Positions 1-40,002 are shown, numbered from the stretch's first letter. The stretch is 40,002 nt of DNA from an uncultured bacterium (GCA_902760645.1 CACWHC010000014.1:1-40002), one strand, 5' to 3'. Made by a program: numbers and translations. Notes: a model not told the origin generated them from the letters alone.

Positions 1-342
1 ATCTTTTAAATATCCATATCTAGTTATATCTTCAGCACTTTGATTAGAGAGTTCATATATACAATCATCAAATTTACAATTCATCTTATTTGTTCGGTAT
101 TTAAGCTCAATTGGAATATACAGACCATCTCCGTTTTTAATAAGAATATCAATATAACTTTTACAACCTTCTTCAAGTACGGTTTTATGTTCAAATTTTA
201 TTTTTAAATTTGGATATAGTACCCCGATTTTATGTGCTAAACAATCTTGAAATCCCTGTTCATTATGAAATATAGGATTTGTTTTTGATAATTCTGTAAT
301 TACATTGTAAATATCAAATTTATTATAAATTTCCTTTTTCAT
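1..342 (-). CDS. PD-(D/E)XK nuclease-like hypothetical protein, 3' end outside the window
   Basis: The first 114 codons of a minus-strand gene that runs off the left edge. The ATG at 342 has a GAGGTG ribosome binding site close upstream, so the start is convincing. The visible protein has an Asp at about residue 65 followed by a strand ending in Glu79-Leu-Lys81, the D...ExK signature of the PD-(D/E)XK nuclease fold, with a preceding helix carrying Glu28. This suggests a restriction-endonuclease-like or DUF-type nuclease, but the missing C-terminus prevents assignment. It lies beside a duplicated tRNA 3' end, so it may be cargo of an integrated element. Family call is inference; the open reading frame and start are clear. 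Confidence 0.7.
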   Translation of the reverse strand, partial: MKKEIYNKFDIYNVITELSKTNPIFHNEQGFQDCLAHKIGVLYPNLKIKFEHKTVLEEGCKSYIDILIKNGDGLYIPIELKYRTNKMNCKFDDCIYELSNQSAEDITRYGYLKD

Positions 343-633
343 ATACACCTCAACTGCTTTTATTATTTTATACTTAGGATAATTAATCAATACAATGTAT
401 GAAAAATTTTACGTTCTATCTATCTGCAGAAAAGAATAAAAAATCAAAATGAATATTATATATGGATTTTAGTCTTTCGATGCAATGTAAAGCAGCACAT
501 AATAACTTGACTATATTTTTTATGCAGGATTTTCACAAACCTTTTCGCATGTTTTCTACAAAGCAGAGATTTTTTATATCATTCTCAAACAAAATGTTAT
601 TTTTCACTATTATTAGAAAATAGCCGACCGGTG

Positions 634-663
634 TGAGTAAATAATGAGTAAATATGAGTAAAT
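634..663. repeat. Three short direct repeats TGAGTAAAT
   Basis: TGAGTAAAT starts at 634, 645 and 655, giving 11- and 10-bp spacing, about one helical turn. Regularly phased short repeats near an attachment-like site resemble integrase arm-binding or repressor sites. Function is inference. Confidence 0.45.
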
Positions 664-935
664 CGGTTTTTTTGGTAAAGTTAAACTTCCGACCGCCAAA
701 ACCCCTATAAATAGCGGACTTTATAAAAATAAACCATCAAATTTTATGAACCGCACCAACTCGATAAATACATTTAGCCCTTAACCCAGAGTATTATATT
801 CAGGTAAACAAAAGTTGCTATAATTCTTAAAATCCAATAATATCAATACTTTAAAATTTTCGCCCCCGAAGTCGCCCCCTTATGGGTATTTTTGAGGTGT
901 TTTTACAAAAACATAAGATACCACAAACGCATTAA

Positions 936-958
936 AAAAGAGCCTTTACGGCTCTTTT
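936..958 (-). terminator. Intrinsic terminator hairpin
   Basis: A perfect 9-bp stem (AAAAGAGCC / GGCTCTTTT) with a 5-base loop. Read on the minus strand it is followed by a run of T, so it mainly ends leftward transcription, such as that coming from the tRNA side. It could also work on the plus strand with a shorter T run. Confidence 0.75.
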
Positions 959-966
959 ATTAAAAT

Positions 967-983
967 TTGGAGAATAGGAGACT
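967..983. repeat. Attachment-site-like copy of the tRNA-Ala 3' end
   Basis: Seventeen bases identical to 1168-1184, which covers the last bases of tRNA-Ala (discriminator base, acceptor strand and part of the T arm). The match is in the same orientation and 201 bp away. Duplication of a tRNA 3' end is the classic footprint of tyrosine-integrase integration, so this is a probable attR/attL relic. Confidence 0.6.
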
Positions 984-984
984 G

Positions 985-1125
985 TCTTGGATTTTGGCAT
1001 TAAACGGGTCTGCGGTTGTCGACTTCAATGGTGAAACCATTTTGTCGCCAAGCCTTCGCCCTCTGCCAAAATCCGCTCGAACTCTTACAGGGCTTTCGCC
1101 TAGTGAGTTCTCGTCTTACTGACAC
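985..1125. other. GC-richer segment with nested inverted repeats
   Basis: Arms at 989-999 and 1064-1074 are perfect 11-bp inverted repeats (GGATTTTGGCA / TGCCAAAATCC). Between them lies a smaller hairpin, AATGG-tgaaa-CCATT, flanked by CGAC / GTCG. Composition is higher in GC than its surroundings. It lies exactly between the two attachment-like repeats. It may be a structured RNA, a recombination substrate or a small dispersed element; no family is recognised. Confidence 0.45.
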
Positions 1126-1127
1126 AC

Positions 1128-1169
1128 AAAAAAGAAGTACATAGAATAAATCCTATGTACTTCTTTTTT
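1128..1169 (-). terminator. Terminator hairpin of tRNA-Ala
   Basis: A perfect 17-bp stem (1128-1144 with 1153-1169) and an 8-base loop directly after the tRNA 3' end on the minus strand. It is very AT-rich at its base and rich in A/T flanks, as expected for an intrinsic terminator of the tRNA transcript. Confidence 0.75.
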
Positions 1170-1241
1170 GGAGAATAGGAGACTCGAACTCCTAACCCCC
1201 TGCGTGCAAAGCAGGTGCTCTACCAATTGAGCTAATCCCCC
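1169..1241 (-). tRNA. tRNA-Ala (anticodon TGC)
   Basis: 73 bases fold as a full cloverleaf: acceptor GGGGGAT with ATTCTCC (two G-T pairs), D arm GCTC/GAGC, anticodon stem CCTGC/GCAGG with loop TTTGCAC, and T arm AGGAG/CTCCT with loop TTCGAGT. The anticodon TGC reads alanine GCN codons. The discriminator is A and CCA is not encoded. Its 3' end is duplicated at 967-983, which marks it as an integration target. Confidence 0.95.
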
Positions 1242-1376
1242 ATAGGGTTATTTGATTTTCACGCACACCTTTTTAAAGGGTACTTTTTTATTTTACATGC
1301 TGATTTTTTTTTGTAAAGTACTTTTTTAAATTTTTTCTTATTGCAATTCAGGCTAATTTTATTATCATACTTTTAT

Positions 1377-1406
1377 TTGATGACATATTTCTGGTGTTTT
1401 TATAGA
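1377..1406 (+). promoter_or_regulatory. Candidate promoter of the lipid cluster, near-leaderless
   Basis: TTGATG (1377-1382), an 18-bp spacer, and TATAGA (1401-1406). The predicted transcript start at about 1413 falls only two bases before the ATG at 1415, and no Shine-Dalgarno sequence is present. An alternative promoter, TTGCAA (1341) with TATCAT (1363), spacer 16, would give a longer leader. Confidence 0.4.
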
Positions 1407-1414
1407 ATTATCGT

Positions 1415-2359
1415 ATGGAAGAAAAAGATTTGAACGTATTTAAAAGATTTTGGATATACCAAAAAGAACGTTTCCCTTTTTTGTCATACGGCTTAATGGT
1501 ATTTACGTTCGCATTCTCGGCTATGTCTTATTCTAAATTTTTAAGAGGAAGTTTTGAGTTTTCTTTTTTGGCTTTGATTATTGGTGCAATGACGTCTTTC
1601 GGGTATTTCTTCCTGCTCAGGCTTTTCGATGAATTTAAAGATGCCGAAGATGATGCAAAATACCGCCCGTACAGAGCCGTTCCAAGAGGTTTGGTTTCTT
1701 TTAAAGAACTCAAAATTCTCATTATCCTGATAATTTTATTCCAGGGTATTCTGAATTTTATATTTATGCCAAAAATGTTGTGGATATGGGGTTTAGTCAT
1801 AATTTATATGTTTATTATGGCAAAAGAATTTTTTGTAAGAGATTGGCTTAGACTTCACCCGATTGCATATTTGGTTTCACATATGATGGTCATGCCGGTA
1901 ATTGATTTTTATACAACAGGTTTAGACTGGAATAATGCAAACCTTGGTTTGCCAAACGGTTTAATAATATTCCTCGTTGTAACATTCTTAAACGGTGTTG
2001 TTATAGAAATAGGAAGAAAAATCCGAGCAAAAGAAGCTGAAGAAACAGGCGTTGAAACTTACTCATATCTGTGGGGCGAAAAAGGTGCTGCTTTAACTTG
2101 GCTTTGCATATTATTTATAACGTTTATTTTCGCAAATATAGCATGTTTTTATGCAGGATTTGGAAGACTAACCTTCGTATTTTTGGTAATATTCCTCCTG
2201 ATATGTGCCATTCCGGCACTTATGTTTCTTAAAAAACGGGAACAAAAATATGCTGCTAAAATTGAAACTATGGCAGGCATCTGGACATTGGGTATGTACC
2301 TTTCACTAGGCGGTATTCCAATGATTTTGCATTTTATAAGGAGTTTTAATGGATTTTAA
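1415..2359 (+). CDS. UbiA-family prenyltransferase-like membrane protein
   Basis: A 314-residue multi-pass membrane protein, roughly eight to nine helices, matching the length of UbiA-type aromatic/lipid prenyltransferases. The first Asp-rich site is RLFDEFKDAEDD at 69-80, with D72 and D76 placed like the NDxxDxxxD motif that binds prenyl-diphosphate Mg2+. It is followed by RPYRAVPRG (84-92), typical of the family. The second site (about 198-214) reads GRKIRAKEAEETGVET and lacks the usual DxxxD, so this is a divergent branch with unknown acceptor. It heads a six-gene run and overlaps the next gene by 11 bases. The reaction is inferred to be transfer of a prenyl or related group to a lipid or small acceptor; the acceptor cannot be read from sequence. 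Confidence 0.8.
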   Translation: MEEKDLNVFKRFWIYQKERFPFLSYGLMVFTFAFSAMSYSKFLRGSFEFSFLALIIGAMTSFGYFFLLRLFDEFKDAEDDAKYRPYRAVPRGLVSFKELKILIILIILFQGILNFIFMPKMLWIWGLVIIYMFIMAKEFFVRDWLRLHPIAYLVSHMMVMPVIDFYTTGLDWNNANLGLPNGLIIFLVVTFLNGVVIEIGRKIRAKEAEETGVETYSYLWGEKGAALTWLCILFITFIFANIACFYAGFGRLTFVFLVIFLLICAIPALMFLKKREQKYAAKIETMAGIWTLGMYLSLGGIPMILHFIRSFNGF

Positions 2360-4796
2360 TAATGAAAAAGAAGTTGGCGGAAAGGCATATAATTTAGGCA
2401 TATTAACTAAAAACGGAATTAATGTGCCAAAATGGTTTGTCGTAACTTCACCGGATGATGAATTTGAAATTGATGAAAACAAATTATACGCCGTTCGTTC
2501 ATCTGCTGTCGGTGAAGATAACAGTGATAACTCTTTTGCAGGACAAATGGAATCCTATTTGTATGTGAAACCTTGTGATATAAAACAAAGAATACAGGAT
2601 GTAATTGATTCTGCAAATTCTGACAGAATAAAGTTTTACAGAGAGCAAAACGGTTTAGACAATGAAAATATAAAAGTCGGGGTAATCATTCAGGAAATGA
2701 TTAATTCAGAAATATCAGGAGTTGCTTTTTCTTCAGACCCGATTACGGGGGAACGTAATTCTGTTGTAATATCATCTGTTTTCGGACTTGGTGAAGGGCT
2801 TGTTTCAGGAGAACTTGATGCAGACACTTTCACCGTAAATGGCAATGAAATTTCAAAAAGACTTGTAAATAAGCCGTATAAAATCATATTTGATAAAGAA
2901 AAAGGATACGGAACAATAAAAATCCCTAACCAAAATCCGCAGGAATCTTCTTTAAGTGATAATCAAATAAAAGAGATTTGCGGCAAGGTCAGGGAAATTG
3001 TTTCTATTTACGGCAAACCGCAGGATATTGAGTGGGCTTACGAAAAAGGACAGCTTTATATTTTACAGAGCCGGCCAATAACTACATTGGAAAACCTGGC
3101 AGATAAATCTCAACAGGAAGTTATCTGGGATAATTCAAATATTATTGAAAGTTATTCAGGAGTTACAACACCGCTGACTTTTTCATTTATAAAAGATGTT
3201 TATACGGAAGTGTATAAGCAATTTCTTTTGATAATGGGAGTTGAACAGGAATTAATAGAAGAAAATTCAGATATATTTCAAATGCTCGGACTTATTGAGG
3301 GAAGAGTTTATTACAATCTTTTAAACTGGTACAGACTTTTAAGGCTAATGCCCGGATATGAAATTAATGCAGGTTTTATGGAATCTATGATGGGCGTAAA
3401 ACAAAAATTAAACCAAATTCCAAAAGTTAAACCAAGCAGGAAAAATGAGTATGTAAGATTATTTAATCTTGTAAAATCTCTTATTATAAATTTATTCAGA
3501 CTGCCAAAAGATATCGAAAAATTCTACACTCATATAAATAATACATTATCACCTTACGAAAACGGAAAATTAGAGGGGAAAACTTCCAACGAGCTTGTGG
3601 AAATTTATTATGAATTAGAATCAAAACTTATGAAAAAATGGCAGGCACCGTTAGTAAATGATTTTTATGCAATGATATTTTACGGATTATTGAAAAAGAA
3701 ATTATCCAAAATTGATTCTAACGGAACTCTGCAAAACGATTTACTTACGGGGGAAACCGGTATAATTTCAACAGAACCGATAAAAAGAATAAAAGAAATT
3801 TCCAACAAAATTTGCCTTAATGAAGAATTAAAAGAATTTTTCTTAAATAATTCAGAAGAAGAAATTCAAAAACATTTAACAGAATATGAAATCAATAAAG
3901 ATATTCAGTCTTTTATAAATAAATTCGGAAATCGTTGTATAGGCGAATTAAAGCTGGAAACCGTTACATACAAACAGGATGCAAAACTGCTCTTATACAT
4001 AATTAAATCTTATGTAAGACAGGGAATTATCGATTTAGACAAAGAAAGAGAAAAAGAACAGGAAATCCGAAAAAATGCAGAAAATATCGTTAAAGAAAAA
4101 ATTAAATCTCCTTTCTTTGGTTTTATACTGAAAAATGCACGGTTAAGAGTTAAAAACAGAGAAAATTTAAGATTTGAAAGAACAAGATTATTCGGACTTG
4201 TAAGGGAAATTTTCCTTGAACTGGGCAAAAATTTTGCATACGAAAATATTATTGAAAATAAAAGAGATATTTTTTATCTTACAAAAGAAGAAATTTTTAA
4301 TTATGTAAGAGGCACAAGTGTTGAAACTGATTTGAAAACGCTTATAAGTAGAAGAAAAGAACAGTTCAAATTATTTGAAGATAAGCATCCGTCAGACAGA
4401 TTCTCAACATACGGAATTGTTTATAAATCCAATGATTACACAACCGAAAATAAAGCGGAAGAAAACAACAAAACAGATGGTGATTTAAGCGGTATCGGAT
4501 GTTGTGCGGGAATTGTAAGAGCAAAAGTTAAGATAGTACGTTCCGTTGCGGAATCTTCAGGTTTAGAAGGGTGCATAATGGTTGCAGAACGTACGGATCC
4601 GGGTTGGGTGCCTCTGTTTCCGATAAGTAAAGGTATTCTTGTTGAAAGGGGAAGTATTCTTTCACATTCCGCAATCGTTGCAAGAGAAATGGGTATTCCC
4701 GCAATTGTCGGAATAAATAATCTTTTAACCGCTTTAAAAGACGGAGATGAAATTGAAATGGACGGCGCAACAGGTGTTATAAGGATAATAAAATAA
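2349..4796 (+). CDS. PEP-synthase/rifampin-phosphotransferase-like dikinase without PEP-binding domain
   Basis: 815 residues. The N-terminal ATP-grasp domain is clear: VGGKAYNLG (9-17), YAVRSSAVGED (47-57), FAGQ (63-66), GVAFSSDP (124-131), FGLGEG (145-150), IEWA (227-230) and LQSRPIT (239-245). The C-terminal swivelling domain carries the phosphohistidine, H773, in GSILSHSAIVARE. The middle (about 250-700) is poorly conserved and helical. PEP synthase and PPDK continue into a PEP/pyruvate TIM barrel; here the protein ends just after the His domain. The architecture is therefore that of rifampin phosphotransferase-like enzymes, which pass the beta-phosphate of ATP to a non-pyruvate acceptor. 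In this operon a lipid or polyprenol acceptor is a reasonable inference. Annotation as plain ppsA would mislead. Confidence 0.8.
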   Translation: MDFNNEKEVGGKAYNLGILTKNGINVPKWFVVTSPDDEFEIDENKLYAVRSSAVGEDNSDNSFAGQMESYLYVKPCDIKQRIQDVIDSANSDRIKFYREQNGLDNENIKVGVIIQEMINSEISGVAFSSDPITGERNSVVISSVFGLGEGLVSGELDADTFTVNGNEISKRLVNKPYKIIFDKEKGYGTIKIPNQNPQESSLSDNQIKEICGKVREIVSIYGKPQDIEWAYEKGQLYILQSRPITTLENLADKSQQEVIWDNSNIIESYSGVTTPLTFSFIKDVYTEVYKQFLLIMGVEQELIEENSDIFQMLGLIEGRVYYNLLNWYRLLRLMPGYEINAGFMESMMGVKQKLNQIPKVKPSRKNEYVRLFNLVKSLIINLFRLPKDIEKFYTHINNTLSPYENGKLEGKTSNELVEIYYELESKLMKKWQAPLVNDFYAMIFYGLLKKKLSKIDSNGTLQNDLLTGETGIISTEPIKRIKEISNKICLNEELKEFFLNNSEEEIQKHLTEYEINKDIQSFINKFGNRCIGELKLETVTYKQDAKLLLYIIKSYVRQGIIDLDKEREKEQEIRKNAENIVKEKIKSPFFGFILKNARLRVKNRENLRFERTRLFGLVREIFLELGKNFAYENIIENKRDIFYLTKEEIFNYVRGTSVETDLKTLISRRKEQFKLFEDKHPSDRFSTYGIVYKSNDYTTENKAEENNKTDGDLSGIGCCAGIVRAKVKIVRSVAESSGLEGCIMVAERTDPGWVPLFPISKGILVERGSILSHSAIVAREMGIPAIVGINNLLTALKDGDEIEMDGATGVIRIIK

Positions 4797-5893
4797 TGGG
4801 AAAAGAAATTCAGGAAAGAGCAAAATTTGACAGAATAAGATACGCAAACTGCTGGGAAGACAGCCACCTTTTACTGGAAGCATTTGAAATTACTCCCGAT
4901 AAAAAATGTATTTCAATAGCATCCGCCGGAGATAATTCTCTTGCTCTGCTTATTAAAAATCCGCAAATTGTCTTGGCCGTTGATTTAAGTATTCCGCAAA
5001 TTTCCTGCACCCAGTTAAAAAAATATGCCATCAAACATTTAGATTATGACAGTTTTCTGAAATTATTAGGGTTTAAAGACTGCGATAACAGAATAGAAAT
5101 TTTTAAGTCGATTGAAGAACATTTGTCAACAGAGGCAAAATATTATTTTTCAAATCATTATGACATCATTAAAAACGGAATTATTCATGAGGGTAAATTT
5201 GAAAATTATTTTCAGCTTTTCGCAACAAAAATAATGCCTCTTATACATAATCAGAAAAACCTGACCGAATTGTTTTTGCCAAAAGCTATTGAGGCTCAAA
5301 AACTTTTTTATGACAGGACATGGAATAACTTGAGATTTAAACTTTTATTCAAACTATTTTTCAACAAATTTATAATGGGCAGGCTGGGTCGTGATAAAGA
5401 ATTTTTCAAATACGTTGATACGGCAATGATTTCAGATAATATAAAAGCAAGAACTGACAAAGCATTGAGGGATGTTCCTACATGGAATAATCCTTATGTA
5501 AACTATATTTTGCTGAATAATTTTGAATTTGCTTTACCTGATTTTGCAAAAGAAGAAAATTTCAACATAATAAAAAGCAACATTGATGCACTTGAAATAA
5601 AAATCGGTACAATTAATGAAGCTGCACAAAATTCCGGCATGAAATTTGACTGCTTTAATCTATCTGATATTTTTGAATATATGGATTGCGAACTTTTTAA
5701 AAATATCTCAGAACAACTTTTATCTGTTTCAAACAAAGGTGCAAGATATTGTTACTGGAATATGATGGTTGACAGGCGAATTTCAGAGATTATACCGGAA
5801 CATTTTTCATACAAAGAAGAATTGTCAAAAGAATTGTACGAAAAAGACAGAGCATTTTTCTATAAGAGTTTTATTGTAGATGAGGTAATATAA
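4796..5893 (+). CDS. BtaA-like (DUF3419) S-adenosylmethionine 3-amino-3-carboxypropyl transferase
   Basis: 365 residues. The N-terminus matches BtaA/DUF3419: RYANCWEDSHLLLEAF (about 15-30), then ISIASAGDNSLALL and AVDLS (a SAM-binding Rossmann pattern), then a long helical insert and a C-terminal FDCFNLSDIFEYM segment. In BtaA this fold moves the 3-amino-3-carboxypropyl group of SAM onto diacylglycerol, the first step of betaine-lipid synthesis. The N-methyltransferase partner BtaB is not in the window, so the product would be a homoserine-type ether lipid unless BtaB lies elsewhere. It overlaps the previous stop codon by one base and is followed one base later by the next gene. Family call is strong; acceptor is unknown. 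Confidence 0.8.
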   Translation: MGKEIQERAKFDRIRYANCWEDSHLLLEAFEITPDKKCISIASAGDNSLALLIKNPQIVLAVDLSIPQISCTQLKKYAIKHLDYDSFLKLLGFKDCDNRIEIFKSIEEHLSTEAKYYFSNHYDIIKNGIIHEGKFENYFQLFATKIMPLIHNQKNLTELFLPKAIEAQKLFYDRTWNNLRFKLLFKLFFNKFIMGRLGRDKEFFKYVDTAMISDNIKARTDKALRDVPTWNNPYVNYILLNNFEFALPDFAKEENFNIIKSNIDALEIKIGTINEAAQNSGMKFDCFNLSDIFEYMDCELFKNISEQLLSVSNKGARYCYWNMMVDRRISEIIPEHFSYKEELSKELYEKDRAFFYKSFIVDEVI

Positions 5894-5894
5894 A

Positions 5895-7031
5895 ATGGGT
5901 GATATAATTTGGGGCAGTATAGTTTCTGCGATATTTCTTCTATTATTTGTAATTGCTGAAATTGCATATAAAAAAGGAACGGATGTAGAATTTACGAGAA
6001 AATTTGTTCATTTTGGCGGTGCCTTTGTAACTATATTTTTCCCGTTTATTATACATTCACACTGGACGGTATTAACACTTGCATCAGTTTTTGCAGTTAT
6101 AATGATTCTCACAAAAAAATTAGGATTACTGCAATCCGTACATGGTGTAACCAGAAAATCAGAAGGTGCATTATACCATCCGATTGCAATATATTCCTGC
6201 TTTTTATATGCGGAAATTTTGCAACAGCCTTGGTTTTATGTAATTGCAGTTTTAATTTTGGCAATTTCTGATGCTTCGGCAGCTCTTGTCGGAAAAAGTT
6301 ACGGAGCTTATGAATATGTCGTAGAAATCGGTACCAGAAAAACTTTTGAAGGCTCCATAACATTTTTTCTGACTTCTTTTTTAATAACTCACCTTATTTT
6401 ACTGCTTGCGACAAATACAGGGAGGATTGAAAGCGTTTTAATAGCACTTTTAATTTCAACGATTGTTACGATATTTGAGGGAGTGAGTTTGAAAGGTGCG
6501 GATAATCTTTTTATCCCTTTAGCTGCAATGTTTATTTTGTCGAAAAATATAACACCCACAGTATATGGCATTACAAGACAAATTATCATTTTGTCATTAT
6601 TCATAATTTGGTATCTTATAGTTATGAAACCTTATAAAAGAGTGGGATTTTCGGGAGTATTACTTTTAGGTTTGATAAATTATGTTATTTGGGCATTATT
6701 GGGTAATATACTTGCAGTTGTAATGTTTTTATTCTCATTTATTTGTCAAAAAACTAATTTAATATTAAATTACGAATGTGATGTAGCAGATGCATACAGA
6801 GTAAGACCCATATTTTATATTCTTGCGGTACCTATTACATGTGCCTTTTTGGGACAAGCATTAGGAAACATCGTATGTATCCCGTTTATCACATCATTAA
6901 TTTGTGAAGGTTATATTATAAAAACCAAATTTTTTGATGGTAACCTGAACAAAGGATTAACAGCCACATCAATAATTTCGGTAATAGTAACTATAATTGC
7001 ATTAGGAGTAAAATATGTATTTATCGGATAA
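5895..7031 (+). CDS. Phytol/dolichol-kinase-like (CTP-dependent) integral membrane protein
   Basis: 378 residues, about ten or more membrane helices. Family motifs: RKFVHF (35-40), SDASAALVGK (125-134), RKTFEGS (148-154) and FEGVSLKGADNLFIPL (194-209), as in phytol kinase VTE5, dolichol kinase and bacterial CDP-diglyceride-synthase-like relatives. These use CTP to phosphorylate an isoprenoid alcohol or lipid. The family core ends near residue 220; the remaining 150 residues are an extra hydrophobic module with about six helices and the polar stretch CDVADAYRVRP, not recognised. Its place next to a UbiA-like enzyme suggests it supplies or recycles a prenyl phosphate. Overlaps the next gene by 17 bases. 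Confidence 0.75.
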   Translation: MGDIIWGSIVSAIFLLLFVIAEIAYKKGTDVEFTRKFVHFGGAFVTIFFPFIIHSHWTVLTLASVFAVIMILTKKLGLLQSVHGVTRKSEGALYHPIAIYSCFLYAEILQQPWFYVIAVLILAISDASAALVGKSYGAYEYVVEIGTRKTFEGSITFFLTSFLITHLILLLATNTGRIESVLIALLISTIVTIFEGVSLKGADNLFIPLAAMFILSKNITPTVYGITRQIIILSLFIIWYLIVMKPYKRVGFSGVLLLGLINYVIWALLGNILAVVMFLFSFICQKTNLILNYECDVADAYRVRPIFYILAVPITCAFLGQALGNIVCIPFITSLICEGYIIKTKFFDGNLNKGLTATSIISVIVTIIALGVKYVFIG

Positions 7032-7986
7032 TAAAGATGAATTTTTAAATTTCCCAAAAGAATTATATGCAAATGACCCGTTTTACACTACAAAATCTGA
7101 AAATACTTCGGATTGTGAAAAACTCTTTATAGTAAAAGAAGATGAAAAAATTCTTGCAAGAGCAGCCATAATCTATAATGCCGGTCTGAGTTACAAAAAT
7201 TATAAAACACTTCAGGTCGGATTTTTTGAAGCAGAAAATAACTATAACGCCGTAAAATTTTTATTTGATGAAATAAAAAAATACGCAAAAAATAACGGAT
7301 ACGATTATTTAATCGGACCAATCAACGGCTCAACATGGAAAAAATACCGCATAACCTTACCGTCAAATAACTTGCCTTTCCTTATGGATAATTATAATAA
7401 GCCATATTATGCCAAATTATTTGAAGATTATGGCTTTGAAACCATTTCAAATTATACATCTTCAATTACAAATAATTTAAATAATGATTATTCAAGGTTA
7501 GAAAAATTTGAAAAAATCTTTGAAAATAAGGGTATTAAAATCAGAAAATTTAATCCTGAAAAATTTGAGGAAGATATTAGAAAAATTTATGATGTATCTG
7601 TTCAGAGTTTTGTGAACAATTTTCTTTATACCCCGATTGAATTTGAAATATTTTACAAGATGTATGAACCGGTTAAAAATTTTTTAAACCCCGAATGGAT
7701 TTTAATTGCAGAAGACGAGAATAACAGTCCGTTAGCATTTATTTTTGGATTTGATAATTTATTTTCTCGCGAAAAAAAATCTTTGGTTGTAAAAACTCTT
7801 GCACAGGTTCCTGACTACAAATACAAGGGGATAGGTTCATATTTAACTGAACTTTTGCATAAAAAAGCCTTTATTGCAGGATATGACAATATAATTCATG
7901 CACTTATGCATGAATCTAACGTTTCTGCAAATATCCTTGCCGGCGAACTTTATCACGAATATAAATTATACGGAGCAAAATTATGA
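7015..7986 (+). CDS. GNAT-type acyltransferase, double-domain form
   Basis: 323 residues, soluble. The C-terminal half has the GNAT core: ILIAEDENNSPLAFIFGF, then KTLAQVPDYKYKGIGSYL, which resembles the acyl-CoA pyrophosphate loop (Q/RxxGxG/A), and HALMHESNVSANIL. The N-terminal half has a second, degenerate GNAT-like region with GPINGSTWKKYR. Two-domain GNAT proteins of this kind often use acyl-CoA or acyl carrier donors. The downstream AMP ligase overlaps by ATGA and could supply the activated acyl group, so N-acylation of an amino-containing lipid headgroup is a reasonable guess. Substrate not visible. Confidence 0.65.
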   Translation: MYLSDNKDEFLNFPKELYANDPFYTTKSENTSDCEKLFIVKEDEKILARAAIIYNAGLSYKNYKTLQVGFFEAENNYNAVKFLFDEIKKYAKNNGYDYLIGPINGSTWKKYRITLPSNNLPFLMDNYNKPYYAKLFEDYGFETISNYTSSITNNLNNDYSRLEKFEKIFENKGIKIRKFNPEKFEEDIRKIYDVSVQSFVNNFLYTPIEFEIFYKMYEPVKNFLNPEWILIAEDENNSPLAFIFGFDNLFSREKKSLVVKTLAQVPDYKYKGIGSYLTELLHKKAFIAGYDNIIHALMHESNVSANILAGELYHEYKLYGAKL

Positions 7987-9473
7987 CAAATAATATAGTG
8001 GAAATTTTATTTGAAAACGCAAAAAAATTCCCAAATAAACTTGCAATTATTCATAAAAATGAGAAAATTACATACTCTGAATTGTCAAAAGATGTTAAAG
8101 AGTACGCAAATTATTTTTTGTCGAAAGGACTGAAAAACGGTGATAATGTACTTATTTTTGTGCCTATGACAATAGAATTATATAAAATTTTATCCGCAAT
8201 ATTTTATATTGGTGCTACAGCCGTATTTGTTGATGCCTGGGCTGATAAAAACAGACTGTCACAAGCATTAACAATTGTACCCTGCAAAGCCTTTATAGGT
8301 TGTCCGAAAGCATTTATTTTAAAACTTATGTCTAAAAAAGTTCGTGATGTAAAATTAAATTTTGTCTCGGGTTTTATCGGAAAATGTAAAAAAGAATATA
8401 ATATAGAACCTGCAAAACCGGATACAACCGCATTAATTACATTCACTACGGGTTCTACAGGTTTGCCAAAAGCTGCAAAAAGGACTCACGAATATTTACT
8501 TGAACAACATTATGTTCTGAAAAAACACCTTAATCCTGAAATAAATGATGTGGATTTGGCAAGTTTACCAATATTTGTACTTCATAATCTTGCATGCGGT
8601 ACAACATCAGTAATTCCTGATTTTAATCCTCAAAAACCTGCAGATATTAATCCTGAAAAAATTATTAAAGATATAGAAAAAAACAATATTAACACTTCTG
8701 TCGGCTCACCAAGATTTTATGAAAAACTTGCAGAATATGGTGAAATAAATGGTTTAGAGAGAATTTTTACGGGCGGAGCGCCTGTTTTTCCAAAATCCGC
8801 TAAACTTTTACAGGAAAAATTTAAAAACTGTAATGTTGAAATAGTTTATGGTTCAACAGAAGCCGAACCTATTGCATCAATTTCAACCCGGGAACTCCTT
8901 GATTTTAAAGGAGAAGTTAAAGACGGATTATTTGTCGGAAAACCTATTGATGATATTAATGTAAAAATTATAAGACCGTCTGATGAACCTGTACAAAACT
9001 TTGAAGAAAGCTGGTTGCCGCAGGGTGAAATCGGAGAAATTTGTGTAGAGGGGAAACATGTTTTAAAAGAATATTACAACAGCGAAAAAGCACAAAATTT
9101 TGCCAAAATACGTTACAACGGCCAAATTTGGCACAGAACCGGTGATGCAGGATATATCGATAAGGATGATAATTTATTTCTTATGGGCAGAGTTAAAAAC
9201 AGATTTGAGTATAACGGCAAAGAAATTTATGTTTTCCCGATAGAAAATGCTTTACTTGAAATCGATGAAATCGAGATTGGAACCGTAATGAAAATAGGAA
9301 ACAAAATTGTTTTGGCAATAGAACTGAAACCTTCATCAAAAATAAATGAATTTGAGACCGCAAAATTATCAGGCTTTGAATATGACAGAATAGAATTTTT
9401 AAAAATTCCGAGAGATCCAAGACATAATTCAAAAATAGATTATGATAAATTAGCAAAACTTATTAAGGAGTAG
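7983..9473 (+). CDS. Acyl-AMP ligase, OleC/FadD-like
   Basis: 496 residues of the ANL adenylating superfamily. Core motifs: TTGSTGLPK (155-163, P-loop), YGSTEAEP (289-296), WHRTGDAGYID near 370-385, and a C-terminal catalytic Lys (K484) in HNSKIDY. The GSTEAEP variant and short N-terminus look closer to OleC (beta-lactone synthetase) and fatty acyl ligases than to acetyl-CoA synthetase. It activates a carboxylate, probably a fatty acid, as acyl-AMP. Last gene of the tightly overlapping run, starting inside the stop of the GNAT gene. Whether the product goes to CoA, to the GNAT enzyme or to a lactone is unknown. Confidence 0.8.
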   Translation: MTNNIVEILFENAKKFPNKLAIIHKNEKITYSELSKDVKEYANYFLSKGLKNGDNVLIFVPMTIELYKILSAIFYIGATAVFVDAWADKNRLSQALTIVPCKAFIGCPKAFILKLMSKKVRDVKLNFVSGFIGKCKKEYNIEPAKPDTTALITFTTGSTGLPKAAKRTHEYLLEQHYVLKKHLNPEINDVDLASLPIFVLHNLACGTTSVIPDFNPQKPADINPEKIIKDIEKNNINTSVGSPRFYEKLAEYGEINGLERIFTGGAPVFPKSAKLLQEKFKNCNVEIVYGSTEAEPIASISTRELLDFKGEVKDGLFVGKPIDDINVKIIRPSDEPVQNFEESWLPQGEIGEICVEGKHVLKEYYNSEKAQNFAKIRYNGQIWHRTGDAGYIDKDDNLFLMGRVKNRFEYNGKEIYVFPIENALLEIDEIEIGTVMKIGNKIVLAIELKPSSKINEFETAKLSGFEYDRIEFLKIPRDPRHNSKIDYDKLAKLIKE

Positions 9474-9542
9474 TATATTGTAATAATTTTATGCTCATGA
9501 TACTATCAATGTGTGGTTACTGGTTATAAGGAGAAAGTTTAT

Positions 9543-11405
9543 ATGGTTTGTACTTTGGAGAAAAATACTACCAAGACTATAGAAAAAGCACTCAAAGTTT
9601 TGGGTAAAAAGAATTTGGCATTTATTATGCACAATGGCAGTTTCCCGGCTGCAGAAGGTGAAAATACAGGGTTTGGTACAATTAATTCACAAGGCGGGAA
9701 AGATATAATTGACTGGGCAAGCGGTATTTTTTCATCAATACAGTTAGGACCTGCAGGAAAAACTAAGAGTTGCGATTCTTCTCCGTATACGGGTACAATA
9801 TTTTCAGGTAATCCGCTTTTTATTGATCTGAAACAATTGACACAAAAAGAATGGATGAATATTCTGTCAACGGAAACTTATGAACGTATTGTCCGTGAAA
9901 ATCCTAACAAAGATACAAACAAAACTGCATACTCCTACATTTATAAAAAACAGGATGAAGCTTTGAGAGAAGCATGGGAAAATTTCAAAGCAAAAAATGA
10001 TAAAAAATGGATGAAGGAATTTTCTATTTATAAAATGGAGAATGATTCATGGCTTGATAAAGACAGCTTGTATGAAGCATTATCAATAGAACACGGCAAC
10101 GATTACTGGCCTTTATGGGATTCCGAAACAGATAAAAATTTATTTAATCCTAAATCTATTGAAGAAAAATTAGAATTTGGCAAAAGAATTGAAGAAATTT
10201 CTAAAAAATATGCCGATGACATTGATTATTATAAATTTGTTCAGTTTATTTTAAATAAACAAAATGAAGAAACTCTAAAATATGCAAAGAAAAAAGATAT
10301 TAAGATGATTGCCGACCGTCAGGTAGCATTTTCCGACAGAGATTGCTGGGCATATCAATCACTATTCTTAGAAGGTTGGATGTTGGGTTGTCCTCCTGAT
10401 TATTTTTCAAAAGATGGTCAGGCATGGGGTTTCCCTGTAATGAATCCTGAAAAATTGTATAAAGCTGACGGTTCATTGGATGAAGGCGGCATTTTAATGA
10501 AAAATCTTTTCAAAAAAATGTTTAAAGAAAATCCGGGCGGTGTGAGAATTGATCATATTGTAGGTTTGATTGACCCATGGGTATACAAAGCAGGGAAAAA
10601 ACCGAAAATTGAAGATGGGGCAGGCAGATTATATTCTTCACCTGAACACGAATTTTTAGGTAAATTTGCAATTCCAAAGATTAAGGACTTGGATTCTGAA
10701 ATTCCTGCAGATAAGGAAAAACGTGTAAAAACTTTATCTGATAAACAAATAAAATTATACGGAAGATTAATTGAAAAAATTGTTATTGCGGCAGCAAAAG
10801 AAGAAGGTCTTGATAAAGATGCAATCGTTTGTGAGGATTTGGGAACATTAACTAATCCGGTTGCTGCTGTTATGAAAGCGTATGATTTGCAGGGAATGAA
10901 GTTAACCCAGTTTACGGAACCCGAAAAACCTGAAGACCCGTACCGTTGCAAAAACATCAACGAAAGATGTTGGGCTATGGTAGGTACTCATGATAATCAA
11001 CCGATAAAAATGTGGGCAGATTCAATGATTAATACCCATGAAGGTTATTTGCACGTCAAAAATCTTGTAGAAGACCTGGATTTCCCGGATTGGGATAACA
11101 AAGATGCTTTGATTGTTGAATTAACAAAAAATGCAGAGTTCCTTGCTCAAACGAAATTAGTTGAAATTTTTGCATCAAAAGCAGAAAATATTCAAATTTT
11201 CTTTACGGATTATTTCAATATTTACGATGTTTATAACAGACCCGGAACATCGGGAGATGCAAACTGGAGTTTGAGATTACCTGACAATTATAAATCTTTA
11301 AATGCAATAAATCTTGCAAATATTTTAAAACTTGCTATTATAGCAAGAGGAGAAAAGTTTGCAAAGAAAAATCAAAAATTAATAGAAGAATTAAGTGAGA
11401 TATAG
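9543..11405 (+). CDS. malQ: 4-alpha-glucanotransferase (amylomaltase, GH77)
   Basis: 620 residues from the ATG at 9543, chosen because AAGGAG at 9528 sits nine bases upstream; an in-frame GTG at 9513 has no such site. GH77 signatures are present: CPPDYFSKDGQAWGFP (283-298), nucleophile D337 in RIDH, acid/base E431 in CEDLG, and D484 in GTHDN. It transfers alpha-1,4-glucan segments between maltodextrins in the cytoplasm, for glycogen or starch breakdown. No other glycogen gene is near. It lies 69 bases after the lipid cluster and two bases before a secreted TPR protein, so co-transcription with the latter is likely. Confidence 0.93.
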   Translation: MVCTLEKNTTKTIEKALKVLGKKNLAFIMHNGSFPAAEGENTGFGTINSQGGKDIIDWASGIFSSIQLGPAGKTKSCDSSPYTGTIFSGNPLFIDLKQLTQKEWMNILSTETYERIVRENPNKDTNKTAYSYIYKKQDEALREAWENFKAKNDKKWMKEFSIYKMENDSWLDKDSLYEALSIEHGNDYWPLWDSETDKNLFNPKSIEEKLEFGKRIEEISKKYADDIDYYKFVQFILNKQNEETLKYAKKKDIKMIADRQVAFSDRDCWAYQSLFLEGWMLGCPPDYFSKDGQAWGFPVMNPEKLYKADGSLDEGGILMKNLFKKMFKENPGGVRIDHIVGLIDPWVYKAGKKPKIEDGAGRLYSSPEHEFLGKFAIPKIKDLDSEIPADKEKRVKTLSDKQIKLYGRLIEKIVIAAAKEEGLDKDAIVCEDLGTLTNPVAAVMKAYDLQGMKLTQFTEPEKPEDPYRCKNINERCWAMVGTHDNQPIKMWADSMINTHEGYLHVKNLVEDLDFPDWDNKDALIVELTKNAEFLAQTKLVEIFASKAENIQIFFTDYFNIYDVYNRPGTSGDANWSLRLPDNYKSLNAINLANILKLAIIARGEKFAKKNQKLIEELSEI

Positions 11406-11407
11406 GT

Positions 11408-12253
11408 ATGATGAAGAAATTTTTAACAACGGCATTAGTTCTTACTTGTGTAACCTGCACTGTTGCATTAGCAGATACAAGTAATGAAGCTAAAATGTAT
11501 TACAATCAGGGTGTAGATTTATACCGGCAAGGGCAGTATGCTCAATCAGTAAATATGTTTAGAAAGGCCATCGGAACAGATGCAAATTATATCGATGCAT
11601 ATTATAATCTTGGCGTGATTCTTCGCCAAATGAATGATAATGCGGAAGCCCTGAATGTTTTTAAACAAATTATTGTAAGGAAACCTGATGATTTTGAAGC
11701 TGTATTTAATGCTGCAGAGTTAAGCATTAAACTGGGACAAGCAGATAACGCTAAGAAATATCTTGCGTTAATTCCGCAATCCAGTCCGGTATATTCAAAA
11801 GCACAAATCCTTGCAAATACTTTAAATACCGATTTGCAAACTATAGCAAAAGATTTAGCAGAACAAGCATCTGCTAATATGTCAAATATTCCTCAATCAA
11901 ACGGTGTTTATTCAAATCTCCCGAGTCCTACCGGAATTACAACGGATAAAGACGGCAATTTGTATGTTGCAAGCTTCAGTAACAATTCAATTACCAAGAT
12001 TACACCTAACGGAGCCAAAAGTGATTTTGTTAAAAGTGAAAAACTTAACGGTCCTATTGATATAGCATCTGATAGTGCAGGAAATATTTATGTAGCAAAT
12101 TATAATACCGACAATATTGTAAAAATAACTCCGACAGGAGCTGTTGTTCAGTATTTAAGTAATATTTCCAAACCGTACTGTTTACATATACAAGACGGCA
12201 TATTATTCATTTCATCACAAGGCTCAAATACCGTTATAAGACGTAAACTATAA
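11408..12253 (+). CDS. Secreted TPR protein with NHL/SMP-30-like repeats
   Basis: 281 residues. A signal peptide is evident at 1-22 (MMKK, hydrophobic core, ALA cleavage site). Residues 28-130 hold about three TPR units (YYNQGVDLYRQGQYAQSV, AYYNLGVILRQMNDNAEAL). From about 168 there are two or three beta-propeller-type NHL repeats (GITTDKDGNLYVASFSNN, DIASDSAGNIYVANYNTD). Two or three blades are too few for a closed propeller, so it may oligomerise or be shortened. Probable periplasmic or surface scaffold; function unknown. Starts two bases after malQ. Confidence 0.75.
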   Translation: MMKKFLTTALVLTCVTCTVALADTSNEAKMYYNQGVDLYRQGQYAQSVNMFRKAIGTDANYIDAYYNLGVILRQMNDNAEALNVFKQIIVRKPDDFEAVFNAAELSIKLGQADNAKKYLALIPQSSPVYSKAQILANTLNTDLQTIAKDLAEQASANMSNIPQSNGVYSNLPSPTGITTDKDGNLYVASFSNNSITKITPNGAKSDFVKSEKLNGPIDIASDSAGNIYVANYNTDNIVKITPTGAVVQYLSNISKPYCLHIQDGILFISSQGSNTVIRRKL

Positions 12254-12260
12254 ATTTAAA

Positions 12261-13136
12261 TTATTTTAGTTTTAAATAATTTACTTTTTCCCAGCTAACG
12301 TCAAGGTATTCAACATTTGACTGAATGAGTTTTATTTGCGGCAAGATTGACGGTATACGCATAATTCTTTCGTATACTGTACTATCAATTTTGCCTAATC
12401 TTATTTTGGCAGTTTTAACTTTTACAAAAACATCATTTGGGTTACGCATATCAATATATTCAATCGGTTCTTTAGCATAACTTTGAACATAAGTAGCAAT
12501 TTTTTGAATTTCATTTACTTTTGCAAGTGTCCACTTTGTATAGCTGTTATTCCCACCATAAACTGCAAGAACTTTTATTGTTTTAATATTCGGATTTATA
12601 GGCATAAATTCATGCCCGATTAAAACCCCATCTTCAGCAAATACACCTACAACAGGTGTTGTTTCACTCAACGCAACTGAAAGAACGGGCGTTCTTTCTT
12701 TAACAATTATTTGTAACCTTGCCGGAAATGCGTATCGTCTTATATATACATCTTTTATTGGTCGTAATTTTTTAATATCACGTTCAATATCGGCTGTTTT
12801 CATCATATAAATAGGAACATCCGGAACCTTATGAAGTTTTAAAAATGCAAGGATTCTGTGGGGTTTAACTATTCGGTTATTAACTATCATAATAGTATTG
12901 TTATTAACCGTAGTATAAGCATTTTTAGGTAAATACCACTGAGGCATTTTTGAAACATAAATAAGCGCAAAAAGAATAAACAACGTCATAAGAAAGCGAA
13001 AAGTTTTACGAAACACAGATTGTTTTCTGCGACCCTTTCTTAATTTCCTTGATTTACGAACCTTTTTAACGAGTTTGACAGGATCAATAACCTCTTCGTT
13101 TATTTGTTCTTGTTCTTGCTTTTCTTCTTCAGACAT
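12261..13136 (-). CDS. ftsQ: Cell-division protein FtsQ/DivIB
   Basis: 291 residues: a basic cytoplasmic N-terminus (20-46), one membrane helix (about 47-62), then a POTRA-like region with IMIVNNRIVKPHRILAFL and IKDVYIRRYAFPARLQIIVKER, the typical FtsQ alpha-beta pattern, and a beta domain. FtsQ links FtsA/FtsZ to FtsB/FtsL and FtsW/I in the divisome at the inner membrane. Sequence is divergent, but position right after murC-murB-ddl, the classic dcw order, supports the call. Starts two bases past ddl. It converges with the TPR/NHL gene, separated by an AT-only inverted repeat at 12258-12282. Confidence 0.8.
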   Translation of the reverse strand: MSEEEKQEQEQINEEVIDPVKLVKKVRKSRKLRKGRRKQSVFRKTFRFLMTLFILFALIYVSKMPQWYLPKNAYTTVNNNTIMIVNNRIVKPHRILAFLKLHKVPDVPIYMMKTADIERDIKKLRPIKDVYIRRYAFPARLQIIVKERTPVLSVALSETTPVVGVFAEDGVLIGHEFMPINPNIKTIKVLAVYGGNNSYTKWTLAKVNEIQKIATYVQSYAKEPIEYIDMRNPNDVFVKVKTAKIRLGKIDSTVYERIMRIPSILPQIKLIQSNVEYLDVSWEKVNYLKLK

Positions 13137-13138
13137 TT

Positions 13139-14092
13139 CTACTTATTCAAACCTACACTGTTTAAAATTAATAGTACCAATTCATCGTAACTTATACCCA
13201 TAGCAGCAGCCTGAGCAGGCAAATCACTTGTTTCGGTCATTCCCGGACTTGTATTAATTTCAAGGAAATACGGTTCATCATTCATTACCATAAAATCTAC
13301 TCTTGAAACACCTGAGCAGCCCGCCGTTTCATGAGCCTTAACCGCAATTTCTTTAATATGTTTTGTCGCTTTTTCGGATAACGCTGTTGACGGAACAATA
13401 AAATCCGACATACCCTTTGTATATTTAGCTTCAAAATCATACCATTCATTTTTAGGTCTTATTTCCAAAATTTCAGTTGCAAAAGCCTTTCCGTCTTTTT
13501 CCAAAACTCCTACTGTAATAAAGAAACCGTCAATAAATTCTTCAATTAATACATCCGCATTAAATTTAACAGCTTCTTTGTATGCAGGAACAAGCTCTTC
13601 CGGCTTATTAACTTTTGTCATCCCAAAACTTGACCCTTCACAAACAGGTTTTGTTATAAGGGGATATCTTAAATTTTCACAGGCTTTAACGACATCTTCG
13701 CCTTTTTTAACAAATACGGATTTAATAAGAGGAATATCTTTGCAAGTAGACAGAACACGTTTTGTATACTCCTTGTTCATACAAATAGCACTAGCCATAA
13801 CACCGCAGCCGGCATAAGGTATTTTAAGAATTTCTAATATCCCCTGAACACAACCGTCCTCACCGTATTTACCATGCAAAGCATTGAAAGCATAATCATA
13901 TTTGCCGTCTGCTAATTTTTTTGCAATATCTTTATCAACAACTACCATTTCCGCATTGTTGTATCCAAGCCTTTTTAGTGCTTCAAAACAGCCTTTGCCT
14001 GAACGCATTGAAACATCCGCTTCTGATGACATACCGCCGCAAAGTACTGCTATTTTTGCATTTTTATCTACTTTATATTCAATATTTTGCAT
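13139..14092 (-). CDS. ddl: D-alanine--D-alanine ligase
   Basis: 317 residues, normal length for Ddl. N-terminal CGGMSSEADVSMRSG (18-32), HGKYGEDGCVQGILE, ATP-grasp central domain and the C-terminal Mg2+/product site FLEINTSPGMTETSDLP are clear. It makes the D-Ala-D-Ala dipeptide for peptidoglycan, using D-alanine from Alr (encoded at 34110). AAGAGAGG lies upstream of the ATG, inside the end of murB, which overlaps by 25 bases, so translation is probably coupled. Confidence 0.95.
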   Translation of the reverse strand: MQNIEYKVDKNAKIAVLCGGMSSEADVSMRSGKGCFEALKRLGYNNAEMVVVDKDIAKKLADGKYDYAFNALHGKYGEDGCVQGILEILKIPYAGCGVMASAICMNKEYTKRVLSTCKDIPLIKSVFVKKGEDVVKACENLRYPLITKPVCEGSSFGMTKVNKPEELVPAYKEAVKFNADVLIEEFIDGFFITVGVLEKDGKAFATEILEIRPKNEWYDFEAKYTKGMSDFIVPSTALSEKATKHIKEIAVKAHETAGCSGVSRVDFMVMNDEPYFLEINTSPGMTETSDLPAQAAAMGISYDELVLLILNSVGLNK

Positions 14093-14985
14093 ATTTCAAC
14101 CTCTCTTAAATTCTTATTACCTAAATATCTTACCTCAGGTTTAAGTTCTATACCATACTTTTCCTTAACCGATGAAAACATTTTTAACATCAGTTCTAAA
14201 ACGTCAGTAGATGTACCTTTTTGCTCAGAATTAACAATAAAGTTTGCGTGATTTTCCCAGACTTGTACCCCACCGACTTTAAAATCTTTTGCCCCAACTT
14301 CATCTAATAATTTTCCTGCGGAATTTCCTTCAGGATTTCTGAATACACTGCCGCAATTTGGTAATGCAAGTGATGGCTGGTGAGCTTTTCTAAACGCCAA
14401 ATTTTCTTCCATTTTAGCTTTAATTTCTTCGGAAGATTTTTTTTCTAATTCAAACTCCGCACCCAAAACAATTATGTCTTTTCTCTGACAAACAGAACTT
14501 CTGTAACCGAATTCCATTTCATCTTTTAAAAGTTCAAAGATTCCCTTTTCTTTGGAATAACAAGTAACTTTTACCAGTTTATCACTAATACATTGACCAT
14601 GAGCTGATGCATTCATATATATATTTCCGCCCAAAGAGCCGGGAAACCCTATCATAAATTCAAAACCGCTAAGTCCTGCATTTTCCGTCATCTGAGCAAG
14701 CATAGGTCCTTTACAACCTGCCTCTGCCCAAAAATATAAACTATTCTCAGTCCACAGATAATTACTCATTTTAGAGGTAACAATAACAACACCATCATAG
14801 CCGTCAGAAGATACGAGAGTATTTGACCAATTCCCAAACACTTCAAATTGTTCTTCACATTTCGCTACCTCTTCAAACTCTTTAACGGTTTTAGGAAAAT
14901 ATACTTTTTTAATTTTTCCGCCAATTTTGAAGCTTGTAAGTTTTTTTACATCGAAATTTTCTTCAAATTCAACGTGCAACGTCAA
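14068..14985 (-). CDS. murB: UDP-N-acetylenolpyruvoylglucosamine reductase
   Basis: 305 residues. FAD-binding features: FGNWSNTLVSSDGYDGVVI (the usual GxGSN loop reads GNWSN) and GFPGSLGGNIYMNASAHG. The catalytic region has YRSSVCQ, CGSVFRNPEGNSAGKLL with the proton-donor Ser, and HANFIVN. It reduces UDP-GlcNAc-enolpyruvate to UDP-MurNAc in the cytoplasm with NADPH. Overlaps murC by 17 bases and ddl by 25 bases, marking one translation unit. Confidence 0.94.
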   Translation of the reverse strand: MTLHVEFEENFDVKKLTSFKIGGKIKKVYFPKTVKEFEEVAKCEEQFEVFGNWSNTLVSSDGYDGVVIVTSKMSNYLWTENSLYFWAEAGCKGPMLAQMTENAGLSGFEFMIGFPGSLGGNIYMNASAHGQCISDKLVKVTCYSKEKGIFELLKDEMEFGYRSSVCQRKDIIVLGAEFELEKKSSEEIKAKMEENLAFRKAHQPSLALPNCGSVFRNPEGNSAGKLLDEVGAKDFKVGGVQVWENHANFIVNSEQKGTSTDVLELMLKMFSSVKEKYGIELKPEVRYLGNKNLREVEICKILNIK

Positions 14986-16369
14986 TAACCTCTTTTTTTA
15001 AATTTAAAAGTTCTTTATTTAAAGCATTAATCGTGCCGGCACCTAAACCTATAACGACATCTCCGCTTTTCAAAGTAGGGAACAAAGTTTTTGCAACTTC
15101 TTTCATATCTCCGGAAATATGTTCACAAGGTATATCTAATTTGGCAGATAAATCTTGGACAAATCTGTCTGAGTTTACACCGTCAATCTTATCCTCAGAA
15201 GCAGCGTAAACATCAGTAACTACAACTCTGTCTACACTGTCAAAAGCAGATAAAAAGTCTTTCCACAAATTCTTTAAACGAGTGTATCTGTGCGGTTGAA
15301 AAACTGCAATAATGTTTTTATCTTTAAAGCATTTTGCAGAAGATAATGCCGCTTTTATTTCTGTTGGGTGATGTGCATAATCGTCATATAAAACAATTCC
15401 GTCAAATTCTCCTGCTTTTTGAAAACGTCTGCCCATGCCCGTAAAAGTTTCAAAGTGAGGTTTAACAAGTTCCAAATCTATATTCGCCTGATGTAAGCTG
15501 GCAAGAACAGAAAGCGAATTATACACATTATGAGTGCCTTTTAAAATAATTTTTAAATCGGTCAAAAATTCACCTTTATAATAAATATCAAACCTTGTAT
15601 AATCTTCGTTATATTCAATATTTCTTGCAGAATAATCCGCATCTTCGCTTAGTCCGAACGTTAATGTTTTATGTCCATGAAGACTTTTTGAGGCTTCACA
15701 GTCATTATTAACAAGAACAACACCATTTTCCGGCATTTGAGAAATAAATTTTTCAAAAGTTGCAAGAATTGATTTTAAACCATCTTTATAAAAATCAAGA
15801 TGATCAGCTTCCAAATTATTAACAACACAAATATTCGGAACATATTTAACTATAGTACCGTCACTCTCATCGAGTTCTGCCGTAAAGAATTTACCATCCT
15901 GACAATGAGCATTTGTATCCAGTTCCGGGATAATTCCGCCGACAACATATGATGGTTTTAAACCTGCTTTTTCTAACACATAAGAGCTTAATCCGCTTGT
16001 TGTAGTTTTACCGTGAGTACCTGAATATCCAAGGAAGAATTTACCTTCTCTTGAAATTTCCGCCAATAAATCAGATCTATGATATATAGGTAACCCTAAT
16101 TCTTTTGCTCTGACAATTTCAGGATTTGTATCCCTGATAGCAGTACTTGCAATAACAATTGCATCACTAGGTACATTATCAGCACTGTGTCCGATATGTA
16201 CTGTTGCACCTAAATCTTTTACCTTATGAACATATTTGCTGTCACAAACATCCGAACCTGATACTTCGCAGCCATTTTCGAGTAAATACTTTGCTAATCC
16301 GCTCATACCTACTCCGCCTATTGCTATAAAATGATATTTCTTCTTATTCAAAGCTATAATCCCAATCAA
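14969..16369 (-). CDS. murC: UDP-N-acetylmuramate--L-alanine ligase
   Basis: 466 residues with all Mur ligase landmarks: IGGVGMSGLAKYLLENG near the N-terminus, GTHGKTTTSG (P-loop), ELDESDGT, NNLEADHLDFY and YDDYAHHPTEI. It adds L-Ala to UDP-MurNAc in the cytoplasm. No ATG is available upstream of the conserved KKYHFIAIGG segment; the start must be TTG at 16369 or TTG at 16351, the latter preceded by a weak GGGA. Start is uncertain, function is not. First gene of murC-murB-ddl-ftsQ; 69 bases after bioY. Confidence 0.94.
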   Translation of the reverse strand: MIGIIALNKKKYHFIAIGGVGMSGLAKYLLENGCEVSGSDVCDSKYVHKVKDLGATVHIGHSADNVPSDAIVIASTAIRDTNPEIVRAKELGLPIYHRSDLLAEISREGKFFLGYSGTHGKTTTSGLSSYVLEKAGLKPSYVVGGIIPELDTNAHCQDGKFFTAELDESDGTIVKYVPNICVVNNLEADHLDFYKDGLKSILATFEKFISQMPENGVVLVNNDCEASKSLHGHKTLTFGLSEDADYSARNIEYNEDYTRFDIYYKGEFLTDLKIILKGTHNVYNSLSVLASLHQANIDLELVKPHFETFTGMGRRFQKAGEFDGIVLYDDYAHHPTEIKAALSSAKCFKDKNIIAVFQPHRYTRLKNLWKDFLSAFDSVDRVVVTDVYAASEDKIDGVNSDRFVQDLSAKLDIPCEHISGDMKEVAKTLFPTLKSGDVVIGLGAGTINALNKELLNLKKEVIDVAR

Positions 16370-16438
16370 TTTTAAATAGTGTAATACAAGACAATTATAT
16401 TACAGAAATATTTTTAAGTCTTTAATGTTATTAATTAT

Positions 16439-17197
16439 TTACATATAAAACCACAAAATTATTCTTGCATATTTTGACAAAAGAACAAGTAAATAACTAA
16501 AAATTAAATCATATAATATTTTCAATCCGCTTTGGGCAGCAATCCAGCTTGTAACAAAATCTATCCCTGCATGTCTGAAATATGCAAGTCCGGTCATATA
16601 AATAATACCGATTATATGAATTGTTAATACACTTAATATTACGGCTTTTGCAATATTCTTATAAGAATAATCTTTTTTTATTACCGAACCTAATATTATC
16701 GCTGCCGGCAAAAATGCAAGGATATAACCAAAACTGTATTCCCCGATATATCTCCAACCACCGCCAAGTGCAAATACGGGCATGAAAAATAATCCGGCAA
16801 TTATATATGTTAATATACTTATAAATCCGAATTTCCTGCCCAATAATCCGACTATAAACATTGCAACAGGAATTTGCGGTATATACTTTATTGAAAACAA
16901 GTAATCATCCATTGTACCCGTATCAAAAACAAACAGTTTTGCAGGAATAATAAAATGCGTGATATTTAATTGCAGAAATGTTGCAACAACAAGCAAAAAT
17001 GAACAGAATAAAACCAGCATAACCATTCCGATACCTATACGGATACCCTTTTTTTTCTTCTTCTTTTCTTTATCTCGTAATTTTTCTTCTTTAGATTTCT
17101 TTTTTTTGAGTTTTTTCAGCTTTTTTAATTTTGATAAGACAGGCTTTTTACTCTCCGTGGAGTCTGAAAACTCATTATTTTCTTCGTATTCACTCAT
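16439..17197 (-). CDS. bioY: BioY-type biotin transporter with lysine-rich N-terminal extension
   Basis: 252 residues, longer than the usual BioY of about 190. The membrane part (from about 55) shows PQIPVAMFIVGLLGRKFG, GLFFMPVFALGGGWRYIG and FGYILAFLPAAIILG, the BioY substrate-binding S component pattern. Residues 17-50 are almost all Lys/Arg/Glu, an unusual cytoplasmic extension that could contact RNA, lipid or an ECF partner. No EcfA/EcfT genes are nearby, so it works alone or with a shared module. Overlaps the end of rimI by eight bases. Confidence 0.8.
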   Translation of the reverse strand: MSEYEENNEFSDSTESKKPVLSKLKKLKKLKKKKSKEEKLRDKEKKKKKKGIRIGIGMVMLVLFCSFLLVVATFLQLNITHFIIPAKLFVFDTGTMDDYLFSIKYIPQIPVAMFIVGLLGRKFGFISILTYIIAGLFFMPVFALGGGWRYIGEYSFGYILAFLPAAIILGSVIKKDYSYKNIAKAVILSVLTIHIIGIIYMTGLAYFRHAGIDFVTSWIAAQSGLKILYDLIFSYLLVLLSKYARIILWFYM

Positions 17198-17729
17198 TTA
17201 TAATAATAACCTTTTTAAGATTCTCTATATTTTTATTATACAATGACTTAAATTTATCGTAAAAAATATTTTCTGTCCACATTATTAAGGCATCTTCATT
17301 ATTGTCCTGGTAATAACTTTTTCTTGTCCCAAGCGACTTAAAACCGTATTTTTCGTATAAATTTATGGCTTTTATATTAGATACTCTGACTTCAAGAGTA
17401 ATATATTTTATACCATTGGAATAACAATTTTCTATTGCATAATATAAAAGAGCTTCTCCAATTTTTTTTCTTCTCATTTCGGGGTTTACTGAAACATTTG
17501 TAATATGAGCTTCCTCCATAATTTGCCATGTTCCGATGTATCCGACAATTTCATTTTTATCATTTAAAGCACAAAAATAAAACGCTAAATCATTATTTAA
17601 TTCGTTAAAAAATGATTCTCTTGACCAATGATGTTTACCATAAGATGCTTCTTCTATTTTGACAACATCATCTATATCAGCTTGGGTCATAGGTCTGATT
17701 TTAATATTTAATTTGTTATCCGCAACCAT
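17190..17729 (-). CDS. rimI: Ribosomal protein S18 alanine N-acetyltransferase-like GNAT
   Basis: 179 residues. GNAT core with IRPMTQADIDDVVKIEEASY, VGYIGTWQIMEEAHITNVSVNPEMRRKKIGEALL (acetyl-CoA loop RRKKIG), EVRVSNIKAINLYEKYGF and KSYYQDNNEDALIM, matching RimI. It is expected to acetylate the N-terminus of S18 or similar substrates with acetyl-CoA. The ATG has no Shine-Dalgarno; a TTGCAC-17-TAAAAT promoter ends six bases before it, so the mRNA is probably leaderless. Heads a rimI-bioY unit that may read on into murC. Confidence 0.88.
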   Translation of the reverse strand: MVADNKLNIKIRPMTQADIDDVVKIEEASYGKHHWSRESFFNELNNDLAFYFCALNDKNEIVGYIGTWQIMEEAHITNVSVNPEMRRKKIGEALLYYAIENCYSNGIKYITLEVRVSNIKAINLYEKYGFKSLGTRKSYYQDNNEDALIMWTENIFYDKFKSLYNKNIENLKKVIIINE

Positions 17730-17735
17730 AAATCC

Positions 17736-17764
17736 ATTTTATCATGATGTCTGATTCTGTGCAA
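17736..17764 (-). promoter_or_regulatory. Leaderless promoter of rimI
   Basis: On the minus strand TTGCAC (17759-17764), 17-bp spacer, TAAAAT (17736-17741) with a TG one base upstream (extended -10), then six bases to the ATG. Transcription would begin at or within a base of the start codon. Confidence 0.7.
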
Positions 17765-17782
17765 ACATAAAGCTATTTTACG

Positions 17783-18925
17783 TTATACTAAATTTTTTAT
17801 TCCTTCTGAAGCAACAAATGCTGTTGACCAACAGTTCTGCAAATTAAAACCTCCGCAAAATCCGTCTATATCAAGCACTTCTCCGCAAAAATATACCCCT
17901 TTGACAAGTTTTGATTCTAATGTTTTAGGGTTAACTTCCTTTAAATCAACACCGCCTGACGTAACAACCTCCCCACCTTTAATTGCTGATACTACATTAA
18001 TTTTAAAATTGTGTAATTGATTTAAAATTTTATCCCTTGTTTTACCGTCAATAGTATGCGACTTTCTTTCACCGTCTATACCTGTACATTGAATAATATA
18101 TTCCGCAAAAGATTTTGGTACAAATTCAGCAATAAGATTTTTTATATTTTTGTGTGGATTTTTATTTAATTCCTCCTGCAAATCAATTTCATTTACTAAA
18201 TCAAAAGATATATCGTAAGGAAATTTATCTCTTGCTTTTATTGATGAAATTTTATAGACCAAAGGACCGGAAATTCCTTCATGGGTAAATAAAATATCAC
18301 CGTTTAACCCGTTCCATTTGGCATTTTGCAAACTTACACCACTAAGTTTTTTAAAGTTCTCTTTGGTTTTTAGTGCTGTCAGGGCAGGCTTTGGCTCAAT
18401 TATGTTATGTCCGAGAAATTTTGCACAATCATAACCGTTATGACCTCCAACGGCAATAACTATCTTATCAAAATTATAACTTCCGCAATCAGTTACAATC
18501 GTTAAAGGATTTTGATTTATTCTTAAAACTCTTTCTTTTTTAAATTTAGTATTTTTTAAGGCATTTAAAAATTTTTCTCTGACATCTGCAGAACTGTTTG
18601 ATTTTGGGAAAATTCGCATATCCTCCTGAACGTATACCGAAACACCCAAATTTTCAAAATATTCTATTGCATCACCTGTACAAAATCTTGAAAACACCGA
18701 ATACAAAAACTTTTCACCACGGGGATAATTTTTTGCCAGTTCCTTTACATCAAATTCATAATATCCGAGATTACATCTTCCGCCACCTGTAGGAAGCAAT
18801 GTAATAAGCGGTTTTTTACATTCAAAAACAGTTACATCAAAATCCTTCTGAAGCTGACATGCACAAAAACATCCTGCCGGGCCTCCGCCTACTATACCTA
18901 TTTTATATGTCAACTCTTGTGCCAT
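17783..18925 (-). CDS. HI0933/BaiN-type FAD-dependent oxidoreductase
   Basis: 380 residues. N-terminal FAD dinucleotide fold: IGIVGGGPAGCFCACQL with acidic end VFECKK, then the family mark TGGGRCNL (46-53). The middle has DKIVIAVGGH and GPLVYKIS; the C-terminus has TSGGVDLKEVNPKTLESK and GEVLDIDGFCGGFNLQNCWSTAF, diagnostic of the HI0933 (TIGR00275) flavoprotein family. Members are often called aminoacetone oxidase or BaiN; physiological substrate here is unknown. Start overlaps the folK end by 23 bases, so it is co-translated. Confidence 0.88.
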   Translation of the reverse strand: MAQELTYKIGIVGGGPAGCFCACQLQKDFDVTVFECKKPLITLLPTGGGRCNLGYYEFDVKELAKNYPRGEKFLYSVFSRFCTGDAIEYFENLGVSVYVQEDMRIFPKSNSSADVREKFLNALKNTKFKKERVLRINQNPLTIVTDCGSYNFDKIVIAVGGHNGYDCAKFLGHNIIEPKPALTALKTKENFKKLSGVSLQNAKWNGLNGDILFTHEGISGPLVYKISSIKARDKFPYDISFDLVNEIDLQEELNKNPHKNIKNLIAEFVPKSFAEYIIQCTGIDGERKSHTIDGKTRDKILNQLHNFKINVVSAIKGGEVVTSGGVDLKEVNPKTLESKLVKGVYFCGEVLDIDGFCGGFNLQNCWSTAFVASEGIKNLV

Positions 18926-19409
18926 ATAAAAATACCATCTCAGGGTTTTCTAAGTCATTATGCAATTCGCTTATCGTCTTGTGCAACACAGGATGTTCAA
19001 AATCAGGAATAAGCTCCAGCAAAGGAACAAGAGTAAAGGCTCTTAAATGAAGATATTTATGCGGAATTGTTAAATTGTTATTACTGATAATTTCTTTTCC
19101 GTAAAATAAAATATCTATATCTATTGTTCTGTCCGCATAACCTGCCGTTTCTACGGGAGTTCTTCCAAGCTGTTTTTCTATTCTTTGGCATTCTTTTAAT
19201 AAATCTTCGGGAGACAATGAAGTTTTTAATTCTATAACAGCATTAACAAACCAGGTTTTTGTAGTCATATTCCACGGCTCGGTTTCGTAAAATGCTGAAG
19301 TTCTGATAATAGTAATATTGTCGGTTAAATTTAACAAGCTTGTCGCTTGTTGAACATAACCTATTCTATCTCCTTGATTTGAACCTAAACTTAAATAAAC
19401 TATTGCCAT
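18903..19409 (-). CDS. folK: 2-amino-4-hydroxy-6-hydroxymethyldihydropteridine pyrophosphokinase
   Basis: 168 residues, normal for HPPK. YLSLGSNQGDR (5-15), FYETEPW, FVNAVIEL, RTIDIDILFYG with the two Mg2+-binding Asp, and PHKYLHLRAFTLVPLLEL are all present. It transfers pyrophosphate from ATP to the pterin in folate synthesis. No other fol gene is near. Its promoter, TTGACA-17-TAAAAT, ends six bases before the ATG, and no Shine-Dalgarno exists, so it should be read from a leaderless mRNA. Confidence 0.95.
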   Translation of the reverse strand: MAIVYLSLGSNQGDRIGYVQQATSLLNLTDNITIIRTSAFYETEPWNMTTKTWFVNAVIELKTSLSPEDLLKECQRIEKQLGRTPVETAGYADRTIDIDILFYGKEIISNNNLTIPHKYLHLRAFTLVPLLELIPDFEHPVLHKTISELHNDLENPEMVFLYGTRVDI

Positions 19410-19415
19410 AATGTT

Positions 19416-19444
19416 ATTTTAGAAGTTTTGCCGCTTGTTGTCAA
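19416..19444 (-). promoter_or_regulatory. Leaderless consensus promoter of folK
   Basis: Minus strand: perfect -35 TTGACA (19439-19444), 17-bp spacer, TAAAAT (19416-19421), then six bases AACATT and the ATG. By normal spacing the A of ATG is position +1. Confidence 0.78.
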
Positions 19445-19474
19445 GGTACTGTACTAGTTACTGATTATTGCAAT

Positions 19475-19508
19475 AAAAAATCCCCGTCGTGAATAACAGG
19501 GATTTTTT
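19475..19508 (-). terminator. Terminator of rpsP
   Basis: Stem AAAAAATCCC / GGGATTTTTT (10 bp) with a 14-base loop, just after the rpsP stop on the minus strand; the stem ends in a T run, as in an intrinsic terminator. Confidence 0.8.
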
Positions 19509-19530
19509 CAATGTTATTTTTTTATAAAAA

Positions 19531-19929
19531 TTAAGCTTCAGTTGCTGCTTCTTCTGCAGGTGTTTCTTCAGCCGGAGCTTCAGCTGCTGCCTTCGCTTCA
19601 GCCTCTGCTGCTGCTTTTGCTTCTGCTTCAGCTGCTGCTTTTGCCTGAGCTTTTTTAGAAAGTTTTACGGTTTCTTTCTTTTTGTAGTTCAAAGTTCCGT
19701 CAGCATTGCAGTTTTTCATTAAGTATGCAACTGTTTCAGTAGGTTGAGCACCTTTCTTAACCCAATCCTGAGCAGTAGTCAAATCCAGTTTCATAACTTT
19801 TGTTTTAGGATTATAATGACCTAATTCCTGAATAGGACGACCTTCTCTTTTTGTTGTTGAATTAATAACGATAATTCTGTATGTAGGGTTTTTCTTTGCA
19901 CCTAATCTTTTTAATCTGATTTTTAACAT
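19531..19929 (-). CDS. rpsP: 30S ribosomal protein S16 with Ala/Glu-rich tail
   Basis: 132 residues. MLKIRLKRLGAKKNPTYRII, REGRPIQELGHYNP and YLMKNCNA are classic S16. The start at 19929 is set by homology and by AGAAGGA upstream; the open frame extends further 5' but those codons are in the leader. S16 normally ends near residue 85-90; here a roughly 40-residue tail of Ala, Glu and Lys repeats (KAAAEAEA units, from about 94) follows. Such low-complexity tails are seen in some lineages and are probably surface-exposed. Has its own terminator and a long leader, so it is a single-gene unit. Confidence 0.95.
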   Translation of the reverse strand: MLKIRLKRLGAKKNPTYRIIVINSTTKREGRPIQELGHYNPKTKVMKLDLTTAQDWVKKGAQPTETVAYLMKNCNADGTLNYKKKETVKLSKKAQAKAAAEAEAKAAAEAEAKAAAEAPAEETPAEEAATEA

Positions 19930-20087
19930 TTTGTTTTTCCTTCTTATTAATGTACTTTTTGCGGAATCCCGACCGCCGCTTGCCGGTTTCCCTTGAACAA
20001 GGCTAAGAGGAATTGCCCGTTCCAAGACTCATGAAACCACAAACCCGTCCTGATTGCAAGAGTTTTTTTGAATTTTTATAAATTAAT
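19930..20087 (-). promoter_or_regulatory. Structured, GC-rich 5' leader of rpsP
   Basis: Minus-strand TATAAT at 20094-20099 places the transcript start near 20087, giving a leader of about 157 bases. Its middle (about 19955-20050) is much richer in GC than the surroundings and can form hairpins such as CCTTG-TT-CAAGG, GGAA-cgggcaa-TTCC and GCGG...CCGC. A ribosomal-protein autoregulatory leader bound by S16 is the simplest explanation; a separate small RNA is possible. It does not carry the conserved SRP or RNase P RNA motifs. Confidence 0.55.
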
Positions 20088-20169
20088 TTAAATATTATAG
20101 GACATCCGGCTAATGAAATCCGTGTATTTTTGAATTATTTAAATAGTAACTAATAACGGAGAACACAAA

Positions 20170-21198
20170 ATGGCAATAAATATTCTTATGTTTGAAATAA
20201 AAGAAGCGGAAAAAAAATATTTAGAGGAACACCCTTTTGAAGGTTATAATATAAAATTATATGAAGAATGCTTAGATGAAGAATTTATCAAAAATTTGCC
20301 GGAAGATATACTTGAAAATACTCAAGTAATAAGCATTTTCAATAATTCCTCAGTTACCCGAAAGGTTCTCTCAAATTTTAAAAATCTCAGAATAATTTCT
20401 GTAAGAGCCTCTCATTTTGATCATATATGTCTAAACAGCTGTGAAGACAAAAATATTGCGGTTGTAAATATCCCTCAGTTTGGTGCAAAATCTGTTGCCG
20501 AATATACAATGGGATTGATAATAAATCTTGTAAGAAACATTATTCCTGCAAATAATCTTATAAAATCAGGTAAAAAATATTATGGCGGATTTTTGGGACG
20601 AGATTTGGATAATTTAACACTTGGAATTGCAGGTACGGGAATAACAGGTGCTTATGTTTGCAAATTTGCAAATGATTTTGGGATGAAAGTAATTGCGTAT
20701 GACACAATAAAAAGACAAGAGCTTATTGATAAATATAAAATTGAATATTTACCACTCAAAGAGCTTGTTCAAAAAGCTGATATAATCTCAATTCATCTTG
20801 ATTATTTGCCGGAAACATATCATTTGTTTAATGAAGAAATTATATCAAATTTTAAAGACGGAATGTATTTTATTAATACTTCAAAAAGCGAAATTGTTGA
20901 TTTGGAAATTTTACTTAAATATTTTGAATCCGGAAAAATTCAAAAATTAGCATTAGATACATCACCTTGTGAAAGCATCTGTTATAATTGCAAAAATTTA
21001 TCCGATGAACTTTATCCGTCACATTTAGAATGTTTAAAACAAACTGAATTTATAGAAAAATTTAATAACTGTGAAAACGCAATAATAACCCCATGTATAG
21101 CCTATGCAACGCAAGATGCAATTGCAAATAATCTTACACAAACTATGATTAATATTAAAAAAATACTCAATGGGGACAGGATGTGCCGAATTGTATAA
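20170..21198 (+). CDS. D-2-hydroxyacid dehydrogenase relative with altered active site
   Basis: 342 residues. Overall D-lactate-dehydrogenase-type fold: VRASHFDHI (78-86), FGAKSVAEYTMGLI (104-117), the NAD site GTGITG (155-160) with Asp178 ending beta-2, and IISIHLDYLPET. The catalytic triad is changed: the Arg in NxSRG is Lys239 (INTSKSEIVD), the Glu is kept as E268 with the usual 29-residue spacing, and the His in TPH is Cys309 (ITPCIAY). The segment between E268 and C309 is about nine residues longer than in D-LDH and contains a C-x3-C-x2-C (267, 271, 274). It likely binds NAD but may have another reaction or a regulatory role. CGGAGAA precedes the ATG. Convergent with engB. Confidence 0.75.
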   Translation: MAINILMFEIKEAEKKYLEEHPFEGYNIKLYEECLDEEFIKNLPEDILENTQVISIFNNSSVTRKVLSNFKNLRIISVRASHFDHICLNSCEDKNIAVVNIPQFGAKSVAEYTMGLIINLVRNIIPANNLIKSGKKYYGGFLGRDLDNLTLGIAGTGITGAYVCKFANDFGMKVIAYDTIKRQELIDKYKIEYLPLKELVQKADIISIHLDYLPETYHLFNEEIISNFKDGMYFINTSKSEIVDLEILLKYFESGKIQKLALDTSPCESICYNCKNLSDELYPSHLECLKQTEFIEKFNNCENAIITPCIAYATQDAIANNLTQTMINIKKILNGDRMCRIV

Positions 21199-21200
21199 AA

Positions 21201-21791
21201 TTATGATTTATTCCCGGAGCTTATTTCAAGTAATGTATCCAGCACTTTTTCATTATATCTGTTGTCAGTTGCACTAAACGGAAGCACTATACCACCAAAT
21301 TCTTTTTCAACTTTTTGTAATACATTTTGAATTTTATTTTTAGGTACATAATCCATTTTTGTAACAACGGTTATAATAGGTAAATCATAAGCTTTTACCC
21401 ATTCTCTCATCTGGTAATCATTTTTTTGAATGTCATGACGTCCGTCAATTAATTGTATCAGATAACAAATTTCTTCACGCTTCAAAAGATATTCTTCCAA
21501 ATATTTTTGCCATCTGTTTTGTGCTTCTTTTGAAACTTTTGCATAACCGTATCCCGGCAAATCAGCAATCATAAATTTCCCCGAAAAATCGAAAAAATTT
21601 ATCAGTCTTGTTTTCCCCGGAGTATTGGATGTTTTTGCCAGTTTTTTATGATTTGCAAGACCATTAATAAATGACGATTTTCCGACGTTTGAACGCCCAA
21701 GCATAGGAAATTCAGGCAGATTAAAAGCAGGACATTGTGATAACTTTTCTGCACTGATAACAAATTTAGCCTGTAAAAATTTATTTGCCAT
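21201..21791 (-). CDS. engB: Ribosome biogenesis GTPase EngB/YsxC (YihA)
   Basis: 196 residues, typical. G1 GRSNVGKSSFI, G2 TPGKTRLINFF, G3 DLPGYGYAK, G4 TKMD and G5 SATDNRY are in order. It is an essential GTPase in late 50S assembly. The ATG lacks a Shine-Dalgarno; an extended -10 (TGATATAAT) ends six bases before it, so a leaderless mRNA is likely in addition to read-through from the upstream TPR operon. Confidence 0.95.
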   Translation of the reverse strand: MANKFLQAKFVISAEKLSQCPAFNLPEFPMLGRSNVGKSSFINGLANHKKLAKTSNTPGKTRLINFFDFSGKFMIADLPGYGYAKVSKEAQNRWQKYLEEYLLKREEICYLIQLIDGRHDIQKNDYQMREWVKAYDLPIITVVTKMDYVPKNKIQNVLQKVEKEFGGIVLPFSATDNRYNEKVLDTLLEISSGNKS

Positions 21792-21797
21792 AAATGT

Positions 21798-21806
21798 ATT
21801 ATATCA
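21798..21806 (-). promoter_or_regulatory. Leaderless extended -10 promoter of engB
   Basis: Minus strand TGATATAAT (TGnTATAAT), then six bases ACATTT and the ATG. No good -35, which an extended -10 can tolerate. The same TATAAT-n6-ATG layout occurs at folK, rimI and the gene at 25106. Confidence 0.65.
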
Positions 21807-21838
21807 TGAATTTTTGGTACTGCTTGTGATGATATACT

Positions 21839-22105
21839 TTATTTTGTAATTAATGCTTTTTTCTGAGATTCTTTTAAACGTTGTTTTAATAACACAGTCT
21901 GAAACAGCTGATACATTTTATCACTATCAACAACAGTAATTTGAGTTCTTCCGTCCTTCATAAAGTCAATATTTACGGCAGGCTTCTTTTCAAAAATATT
22001 TTCTGCCGACTGAATATTGACAATCTGAAATAAGCCCTCTTTCAAAATACTCAAGGGCTCTCTCCAGAATATTTCAAATGACTTACGAATATCAAATTTT
22101 TGCAT
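21839..22105 (-). CDS. Small conserved-looking hypothetical protein
   Basis: 88 residues, soluble, start at ATG 22105, 14 bases past the upstream TPR gene stop and 47 bases before engB. The sequence alternates charged helices (FDIRKSFEIFWREPLSILKE, YQLFQTVLLKQRLKESQ) with a short beta segment (AVNIDFMKDGRTQITVVD). No family recognised. It is probably the second gene of a TPR protein-hypothetical-engB unit. Codon use and position support a real gene. Confidence 0.65.
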   Translation of the reverse strand: MQKFDIRKSFEIFWREPLSILKEGLFQIVNIQSAENIFEKKPAVNIDFMKDGRTQITVVDSDKMYQLFQTVLLKQRLKESQKKALITK

Positions 22106-22119
22106 TTTAGGGTTTTCTT

Positions 22120-23940
22120 TTATACTTTCTGCTGGTATCTGTCAATTAATGAACGAATGTAACTAGCATCCTGAGCATTCGGACTCATTTCTAAGTATTT
22201 ACTGTAATACTTAACAGCACCTGCATAGTTAAGTTCTTTTTCAAATGACATTGCTTTTAACTTAGTAATGTCAGGACTGTTGTGATAGAAGTCGATTGCT
22301 TTGTTACAGTATTCAATTGCACTTGCGTAATTACCTTCTTTGTATTCTCTTTGTGCAATATCAAAGAATTCATTGGATTTTGTTTCACACAAGTCAATGT
22401 ATGCAATACCATTTTTTGCTATAACGTTATCAGGATCCTGCATCAATGCTTTTTTCAAAGCGGTACGAGCAGTTCTGAACTGTTTGTTGTGAACAAGTAT
22501 CTCTGCCAAATATAATTCATCCTGAACATTATCCGCAAAGTTTACAGCATTTTCAAATGTATAAACAGCATCCTGTTCACGACCTAAAGCAAGATATGCT
22601 TCACCTTTAATTACGTTATCCATAACAGTATTACCTGATGACTGAATAATATAATTAATACTGTCTTTTGTCATCGGCAACTGGTGAGTCAGTCTTGCAA
22701 GTTTAATTTTTGCAAGGTGGAAATCCAGTCTGTTAGGAACACGTTTAATTGCTTCGTTTACATAGTCATAAGCCATATACAACTCTTTATTTGTTGTCAT
22801 ATTGCCGTTATGACCTCTGTCTTTTGACATTTCATAATATGTATTTGCCAAACCGATAATTGCATCATTACCGTATGTAGGGTCATTAACTAATTTTGAA
22901 TAATAGTCTAATGCCTGATAGTATTTTCTTTCTTCCAAAGATAAATCAGCAACCCTCATGATAGCATCGCTGTATCCAGGGTTAATTGCAATAGCGGTTT
23001 TTAATTGTTCGATTGCAAATTCCGCATCTGAACGTTTTTCATATACATTCGCCAAGTTAATATATGGACGAGTATTTTCAGGTTTTACGGTAATTGCTTT
23101 TTTGAAAGAGTTAATAGCTGCTGCCTGGTTACCCTGTACCAAATAGCATTCACCCTGCAAAGTCAATGCAGGAGAAGAATTTGGATTAATATGTAATGAG
23201 TGATTTAACCAGGTCAAAGCTTTATTGTAATCTTTTTGACGAACAGCAACCTGACCTAAGTGGTACATTGCTGTCGGGTTATGAGAATTGCATTTTAAAG
23301 ACTGCATCAGGTAATTTTCTGCTGCTGATAAGTTACCTGCAATCAATTCCAAATTACCTAAGTTATCATAAGCATTTGCGAAATTTGGATTAATACGGGT
23401 TGCAGTCTTAAATAATTCTCTTGCATCGTCTTTATTACCAAGCTGTAAAGTAGCTATACCCATAGCATTATATGCCTGATAAAAATTGCTGTTAATATTT
23501 ACAGCTTTTACAAATTCTTTAATTGCGTCATTCAACAAATCTTTTGAATCACGAATGTATGTAACGTCTGATGAAGTACGACGTTTCAGATAAACCATAC
23601 CTTGCGCATAGTGTAACGGAGCATAATTAGGATGTTTAGCTAACAACACATCCAACTCAGCCTGAGCCGGAGCTAATTTTTGCTGATAAGCCATCCACAA
23701 AATTCTTAAACTCTGTGCTTCCAAATCATTTGCATTTGCTTTTAACAATGATTGTAAAGCAACATCCGCTTCATCATAATTATGATATTCGATTAATTTA
23801 TTAATAGATGCATATTTCTGGTATACATTCGGTGCATTGGTCTTTGCCACTTTTGCTTGTAGCTCTTTTGAATACGCTGCAGAAACACTGAATAAACCAG
23901 CACAAATAAATGATGCTATGAGCAGTTTTTTGTAATTCAT
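22120..23940 (-). CDS. Large secreted TPR-repeat protein
   Basis: 606 residues with a signal peptide (MNYKKLLIASF..., cleavage near 24, SAAYS). Almost the whole mature chain is TPR: units such as HYAQGMVYLKRR, AYNAMGIATLQLGNKDDARELF, AYDNLGNLELIAGNLSAAENYL, AMYHLGQVAVRQKDYNKAL and PYINLANVYEKRSDAEFAI indicate about a dozen or more repeats. A periplasmic or outer-membrane-associated scaffold for protein complexes is likely, no enzyme domain is visible. Its promoter overlaps that of the divergent Xer gene. Confidence 0.82.
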   Translation of the reverse strand: MNYKKLLIASFICAGLFSVSAAYSKELQAKVAKTNAPNVYQKYASINKLIEYHNYDEADVALQSLLKANANDLEAQSLRILWMAYQQKLAPAQAELDVLLAKHPNYAPLHYAQGMVYLKRRTSSDVTYIRDSKDLLNDAIKEFVKAVNINSNFYQAYNAMGIATLQLGNKDDARELFKTATRINPNFANAYDNLGNLELIAGNLSAAENYLMQSLKCNSHNPTAMYHLGQVAVRQKDYNKALTWLNHSLHINPNSSPALTLQGECYLVQGNQAAAINSFKKAITVKPENTRPYINLANVYEKRSDAEFAIEQLKTAIAINPGYSDAIMRVADLSLEERKYYQALDYYSKLVNDPTYGNDAIIGLANTYYEMSKDRGHNGNMTTNKELYMAYDYVNEAIKRVPNRLDFHLAKIKLARLTHQLPMTKDSINYIIQSSGNTVMDNVIKGEAYLALGREQDAVYTFENAVNFADNVQDELYLAEILVHNKQFRTARTALKKALMQDPDNVIAKNGIAYIDLCETKSNEFFDIAQREYKEGNYASAIEYCNKAIDFYHNSPDITKLKAMSFEKELNYAGAVKYYSKYLEMSPNAQDASYIRSLIDRYQQKV

Positions 23941-23980
23941 GGTAACTTTTTCCCTTTACTATTTTAATTCTTTTGAGTAT

Positions 23981-24009
23981 ATTGTATAATAGTTATTTGA
24001 AAAAATCAA
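23981..24009. promoter_or_regulatory. Overlapping divergent promoters (TPR protein and Xer gene)
   Basis: Minus strand: TTGATT (24004-24009), 17-bp spacer, TACAAT (23981-23986) for the TPR gene. Plus strand: TATAAT at 23985-23990 for the recombinase, overlapping the minus-strand -10. The two polymerases could not bind at once, so the genes may be expressed in competition. Confidence 0.5.
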
Positions 24010-24020
24010 TAAGGTTAACA

Positions 24021-24932
24021 ATGGGATTAAACAAAAACTCAAAAAATGATTTAGAAGGATTTAAAGCGTATATACTCGTTGAACGTAATTTTTCTAAACA
24101 TACCGCAAAAGCCTATTATACTGATGTTTTGGACTTTTTAATCTGGCTTGATGAAACTTCATGTGAAGAAGTAAATTTCTCAAAAGTCAGAGAGTATTTG
24201 CATTTTATCCAAAAATTTCAGTACAAAAAAACAACTCTTGCAAGAAAAATTTCAAGCCTGAGAACCTTTTATAAATACCTTTACAGGGAAAAAAGGGTTG
24301 ACTCTAATCCGGCAGAAAGTTTAAATTCCCCCAAACGACCGAGAAATTTGCCAAAATTCCTCACATCGTATGAGGTCGAACAAATTTTAAATAACGTTTC
24401 GATAGATACACCGGCAGGTTTCAGGAACAAAGCTATACTGGAACTCTTGTGGGCAACGGGAATGCGAATTTCCGAACTCAGCGGACTTAATTTTGAAGAC
24501 CTGAATTTAGAGGAAAACGAAATAAAAGTTTTCGGTAAAGGTGCAAAAGAACGTATTATTCTTGTATCAGAGCGTGCAAAATCATATCTTACAAGATACA
24601 TTGAAACAGCAAGACCGCTTGTTGCAAAAGGGTATGAAGTAAATACAGAGGATAATTCTCCTGTTTTTATCAATAATACGGGGTATCGGCTTCAGCCAAA
24701 AACCGTTCGTAATGTAATAAATGATATTGTTGAAAAAATAGATTTGCCAAAACACGTTACTCCGCACGTTTTCAGACATAGTTTTGCAACTCATTTAATT
24801 GAAAACGGAGCGGATTTAAGAGTGGTACAGGAACTGCTGGGACACGCAAGTATATCCAATACTCAGATATACACCCACATTTCATCACAACATCTTAAAG
24901 AAGTGTATGATGAAACTCATCCGAGAGCATAA
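24021..24932 (+). CDS. xerC: Tyrosine recombinase XerC/XerD
   Basis: 303 residues from ATG 24021, chosen over TTG 23973, which lies upstream of the -10 box; AAGG precedes the ATG. N-terminal SAM-like DNA-binding domain, then all catalytic residues: R149 (ATGMRISEL), K173 (GKGAKERII), H249 and R252 (HVFRHSFATHL), H275 (LGHASI) and Y284 (TQIYTH). It resolves chromosome dimers at dif with FtsK. Length, lack of extra domains and housekeeping neighbours favour Xer over a phage integrase. XerC and XerD cannot be told apart here. Confidence 0.88.
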   Translation: MGLNKNSKNDLEGFKAYILVERNFSKHTAKAYYTDVLDFLIWLDETSCEEVNFSKVREYLHFIQKFQYKKTTLARKISSLRTFYKYLYREKRVDSNPAESLNSPKRPRNLPKFLTSYEVEQILNNVSIDTPAGFRNKAILELLWATGMRISELSGLNFEDLNLEENEIKVFGKGAKERIILVSERAKSYLTRYIETARPLVAKGYEVNTEDNSPVFINNTGYRLQPKTVRNVINDIVEKIDLPKHVTPHVFRHSFATHLIENGADLRVVQELLGHASISNTQIYTHISSQHLKEVYDETHPRA

Positions 24933-25106
24933 TTATTTGCGAAATAAATCTCTGACATTGAATTTGTTTGATTTTTCATTATTAAATTCAAGAAATTTTC
25001 TCATAAGAGGATTAGTCTGATGTGTTGATTTTGCAACGGTTTCAGACTTTGTTTCCGTCTTTGCGGATTCAATTATTTGTAAATTTCTCTCGTCTTTTTC
25101 GCTCAT
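24933..25106 (-). CDS. Short hypothetical protein, 57 residues
   Basis: The start is placed at ATG 25106 because TATAAT ends exactly six bases before it (leaderless layout); the longer frame from 25142 would begin upstream of this -10. The protein is polar, with MSEKDERNLQ at the start and a basic end FNVRDLFRK. No family recognised. Its stop codon abuts the Xer stop base to base, tail to tail. A real but minor gene, moderately supported by its promoter. Confidence 0.55.
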   Translation of the reverse strand: MSEKDERNLQIIESAKTETKSETVAKSTHQTNPLMRKFLEFNNEKSNKFNVRDLFRK

Positions 25107-25112
25107 AAATGC

Positions 25113-25142
25113 ATTATACCTCTTATATATATTTAAAAACAA
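25113..25142 (-). promoter_or_regulatory. Leaderless promoter of the 57-residue gene
   Basis: Minus strand TTGTTT (25137-25142), 18-bp spacer, TATAAT (25113-25118), then six bases GCATTT to ATG. Geometry matches folK, rimI and engB. Confidence 0.6.
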
Positions 25143-25288
25143 GTTTTTAAAAATTTTTGCCCAATATAGTATATAATAATTATATAATTTACATTTCTTA
25201 ATAACTTGACATGAGTATATACACGTTATTTAAACATGAACGAATATATACACAATATATTTTAGAAATTTTTTCGAATTGAAAAATT

Positions 25289-26314
25289 TTATTCAATATT
25301 TTTCATGTAAACTTCCTGAATCAGTACAACAACCGTTGCTGCAATAGCAGGAGCAAACACAACACCGATTATGCCAAGATATTTGGCTGTTATAAATAAG
25401 AACAGATAAATAATCAGCGGATGTATATCAAGGAATTTACCGAATACATACGGTCTTACAAATTGGTTTTCCACAAGTTGGGCAACAGAAAAAACTATAC
25501 CTACACCGATTAAAACACCGATACCTGCCTTATAAGTAGCAACAAGACATATTAAAAGTGCAATTGTTGGTCCGACAATAGGAATTATATCTAATATGCA
25601 TGTCATTAAACCGAGTAATAATGCGTAGTCAACTCTTAAAATTAAGAGTCCTATTGTCATAATCACACCGACACTTGCCAATGTAGCTATCTGTGCAATT
25701 ATATATCCGCCTATTTTTTGTGAAATTGTATTATAAATTTCTCCGGTGCGTTCTCTCATCTGAGGCGGAAACATTTTTATACAGGCATTTCTGACTATAT
25801 CCTTGTCAGCCATAAAATAATATATTATAAGTAAAGAAGCGATAAAATATACAAATCCCGAACCTATATTTTTACCGAAATTTATAGTTTCACCGATTAC
25901 TGTTGTGGTAACACCAGATGCGGAAGTTATCATACCGCCCACATCAATATTACTTAATCTCGGACGCTTAATTATAGAAGAACTATCCACAATATCTTTT
26001 ATTGTATTCATATATTGCGGAAAAGAGTCTGCAAAATTTCCTATTTCATGTCCCGCAATAATAATCAAAGGAACAATAAAAAGCAGCATCAGTATTAAAG
26101 CCCCAAAAAGAACTATTCCTGATGCGGTACTTCTTTTATATTTTTTACTTAATTTTGCAACGCAAGGCTCAAGGGAGCAGGCAATTACAAATGATGCAAA
26201 AAACATTATTACGACATCAGGTACCTGTGACATAAACGCCAAAAATAATACAGCTATTATACAAAAGATAACATTTCTGCCGGTCAAATGTTTTTGAAAG
26301 AAACTTTCTATCAT
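25289..26314 (-). CDS. AI-2E family transporter (PerM/YdiK/TqsA type)
   Basis: 341 residues, seven or eight membrane helices. Family traits: VVIMFFASFVIACSLEP near the N-terminus, a soluble-looking middle with SFPQYMNTIKDIVDS, then DYALLLGLMTCILDIIPIVGPTIALL and the C-terminal VENQFVRPYVFGKFLDIHPLIIYLFLF. Members export diverse small molecules or autoinducer-2, or act as ion exchangers; substrate cannot be told. AAGGAG precedes the ATG. Follows ilvE by 20 bases, same strand. Confidence 0.88.
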   Translation of the reverse strand: MIESFFQKHLTGRNVIFCIIAVLFLAFMSQVPDVVIMFFASFVIACSLEPCVAKLSKKYKRSTASGIVLFGALILMLLFIVPLIIIAGHEIGNFADSFPQYMNTIKDIVDSSSIIKRPRLSNIDVGGMITSASGVTTTVIGETINFGKNIGSGFVYFIASLLIIYYFMADKDIVRNACIKMFPPQMRERTGEIYNTISQKIGGYIIAQIATLASVGVIMTIGLLILRVDYALLLGLMTCILDIIPIVGPTIALLICLVATYKAGIGVLIGVGIVFSVAQLVENQFVRPYVFGKFLDIHPLIIYLFLFITAKYLGIIGVVFAPAIAATVVVLIQEVYMKNIE

Positions 26315-26334
26315 AATATACTCCTTAGAATAAA

Positions 26335-27369
26335 TTATACAGCGGTTTTTGCAGGTTCAATTTCATATATCCAGCCTTCGGGAGCTTTCAACCTGCCCAT
26401 TTGAATACCTGTCAGAGTATCATAAAGTTTTTGAGTAATTTCACCCGGTTTATCCATACCTGACGGGAATAAAGTTTCTTTGCCGTGATCTACGACTTTG
26501 CCTACAGGCGAAAGTACAGCAGCTGTACCGCATAATGCACATTCTTTGAAATTATCTATTTCGTTAATTCCTATTTCTCTTTCTTCCGTTTCTAAGCCTA
26601 AATATTCTTTTGCAACATACATTAACGAACGGCGTGTAATTGACGGCAAAATCGTATTTGACTTAGGTGTAATAACTTTGTTATCCTTTGTTACGAATAT
26701 AATATTTGCACCGCCTGTTTCTTCAACTTTTGTTCTTGTTGCCGAATCAACATAAAGATTTTCGTTATATCCCTGATTATGAGCATCAACAATAGCGTGT
26801 AAACTCATTGCATAATTCAAACCTGCCTTAACATGACCTGTGCCAAGAGGTGCTGCTCTGTCAAAATCGGGAACTCTTAATGTAATCGGTTTCATACCAC
26901 CCTTAAAATAAGGTCCGACAGGGGATACAAAAATTCTAAACTGAAATTCCGTAGCAGGTTTCACCCCCATAACAGGATTTGTACCAAACATATAAGGTCT
27001 TATGTATAACGTTGCACCCGAACCGTATGGCGGAACAAAGTTAATATTCTTGCTTACAACCTGTTTTACGGCATCAATAAATCTTTCTTCCGGAAAAATC
27101 GGCATTTCAAGACGTTTGCAGGATTCTATCATTCTTTGAGCATTCAAATCCGGTCTAAAACAAACTACTCTGTTGTCTTCCGTTCTGTAAGCCTTTAAAC
27201 CCTCAAAACATGTCTGAGCGTACTGCAAAACACAAGCACTTTCGTTTATAACGACATTTGAATCAGTACTCAATTCACCTTCATCCCACTTACCGTCTTT
27301 AAAATTTGCGACATAACGGTAATCAGTCTGCATATAACCAAAACCTAAGCTTTGCCAATCCATTTCCAT
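26335..27369 (-). CDS. ilvE: Branched-chain amino acid aminotransferase (class IV)
   Basis: 344 residues from ATG 27369, chosen because GGGGGA lies seven bases upstream; the open frame extends 11 codons more without a site. PLP fold-type IV features: FEGLKAYR, IRPYMFGTNPVMGVKP, GHVKAGLNYAMSLHA with the catalytic Lys, YVDSATRTKVEETGGANIIFV and CGTAAVLSPVG. Length and VEETGGANI place it with the larger BCAT2-like enzymes. It makes or degrades Leu, Ile and Val with 2-oxoglutarate. A TATAAT at 27391 gives a 15-base leader. Confidence 0.93.
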   Translation of the reverse strand: MEMDWQSLGFGYMQTDYRYVANFKDGKWDEGELSTDSNVVINESACVLQYAQTCFEGLKAYRTEDNRVVCFRPDLNAQRMIESCKRLEMPIFPEERFIDAVKQVVSKNINFVPPYGSGATLYIRPYMFGTNPVMGVKPATEFQFRIFVSPVGPYFKGGMKPITLRVPDFDRAAPLGTGHVKAGLNYAMSLHAIVDAHNQGYNENLYVDSATRTKVEETGGANIIFVTKDNKVITPKSNTILPSITRRSLMYVAKEYLGLETEEREIGINEIDNFKECALCGTAAVLSPVGKVVDHGKETLFPSGMDKPGEITQKLYDTLTGIQMGRLKAPEGWIYEIEPAKTAV

Positions 27370-27390
27370 TTCATTTCCCCCTTTTTTCAG

Positions 27391-27396
27391 ATTATA
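27391..27396 (-). promoter_or_regulatory. -10 box of ilvE
   Basis: Minus-strand TATAAT about 21 bases before the ATG at 27369; -35 not clear. Leaves a short leader holding the GGGGGA ribosome binding site. Confidence 0.45.
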
Positions 27397-27559
27397 TAAC
27401 AAAAAAGAAAATTAAACACCTCGTAAAAGGTTTGAAACATTTTACTGAATTTTCCCGTTCAAAATTTATAAACATAATTGAGATAAAATTTTACCGATTA
27501 AATATACCCATTTGATGTAGCTGAAAATAGCGACTTTTATTTTTATATATTTAGAATTC

Positions 27560-27922
27560 GTGGATTTTATTCGAAAAAATTTAAGTAAACTTAAAAGCAA
27601 TAAAAAAATACCTGATGACAGTTTACATTTTACGATATTAGAAAAGTATAGAGCAAGTTCTTTTAACGCCCATTTTGCTCTACACAGATGTGATATTAAA
27701 AATATCTATTTAGATGAAAATGATATTTTGCACGCAACAATATTAGATACAGTTGATTATAATTCTAAAGAAAAAGAAGTTGAAGAATTGAGAGAATTAC
27801 AAGAAGCAGGGTTTCTTGAGAATTATGTTATTATGATAAATATTGTAGAACCATTATTAACATATGAACATTATCTATATGATGGGCTTGAACCATATTT
27901 TTATGTTAATATGAAACAATGA
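27560..27922 (+). CDS. Hypothetical acidic protein paired with a membrane protein
   Basis: 120 residues from a GTG at 27560; no ribosome binding site is clear and no in-frame ATG lies nearby, so the start is tentative. Basic N-terminal 20 residues, then a mixed alpha/beta sequence with HFTILEKYRASSFNAHFALHR, KNIYLDENDILHATILDT and a C-terminal EPLLTYEHYLYDGLEPYFYV. No family recognised. Overlaps the next gene by ATGA, so the two are co-translated and likely work together. Confidence 0.6.
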   Translation: MDFIRKNLSKLKSNKKIPDDSLHFTILEKYRASSFNAHFALHRCDIKNIYLDENDILHATILDTVDYNSKEKEVEELRELQEAGFLENYVIMINIVEPLLTYEHYLYDGLEPYFYVNMKQ

Positions 27923-28497
27923 AAAATTTTTCTGAAACATTAAATTTCATATTACTGAATTTGTTAATAATGTCAAATATAGCTCAAATAAGCGGATATT
28001 TGTTTTTCCTTCTTCTTAGTGCAATATTTGTATTTTCAGAGGGAATCTCAACGATTGTAAGTATAGGAATAATATCAGTATTTGCTATTATTCCTATACT
28101 ACTGCTGGCTTTAAAATTTGCAATATATCCAATGCTCTATGAAATGTACCAAGGTCAAGAAATTGCAGGTAGATTTTTTAATAAAATGGAAACAAATAAA
28201 AAATTTGCCAAAATTCTAATTACTATTGCTTGTATAATTGATTTTGTGTATTGGATATTAATTCATAAAATTGATGAAGCAAAATTAAATTTAGTGCCGG
28301 AATTAAAAATAATGTGTGGGTTACTTCTCGGGATATTGCCTTGTGTTTTGTCCTTGTTATTTTGGTTCAAGATAAAAAATACAAAACATGCAAAATTAAT
28401 TATTACAATTACAAGTTTAGTATACGCTTTTATCATTTTACTATTAACTTTCAAACATTCGATATTATATACAGACGTTATCAGATATTGGTTTTAA
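27919..28497 (+). CDS. Hypothetical four-to-five-helix membrane protein
   Basis: 192 residues with hydrophobic segments at about 10-30, 28-48, 50-70, 97-114, 130-150 and 158-178. A charged loop lies at 77-95. No signal peptide or known domain. Starts inside the stop region of the preceding gene. A soluble protein coupled to a membrane protein suggests an immunity, sensor or transport pair; this is inference only. AT content is as high as in the surroundings. Confidence 0.6.
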   Translation: MKNFSETLNFILLNLLIMSNIAQISGYLFFLLLSAIFVFSEGISTIVSIGIISVFAIIPILLLALKFAIYPMLYEMYQGQEIAGRFFNKMETNKKFAKILITIACIIDFVYWILIHKIDEAKLNLVPELKIMCGLLLGILPCVLSLLFWFKIKNTKHAKLIITITSLVYAFIILLLTFKHSILYTDVIRYWF

Positions 28498-28527
28498 ATT
28501 GTTAAATTATTACAAATAAGTCGGTAG

Positions 28528-28556
28528 GTTGTGGTAAATCTATGATTTACCGCAAC
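28528..28556. repeat. Inverted repeat, hairpin
   Basis: Arms GTTGTGGTAAATC and GATTTACCGCAAC (13 bp, one G-T pair) around a TAT loop. No T run follows, so a terminator is unlikely. A dispersed palindromic element is possible; no second copy is visible in this window. Confidence 0.5.
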
Positions 28557-28751
28557 GCACAAGCTTTGCAGGGGGTATTTTCCCTTGTTACATATATGGA
28601 ATGATTATCAACAAGTCTAAATCGTTTTAACATTTAATATTTATAATTATGCAAAAATTTTTACCTGTTTAGTCTGGGAGGTGTTTTAGGTTGCTATTTA
28701 GTTTTTTTAATAAAACCTTGGATAGATCATGTAGTGCAAAGACAGACTGCT

Positions 28752-28781
28752 TTGTTATTTTTTTATGTGTTAGAATATAAA
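28752..28781 (+). promoter_or_regulatory. Promoter of the WYL regulator
   Basis: TTGTTA (28752-28757), 18-bp spacer, TATAAA (28776-28781), followed by a strong AAAGGAG site before the ATG at 28799. Confidence 0.5.
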
Positions 28782-28798
28782 AATAAAAGGAGTGAAGT

Positions 28799-29761
28799 AT
28801 GGAAGATAAACCAAGATATTCAAGGGTTTCTGATATATTAGATTTGGCAATTTTTATGTCCTCAAAAATTCAGGGGGTAACTATTTCGGAAATCTCGGAA
28901 CGATACAACGTTTCAAGAAGAACCGCAGAAAGAATGAGAGATAGTCTGACGTGTATTTTTCCGCAGGTAGATGAGATTGAAAGCGATGATAACCAAAAAC
29001 ACTGGGGATTTATTAACTATTCTATCAGCAGTCTGATTTCGTTTACCCCTAAAGAACTTGCAAATATTGAACAATATCAGCGAAGAACAACCAACAAAGA
29101 ATTGAAAGAAGAGTTGTCAAAAACGGTTGAAAAAATAAAAGCATTTAACCGCAAAAATCAAAATACTATCGAAAATAATATTGGATTAATACTTGAAACA
29201 GAGGGTTATGCCGTACGTCAAATGCCGCAGTATAAAATTAGCCTTGAAACTTTGGGCATAATAAGAGAGGCTGTTCAGCATTCAAAAATGGTTGAGGGCA
29301 TTTACCATGGTAAAAAGCGTTTGATAGAACCGTTAGGTATGATTTACGGTGAAAAAATTTACCTTGTCGCAAGAGAAAAAGCCAAAGGACAAGAAATATA
29401 TAATTATCTTCTACATAAATTTGAAGATTTGAAATTAACAGATAAATCTTTTGATAAAGGCGATTTTAATTTGCAGGAATACACAAATCTTTCATTTGGG
29501 GTATATCACGGGGAAATTTTGGACGTAAAACTTTCATTTTCACCTGAACTTGCTCAGGATGCTTTACAATATAATTTTCACCCGACGCAAAAAATTAAAC
29601 AGGAAAAAGACGGCAGTCTGACGGTTACTTTCAAAGCAAGCGGTGATAAGGAAATTATCTGGCATGTATTCAAATGGGGTGCAGGATGTAAAATTCTTGC
29701 TCCAAAATCTTTAAAAGAAGAATACAAACAGTATTTGGAAGACTGCTTAAAAAATAATTAG
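28799..29761 (+). CDS. WYL-domain transcriptional regulator
   Basis: 320 residues. N-terminal helix-turn-helix (GVTISEISERYNVSRRTAERMRDSL, about 26-50), then a helical linker and a WYL ligand-binding domain (about 155-230) with KKRLIEPLGMIYGEKIYLVARE and a WCX-type C-terminal extension ending in WHVFKWGAGCKILAPKSL. Such proteins sense nucleotides or small ligands and act as repressors or activators, often beside defence or DNA-repair genes. Here its neighbours are waaA and, downstream, a HepT/MntA pair; target unknown. Good AAAGGAG site. Confidence 0.88.
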   Translation: MEDKPRYSRVSDILDLAIFMSSKIQGVTISEISERYNVSRRTAERMRDSLTCIFPQVDEIESDDNQKHWGFINYSISSLISFTPKELANIEQYQRRTTNKELKEELSKTVEKIKAFNRKNQNTIENNIGLILETEGYAVRQMPQYKISLETLGIIREAVQHSKMVEGIYHGKKRLIEPLGMIYGEKIYLVAREKAKGQEIYNYLLHKFEDLKLTDKSFDKGDFNLQEYTNLSFGVYHGEILDVKLSFSPELAQDALQYNFHPTQKIKQEKDGSLTVTFKASGDKEIIWHVFKWGAGCKILAPKSLKEEYKQYLEDCLKNN

Positions 29762-29794
29762 CAAAACTCAGATTAGATAAAAAATTTTTTATAG

Positions 29795-29800
29795 TATAAT
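29795..29800 (+). promoter_or_regulatory. -10 box close to the waaA start
   Basis: TATAAT, then nine bases and the ATG at 29810, the same spacing as alr. No ribosome binding site, so a near-leaderless mRNA is expected. The -35 (TTAGAT near 29773) is weak. Confidence 0.5.
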
Positions 29801-29809
29801 AATTTTGTT

Positions 29810-31042
29810 ATGTTTTTATACGGAATATTATCTACAATAGTTTTTATAACAGTAATACCGTTTGTGTTTGCTTTCCGCAAGTGTATCGGAAAACCTAACG
29901 CAGGTTTGAAAGAAAAGTTCGGTTTTATAAGTTCACCGCTCAAAAGTGGCGATGATATTATTATGCTCCACGGAGTTTCTGTCGGGGAAGTTATTGCGTT
30001 AGAAAACCTTGCAAAAAAAATTAAAGAAACATTCCCTGATAAAAAACTTGTTGTAACAACGGGAACCAAAACAGGACAGGAAATTGCACATAAAAAATAT
30101 GAGGGTATTGCAGATTTTATAACGTATTTTCCGTTCGATATACCTTTTTGCGTAAACGGTTTTTTAAGAAGGCTAAGTCCTAAAACCGTTTTTATTGCGG
30201 AAACCGAAATCTGGCCGTATTTTGCTTATGCCTGTCATAAAAGAAATATTCCTATAGAAATTATTAACGGCAGAATTTCTGATTCTACATTTAATTCATA
30301 TATGAAAGTAAGATTTTTCTTTAAAGAAGTATTTAAAAATTTTACGGCAATTTATACTCAAAGCGAGGATGATAAACGCAAATACATTGAAGTAGGTGCA
30401 AACCCTGATAAAGTCGAGGTTATGGGTAATTTAAAATTTGACGTAAAAAGAAAAGACACTGATATTCAGATGGGACAAGACGGTTTTAGAGTAATTATTG
30501 CAGGCAGTACTCATGCAGGAGAAGATGAAATTGTTTTAAATGCTTTTAAGAATTTAAAATCAAAACATTCGGATATAAAATTACTTCTTGCATCTCGTCA
30601 TCCAAAACGTGTTCCGGATATTGAAAACATATTAAAAAATATGGGATTAACTTACGGTTTACGTTCAAAAGATGATAAATTTACCGATTACGATATAATT
30701 CTGCTTGATACCTTGGGTGAATTAGGCAAGATGTATTCAATATGTCATTTTGCGTTTATCGGCGGAAGTTTTAACAAAACAGGCGGTCACAATCCTCTTG
30801 AAGCCTCCGTTTATGATAAACCAACCATCACAGGTCCGTCAATTCACAATTTCAAAGATATTTACGGCATTTTGAATAAAACAAATGCCGGACAAATAGT
30901 AAAAACTCCTGAAGAATTTGAACAGTATCAGGATAAATTACTTTCGGACAACGTTTTTTATGAATCAGCATGTAACGATTGTAAAACCGTTTTTGAAGCA
31001 CAACAGGGTGCTTTAGACTTTGTAATTTCAAAATTAAGTTAA
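29810..31042 (+). CDS. waaA: 3-deoxy-D-manno-octulosonic acid (Kdo) transferase
   Basis: 410 residues, usual length. N-terminal membrane anchor (about 1-22), then the GT-B glycosyltransferase fold: HGVSVGEVIALENL (54-67, the catalytic Glu region), TGTKTGQEIA, YFPFDIPFCVNGFLRR, AETEIWPYF, GNLKFD, AGSTHAGEDE, ASRHPKRVPDI and IGGSFNKTGGHNPLEASVYDKPTITGP. It adds Kdo from CMP-Kdo to lipid IVA at the inner face of the inner membrane. It is the clearest sign of an LPS-bearing outer membrane here. No other lpx/kds gene is near. Confidence 0.94.
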   Translation: MFLYGILSTIVFITVIPFVFAFRKCIGKPNAGLKEKFGFISSPLKSGDDIIMLHGVSVGEVIALENLAKKIKETFPDKKLVVTTGTKTGQEIAHKKYEGIADFITYFPFDIPFCVNGFLRRLSPKTVFIAETEIWPYFAYACHKRNIPIEIINGRISDSTFNSYMKVRFFFKEVFKNFTAIYTQSEDDKRKYIEVGANPDKVEVMGNLKFDVKRKDTDIQMGQDGFRVIIAGSTHAGEDEIVLNAFKNLKSKHSDIKLLLASRHPKRVPDIENILKNMGLTYGLRSKDDKFTDYDIILLDTLGELGKMYSICHFAFIGGSFNKTGGHNPLEASVYDKPTITGPSIHNFKDIYGILNKTNAGQIVKTPEEFEQYQDKLLSDNVFYESACNDCKTVFEAQQGALDFVISKLS

Positions 31043-31048
31043 CAGTAT

Positions 31049-31076
31049 TTGACTTAAAACGAAAATTTATTAAAAT
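31049..31076 (+). promoter_or_regulatory. Promoter after waaA
   Basis: TTGACT (31049-31054), 16-bp spacer, TAAAAT (31071-31076), leaving an 11-base leader with GGGCGAGG before the ATG at 31094. Confidence 0.5.
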
Positions 31077-31093
31077 ATAAGTAGGGCGAGGTT

Positions 31094-31345
31094 ATGATGA
31101 AATTAACGGAAAAATTGAAAGAATATGAAGGACAGTTTATGTTTATCCGTTGGGCTACAGGAGGCGAATACGGAAAACTTAAATATGTCGGCTCTGATTT
31201 TGTTGAATTTGAAATTGTTGATATAGATAATATGGAATTTTCCGAAACAATGTTTATTCAGGCGGGTTTAATCCTTGAAGCGTCCATCGGCGGCTGCGAT
31301 ATCGCAAGAATTATCGCCGAATTCTCATCAAAAATTTCTGAATAA
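31094..31345 (+). CDS. Small hypothetical protein, 83 residues
   Basis: Soluble, mainly beta in the first 60 residues (FMFIRWATGGEYGKLKYVGSDFVEFEIVD, NMEFSETMFIQAGLILEAS) and a short C-terminal helix. The strand-rich pattern resembles SH3/Sm-like folds, but no family is recognised. GAGG upstream and its own promoter support a real gene. ATG 31097 is an equal alternative start. Lies 14 bases before the HepT-like gene but function is probably unrelated. Confidence 0.6.
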   Translation: MMKLTEKLKEYEGQFMFIRWATGGEYGKLKYVGSDFVEFEIVDIDNMEFSETMFIQAGLILEASIGGCDIARIIAEFSSKISE

Positions 31346-31359
31346 AAAGGTATAATAAA

Positions 31360-31761
31360 ATGTCCAGATTATTAGAAAGAATTGAAAATTTTAACAGAGC
31401 ATTTGATTTATATAAAGAAATGCGTGACGGTTTTGTCGCTGATAAGATGAATAACGCATACAGGTTAGGTCTTACTCAAAGTTTTGGAATAATCTGCGAA
31501 TTGGGTTGGAAAGTTTTAAAAGATTATTTATATACTCAAGGTATTGTTGCCAATACTCCGAATGAGGTTATTAAAGAGGCTTTTTCTAAAGAAGTTATCT
31601 CTAACGGTCAAATATGGATTGATATGGTAAAAGCAAGAAATGCGACTTCTCACGAATATAATATGGATAAAATAGACGTTATATTAGAAAATATAAGTTC
31701 AACGTATTATGATGAGTTGTGTTCTTTTAAAGAGTGGTTAAGGAGTTTTGATGGAAAATAA
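31360..31761 (+). CDS. HepT-like HEPN protein (HI0074 family)
   Basis: 133 residues, all-helical. It matches nucleotidyltransferase substrate-binding (HI0074/HEPN) proteins: LTQSFGIICELGWKVLKDYL, VIKEAF and the C-terminal RNATSHEY. R93-x4-H98-x-Y100 is the Rx4-6HxY motif of HepT toxins, where Arg and His form the ribonuclease site and the Tyr is AMPylated by the partner antitoxin. The partner nucleotidyltransferase overlaps the end of this gene. A type VII (HEPN-MNT) toxin-antitoxin system is the best call; the older description as a substrate-binding chaperone cannot be excluded. Confidence 0.85.
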   Translation: MSRLLERIENFNRAFDLYKEMRDGFVADKMNNAYRLGLTQSFGIICELGWKVLKDYLYTQGIVANTPNEVIKEAFSKEVISNGQIWIDMVKARNATSHEYNMDKIDVILENISSTYYDELCSFKEWLRSFDGK

Positions 31762-32059
31762 CTTTGGGCTTCCTGACAGAACTGTTAACGAATTATTGGA
31801 ATACTTTAAATCAAAACCGGAAATAGAAAAGGTCATGATATACGGTTCAAGGGCAAAAGGAACTTACCGTAACGGTTCTGATATAGATTTTGCAATTTGG
31901 ACAGATGACGATACAAATTCATATAAAATATTATGGGAACTTGAAGAACTCCCAACCCCTTACAAGTTTGATGTAACAAATTACAATACGTTAATCCACG
32001 AAGGGATGAAACAAAGTATCGATAACGACGGGAAATTGTTTTATTTGCGGGATAATTAA
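31751..32059 (+). CDS. MntA-like minimal nucleotidyltransferase (HI0073 family)
   Basis: 102 residues from ATG 31751, preceded by AGGAG five bases upstream (a TTG three bases earlier is less likely). Pol-beta-type fold: G32-S33 in YGSRAKGTYRNGSDIDFAI, metal ligands D44 and D46, and D74 in KFDVTNY. The GSx10DxD signature is intact, so it should be active. In MntA/HepT systems it adds AMP units to the toxin Tyr and so neutralises it. Overlaps the HEPN gene by 11 bases, with the toxin first. Confidence 0.87.
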   Translation: MENNFGLPDRTVNELLEYFKSKPEIEKVMIYGSRAKGTYRNGSDIDFAIWTDDDTNSYKILWELEELPTPYKFDVTNYNTLIHEGMKQSIDNDGKLFYLRDN

Positions 32060-32088
32060 ATAACAACGTAGAATGAAAAGTATTCTGA

Positions 32089-32520
32089 TTAATTATGTTT
32101 AAAATATAAATTATATGATATTAAAGAAGTTAATATAAAACATAATAAAAAGAGCATAAATAAGAAAATTTCTAAACAGACAAGCTTTTTGCTATAATTT
32201 TTAGGCTTGATTTTATTGTCAGATATTTTTGATGGAGTGGTATATTTATAAATTTCTTTTATAATATAAATTATTCCGTCTGTAAAAATAAAAAATACAG
32301 TAAGAAAGGGTACAAATACAAGCATTGGAAGACTAAACGCACAAATGACAGCAAAAATGTATGGTAATGAATAATAAATATCTAATATTGAAATCGAATG
32401 TTGTATAACCATAAGAGCTATTAGAAATAAAAGCTCTAAGATAACTCCGAATACAGGAATCATAAATGTTATATATCCTATTATCATACAAAACCAATAT
32501 GTCAAAGTTTTTCTGAACAT
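32089..32520 (-). CDS. Small hypothetical membrane protein, likely MarR-regulated
   Basis: 143 residues with about four hydrophobic segments (8-25, 28-43, 48-80, 115-135), and a Lys-rich loop (TTPSKISDNKIKPKNYSKK). No transporter family is recognised; it resembles small DUF-type membrane proteins. GGAG precedes the ATG. Its promoter carries the same operator arrangement as that of the MarR gene at 33550, strongly suggesting control by that regulator, and so perhaps a role in export or stress response. Confidence 0.6.
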   Translation of the reverse strand: MFRKTLTYWFCMIIGYITFMIPVFGVILELLFLIALMVIQHSISILDIYYSLPYIFAVICAFSLPMLVFVPFLTVFFIFTDGIIYIIKEIYKYTTPSKISDNKIKPKNYSKKLVCLEIFLFMLFLLCFILTSLISYNLYFKHN

Positions 32521-32548
32521 TATTAGTCTCCAACAAACTATCTATATT

Positions 32549-32585
32549 AATAGTTTACCATTCAACTATTAAATATTCAAGTGTT
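32549..32585 (-). promoter_or_regulatory. Promoter with two offset MarR-type operators
   Basis: Minus-strand TTGAAT (32575-32580), 17-bp spacer, TAAACT (32552-32557). Overlapping it are a 22-bp palindromic site at 32549-32570 (AATAGTT-n8-AACTATT) and a weaker one at 32564-32585, offset by 15 bp. The 32 bases from the -35 on match the MarR gene promoter at 25 positions. Confidence 0.65.
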
Positions 32586-32613
32586 TCTGTCAAGATATAA
32601 AATAAAAATTTAC

Positions 32614-32635
32614 AATAGTTAACCATTCAAGTATT
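32614..32635. promoter_or_regulatory. Upstream MarR-type operator
   Basis: A third site, AATAGTT then AACCATTC then AAGTATT, 50 bp upstream of the 32564 site. It lies between the membrane-protein promoter and the Bro-N gene stop codon. Confidence 0.6.
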
Positions 32636-32645
32636 GTTTATGCAG

Positions 32646-33494
32646 CTATTTCTCTTTCCTTGTAAGTTTTTTAACTTGTTTTTTGGACGGTAAAAAATTA
32701 TCTTCTGTGACAACTTTTTGTCCGGTTCTGTTTTCGAAATCTTCTTTTGCTCGTTTTGCAATGTTTCCCCCTGTTTTTGCAGCATAAGAGTTTTCTTCCA
32801 GTCCGGATGCACTGTCTTTTTCCGCAACTTGTCGAGTTGCAAGTTCCGCAAGAGCTGTAAAAATTAATTCGGCTTCACTCATGTGGTCACGTAAGTTTTG
32901 TGATTTTAAATTTTTTAAATTTTTATGTTCTTTTACTGTTAAACCGCTCCATTCTTTATGAATTATGTTTGTAAGTATGGCAAATTCTTCAGGTTTATTA
33001 ATTTCGTGGTCTTTCCAATAATCTGTCAATTTATTTCTGGTTTCTTGACCGGACATTCTCTGTTGAATCCACTTGTCGGAACGTCCAAGTTGTTTATACG
33101 TATCTCTTGCTCTGTCAATAGCGGTTGAAGGGTCTGCCATTTCTTGAATACGTTCGTGCCCGACTTTTGCAAGCCATTGTTTTATAGGTTCTGCTTTTTT
33201 TGACGGTACTGATTGTATGATACGGAAGATTGTTTTTATATCAGCGGTGTCTGTTTCTCGCATTTTCCCATCATCAGCTTTCATTTTTAACCGGTGACAA
33301 TTTGTCACCAGTTGCTCAAAACCTTCTTTTCGCAAACGCTCTGCGAGTTTATTCCAATATTTTCTTGCACCTTGGTAATCTTTTTCTATCAAAACTGCGA
33401 CAACATCAATTATTGAAAAATAATATACATTTTTTTCTTCATCATAGATGTGTCTAATTCTGTGTCCTTCAAATAATTTTAATTCTTCTGTCAT
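32646..33494 (-). CDS. Bro-N domain protein (DinD/antirepressor-like)
   Basis: 282 residues. N-terminal Bro-N-like domain: LFEGHRIRHIYDEEKNVYYFSIIDVVAVLIE, RKYWNKLAERLRKEG and IFRIIQSVPSKKAEPIKQWLAKVG, shared with phage antirepressors and the DNA-damage-inducible DinD. The C-terminal half is helical and highly charged (about 150-282) with KLTDYWKDHEI and EWSGLTVKEHKNLK. DNA binding or damage response is likely. Strong AGGAG site. It sits between the MarR gene and the membrane-protein gene that share an operator, so it may be a later insertion. Confidence 0.8.
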   Translation of the reverse strand: MTEELKLFEGHRIRHIYDEEKNVYYFSIIDVVAVLIEKDYQGARKYWNKLAERLRKEGFEQLVTNCHRLKMKADDGKMRETDTADIKTIFRIIQSVPSKKAEPIKQWLAKVGHERIQEMADPSTAIDRARDTYKQLGRSDKWIQQRMSGQETRNKLTDYWKDHEINKPEEFAILTNIIHKEWSGLTVKEHKNLKNLKSQNLRDHMSEAELIFTALAELATRQVAEKDSASGLEENSYAAKTGGNIAKRAKEDFENRTGQKVVTEDNFLPSKKQVKKLTRKEK

Positions 33495-33514
33495 AATGTT
33501 CTCCTGTTAGGATT

Positions 33515-33543
33515 ATTTTAACATATTATTAATAATAATACAA
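33515..33543 (-). promoter_or_regulatory. Promoter of the Bro-N gene
   Basis: Minus-strand TTGTAT (33538-33543), 17-bp spacer, TAAAAT (33515-33520); 20 bases to the ATG including AGGAG. No copy of the MarR operator is seen in it. Confidence 0.55.
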
Positions 33544-33549
33544 TAATAA

Positions 33550-34011
33550 TTATATTTTTCCGAGCCAGTCGAGGAGAACTTTATTGACATAGTCTGCATC
33601 TGCAGGTGCTATGCCGTTCATTATCTTTTTTACTGTTTTTGTATATTTTGTCCAAATTTTATCTAATAATTTTGAACCGTCGGAGGTGATTTTTATAAGT
33701 TTTACTCGGCGATCACCCTCTTTTGATGTGCGGATTATAAGCCCGTCTTTTTCAAGTTTATCAAGAAGTTTTGTTATGTTTGATGCTGTGACTAAAAGTC
33801 GGTGGCTGATTTCGTTTTGCTGTATGCCCTCTGTTTTTCCGACATGTTTTATTATCATCAAAATATTGAATTTTGATAAATTTAAACCTGCGGGTGCTAA
33901 AATTTCATCAAGTTTTGCGTTGATTTTTCCCCATAAAAATCCTGTTGTATAAATAAGTTTTGCATCCTCTTGTTCTGTTTCATAATAGAATTTCAAGTTT
34001 TCTTTATCCAT
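33550..34011 (-). CDS. MarR-family transcriptional regulator
   Basis: 153 residues, typical. Winged helix: APAGLNLSKFNILMIIKHV, GIQQNEISHRLLVTASNITKLLDKLEKDGLIIR, with a wing TSKEGDRRVKLIKITSDGSKLL. MarR proteins bind short palindromes as dimers and release DNA with phenolic or oxidising ligands. Two 22-bp sites overlap its own promoter, pointing to autorepression, and related sites lie upstream of a membrane-protein gene. GGGGG precedes the ATG. Confidence 0.92.
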   Translation of the reverse strand: MDKENLKFYYETEQEDAKLIYTTGFLWGKINAKLDEILAPAGLNLSKFNILMIIKHVGKTEGIQQNEISHRLLVTASNITKLLDKLEKDGLIIRTSKEGDRRVKLIKITSDGSKLLDKIWTKYTKTVKKIMNGIAPADADYVNKVLLDWLGKI

Positions 34012-34031
34012 AATACCCCCTATAATTTAAT

Positions 34032-34068
34032 AATATTTTACCAATTAAATATTAACCTTTCAAGTAAA
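34032..34068 (-). promoter_or_regulatory. Promoter of the MarR gene with two offset operators
   Basis: Minus-strand TTGAAA (34058-34063), 17-bp spacer, TAAAAT (34035-34040). Site 34032-34053 is AATATTT-TACCAATT-AAATATT (perfect 7-bp arms); site 34047-34068 is offset by 15 bp and covers the -35. Four to five bases beyond begins the divergent alr promoter, so the regulator may affect alr as well. Confidence 0.65.
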
Positions 34069-34071
34069 TAA

Positions 34072-34100
34072 TTGCCTACAATTTCGTGAAGTGGTATAAT
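34072..34100 (+). promoter_or_regulatory. Near-leaderless promoter of alr
   Basis: TTGCCT (34072-34077), 17-bp spacer, extended -10 TGGTATAAT ending at 34100. Transcription at about 34107 would begin some three bases before the ATG at 34110; no ribosome binding site is present. Confidence 0.7.
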
Positions 34101-34109
34101 AAACCTGTT

Positions 34110-35234
34110 ATGAGAAATGTCAGACAAACAAATGTAAATATACACAGAGATTCCTGGGTTGAAATTAATATAGGTAATCTTGCACACAACGCAAAGGAAA
34201 TCAGAAAAAATGTTCCTGCGGATACAAAATTACTGGCTGTTGTAAAAGCAGATTCGTATGGACACGGCTCGGTTATGCTTGCACCAACACTTTTGGCATC
34301 AGGTTTTGATATGTTAGGTGTTGCATCTATTGATGAGGGTGTTGATTTAAGAAACGCAAAAATTAATGCTGAAATCCTTGTTCTCGGTGCAGTTCCCGTT
34401 TGGGCAATTGAAACAGCAATTGATAAAGATATTGCAATTCCTATTTTTTCACAGGCACATCTTGATGCCTGCAATCAAGCTTACAAGAGAACAGGCAAAA
34501 AACCAAAGGTTCACGTTAAGATTGATACAGGAATGAACAGAATTGGTATAGGGTATGATAAAGCCGCAGAGTTTATCAAAAAAGTTCAGGCTTGTGATTT
34601 TATTGACTTAAAAGGTATTTTTACACATCTTGCCGTGGCTGAAGACAGAAAAGGTACGCAGGTACAAATCGACCGTTGGAATAATGTAATAGAAAATATA
34701 GATACAACAGGATTACTGTTGCATATACAAAACACTGTCGGCACAATGTGCTATACAATACCAAAATCAAATATGCGGCGTGTGGGTATCGCTTTATACG
34801 GATTATATCCTGACATGCCAGAAGATAACGAAGGCTTCAGACCTGATTTGAAACAGGTAATATCTCTGAAAGGCAGAATTGTTCATATTCATGAAGCAAA
34901 AGACCATGAAGGCGTAAGTTACGGTTTTACATACCGAGCAAACGGTAACAGAACAATAGCAACAATTCCCATAGGGTATGCTGATGGTGTTTCAAGAGGA
35001 TTATCCAATAAAATTTACGGTGTATTGAACGGTCATAAAATTCCTCAAATCGGAAATATTACAATGGACCAAATGATGTTTGATATAACCGGAATTGAAG
35101 CCGAATTAGGTGATGTTATTACATTACTTGACGAAGAAAATTCTATTGACAAGTGGGCAAAAATTCTCGGAACAATTAATTACGAATTGACCTGTCGTTT
35201 AAAAGTCCGCTTACCAAGAGTTTATACGAGGTAG
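34110..35234 (+). CDS. alr: Alanine racemase
   Basis: 374 residues from ATG 34110. A frame from GTG 34086 exists, but its codons overlap the -10 box, so it is not the start. PLP fold type III features: VVKADSYGHG with the catalytic Lys, KIDTGMNRIG, GIFTHLAVAED, RRVGIALYGLYP, the catalytic Tyr in VSYGFTYRA, IPIGYADGVSRGLSN and NITMDQMMFD. It supplies D-Ala for Ddl. Three bases before tyrA, so likely co-transcribed. Confidence 0.95.
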   Translation: MRNVRQTNVNIHRDSWVEINIGNLAHNAKEIRKNVPADTKLLAVVKADSYGHGSVMLAPTLLASGFDMLGVASIDEGVDLRNAKINAEILVLGAVPVWAIETAIDKDIAIPIFSQAHLDACNQAYKRTGKKPKVHVKIDTGMNRIGIGYDKAAEFIKKVQACDFIDLKGIFTHLAVAEDRKGTQVQIDRWNNVIENIDTTGLLLHIQNTVGTMCYTIPKSNMRRVGIALYGLYPDMPEDNEGFRPDLKQVISLKGRIVHIHEAKDHEGVSYGFTYRANGNRTIATIPIGYADGVSRGLSNKIYGVLNGHKIPQIGNITMDQMMFDITGIEAELGDVITLLDEENSIDKWAKILGTINYELTCRLKVRLPRVYTR

Positions 35235-35237
35235 TTT

Positions 35238-36011
35238 ATGGCAAAAATCGGTATTATAGGGTTAGGTTTAATCGGCGGTTCTATTTTTAAGGATTTAAAA
35301 CGATTAAATTATGATGTGATAGGGATTTCGCAATCTCAAAGCGGAGAACATATTTACAAAAATTATGAGGATTTAAAAGCCTGCGAAATTGTTTTTGTCT
35401 GTTCTGCAATGAATAAGACCTTAGAAATTCTTGACAAATTAGAGGGTATTTTAACCACTGAAACTATTGTAACTGATGTGTGCAGTCTTAAAACTTTTGT
35501 GTGTAAAAAACAAAGACCTTATGTATTTATTCCGTCACATCCTATGGCAGGAACAGAACATAAGGGTTTTGAAAATTCATTTGAGGGACTGTTTAAGGGT
35601 GCAACCTGGGTTTTAACTCCATTTAAAAATACGTCTGAAGAAAAAATTAAAAAACTTGTCGGTATTATAGAAGATTTAGGTGCAAATCCTCTGTTTACAA
35701 CACCATCAAAACATGATGAAGCTGCTGCAATGATTTCTCATATGCCAATGCTGATTGCACAGGCATTATTTCACTCGGCAAAAGATAATGAATTGGCACT
35801 TCAAATGGCATCAAGCGGTTTCAGAGATATGACAAGACTTGCATTATCGAATGAAGAAATGGCAGCTGATATGATTAATATGAATCATGAAAACATCCAA
35901 AATGCCATATTGAAACTTTATAAATCCGTAGGAGAATTAACTTCCGGTGATTATGAAAAACTGATTAAAGAAATAAAAATTCAGAGAAGTAAAATGTTTA
36001 CAAAATCCTAA
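35238..36011 (+). CDS. tyrA: Prephenate/arogenate dehydrogenase
   Basis: 257 residues, a short TyrA without ACT domain. N-terminal NAD(P) site GLGLIGGS (8-15), VFVCSAMNKT, TDVCSLK, catalytic SHPMAGTEHKGFENS with His, and ISHMPMLIAQAL in the helical dimerisation part. It oxidatively decarboxylates prephenate or arogenate toward tyrosine. Cyanobacterial relatives usually use arogenate and NADP; cofactor choice here cannot be told safely. Confidence 0.92.
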   Translation: MAKIGIIGLGLIGGSIFKDLKRLNYDVIGISQSQSGEHIYKNYEDLKACEIVFVCSAMNKTLEILDKLEGILTTETIVTDVCSLKTFVCKKQRPYVFIPSHPMAGTEHKGFENSFEGLFKGATWVLTPFKNTSEEKIKKLVGIIEDLGANPLFTTPSKHDEAAAMISHMPMLIAQALFHSAKDNELALQMASSGFRDMTRLALSNEEMAADMINMNHENIQNAILKLYKSVGELTSGDYEKLIKEIKIQRSKMFTKS

Positions 36012-36021
36012 AATCTAATGT

Positions 36022-36050
36022 TTGCAAAGATATTTTATTTTTTGTAAAAT
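36022..36050 (+). promoter_or_regulatory. Near-leaderless promoter of rsgA
   Basis: TTGCAA (36022-36027), 17-bp spacer, TAAAAT (36045-36050), then ten bases to the ATG at 36061. Predicted leader of about four bases. Confidence 0.6.
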
Positions 36051-36060
36051 TTTTTTTGAA

Positions 36061-37062
36061 ATGACACAAGGACAGATTTATAAAATTCATTCTGATTTTT
36101 ATTATGTTTCCGTAAATACGGAAACTTTTGAATGCAAAGTAAGAGAAGTTTTAAAAAAACAAAAAGAAAAAATCCTTGTCGGAGATTTTGTTGAATTTAA
36201 TAACGGTTATATTGAAAAAATACTTCCGAGAAAAAATTATATTGCCCGCCCGAGTGTCGCAAACATAGATCAGATTATTATAGTAACTGCTCTTAAACAA
36301 CCCGATTTAAATCTGATTCAGCTTAACAGATATATCGCACTTGCAAAATACTATAAAATACCGACAATATTGTGTTTTAATAAAGAAGATTTGGATTTTG
36401 AAGAGGAGCTTATTAATCAAATATTTGGTATTTATGAAAAACTCGGATTTAAAATAGTATTTACTTCCGCCACGGAAAATCAGGGAATATCAGCTTTTAA
36501 AGACCTTTTAAAGGGTAAAATCAGTGTATTGTGCGGGAATTCAGGTGTCGGAAAATCAAGTCTTATTAATGCAATTAATCCTAATCTCCATTTAAAAACC
36601 AAGTCCGTCAGTGAAAAACTCCAAAGAGGAACTCATACCACACGCCACTGTGAAATTATAAAGATTGATGAACATTCAAGTATTGTAGATACTCCGGGAT
36701 TTAGCAATGTGAAATTTGATTTTATCATGCCGGCAGATGTTGATTTATTGTTTGATGAAATGATACCTCTCAGAAATAATTGTAAATACGGAGATTGTCT
36801 TCATATCAATGAAGACGGCTGCAATGTTTTAGAACATTTTGCCGATATTGACGATACAAGATATGAAAGCTACCTTGAATTTGTAAAAGAAGCAAAAGAA
36901 TACAAAGAAAAAATCAAATATGAAGGTAAAAAAATCGAAAATAATAAAAAACTGATTAATAACAAGTCCGTTGCAAAAATATCCGAACGTAAACGTTTGA
37001 GTGCAAGGAACAATCTTAAACAAAAAGTCTACAAAGAAATTGAGGAAGAAAACACATTATGA
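36061..37062 (+). CDS. rsgA: Small ribosomal subunit GTPase RsgA (YjeQ)
   Basis: 333 residues from ATG 36061; the in-frame TTG at 36022 is part of the -35 box. OB-fold N-terminal domain (KILVGDFVEF), then circularly permuted GTPase with FNKED (G4) before GNSGVGKSSLINAI (G1) and DTPGFSNVKF (G3), and a C-terminal zinc site CKYGDCLHINEDGC. It checks 30S maturation. The C-terminal 60 residues are Lys/Glu-rich. Overlaps the next gene by ATGA. Confidence 0.94.
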   Translation: MTQGQIYKIHSDFYYVSVNTETFECKVREVLKKQKEKILVGDFVEFNNGYIEKILPRKNYIARPSVANIDQIIIVTALKQPDLNLIQLNRYIALAKYYKIPTILCFNKEDLDFEEELINQIFGIYEKLGFKIVFTSATENQGISAFKDLLKGKISVLCGNSGVGKSSLINAINPNLHLKTKSVSEKLQRGTHTTRHCEIIKIDEHSSIVDTPGFSNVKFDFIMPADVDLLFDEMIPLRNNCKYGDCLHINEDGCNVLEHFADIDDTRYESYLEFVKEAKEYKEKIKYEGKKIENNKKLINNKSVAKISERKRLSARNNLKQKVYKEIEEENTL

Positions 37063-37970
37063 ACTTAAATGACTACATGGAACTTATAAATAAAAAACTC
37101 GATGAATATATGCCGGAAAATGATTTTCCGCAGGATATTTTTAAATCAATGAAATATACCGTTACTCTGCCGGGTAAAAGACTTCGCCCAATAATGTGTC
37201 TGGAAAGCTGCAGGATTTTTGGCGGAAATATAGAAGATGCCATTCCAACAGCCTGTGCCATTGAAATGTTACACGCACAAACCCTTATTCACGATGATTT
37301 GCCATGCATGGATAATGATGATTTTCGCCGGGGAAAACCTACAAATCATAAAGTTTTTGGAGAAGCCAATGCCGTACTTGCAGGAGATGCTTTAATCAGC
37401 TTTGCACCACAAATAATACTTAAATATTCTAAAAATTTAGACTCCGAAAAACTGGTAAAAATTATGGAAGAATATGTACAATATGCAGGTGCATACGGTG
37501 TTATCGGAGGACAGGTAGCAGATATAGAAGCTGAAAAAAACTGGAAAAATAATGCTTTTGGGATGAAACCCGATGAACTTTTGAATTTCATCCATAATCA
37601 TAAAACTGCTGACTTGTTCAGACTTCCGCTTCGTACCGGTGCTATTATTGCAGGTGCAAACGAAAAAGATTTGGAAAAAATTACAGACTTGGCTCAAAAA
37701 CTTGGTATAGCTTTCCAAATAAGCGATGACATTCTTGATGTTATATCTACTTTTGAAGAAATGGGAAAAACGATAGGTAAAGATAACAATGCTGAAAAAT
37801 TAACCTACGTAACATTATACGGATTAGATACAGCCAAATGTAAATTGTCTTGCCTTTTAGAGGAATGTTATGATATTATAGAGGAGTTCCAAGTTAAATC
37901 AGAACCGTTATTGGAAATAATCTCAGGTATTAAAAAGAGAGTGGGTATAGATGATAACCATACAAGGTAA
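37059..37970 (+). CDS. ispA: Polyprenyl (farnesyl/geranylgeranyl) diphosphate synthase
   Basis: 303 residues. First Asp-rich motif in LIHDDLPCMDNDDFRRGKPT, GEANAVLAGDALIS, GGQVADIEAE, the KTADLFRLPLR segment and the second Asp-rich motif ISDDILD are all present. It condenses IPP with allylic diphosphates to C15-C20 products. The DDLPCMD form with two residues inserted is that of IspA-like bacterial enzymes; chain length is not certain. It can supply prenyl groups for the UbiA-like protein of this window. Overlaps the next gene by 20 bases. Confidence 0.92.
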   Translation: MNLNDYMELINKKLDEYMPENDFPQDIFKSMKYTVTLPGKRLRPIMCLESCRIFGGNIEDAIPTACAIEMLHAQTLIHDDLPCMDNDDFRRGKPTNHKVFGEANAVLAGDALISFAPQIILKYSKNLDSEKLVKIMEEYVQYAGAYGVIGGQVADIEAEKNWKNNAFGMKPDELLNFIHNHKTADLFRLPLRTGAIIAGANEKDLEKITDLAQKLGIAFQISDDILDVISTFEEMGKTIGKDNNAEKLTYVTLYGLDTAKCKLSCLLEECYDIIEEFQVKSEPLLEIISGIKKRVGIDDNHTR

Positions 37971-38427
37971 CAGTTTAGAAGTTTTATTAACGGGGTTGCT
38001 TTCTGCATTTTTTGCACAGGTAATCAAGTTTTGTATATTTATAATTAAATCAAAAAAAATTAATTTTAAAATATTTACCACTACCGGAGGAATGCCAAGT
38101 GCACATTCTGCAGGTGTAATGGGATTATCCACATCAGTAGGTTTAATTTCGGGATTTGATTCCATTGTCTTTGCGGTAGCGGTAGGTTTTTCTCTCGTAA
38201 CTATGTATGATGCCGCAGGTATCCGCCGTGCAGCAGGAAAAACGGCAGCCTGCCTAAACAAAATGATGGATGATTTTTATAAGCATGATGTTCAGGCAAT
38301 AGGCGGCAAGTTAAAAGAATTATTGGGACATACTCCTTTAGAAGTTATTGTCGGTGCATTGTTCGGGGTATTATTTGCTCTTGGTTTTCATACTTATTTA
38401 TTGAACCATATTTTGATAAGCTATTAA
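37951..38427 (+). CDS. Divergent PAP2 family protein (DUF212)
   Basis: 158 residues, about four membrane helices. FTTTGGMPSAHSAGVMGLS (about 46-64) and SLVTMYDAAGIRRAAGKTA are the family marks (YuiD/plant acid phosphatase-like). PSAHS recalls the PAP2 phosphatase motif, so hydrolysis of a lipid or prenyl diphosphate is likely. Right after the polyprenyl synthase gene, it may dephosphorylate polyprenyl diphosphates, which is inference from context. Confidence 0.85.
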   Translation: MITIQGNSLEVLLTGLLSAFFAQVIKFCIFIIKSKKINFKIFTTTGGMPSAHSAGVMGLSTSVGLISGFDSIVFAVAVGFSLVTMYDAAGIRRAAGKTAACLNKMMDDFYKHDVQAIGGKLKELLGHTPLEVIVGALFGVLFALGFHTYLLNHILISY

Positions 38428-38440
38428 TTTCAGGTAATTT

Positions 38441-39433
38441 ATGAATAATGATTTAGGCAAATCTAATAATAAAACACCTTTGATACTGTTACTATCGGCA
38501 CTTGTTTTGATTTGTTTTTATTTTATCGCACTGAGATACCATGAAGATTTTAAAGAATTTCGTCTGACAAAACAGGCAGAACCTCCTGTAAATTATCAGG
38601 AGGAACAAAGAACTATTCAAGAAGAAAATAATTCTTATAATGAAATTCAAACTATTAATAACAAAGAATCACAGTATTTAAAAATCAATCCGCTTGCAGA
38701 TTATAATTACCTTTCAAAAGATGAAATATATAATATCAGAAAAGGATATGTAAAAAGCTCACTGTTCTGGACTTTTGATTACGAACCGAGTAATGAAATT
38801 TTCGGACAAATAGAAAGCGGCAAACCGTGGTGGGGAGTAAGACAAATTATATGCAGGGCAAACGGTGAAAATACAAGCGGTATTTCCGCTATGAGCAGAT
38901 TTATAAATAATCCGAATTTACTTGTTGCCTTCATGGGAGTGTACGGATTCAGCAATAACGAAGAAACTGCAGCATTCTGTAATTCGTCTTCTGCATTATT
39001 TATGCCGTATAAATCATATTATGATGCTGATAATAAAATAATAACTACACGATACAAAATGAGCAGGTTTATTATTGAACATCCTGAACTGTCCGGAAAC
39101 GGCGGTGATTTCTTTCCGTTTATGCTTGTTGGTTTGAATGCAAAAGATTTCGGATACAGATATGTCAAAATAACCAATCTTACAAACGCAAAAATGACAG
39201 AGTCGCCAAACGCAACAGAAGAAATTCATGAATTTGCTGATTTTGTACATGTAGGCGGAAGCTGCAAAGCTGACGGGGGCTGCAATAACATATCTCCAAG
39301 ACAAACTCAGCTTGAATTTAGTTTAAACGATTACCCTGCAGAAATAACAATGGAATTGTACAAAAGACGTCCAAGAGGTAATATTCCGGTTTATCCTGAT
39401 TTAAGATACAAGATAATTTTTGAAGAAGGATAA
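38441..39433 (+). CDS. Hypothetical N-terminally anchored extracytoplasmic protein
   Basis: 330 residues. One membrane helix at about 13-31 (LILLLSALVLICFYFIALRY), then a charged, Gln/Glu-rich linker (about 50-85) and a large soluble domain (90-330). The domain has conserved-looking Cys (CRANGE, AAFCNSS, GGSCKADGGCNN) and a Trp-rich spot (ESGKPWWGVRQ), with GGSCKADGGC suggesting a disulphide or metal loop. No family recognised. Probably periplasmic. AGG precedes the ATG. Confidence 0.7.
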   Translation: MNNDLGKSNNKTPLILLLSALVLICFYFIALRYHEDFKEFRLTKQAEPPVNYQEEQRTIQEENNSYNEIQTINNKESQYLKINPLADYNYLSKDEIYNIRKGYVKSSLFWTFDYEPSNEIFGQIESGKPWWGVRQIICRANGENTSGISAMSRFINNPNLLVAFMGVYGFSNNEETAAFCNSSSALFMPYKSYYDADNKIITTRYKMSRFIIEHPELSGNGGDFFPFMLVGLNAKDFGYRYVKITNLTNAKMTESPNATEEIHEFADFVHVGGSCKADGGCNNISPRQTQLEFSLNDYPAEITMELYKRRPRGNIPVYPDLRYKIIFEEG

Positions 39434-39443
39434 ACCATAGGGG

Positions 39444-39472
39444 TTGAAAAATAAAAAAACCGAGTATATAAT
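39444..39472 (+). promoter_or_regulatory. Promoter of ssrA
   Basis: TTGAAA (39444-39449), 17-bp spacer, TATAAT (39467-39472). Start at about 39479 leaves a 40-base precursor end for RNase P to remove. Confidence 0.7.
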
Positions 39473-39518
39473 ATTATATACGAACATTGAAAAGTGCAAG
39501 TATAACAAAAGCTTATAT

Positions 39519-39922
39519 GGGGATGTTTTGGATTAGACAGGATGTTCCGATTGAGGCAGGTTGCGAGTCCGGGAGCTGTGCCCGGTTATCAACGAGCAAA
39601 CAAATTAAGTGCTAAAAATAATGTAGTTGAAGCAGACTTCTCTAGAGCATATGCTTTAGCAGCTTAGTCTTCCGACGAAACAGCCACTCATATTGCCCAG
39701 CTTGCCGGTGGTATGGGTCAATTATGCAAGACGCAGTATGGTAATGACGATAGCCGTATCAAGATAATCGTCAAAGGTTTAGAGTTTCCTTTAAATAAAA
39801 CCTAGGGCTGAGTTATAGGGTAGTGATTTTTCCTGACTCAGTTGAGCGAATAAAAATCTACACTCGTAGAGATTTGTTTTGATCCATTTTGGACAGGGGT
39901 TCGACTCCCCTCATCTCCACCA
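39519..39922 (+). ncRNA. ssrA: Transfer-messenger RNA (tmRNA)
   Basis: 404 bases, one piece. Acceptor arms GGGGATG and CATCTCC pair, T arm ACAGGGGTTCGACTCCCCT is tRNA-like and CCA is encoded (39920-39922). The tag frame begins at the GCT after AAGT (about 39612) and ends in TAG at 39666-39668, encoding AKNNVVEADFSRAYALAA, which ends in the usual ALAA degron. Pseudoknot sequences follow. It rescues stalled ribosomes with SmpB. Confidence 0.95.
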
Positions 39923-39957
39923 ATAAAGAGGACAGGTTTATCTTGTCCTCTTTATTG
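39921..39957 (+). terminator. Hairpin after ssrA
   Basis: A perfect 14-bp stem (39921-39934 with 39944-39957) and a 9-base loop directly after the tmRNA CCA. A T run after the stem is lacking, but the stability and position indicate a terminator or 3'-processing signal. Confidence 0.75.
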
Positions 39958-40002
39958 GTATTTGATTGTGGAAATTGGAGAACCCCTACAAGGCATTAGC
40001 CT

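Follow-up and report, generated by a model that had tools for sequence, protein, structure and literature searches.

The window, a stretch of 40,002 nucleotides from an uncultured bacterium whose genome spans about 2 Mb, carries at positions 1415-9473 six open reading frames that lie on the plus strand only and all start with ATG (Table 1). The initial annotation had described six coupled genes with overlaps or gaps of one base, and this was confirmed: from gene 1 to gene 6 the successive junctions measure -11, -1, +1, -17 and -4 bases (i.e., overlaps of 1 to 17 bases, or a 1-base gap). Most of the frames are preceded by a purine-rich sequence resembling a ribosome-binding site. On the upstream flank, the tRNA-Ala gene is a possible insertion point of the cassette. 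Downstream of gene 6, a 4-alpha-glucanotransferase gene of unrelated function is found at 9513, 39 bases away.

Table 1. The cassette genes in window order with the upstream tRNA gene, followed by the fusion genes found near the cassette in other loci (in the coordinates of those loci).
Feature	Coordinates	Strand	Assignment	Basis
tRNA-Ala(TGC)	1168..1242	-	Upstream flank of the cassette, outside the pathway	ARAGORN
Gene 1	1415..2359	+	UbiA-family membrane transferase, 314 aa	Pfam UbiA, conserved residues, PDB relative
Gene 2	2349..4796	+	Dikinase of PEP-synthase type, 815 aa	Pfam PPDK_N and PEP-utilizers, PigC and RPH models
Gene 3	4796..5893	+	DUF3419 (BtaA family), predicted SAM 3-amino-3-carboxypropyl transferase, 365 aa	Pfam, Rhizobium alignment
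Gene 4	5895..7031	+	Putative membrane CTP-dependent lipid-alcohol kinase, VTE5/DGK1/SEC59 type, 378 aa	CTP_transf_1, signature
Gene 5	7015..7986	+	Tandem-GNAT acyltransferase, 323 aa	Acetyltransf_1 in relatives, AlphaFold model
Gene 6	7983..9473	+	AMP-forming acyl ligase, 496 aa	Nearest PRK09274 and OleC
LplT-PlsC-AMP-ligase fusion, unrelated phyla	L017:14647-18117	-
	L061:451-3870
	L087:2848-6204

The family names first given to the six genes agree with the HMM scans, the weak scores of genes 4 and 5 being backed by their relatives and, for gene 5, also by a structure model. Gene 1 matches Pfam UbiA with 37.9 bits (cut-off 34.2). In 57 orthologs its first acidic motif is intact (D72, E73, D76 and D80) and is followed by an RPxRxxPRG loop with conserved R91 and G92. 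The first-motif region can be aligned to digeranylgeranylglyceryl phosphate (DGGGP) synthase, the closest solved relative (6m31, E = 7.7e-8), and chlorophyll synthase is also among the best matches. In UbiA proteins, a second motif usually supplies Asp residues that bind the prenyl diphosphate. This Asp-rich motif was not found in the 57 orthologs, in which E198xxRK...E209 is conserved in its place; given that Glu, Arg and Lys stand where Asp is usual, prenyl transfer by gene 1 is doubtful.

Gene 2 matches Pfam PPDK_N (219 bits) and PEP-utilizers (85 bits) and consists of an ATP-grasp domain, a long middle domain and a phospho-His domain, while no PEP/pyruvate-binding C-terminal domain appeared in the domain scan. 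His773 in RGSILSHSAIVARE is kept, and the phospho-His and ATP-grasp residues are conserved among 57 orthologs. The protein also matches the PigC and RPH models, and its best PDB matches form the 5fbs/5hv1 group, which we take to be RPH (rifampin phosphotransferase). In one locus (L010, G003:C81:30790-33182) the dikinase is divided into two ORFs, by a frameshift, decay or an assembly error.

Gene 3 matches Pfam DUF3419 with 208 bits, and transfer of the 3-amino-3-carboxypropyl group of SAM is its predicted activity. When aligned with a BtaA-like protein of Rhizobium it presents 24% identity, and the SAM-site-like residues G45, N47 and D63 are invariant, the Rhizobium protein included. Its structure model has a pLDDT of 92.7; the fold search returned nothing at E 1e-3 or better, and weak matches only, to methyltransferase-fold proteins.

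Gene 4 taken alone matches CTP_transf_1 slightly below the cut-off (E = 1.7e-4), and 13 of 47 relatives match it at E <= 0.1. The invariant residues E32 R35 K36 H39 ... G153 ... G201 D203 N204 P208 form a signature which we take to be that of the VTE5/DGK1/SEC59 kinases, motif knowledge pointing to a kinase rather than a cytidylyltransferase. By this signature, gene 4 is assigned as a putative CTP-dependent lipid-alcohol kinase of the multi-helix membrane type. Its C-terminal membrane half is poorly conserved and is missing from most Bacteroidota orthologs; no convincing family was found for it among 47 members, and a PDB sequence search gave no match.

For gene 5, the GNAT match is below threshold when the protein is scanned alone, yet 39 of 48 relatives match Acetyltransf_1. 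The AlphaFold model (pLDDT 94.4) has a tandem GNAT fold, with PDB fold matches that include tandem GNATs, mycothiol synthase, FemX and LPG-synthase domains; P102, W108 and R112 are invariant. Gene 6 matches AMP-binding with 178 bits and keeps the ligase motifs TFTTGSTGLPK and YGSTEAEP together with D388 and K484. Its best NCBIfam model is PRK09274 (383 bits), followed by curated OleC models at 230 and 209 bits, below their cut-offs of 900 and 850. No relatives of OleA, OleB or OleD were found among the conserved neighbours of the cassette.

The initial annotation had proposed searching genomes for co-occurrence of the six families or for scattered relatives. Genome contigs were scanned for gene 3, which yielded 80 loci, and all figures from this survey are conditional on gene 3. 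Protein searches located the other five genes near gene 3 in most of the 80 loci. Thirty-five loci are long (at least 18 kb), and in these, with genes assigned by profile models, the six genes were found in synteny across many phyla, so that the proposal withstood the test for scattered relatives: all six are present in 27 of 35, and genes 1 to 6 singly in 33, 34, 35, 31, 34 and 34, respectively. Counting redundant copies, all six occur together in 47 loci. Genes 3 and 4 are adjacent in 61 of 62 loci, genes 5 and 6 in 46 of 50, genes 4 and 5 in 45 of 48, and genes 1 and 2 in 43 of 46. Gene order takes two main forms (1-2-3-4-5-6; 3-4-5-6-1-2), neither of which splits the pairs 1-2, 3-4 or 5-6. 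Pairwise distances among the gene families correlate (Spearman 0.47-0.88), a value to which shared ancestry contributes.

Complete sets were found in Bacteroidota, Melainabacteria, Elusimicrobiota, Planctomycetota, Lentisphaerota, Kiritimatiellota, Chlorobiota, Thermodesulfobacteriota and Pseudomonadota, some of these labels coming from metagenome bins. On an alphaproteobacterial (Roseinatronobacter) plasmid, L097, genes 1-6 are arranged as in the window; the row of this plasmid was omitted from one re-made alignment. The closest gene 3 relatives of the window come from rumen and gut assemblies of Melainabacteria/Gastranaerophilales. Carriers live in gut, rumen, soil and marine habitats and include the cultured genera Sphingobacterium and Dyadobacter. 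In the gene 3 tree the phyla are intermingled, a pattern suggestive of transfer from one phylum to another, although bin errors and paralogues can contribute.

Two samples, of 57 genomes from the window's taxonomic order and of 149 Bacteroidia genomes, provide tests that are independent of gene neighbourhood. In the former, DUF3419 is present in 8 of 57 genomes, and these 8, and no others, have a strong dikinase ortholog (E of 8e-238 or lower). In the latter, 8 genomes have a gene 3 ortholog and 7 of these 8 also have gene 5; gene 5 relatives at 29-34% identity were found in two further genomes. The six genes are a real unit, probably a dedicated, horizontally spread cassette. A fragment of a dikinase, 62% identical, was also observed at a contig end (G031:C91:10-243) of a ninth genome of the order, which was scored as cassette-negative; in that genome the cassette may be present yet cut or missing from the assembly.

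Clustering of all ORFs in the surveyed loci yielded one more recurrent neighbour, a homologue of class I HMG-CoA reductase (HMGR), which 21 of the 35 long loci contain. In most loci having it, it lies directly ahead of gene 1 or gene 3, and on plasmid L097 it lies across the plasmid origin, directly upstream of the UbiA gene. The HMGR family was found in all eight Bacteroidia genomes with a gene 3 ortholog versus 29 of the 141 others. The homologue is absent from the window genome, its near relatives and several other carriers, which suggests the reduction step is optional or replaced; nothing adjacent to the cassette in the window lineage takes its place.

All 36 linked HMGR-like proteins have Glu or Asp at the position of human Ser684 and have lost Lys735, which is replaced mainly by Ser, Val, Met, Ile or Thr. 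Retained in these copies are Glu559, Arg590, Asp690, Lys691, Lys692, His752, Asn755, Asp767 and His866, apart from one truncated copy without 559 and 590. In the human enzyme, the HMG moiety of statins is contacted by Ser684, among other residues, and its terminal carboxylate forms a salt bridge with Lys735 (PMC9500038). Given that these two positions are altered and the catalytic residues are kept, the linked enzyme probably reduces an acyl thioester other than HMG-CoA. As for the host metabolism, Dxr of the MEP pathway is present in 29 of 33 carrier genomes or records, and a mevalonate kinase above the curated cut-off in 1 of 33; in two more carriers, which lack Dxr, mevalonate-kinase-like pairs score close to the cut-off. 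With the MEP pathway present and no convincing mevalonate kinase, the linked enzyme cannot supply isoprenoid synthesis by the usual route in most carriers. Evidence from Dxr, mevalonate kinase and the residues led us to reject, for most carriers, the idea that the homologue provides mevalonate for isoprenoids.

A second type of HMGR-like protein (L108, L109, L110, L111, L112 and L114), with 516-612 aa and the sequence LESN(F/L)ATDKK, is also acidic at position 684 and is unlinked to the cassette. Because of this type, the change from Ser684 to an acid is not cassette-specific, and it was rejected as a cassette mark by itself. In two genomes (G063:C6:10602-13391 and G064:C7:58537-61326), 966-aa frames with two mevalonate-kinase-like stretches lie beside a second HMGR gene of ordinary score range.

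Further neighbours are of lipid type. In Sphingobacterium and a few other Bacteroidota, a CDP-alcohol phosphatidyltransferase gene and one for a CTP_transf_1 protein with CdsA-like motifs lie between the HMGR and UbiA genes. Many Gastranaerophilales, as well as one Omnitrophota bin and one Pontiella relative, have a three-domain fusion of an LplT-like MFS protein, PlsC and an AMP ligase close to the cassette. These neighbours are suggestive of a phospholipid-like product. In addition, one Bacteroidota locus (L113:6071-10214, minus strand) has a reduced operon consisting of an HMGR-like gene, a gene-4-type CTP kinase, a fatty acid desaturase, a CDP-alcohol transferase and a CdsA-like gene, without the remaining cassette genes, which suggests gene 4 and the HMGR-like enzyme act in one route. 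Apart from HMGR, genes 1-6 and the lipid genes, every family is confined to a few loci at most, and the conserved neighbours include no recurrent transporter, regulator or resistance gene other than the LplT-like fusion. The HMGR homologue, the CdsA-like and CDP-alcohol transferase genes and the LplT-PlsC-ligase fusion are additions to the picture given by the initial annotation.

We consider it reasonably probable that the cassette builds one lipid-type product, a membrane-type, N-acylated phospholipid analogue bearing an aminocarboxypropyl group. Gene content, conservation, linkage and residues are observed directly, and the pathway chemistry is deduced wholly from the enzyme families. In this chemistry, gene 6 would activate an acid and gene 5 would transfer the acyl group onto an amine to form an amide, the aminocarboxypropyl group of the product being derived from SAM. 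The UbiA protein and the dikinase may make or modify the hydrophobic part. Where present, the HMGR-like enzyme would reduce an acyl thioester, yielding a primary alcohol, and gene 4 would phosphorylate a lipid alcohol using CTP. In some Bacteroidota, the CdsA-like enzyme and the CDP-alcohol transferase might then add a further head group. The HMGR-like step and the CDP-activation with head-group transfer would thus be optional extensions in some lineages. The cluster had first been read as making a phosphorylated, prenylated or acylated lipid with an aminocarboxypropyl group; the aminocarboxypropyl, acyl and phosphate parts appear to be the best reading, yet prenylation is insecure due to the UbiA motif.

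Several observations weigh against this reading. Gene 4 lacks its C-terminal half in most Bacteroidota orthologs, the second UbiA motif makes prenyl transfer doubtful, and a tandem GNAT with an AMP ligase is equally apt for soluble natural products. Moreover, the HMGR homologue is missing in the window lineage and several carriers, and altered HMGR-like proteins of the second type exist without the cassette.

The alternative that survives best, although we regard it as unlikely, is a soluble or secreted specialised metabolite with an aminocarboxypropyl group (e.g., a signal, metallophore or antibiotic), for which the membrane enzymes would serve one hydrophobic intermediate. Such a role fits the patchy occurrence and horizontal spread of the cassette (8 of 57 relatives, 8 of 149 Bacteroidia, a plasmid copy), the RPH and PigC domain order of gene 2, the OleC-like ligase, and the metallophores and antibiotics that other aminocarboxypropyl transferases produce (PMC10491745). 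Yet the recurrent extra genes are lipid genes, two of the six gene products are lipid enzymes integral to the membrane, and transporter, regulator or resistance genes do not recur, with the exception of the LplT-like fusion.

A homoserine-ether lipid is a more novel proposal that we hold to be improbable: a re-purposed HMG-CoA reductase would convert its carboxylate or acyl thioester to an amino alcohol, which would then be N-acylated and phosphorylated with CTP. If true, this would be an unseen class of bacterial lipid, a ceramide-like phospholipid whose synthesis bypasses serine palmitoyltransferase.

Somewhat less credible still is a tocopherol-like salvage of prenols, in which the CTP kinase and the dikinase would produce a prenol diphosphate (e.g., from phytol) that UbiA transfers to an acceptor. 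The combination of a VTE5-type kinase with UbiA is as expected, and several carriers inhabit the gut or rumen, which offer a source of plant phytol. However, soil and marine carriers are common, the second acidic motif of UbiA is altered, L113 has gene 4 without UbiA, and DUF3419, GNAT, the ligase and the HMGR-like genes are left unaccounted for.

It is very improbable that the product is an archaeal-type ether lipid, for which a DGGGP-synthase-like UbiA, a CTP transferase and a CDP-alcohol transferase would build a prenyl glycerol ether bearing an amino-acid head group. DGGGP synthase is the closest solved UbiA, some carriers have CdsA-like and CDP-alcohol transferase genes, and an archaeal HMGR is the closest PDB protein to the HMGR homologue. 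Nevertheless, GGGP synthase (PcrB) was not found in the window genome or in most carriers outside Bacteroidota, the HMGR homologue has lost both Ser684 and Lys735, and mevalonate kinase is mostly absent.

Finally, a variant of the BtaA-BtaB betaine-lipid (DGTS) pathway is scarcely credible even though gene 3 and BtaA belong to one Pfam family, considering that identity to the Rhizobium protein is low, that this protein lies on a very long branch of the gene 3 tree, apart from the cassette family, that its gene is directly followed by a methyltransferase gene, whereas no recurrent BtaB-type N-methyltransferase gene was found beside the cassette in the conserved-neighbour clustering of the surveyed loci, and that betaine lipids replace phospholipids while the cassette spends phosphate. 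Given that a linked BtaB is absent, membership in this pathway was rejected.

Returning to the N-acylated phospholipid analogue, the conserved pathway of gut, soil and marine bacteria probably makes an overlooked lipid or lipid-like metabolite. The initial annotation named no characterised pathway with this gene set, and neither such a pathway nor a description of the cassette was found in the open-access literature searched, several of the searches being narrow; the lipocone paper refers to operons of UbiA and GNAT, not to the six-gene cassette. HMGR homologues altered at HMG-contacting residues would extend a famous drug-target family to a new reaction, and such enzymes would offer a reason for an HMG-CoA-reductase gene in bacteria of the MEP pathway. 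The cultured carriers Sphingobacterium and Dyadobacter make the lipid proposal testable.

In comparison with known systems, gene 2 has the domain order and the catalytic His of rifampin phosphotransferase and the prodigiosin ligase PigC, but forms a subfamily of its own with a shortened or variable N-terminus. Like the VTE5 phytol kinase, DGK1 and SEC59, gene 4 is a membrane protein with the ExxRKxxH, KSLEGS and GxDNLxxP signatures, yet many members of its family have an additional membrane half. Gene 6 is a full ligase with conserved motifs, as are the OleC and PRK09274 AMP ligases, and differs from their members in scoring under the curated cut-offs of both models.

The HMGR-like proteins belong to the fold family of class I HMG-CoA reductase, score 301 bits to archaeal HMGR and have the catalytic Glu, Lys, Asp and His in common with it; they depart from it at Ser684 and Lys735, and their hosts mostly use the MEP pathway. 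In fungi, SidI and SidF of the fusarinine siderophores are a mevalonyl-CoA ligase and a GNAT. The cassette likewise places an AMP ligase and a GNAT beside mevalonate-type chemistry, but its linked HMGR-like enzyme is probably not a mevalonate producer.

As for BtaA, which a review of aminocarboxypropyl transferases lists for betaine lipid only (PMC10491745), its role in DGTS synthesis shares with gene 3 the Pfam family, the predicted aminocarboxypropyl transfer from SAM and the SAM-site-like residues. Gene 3 differs from it in having NLSDIFEYM where the BtaA-like protein has ILLDAQDWM, and in being accompanied not by BtaB but by five or six partner enzymes.
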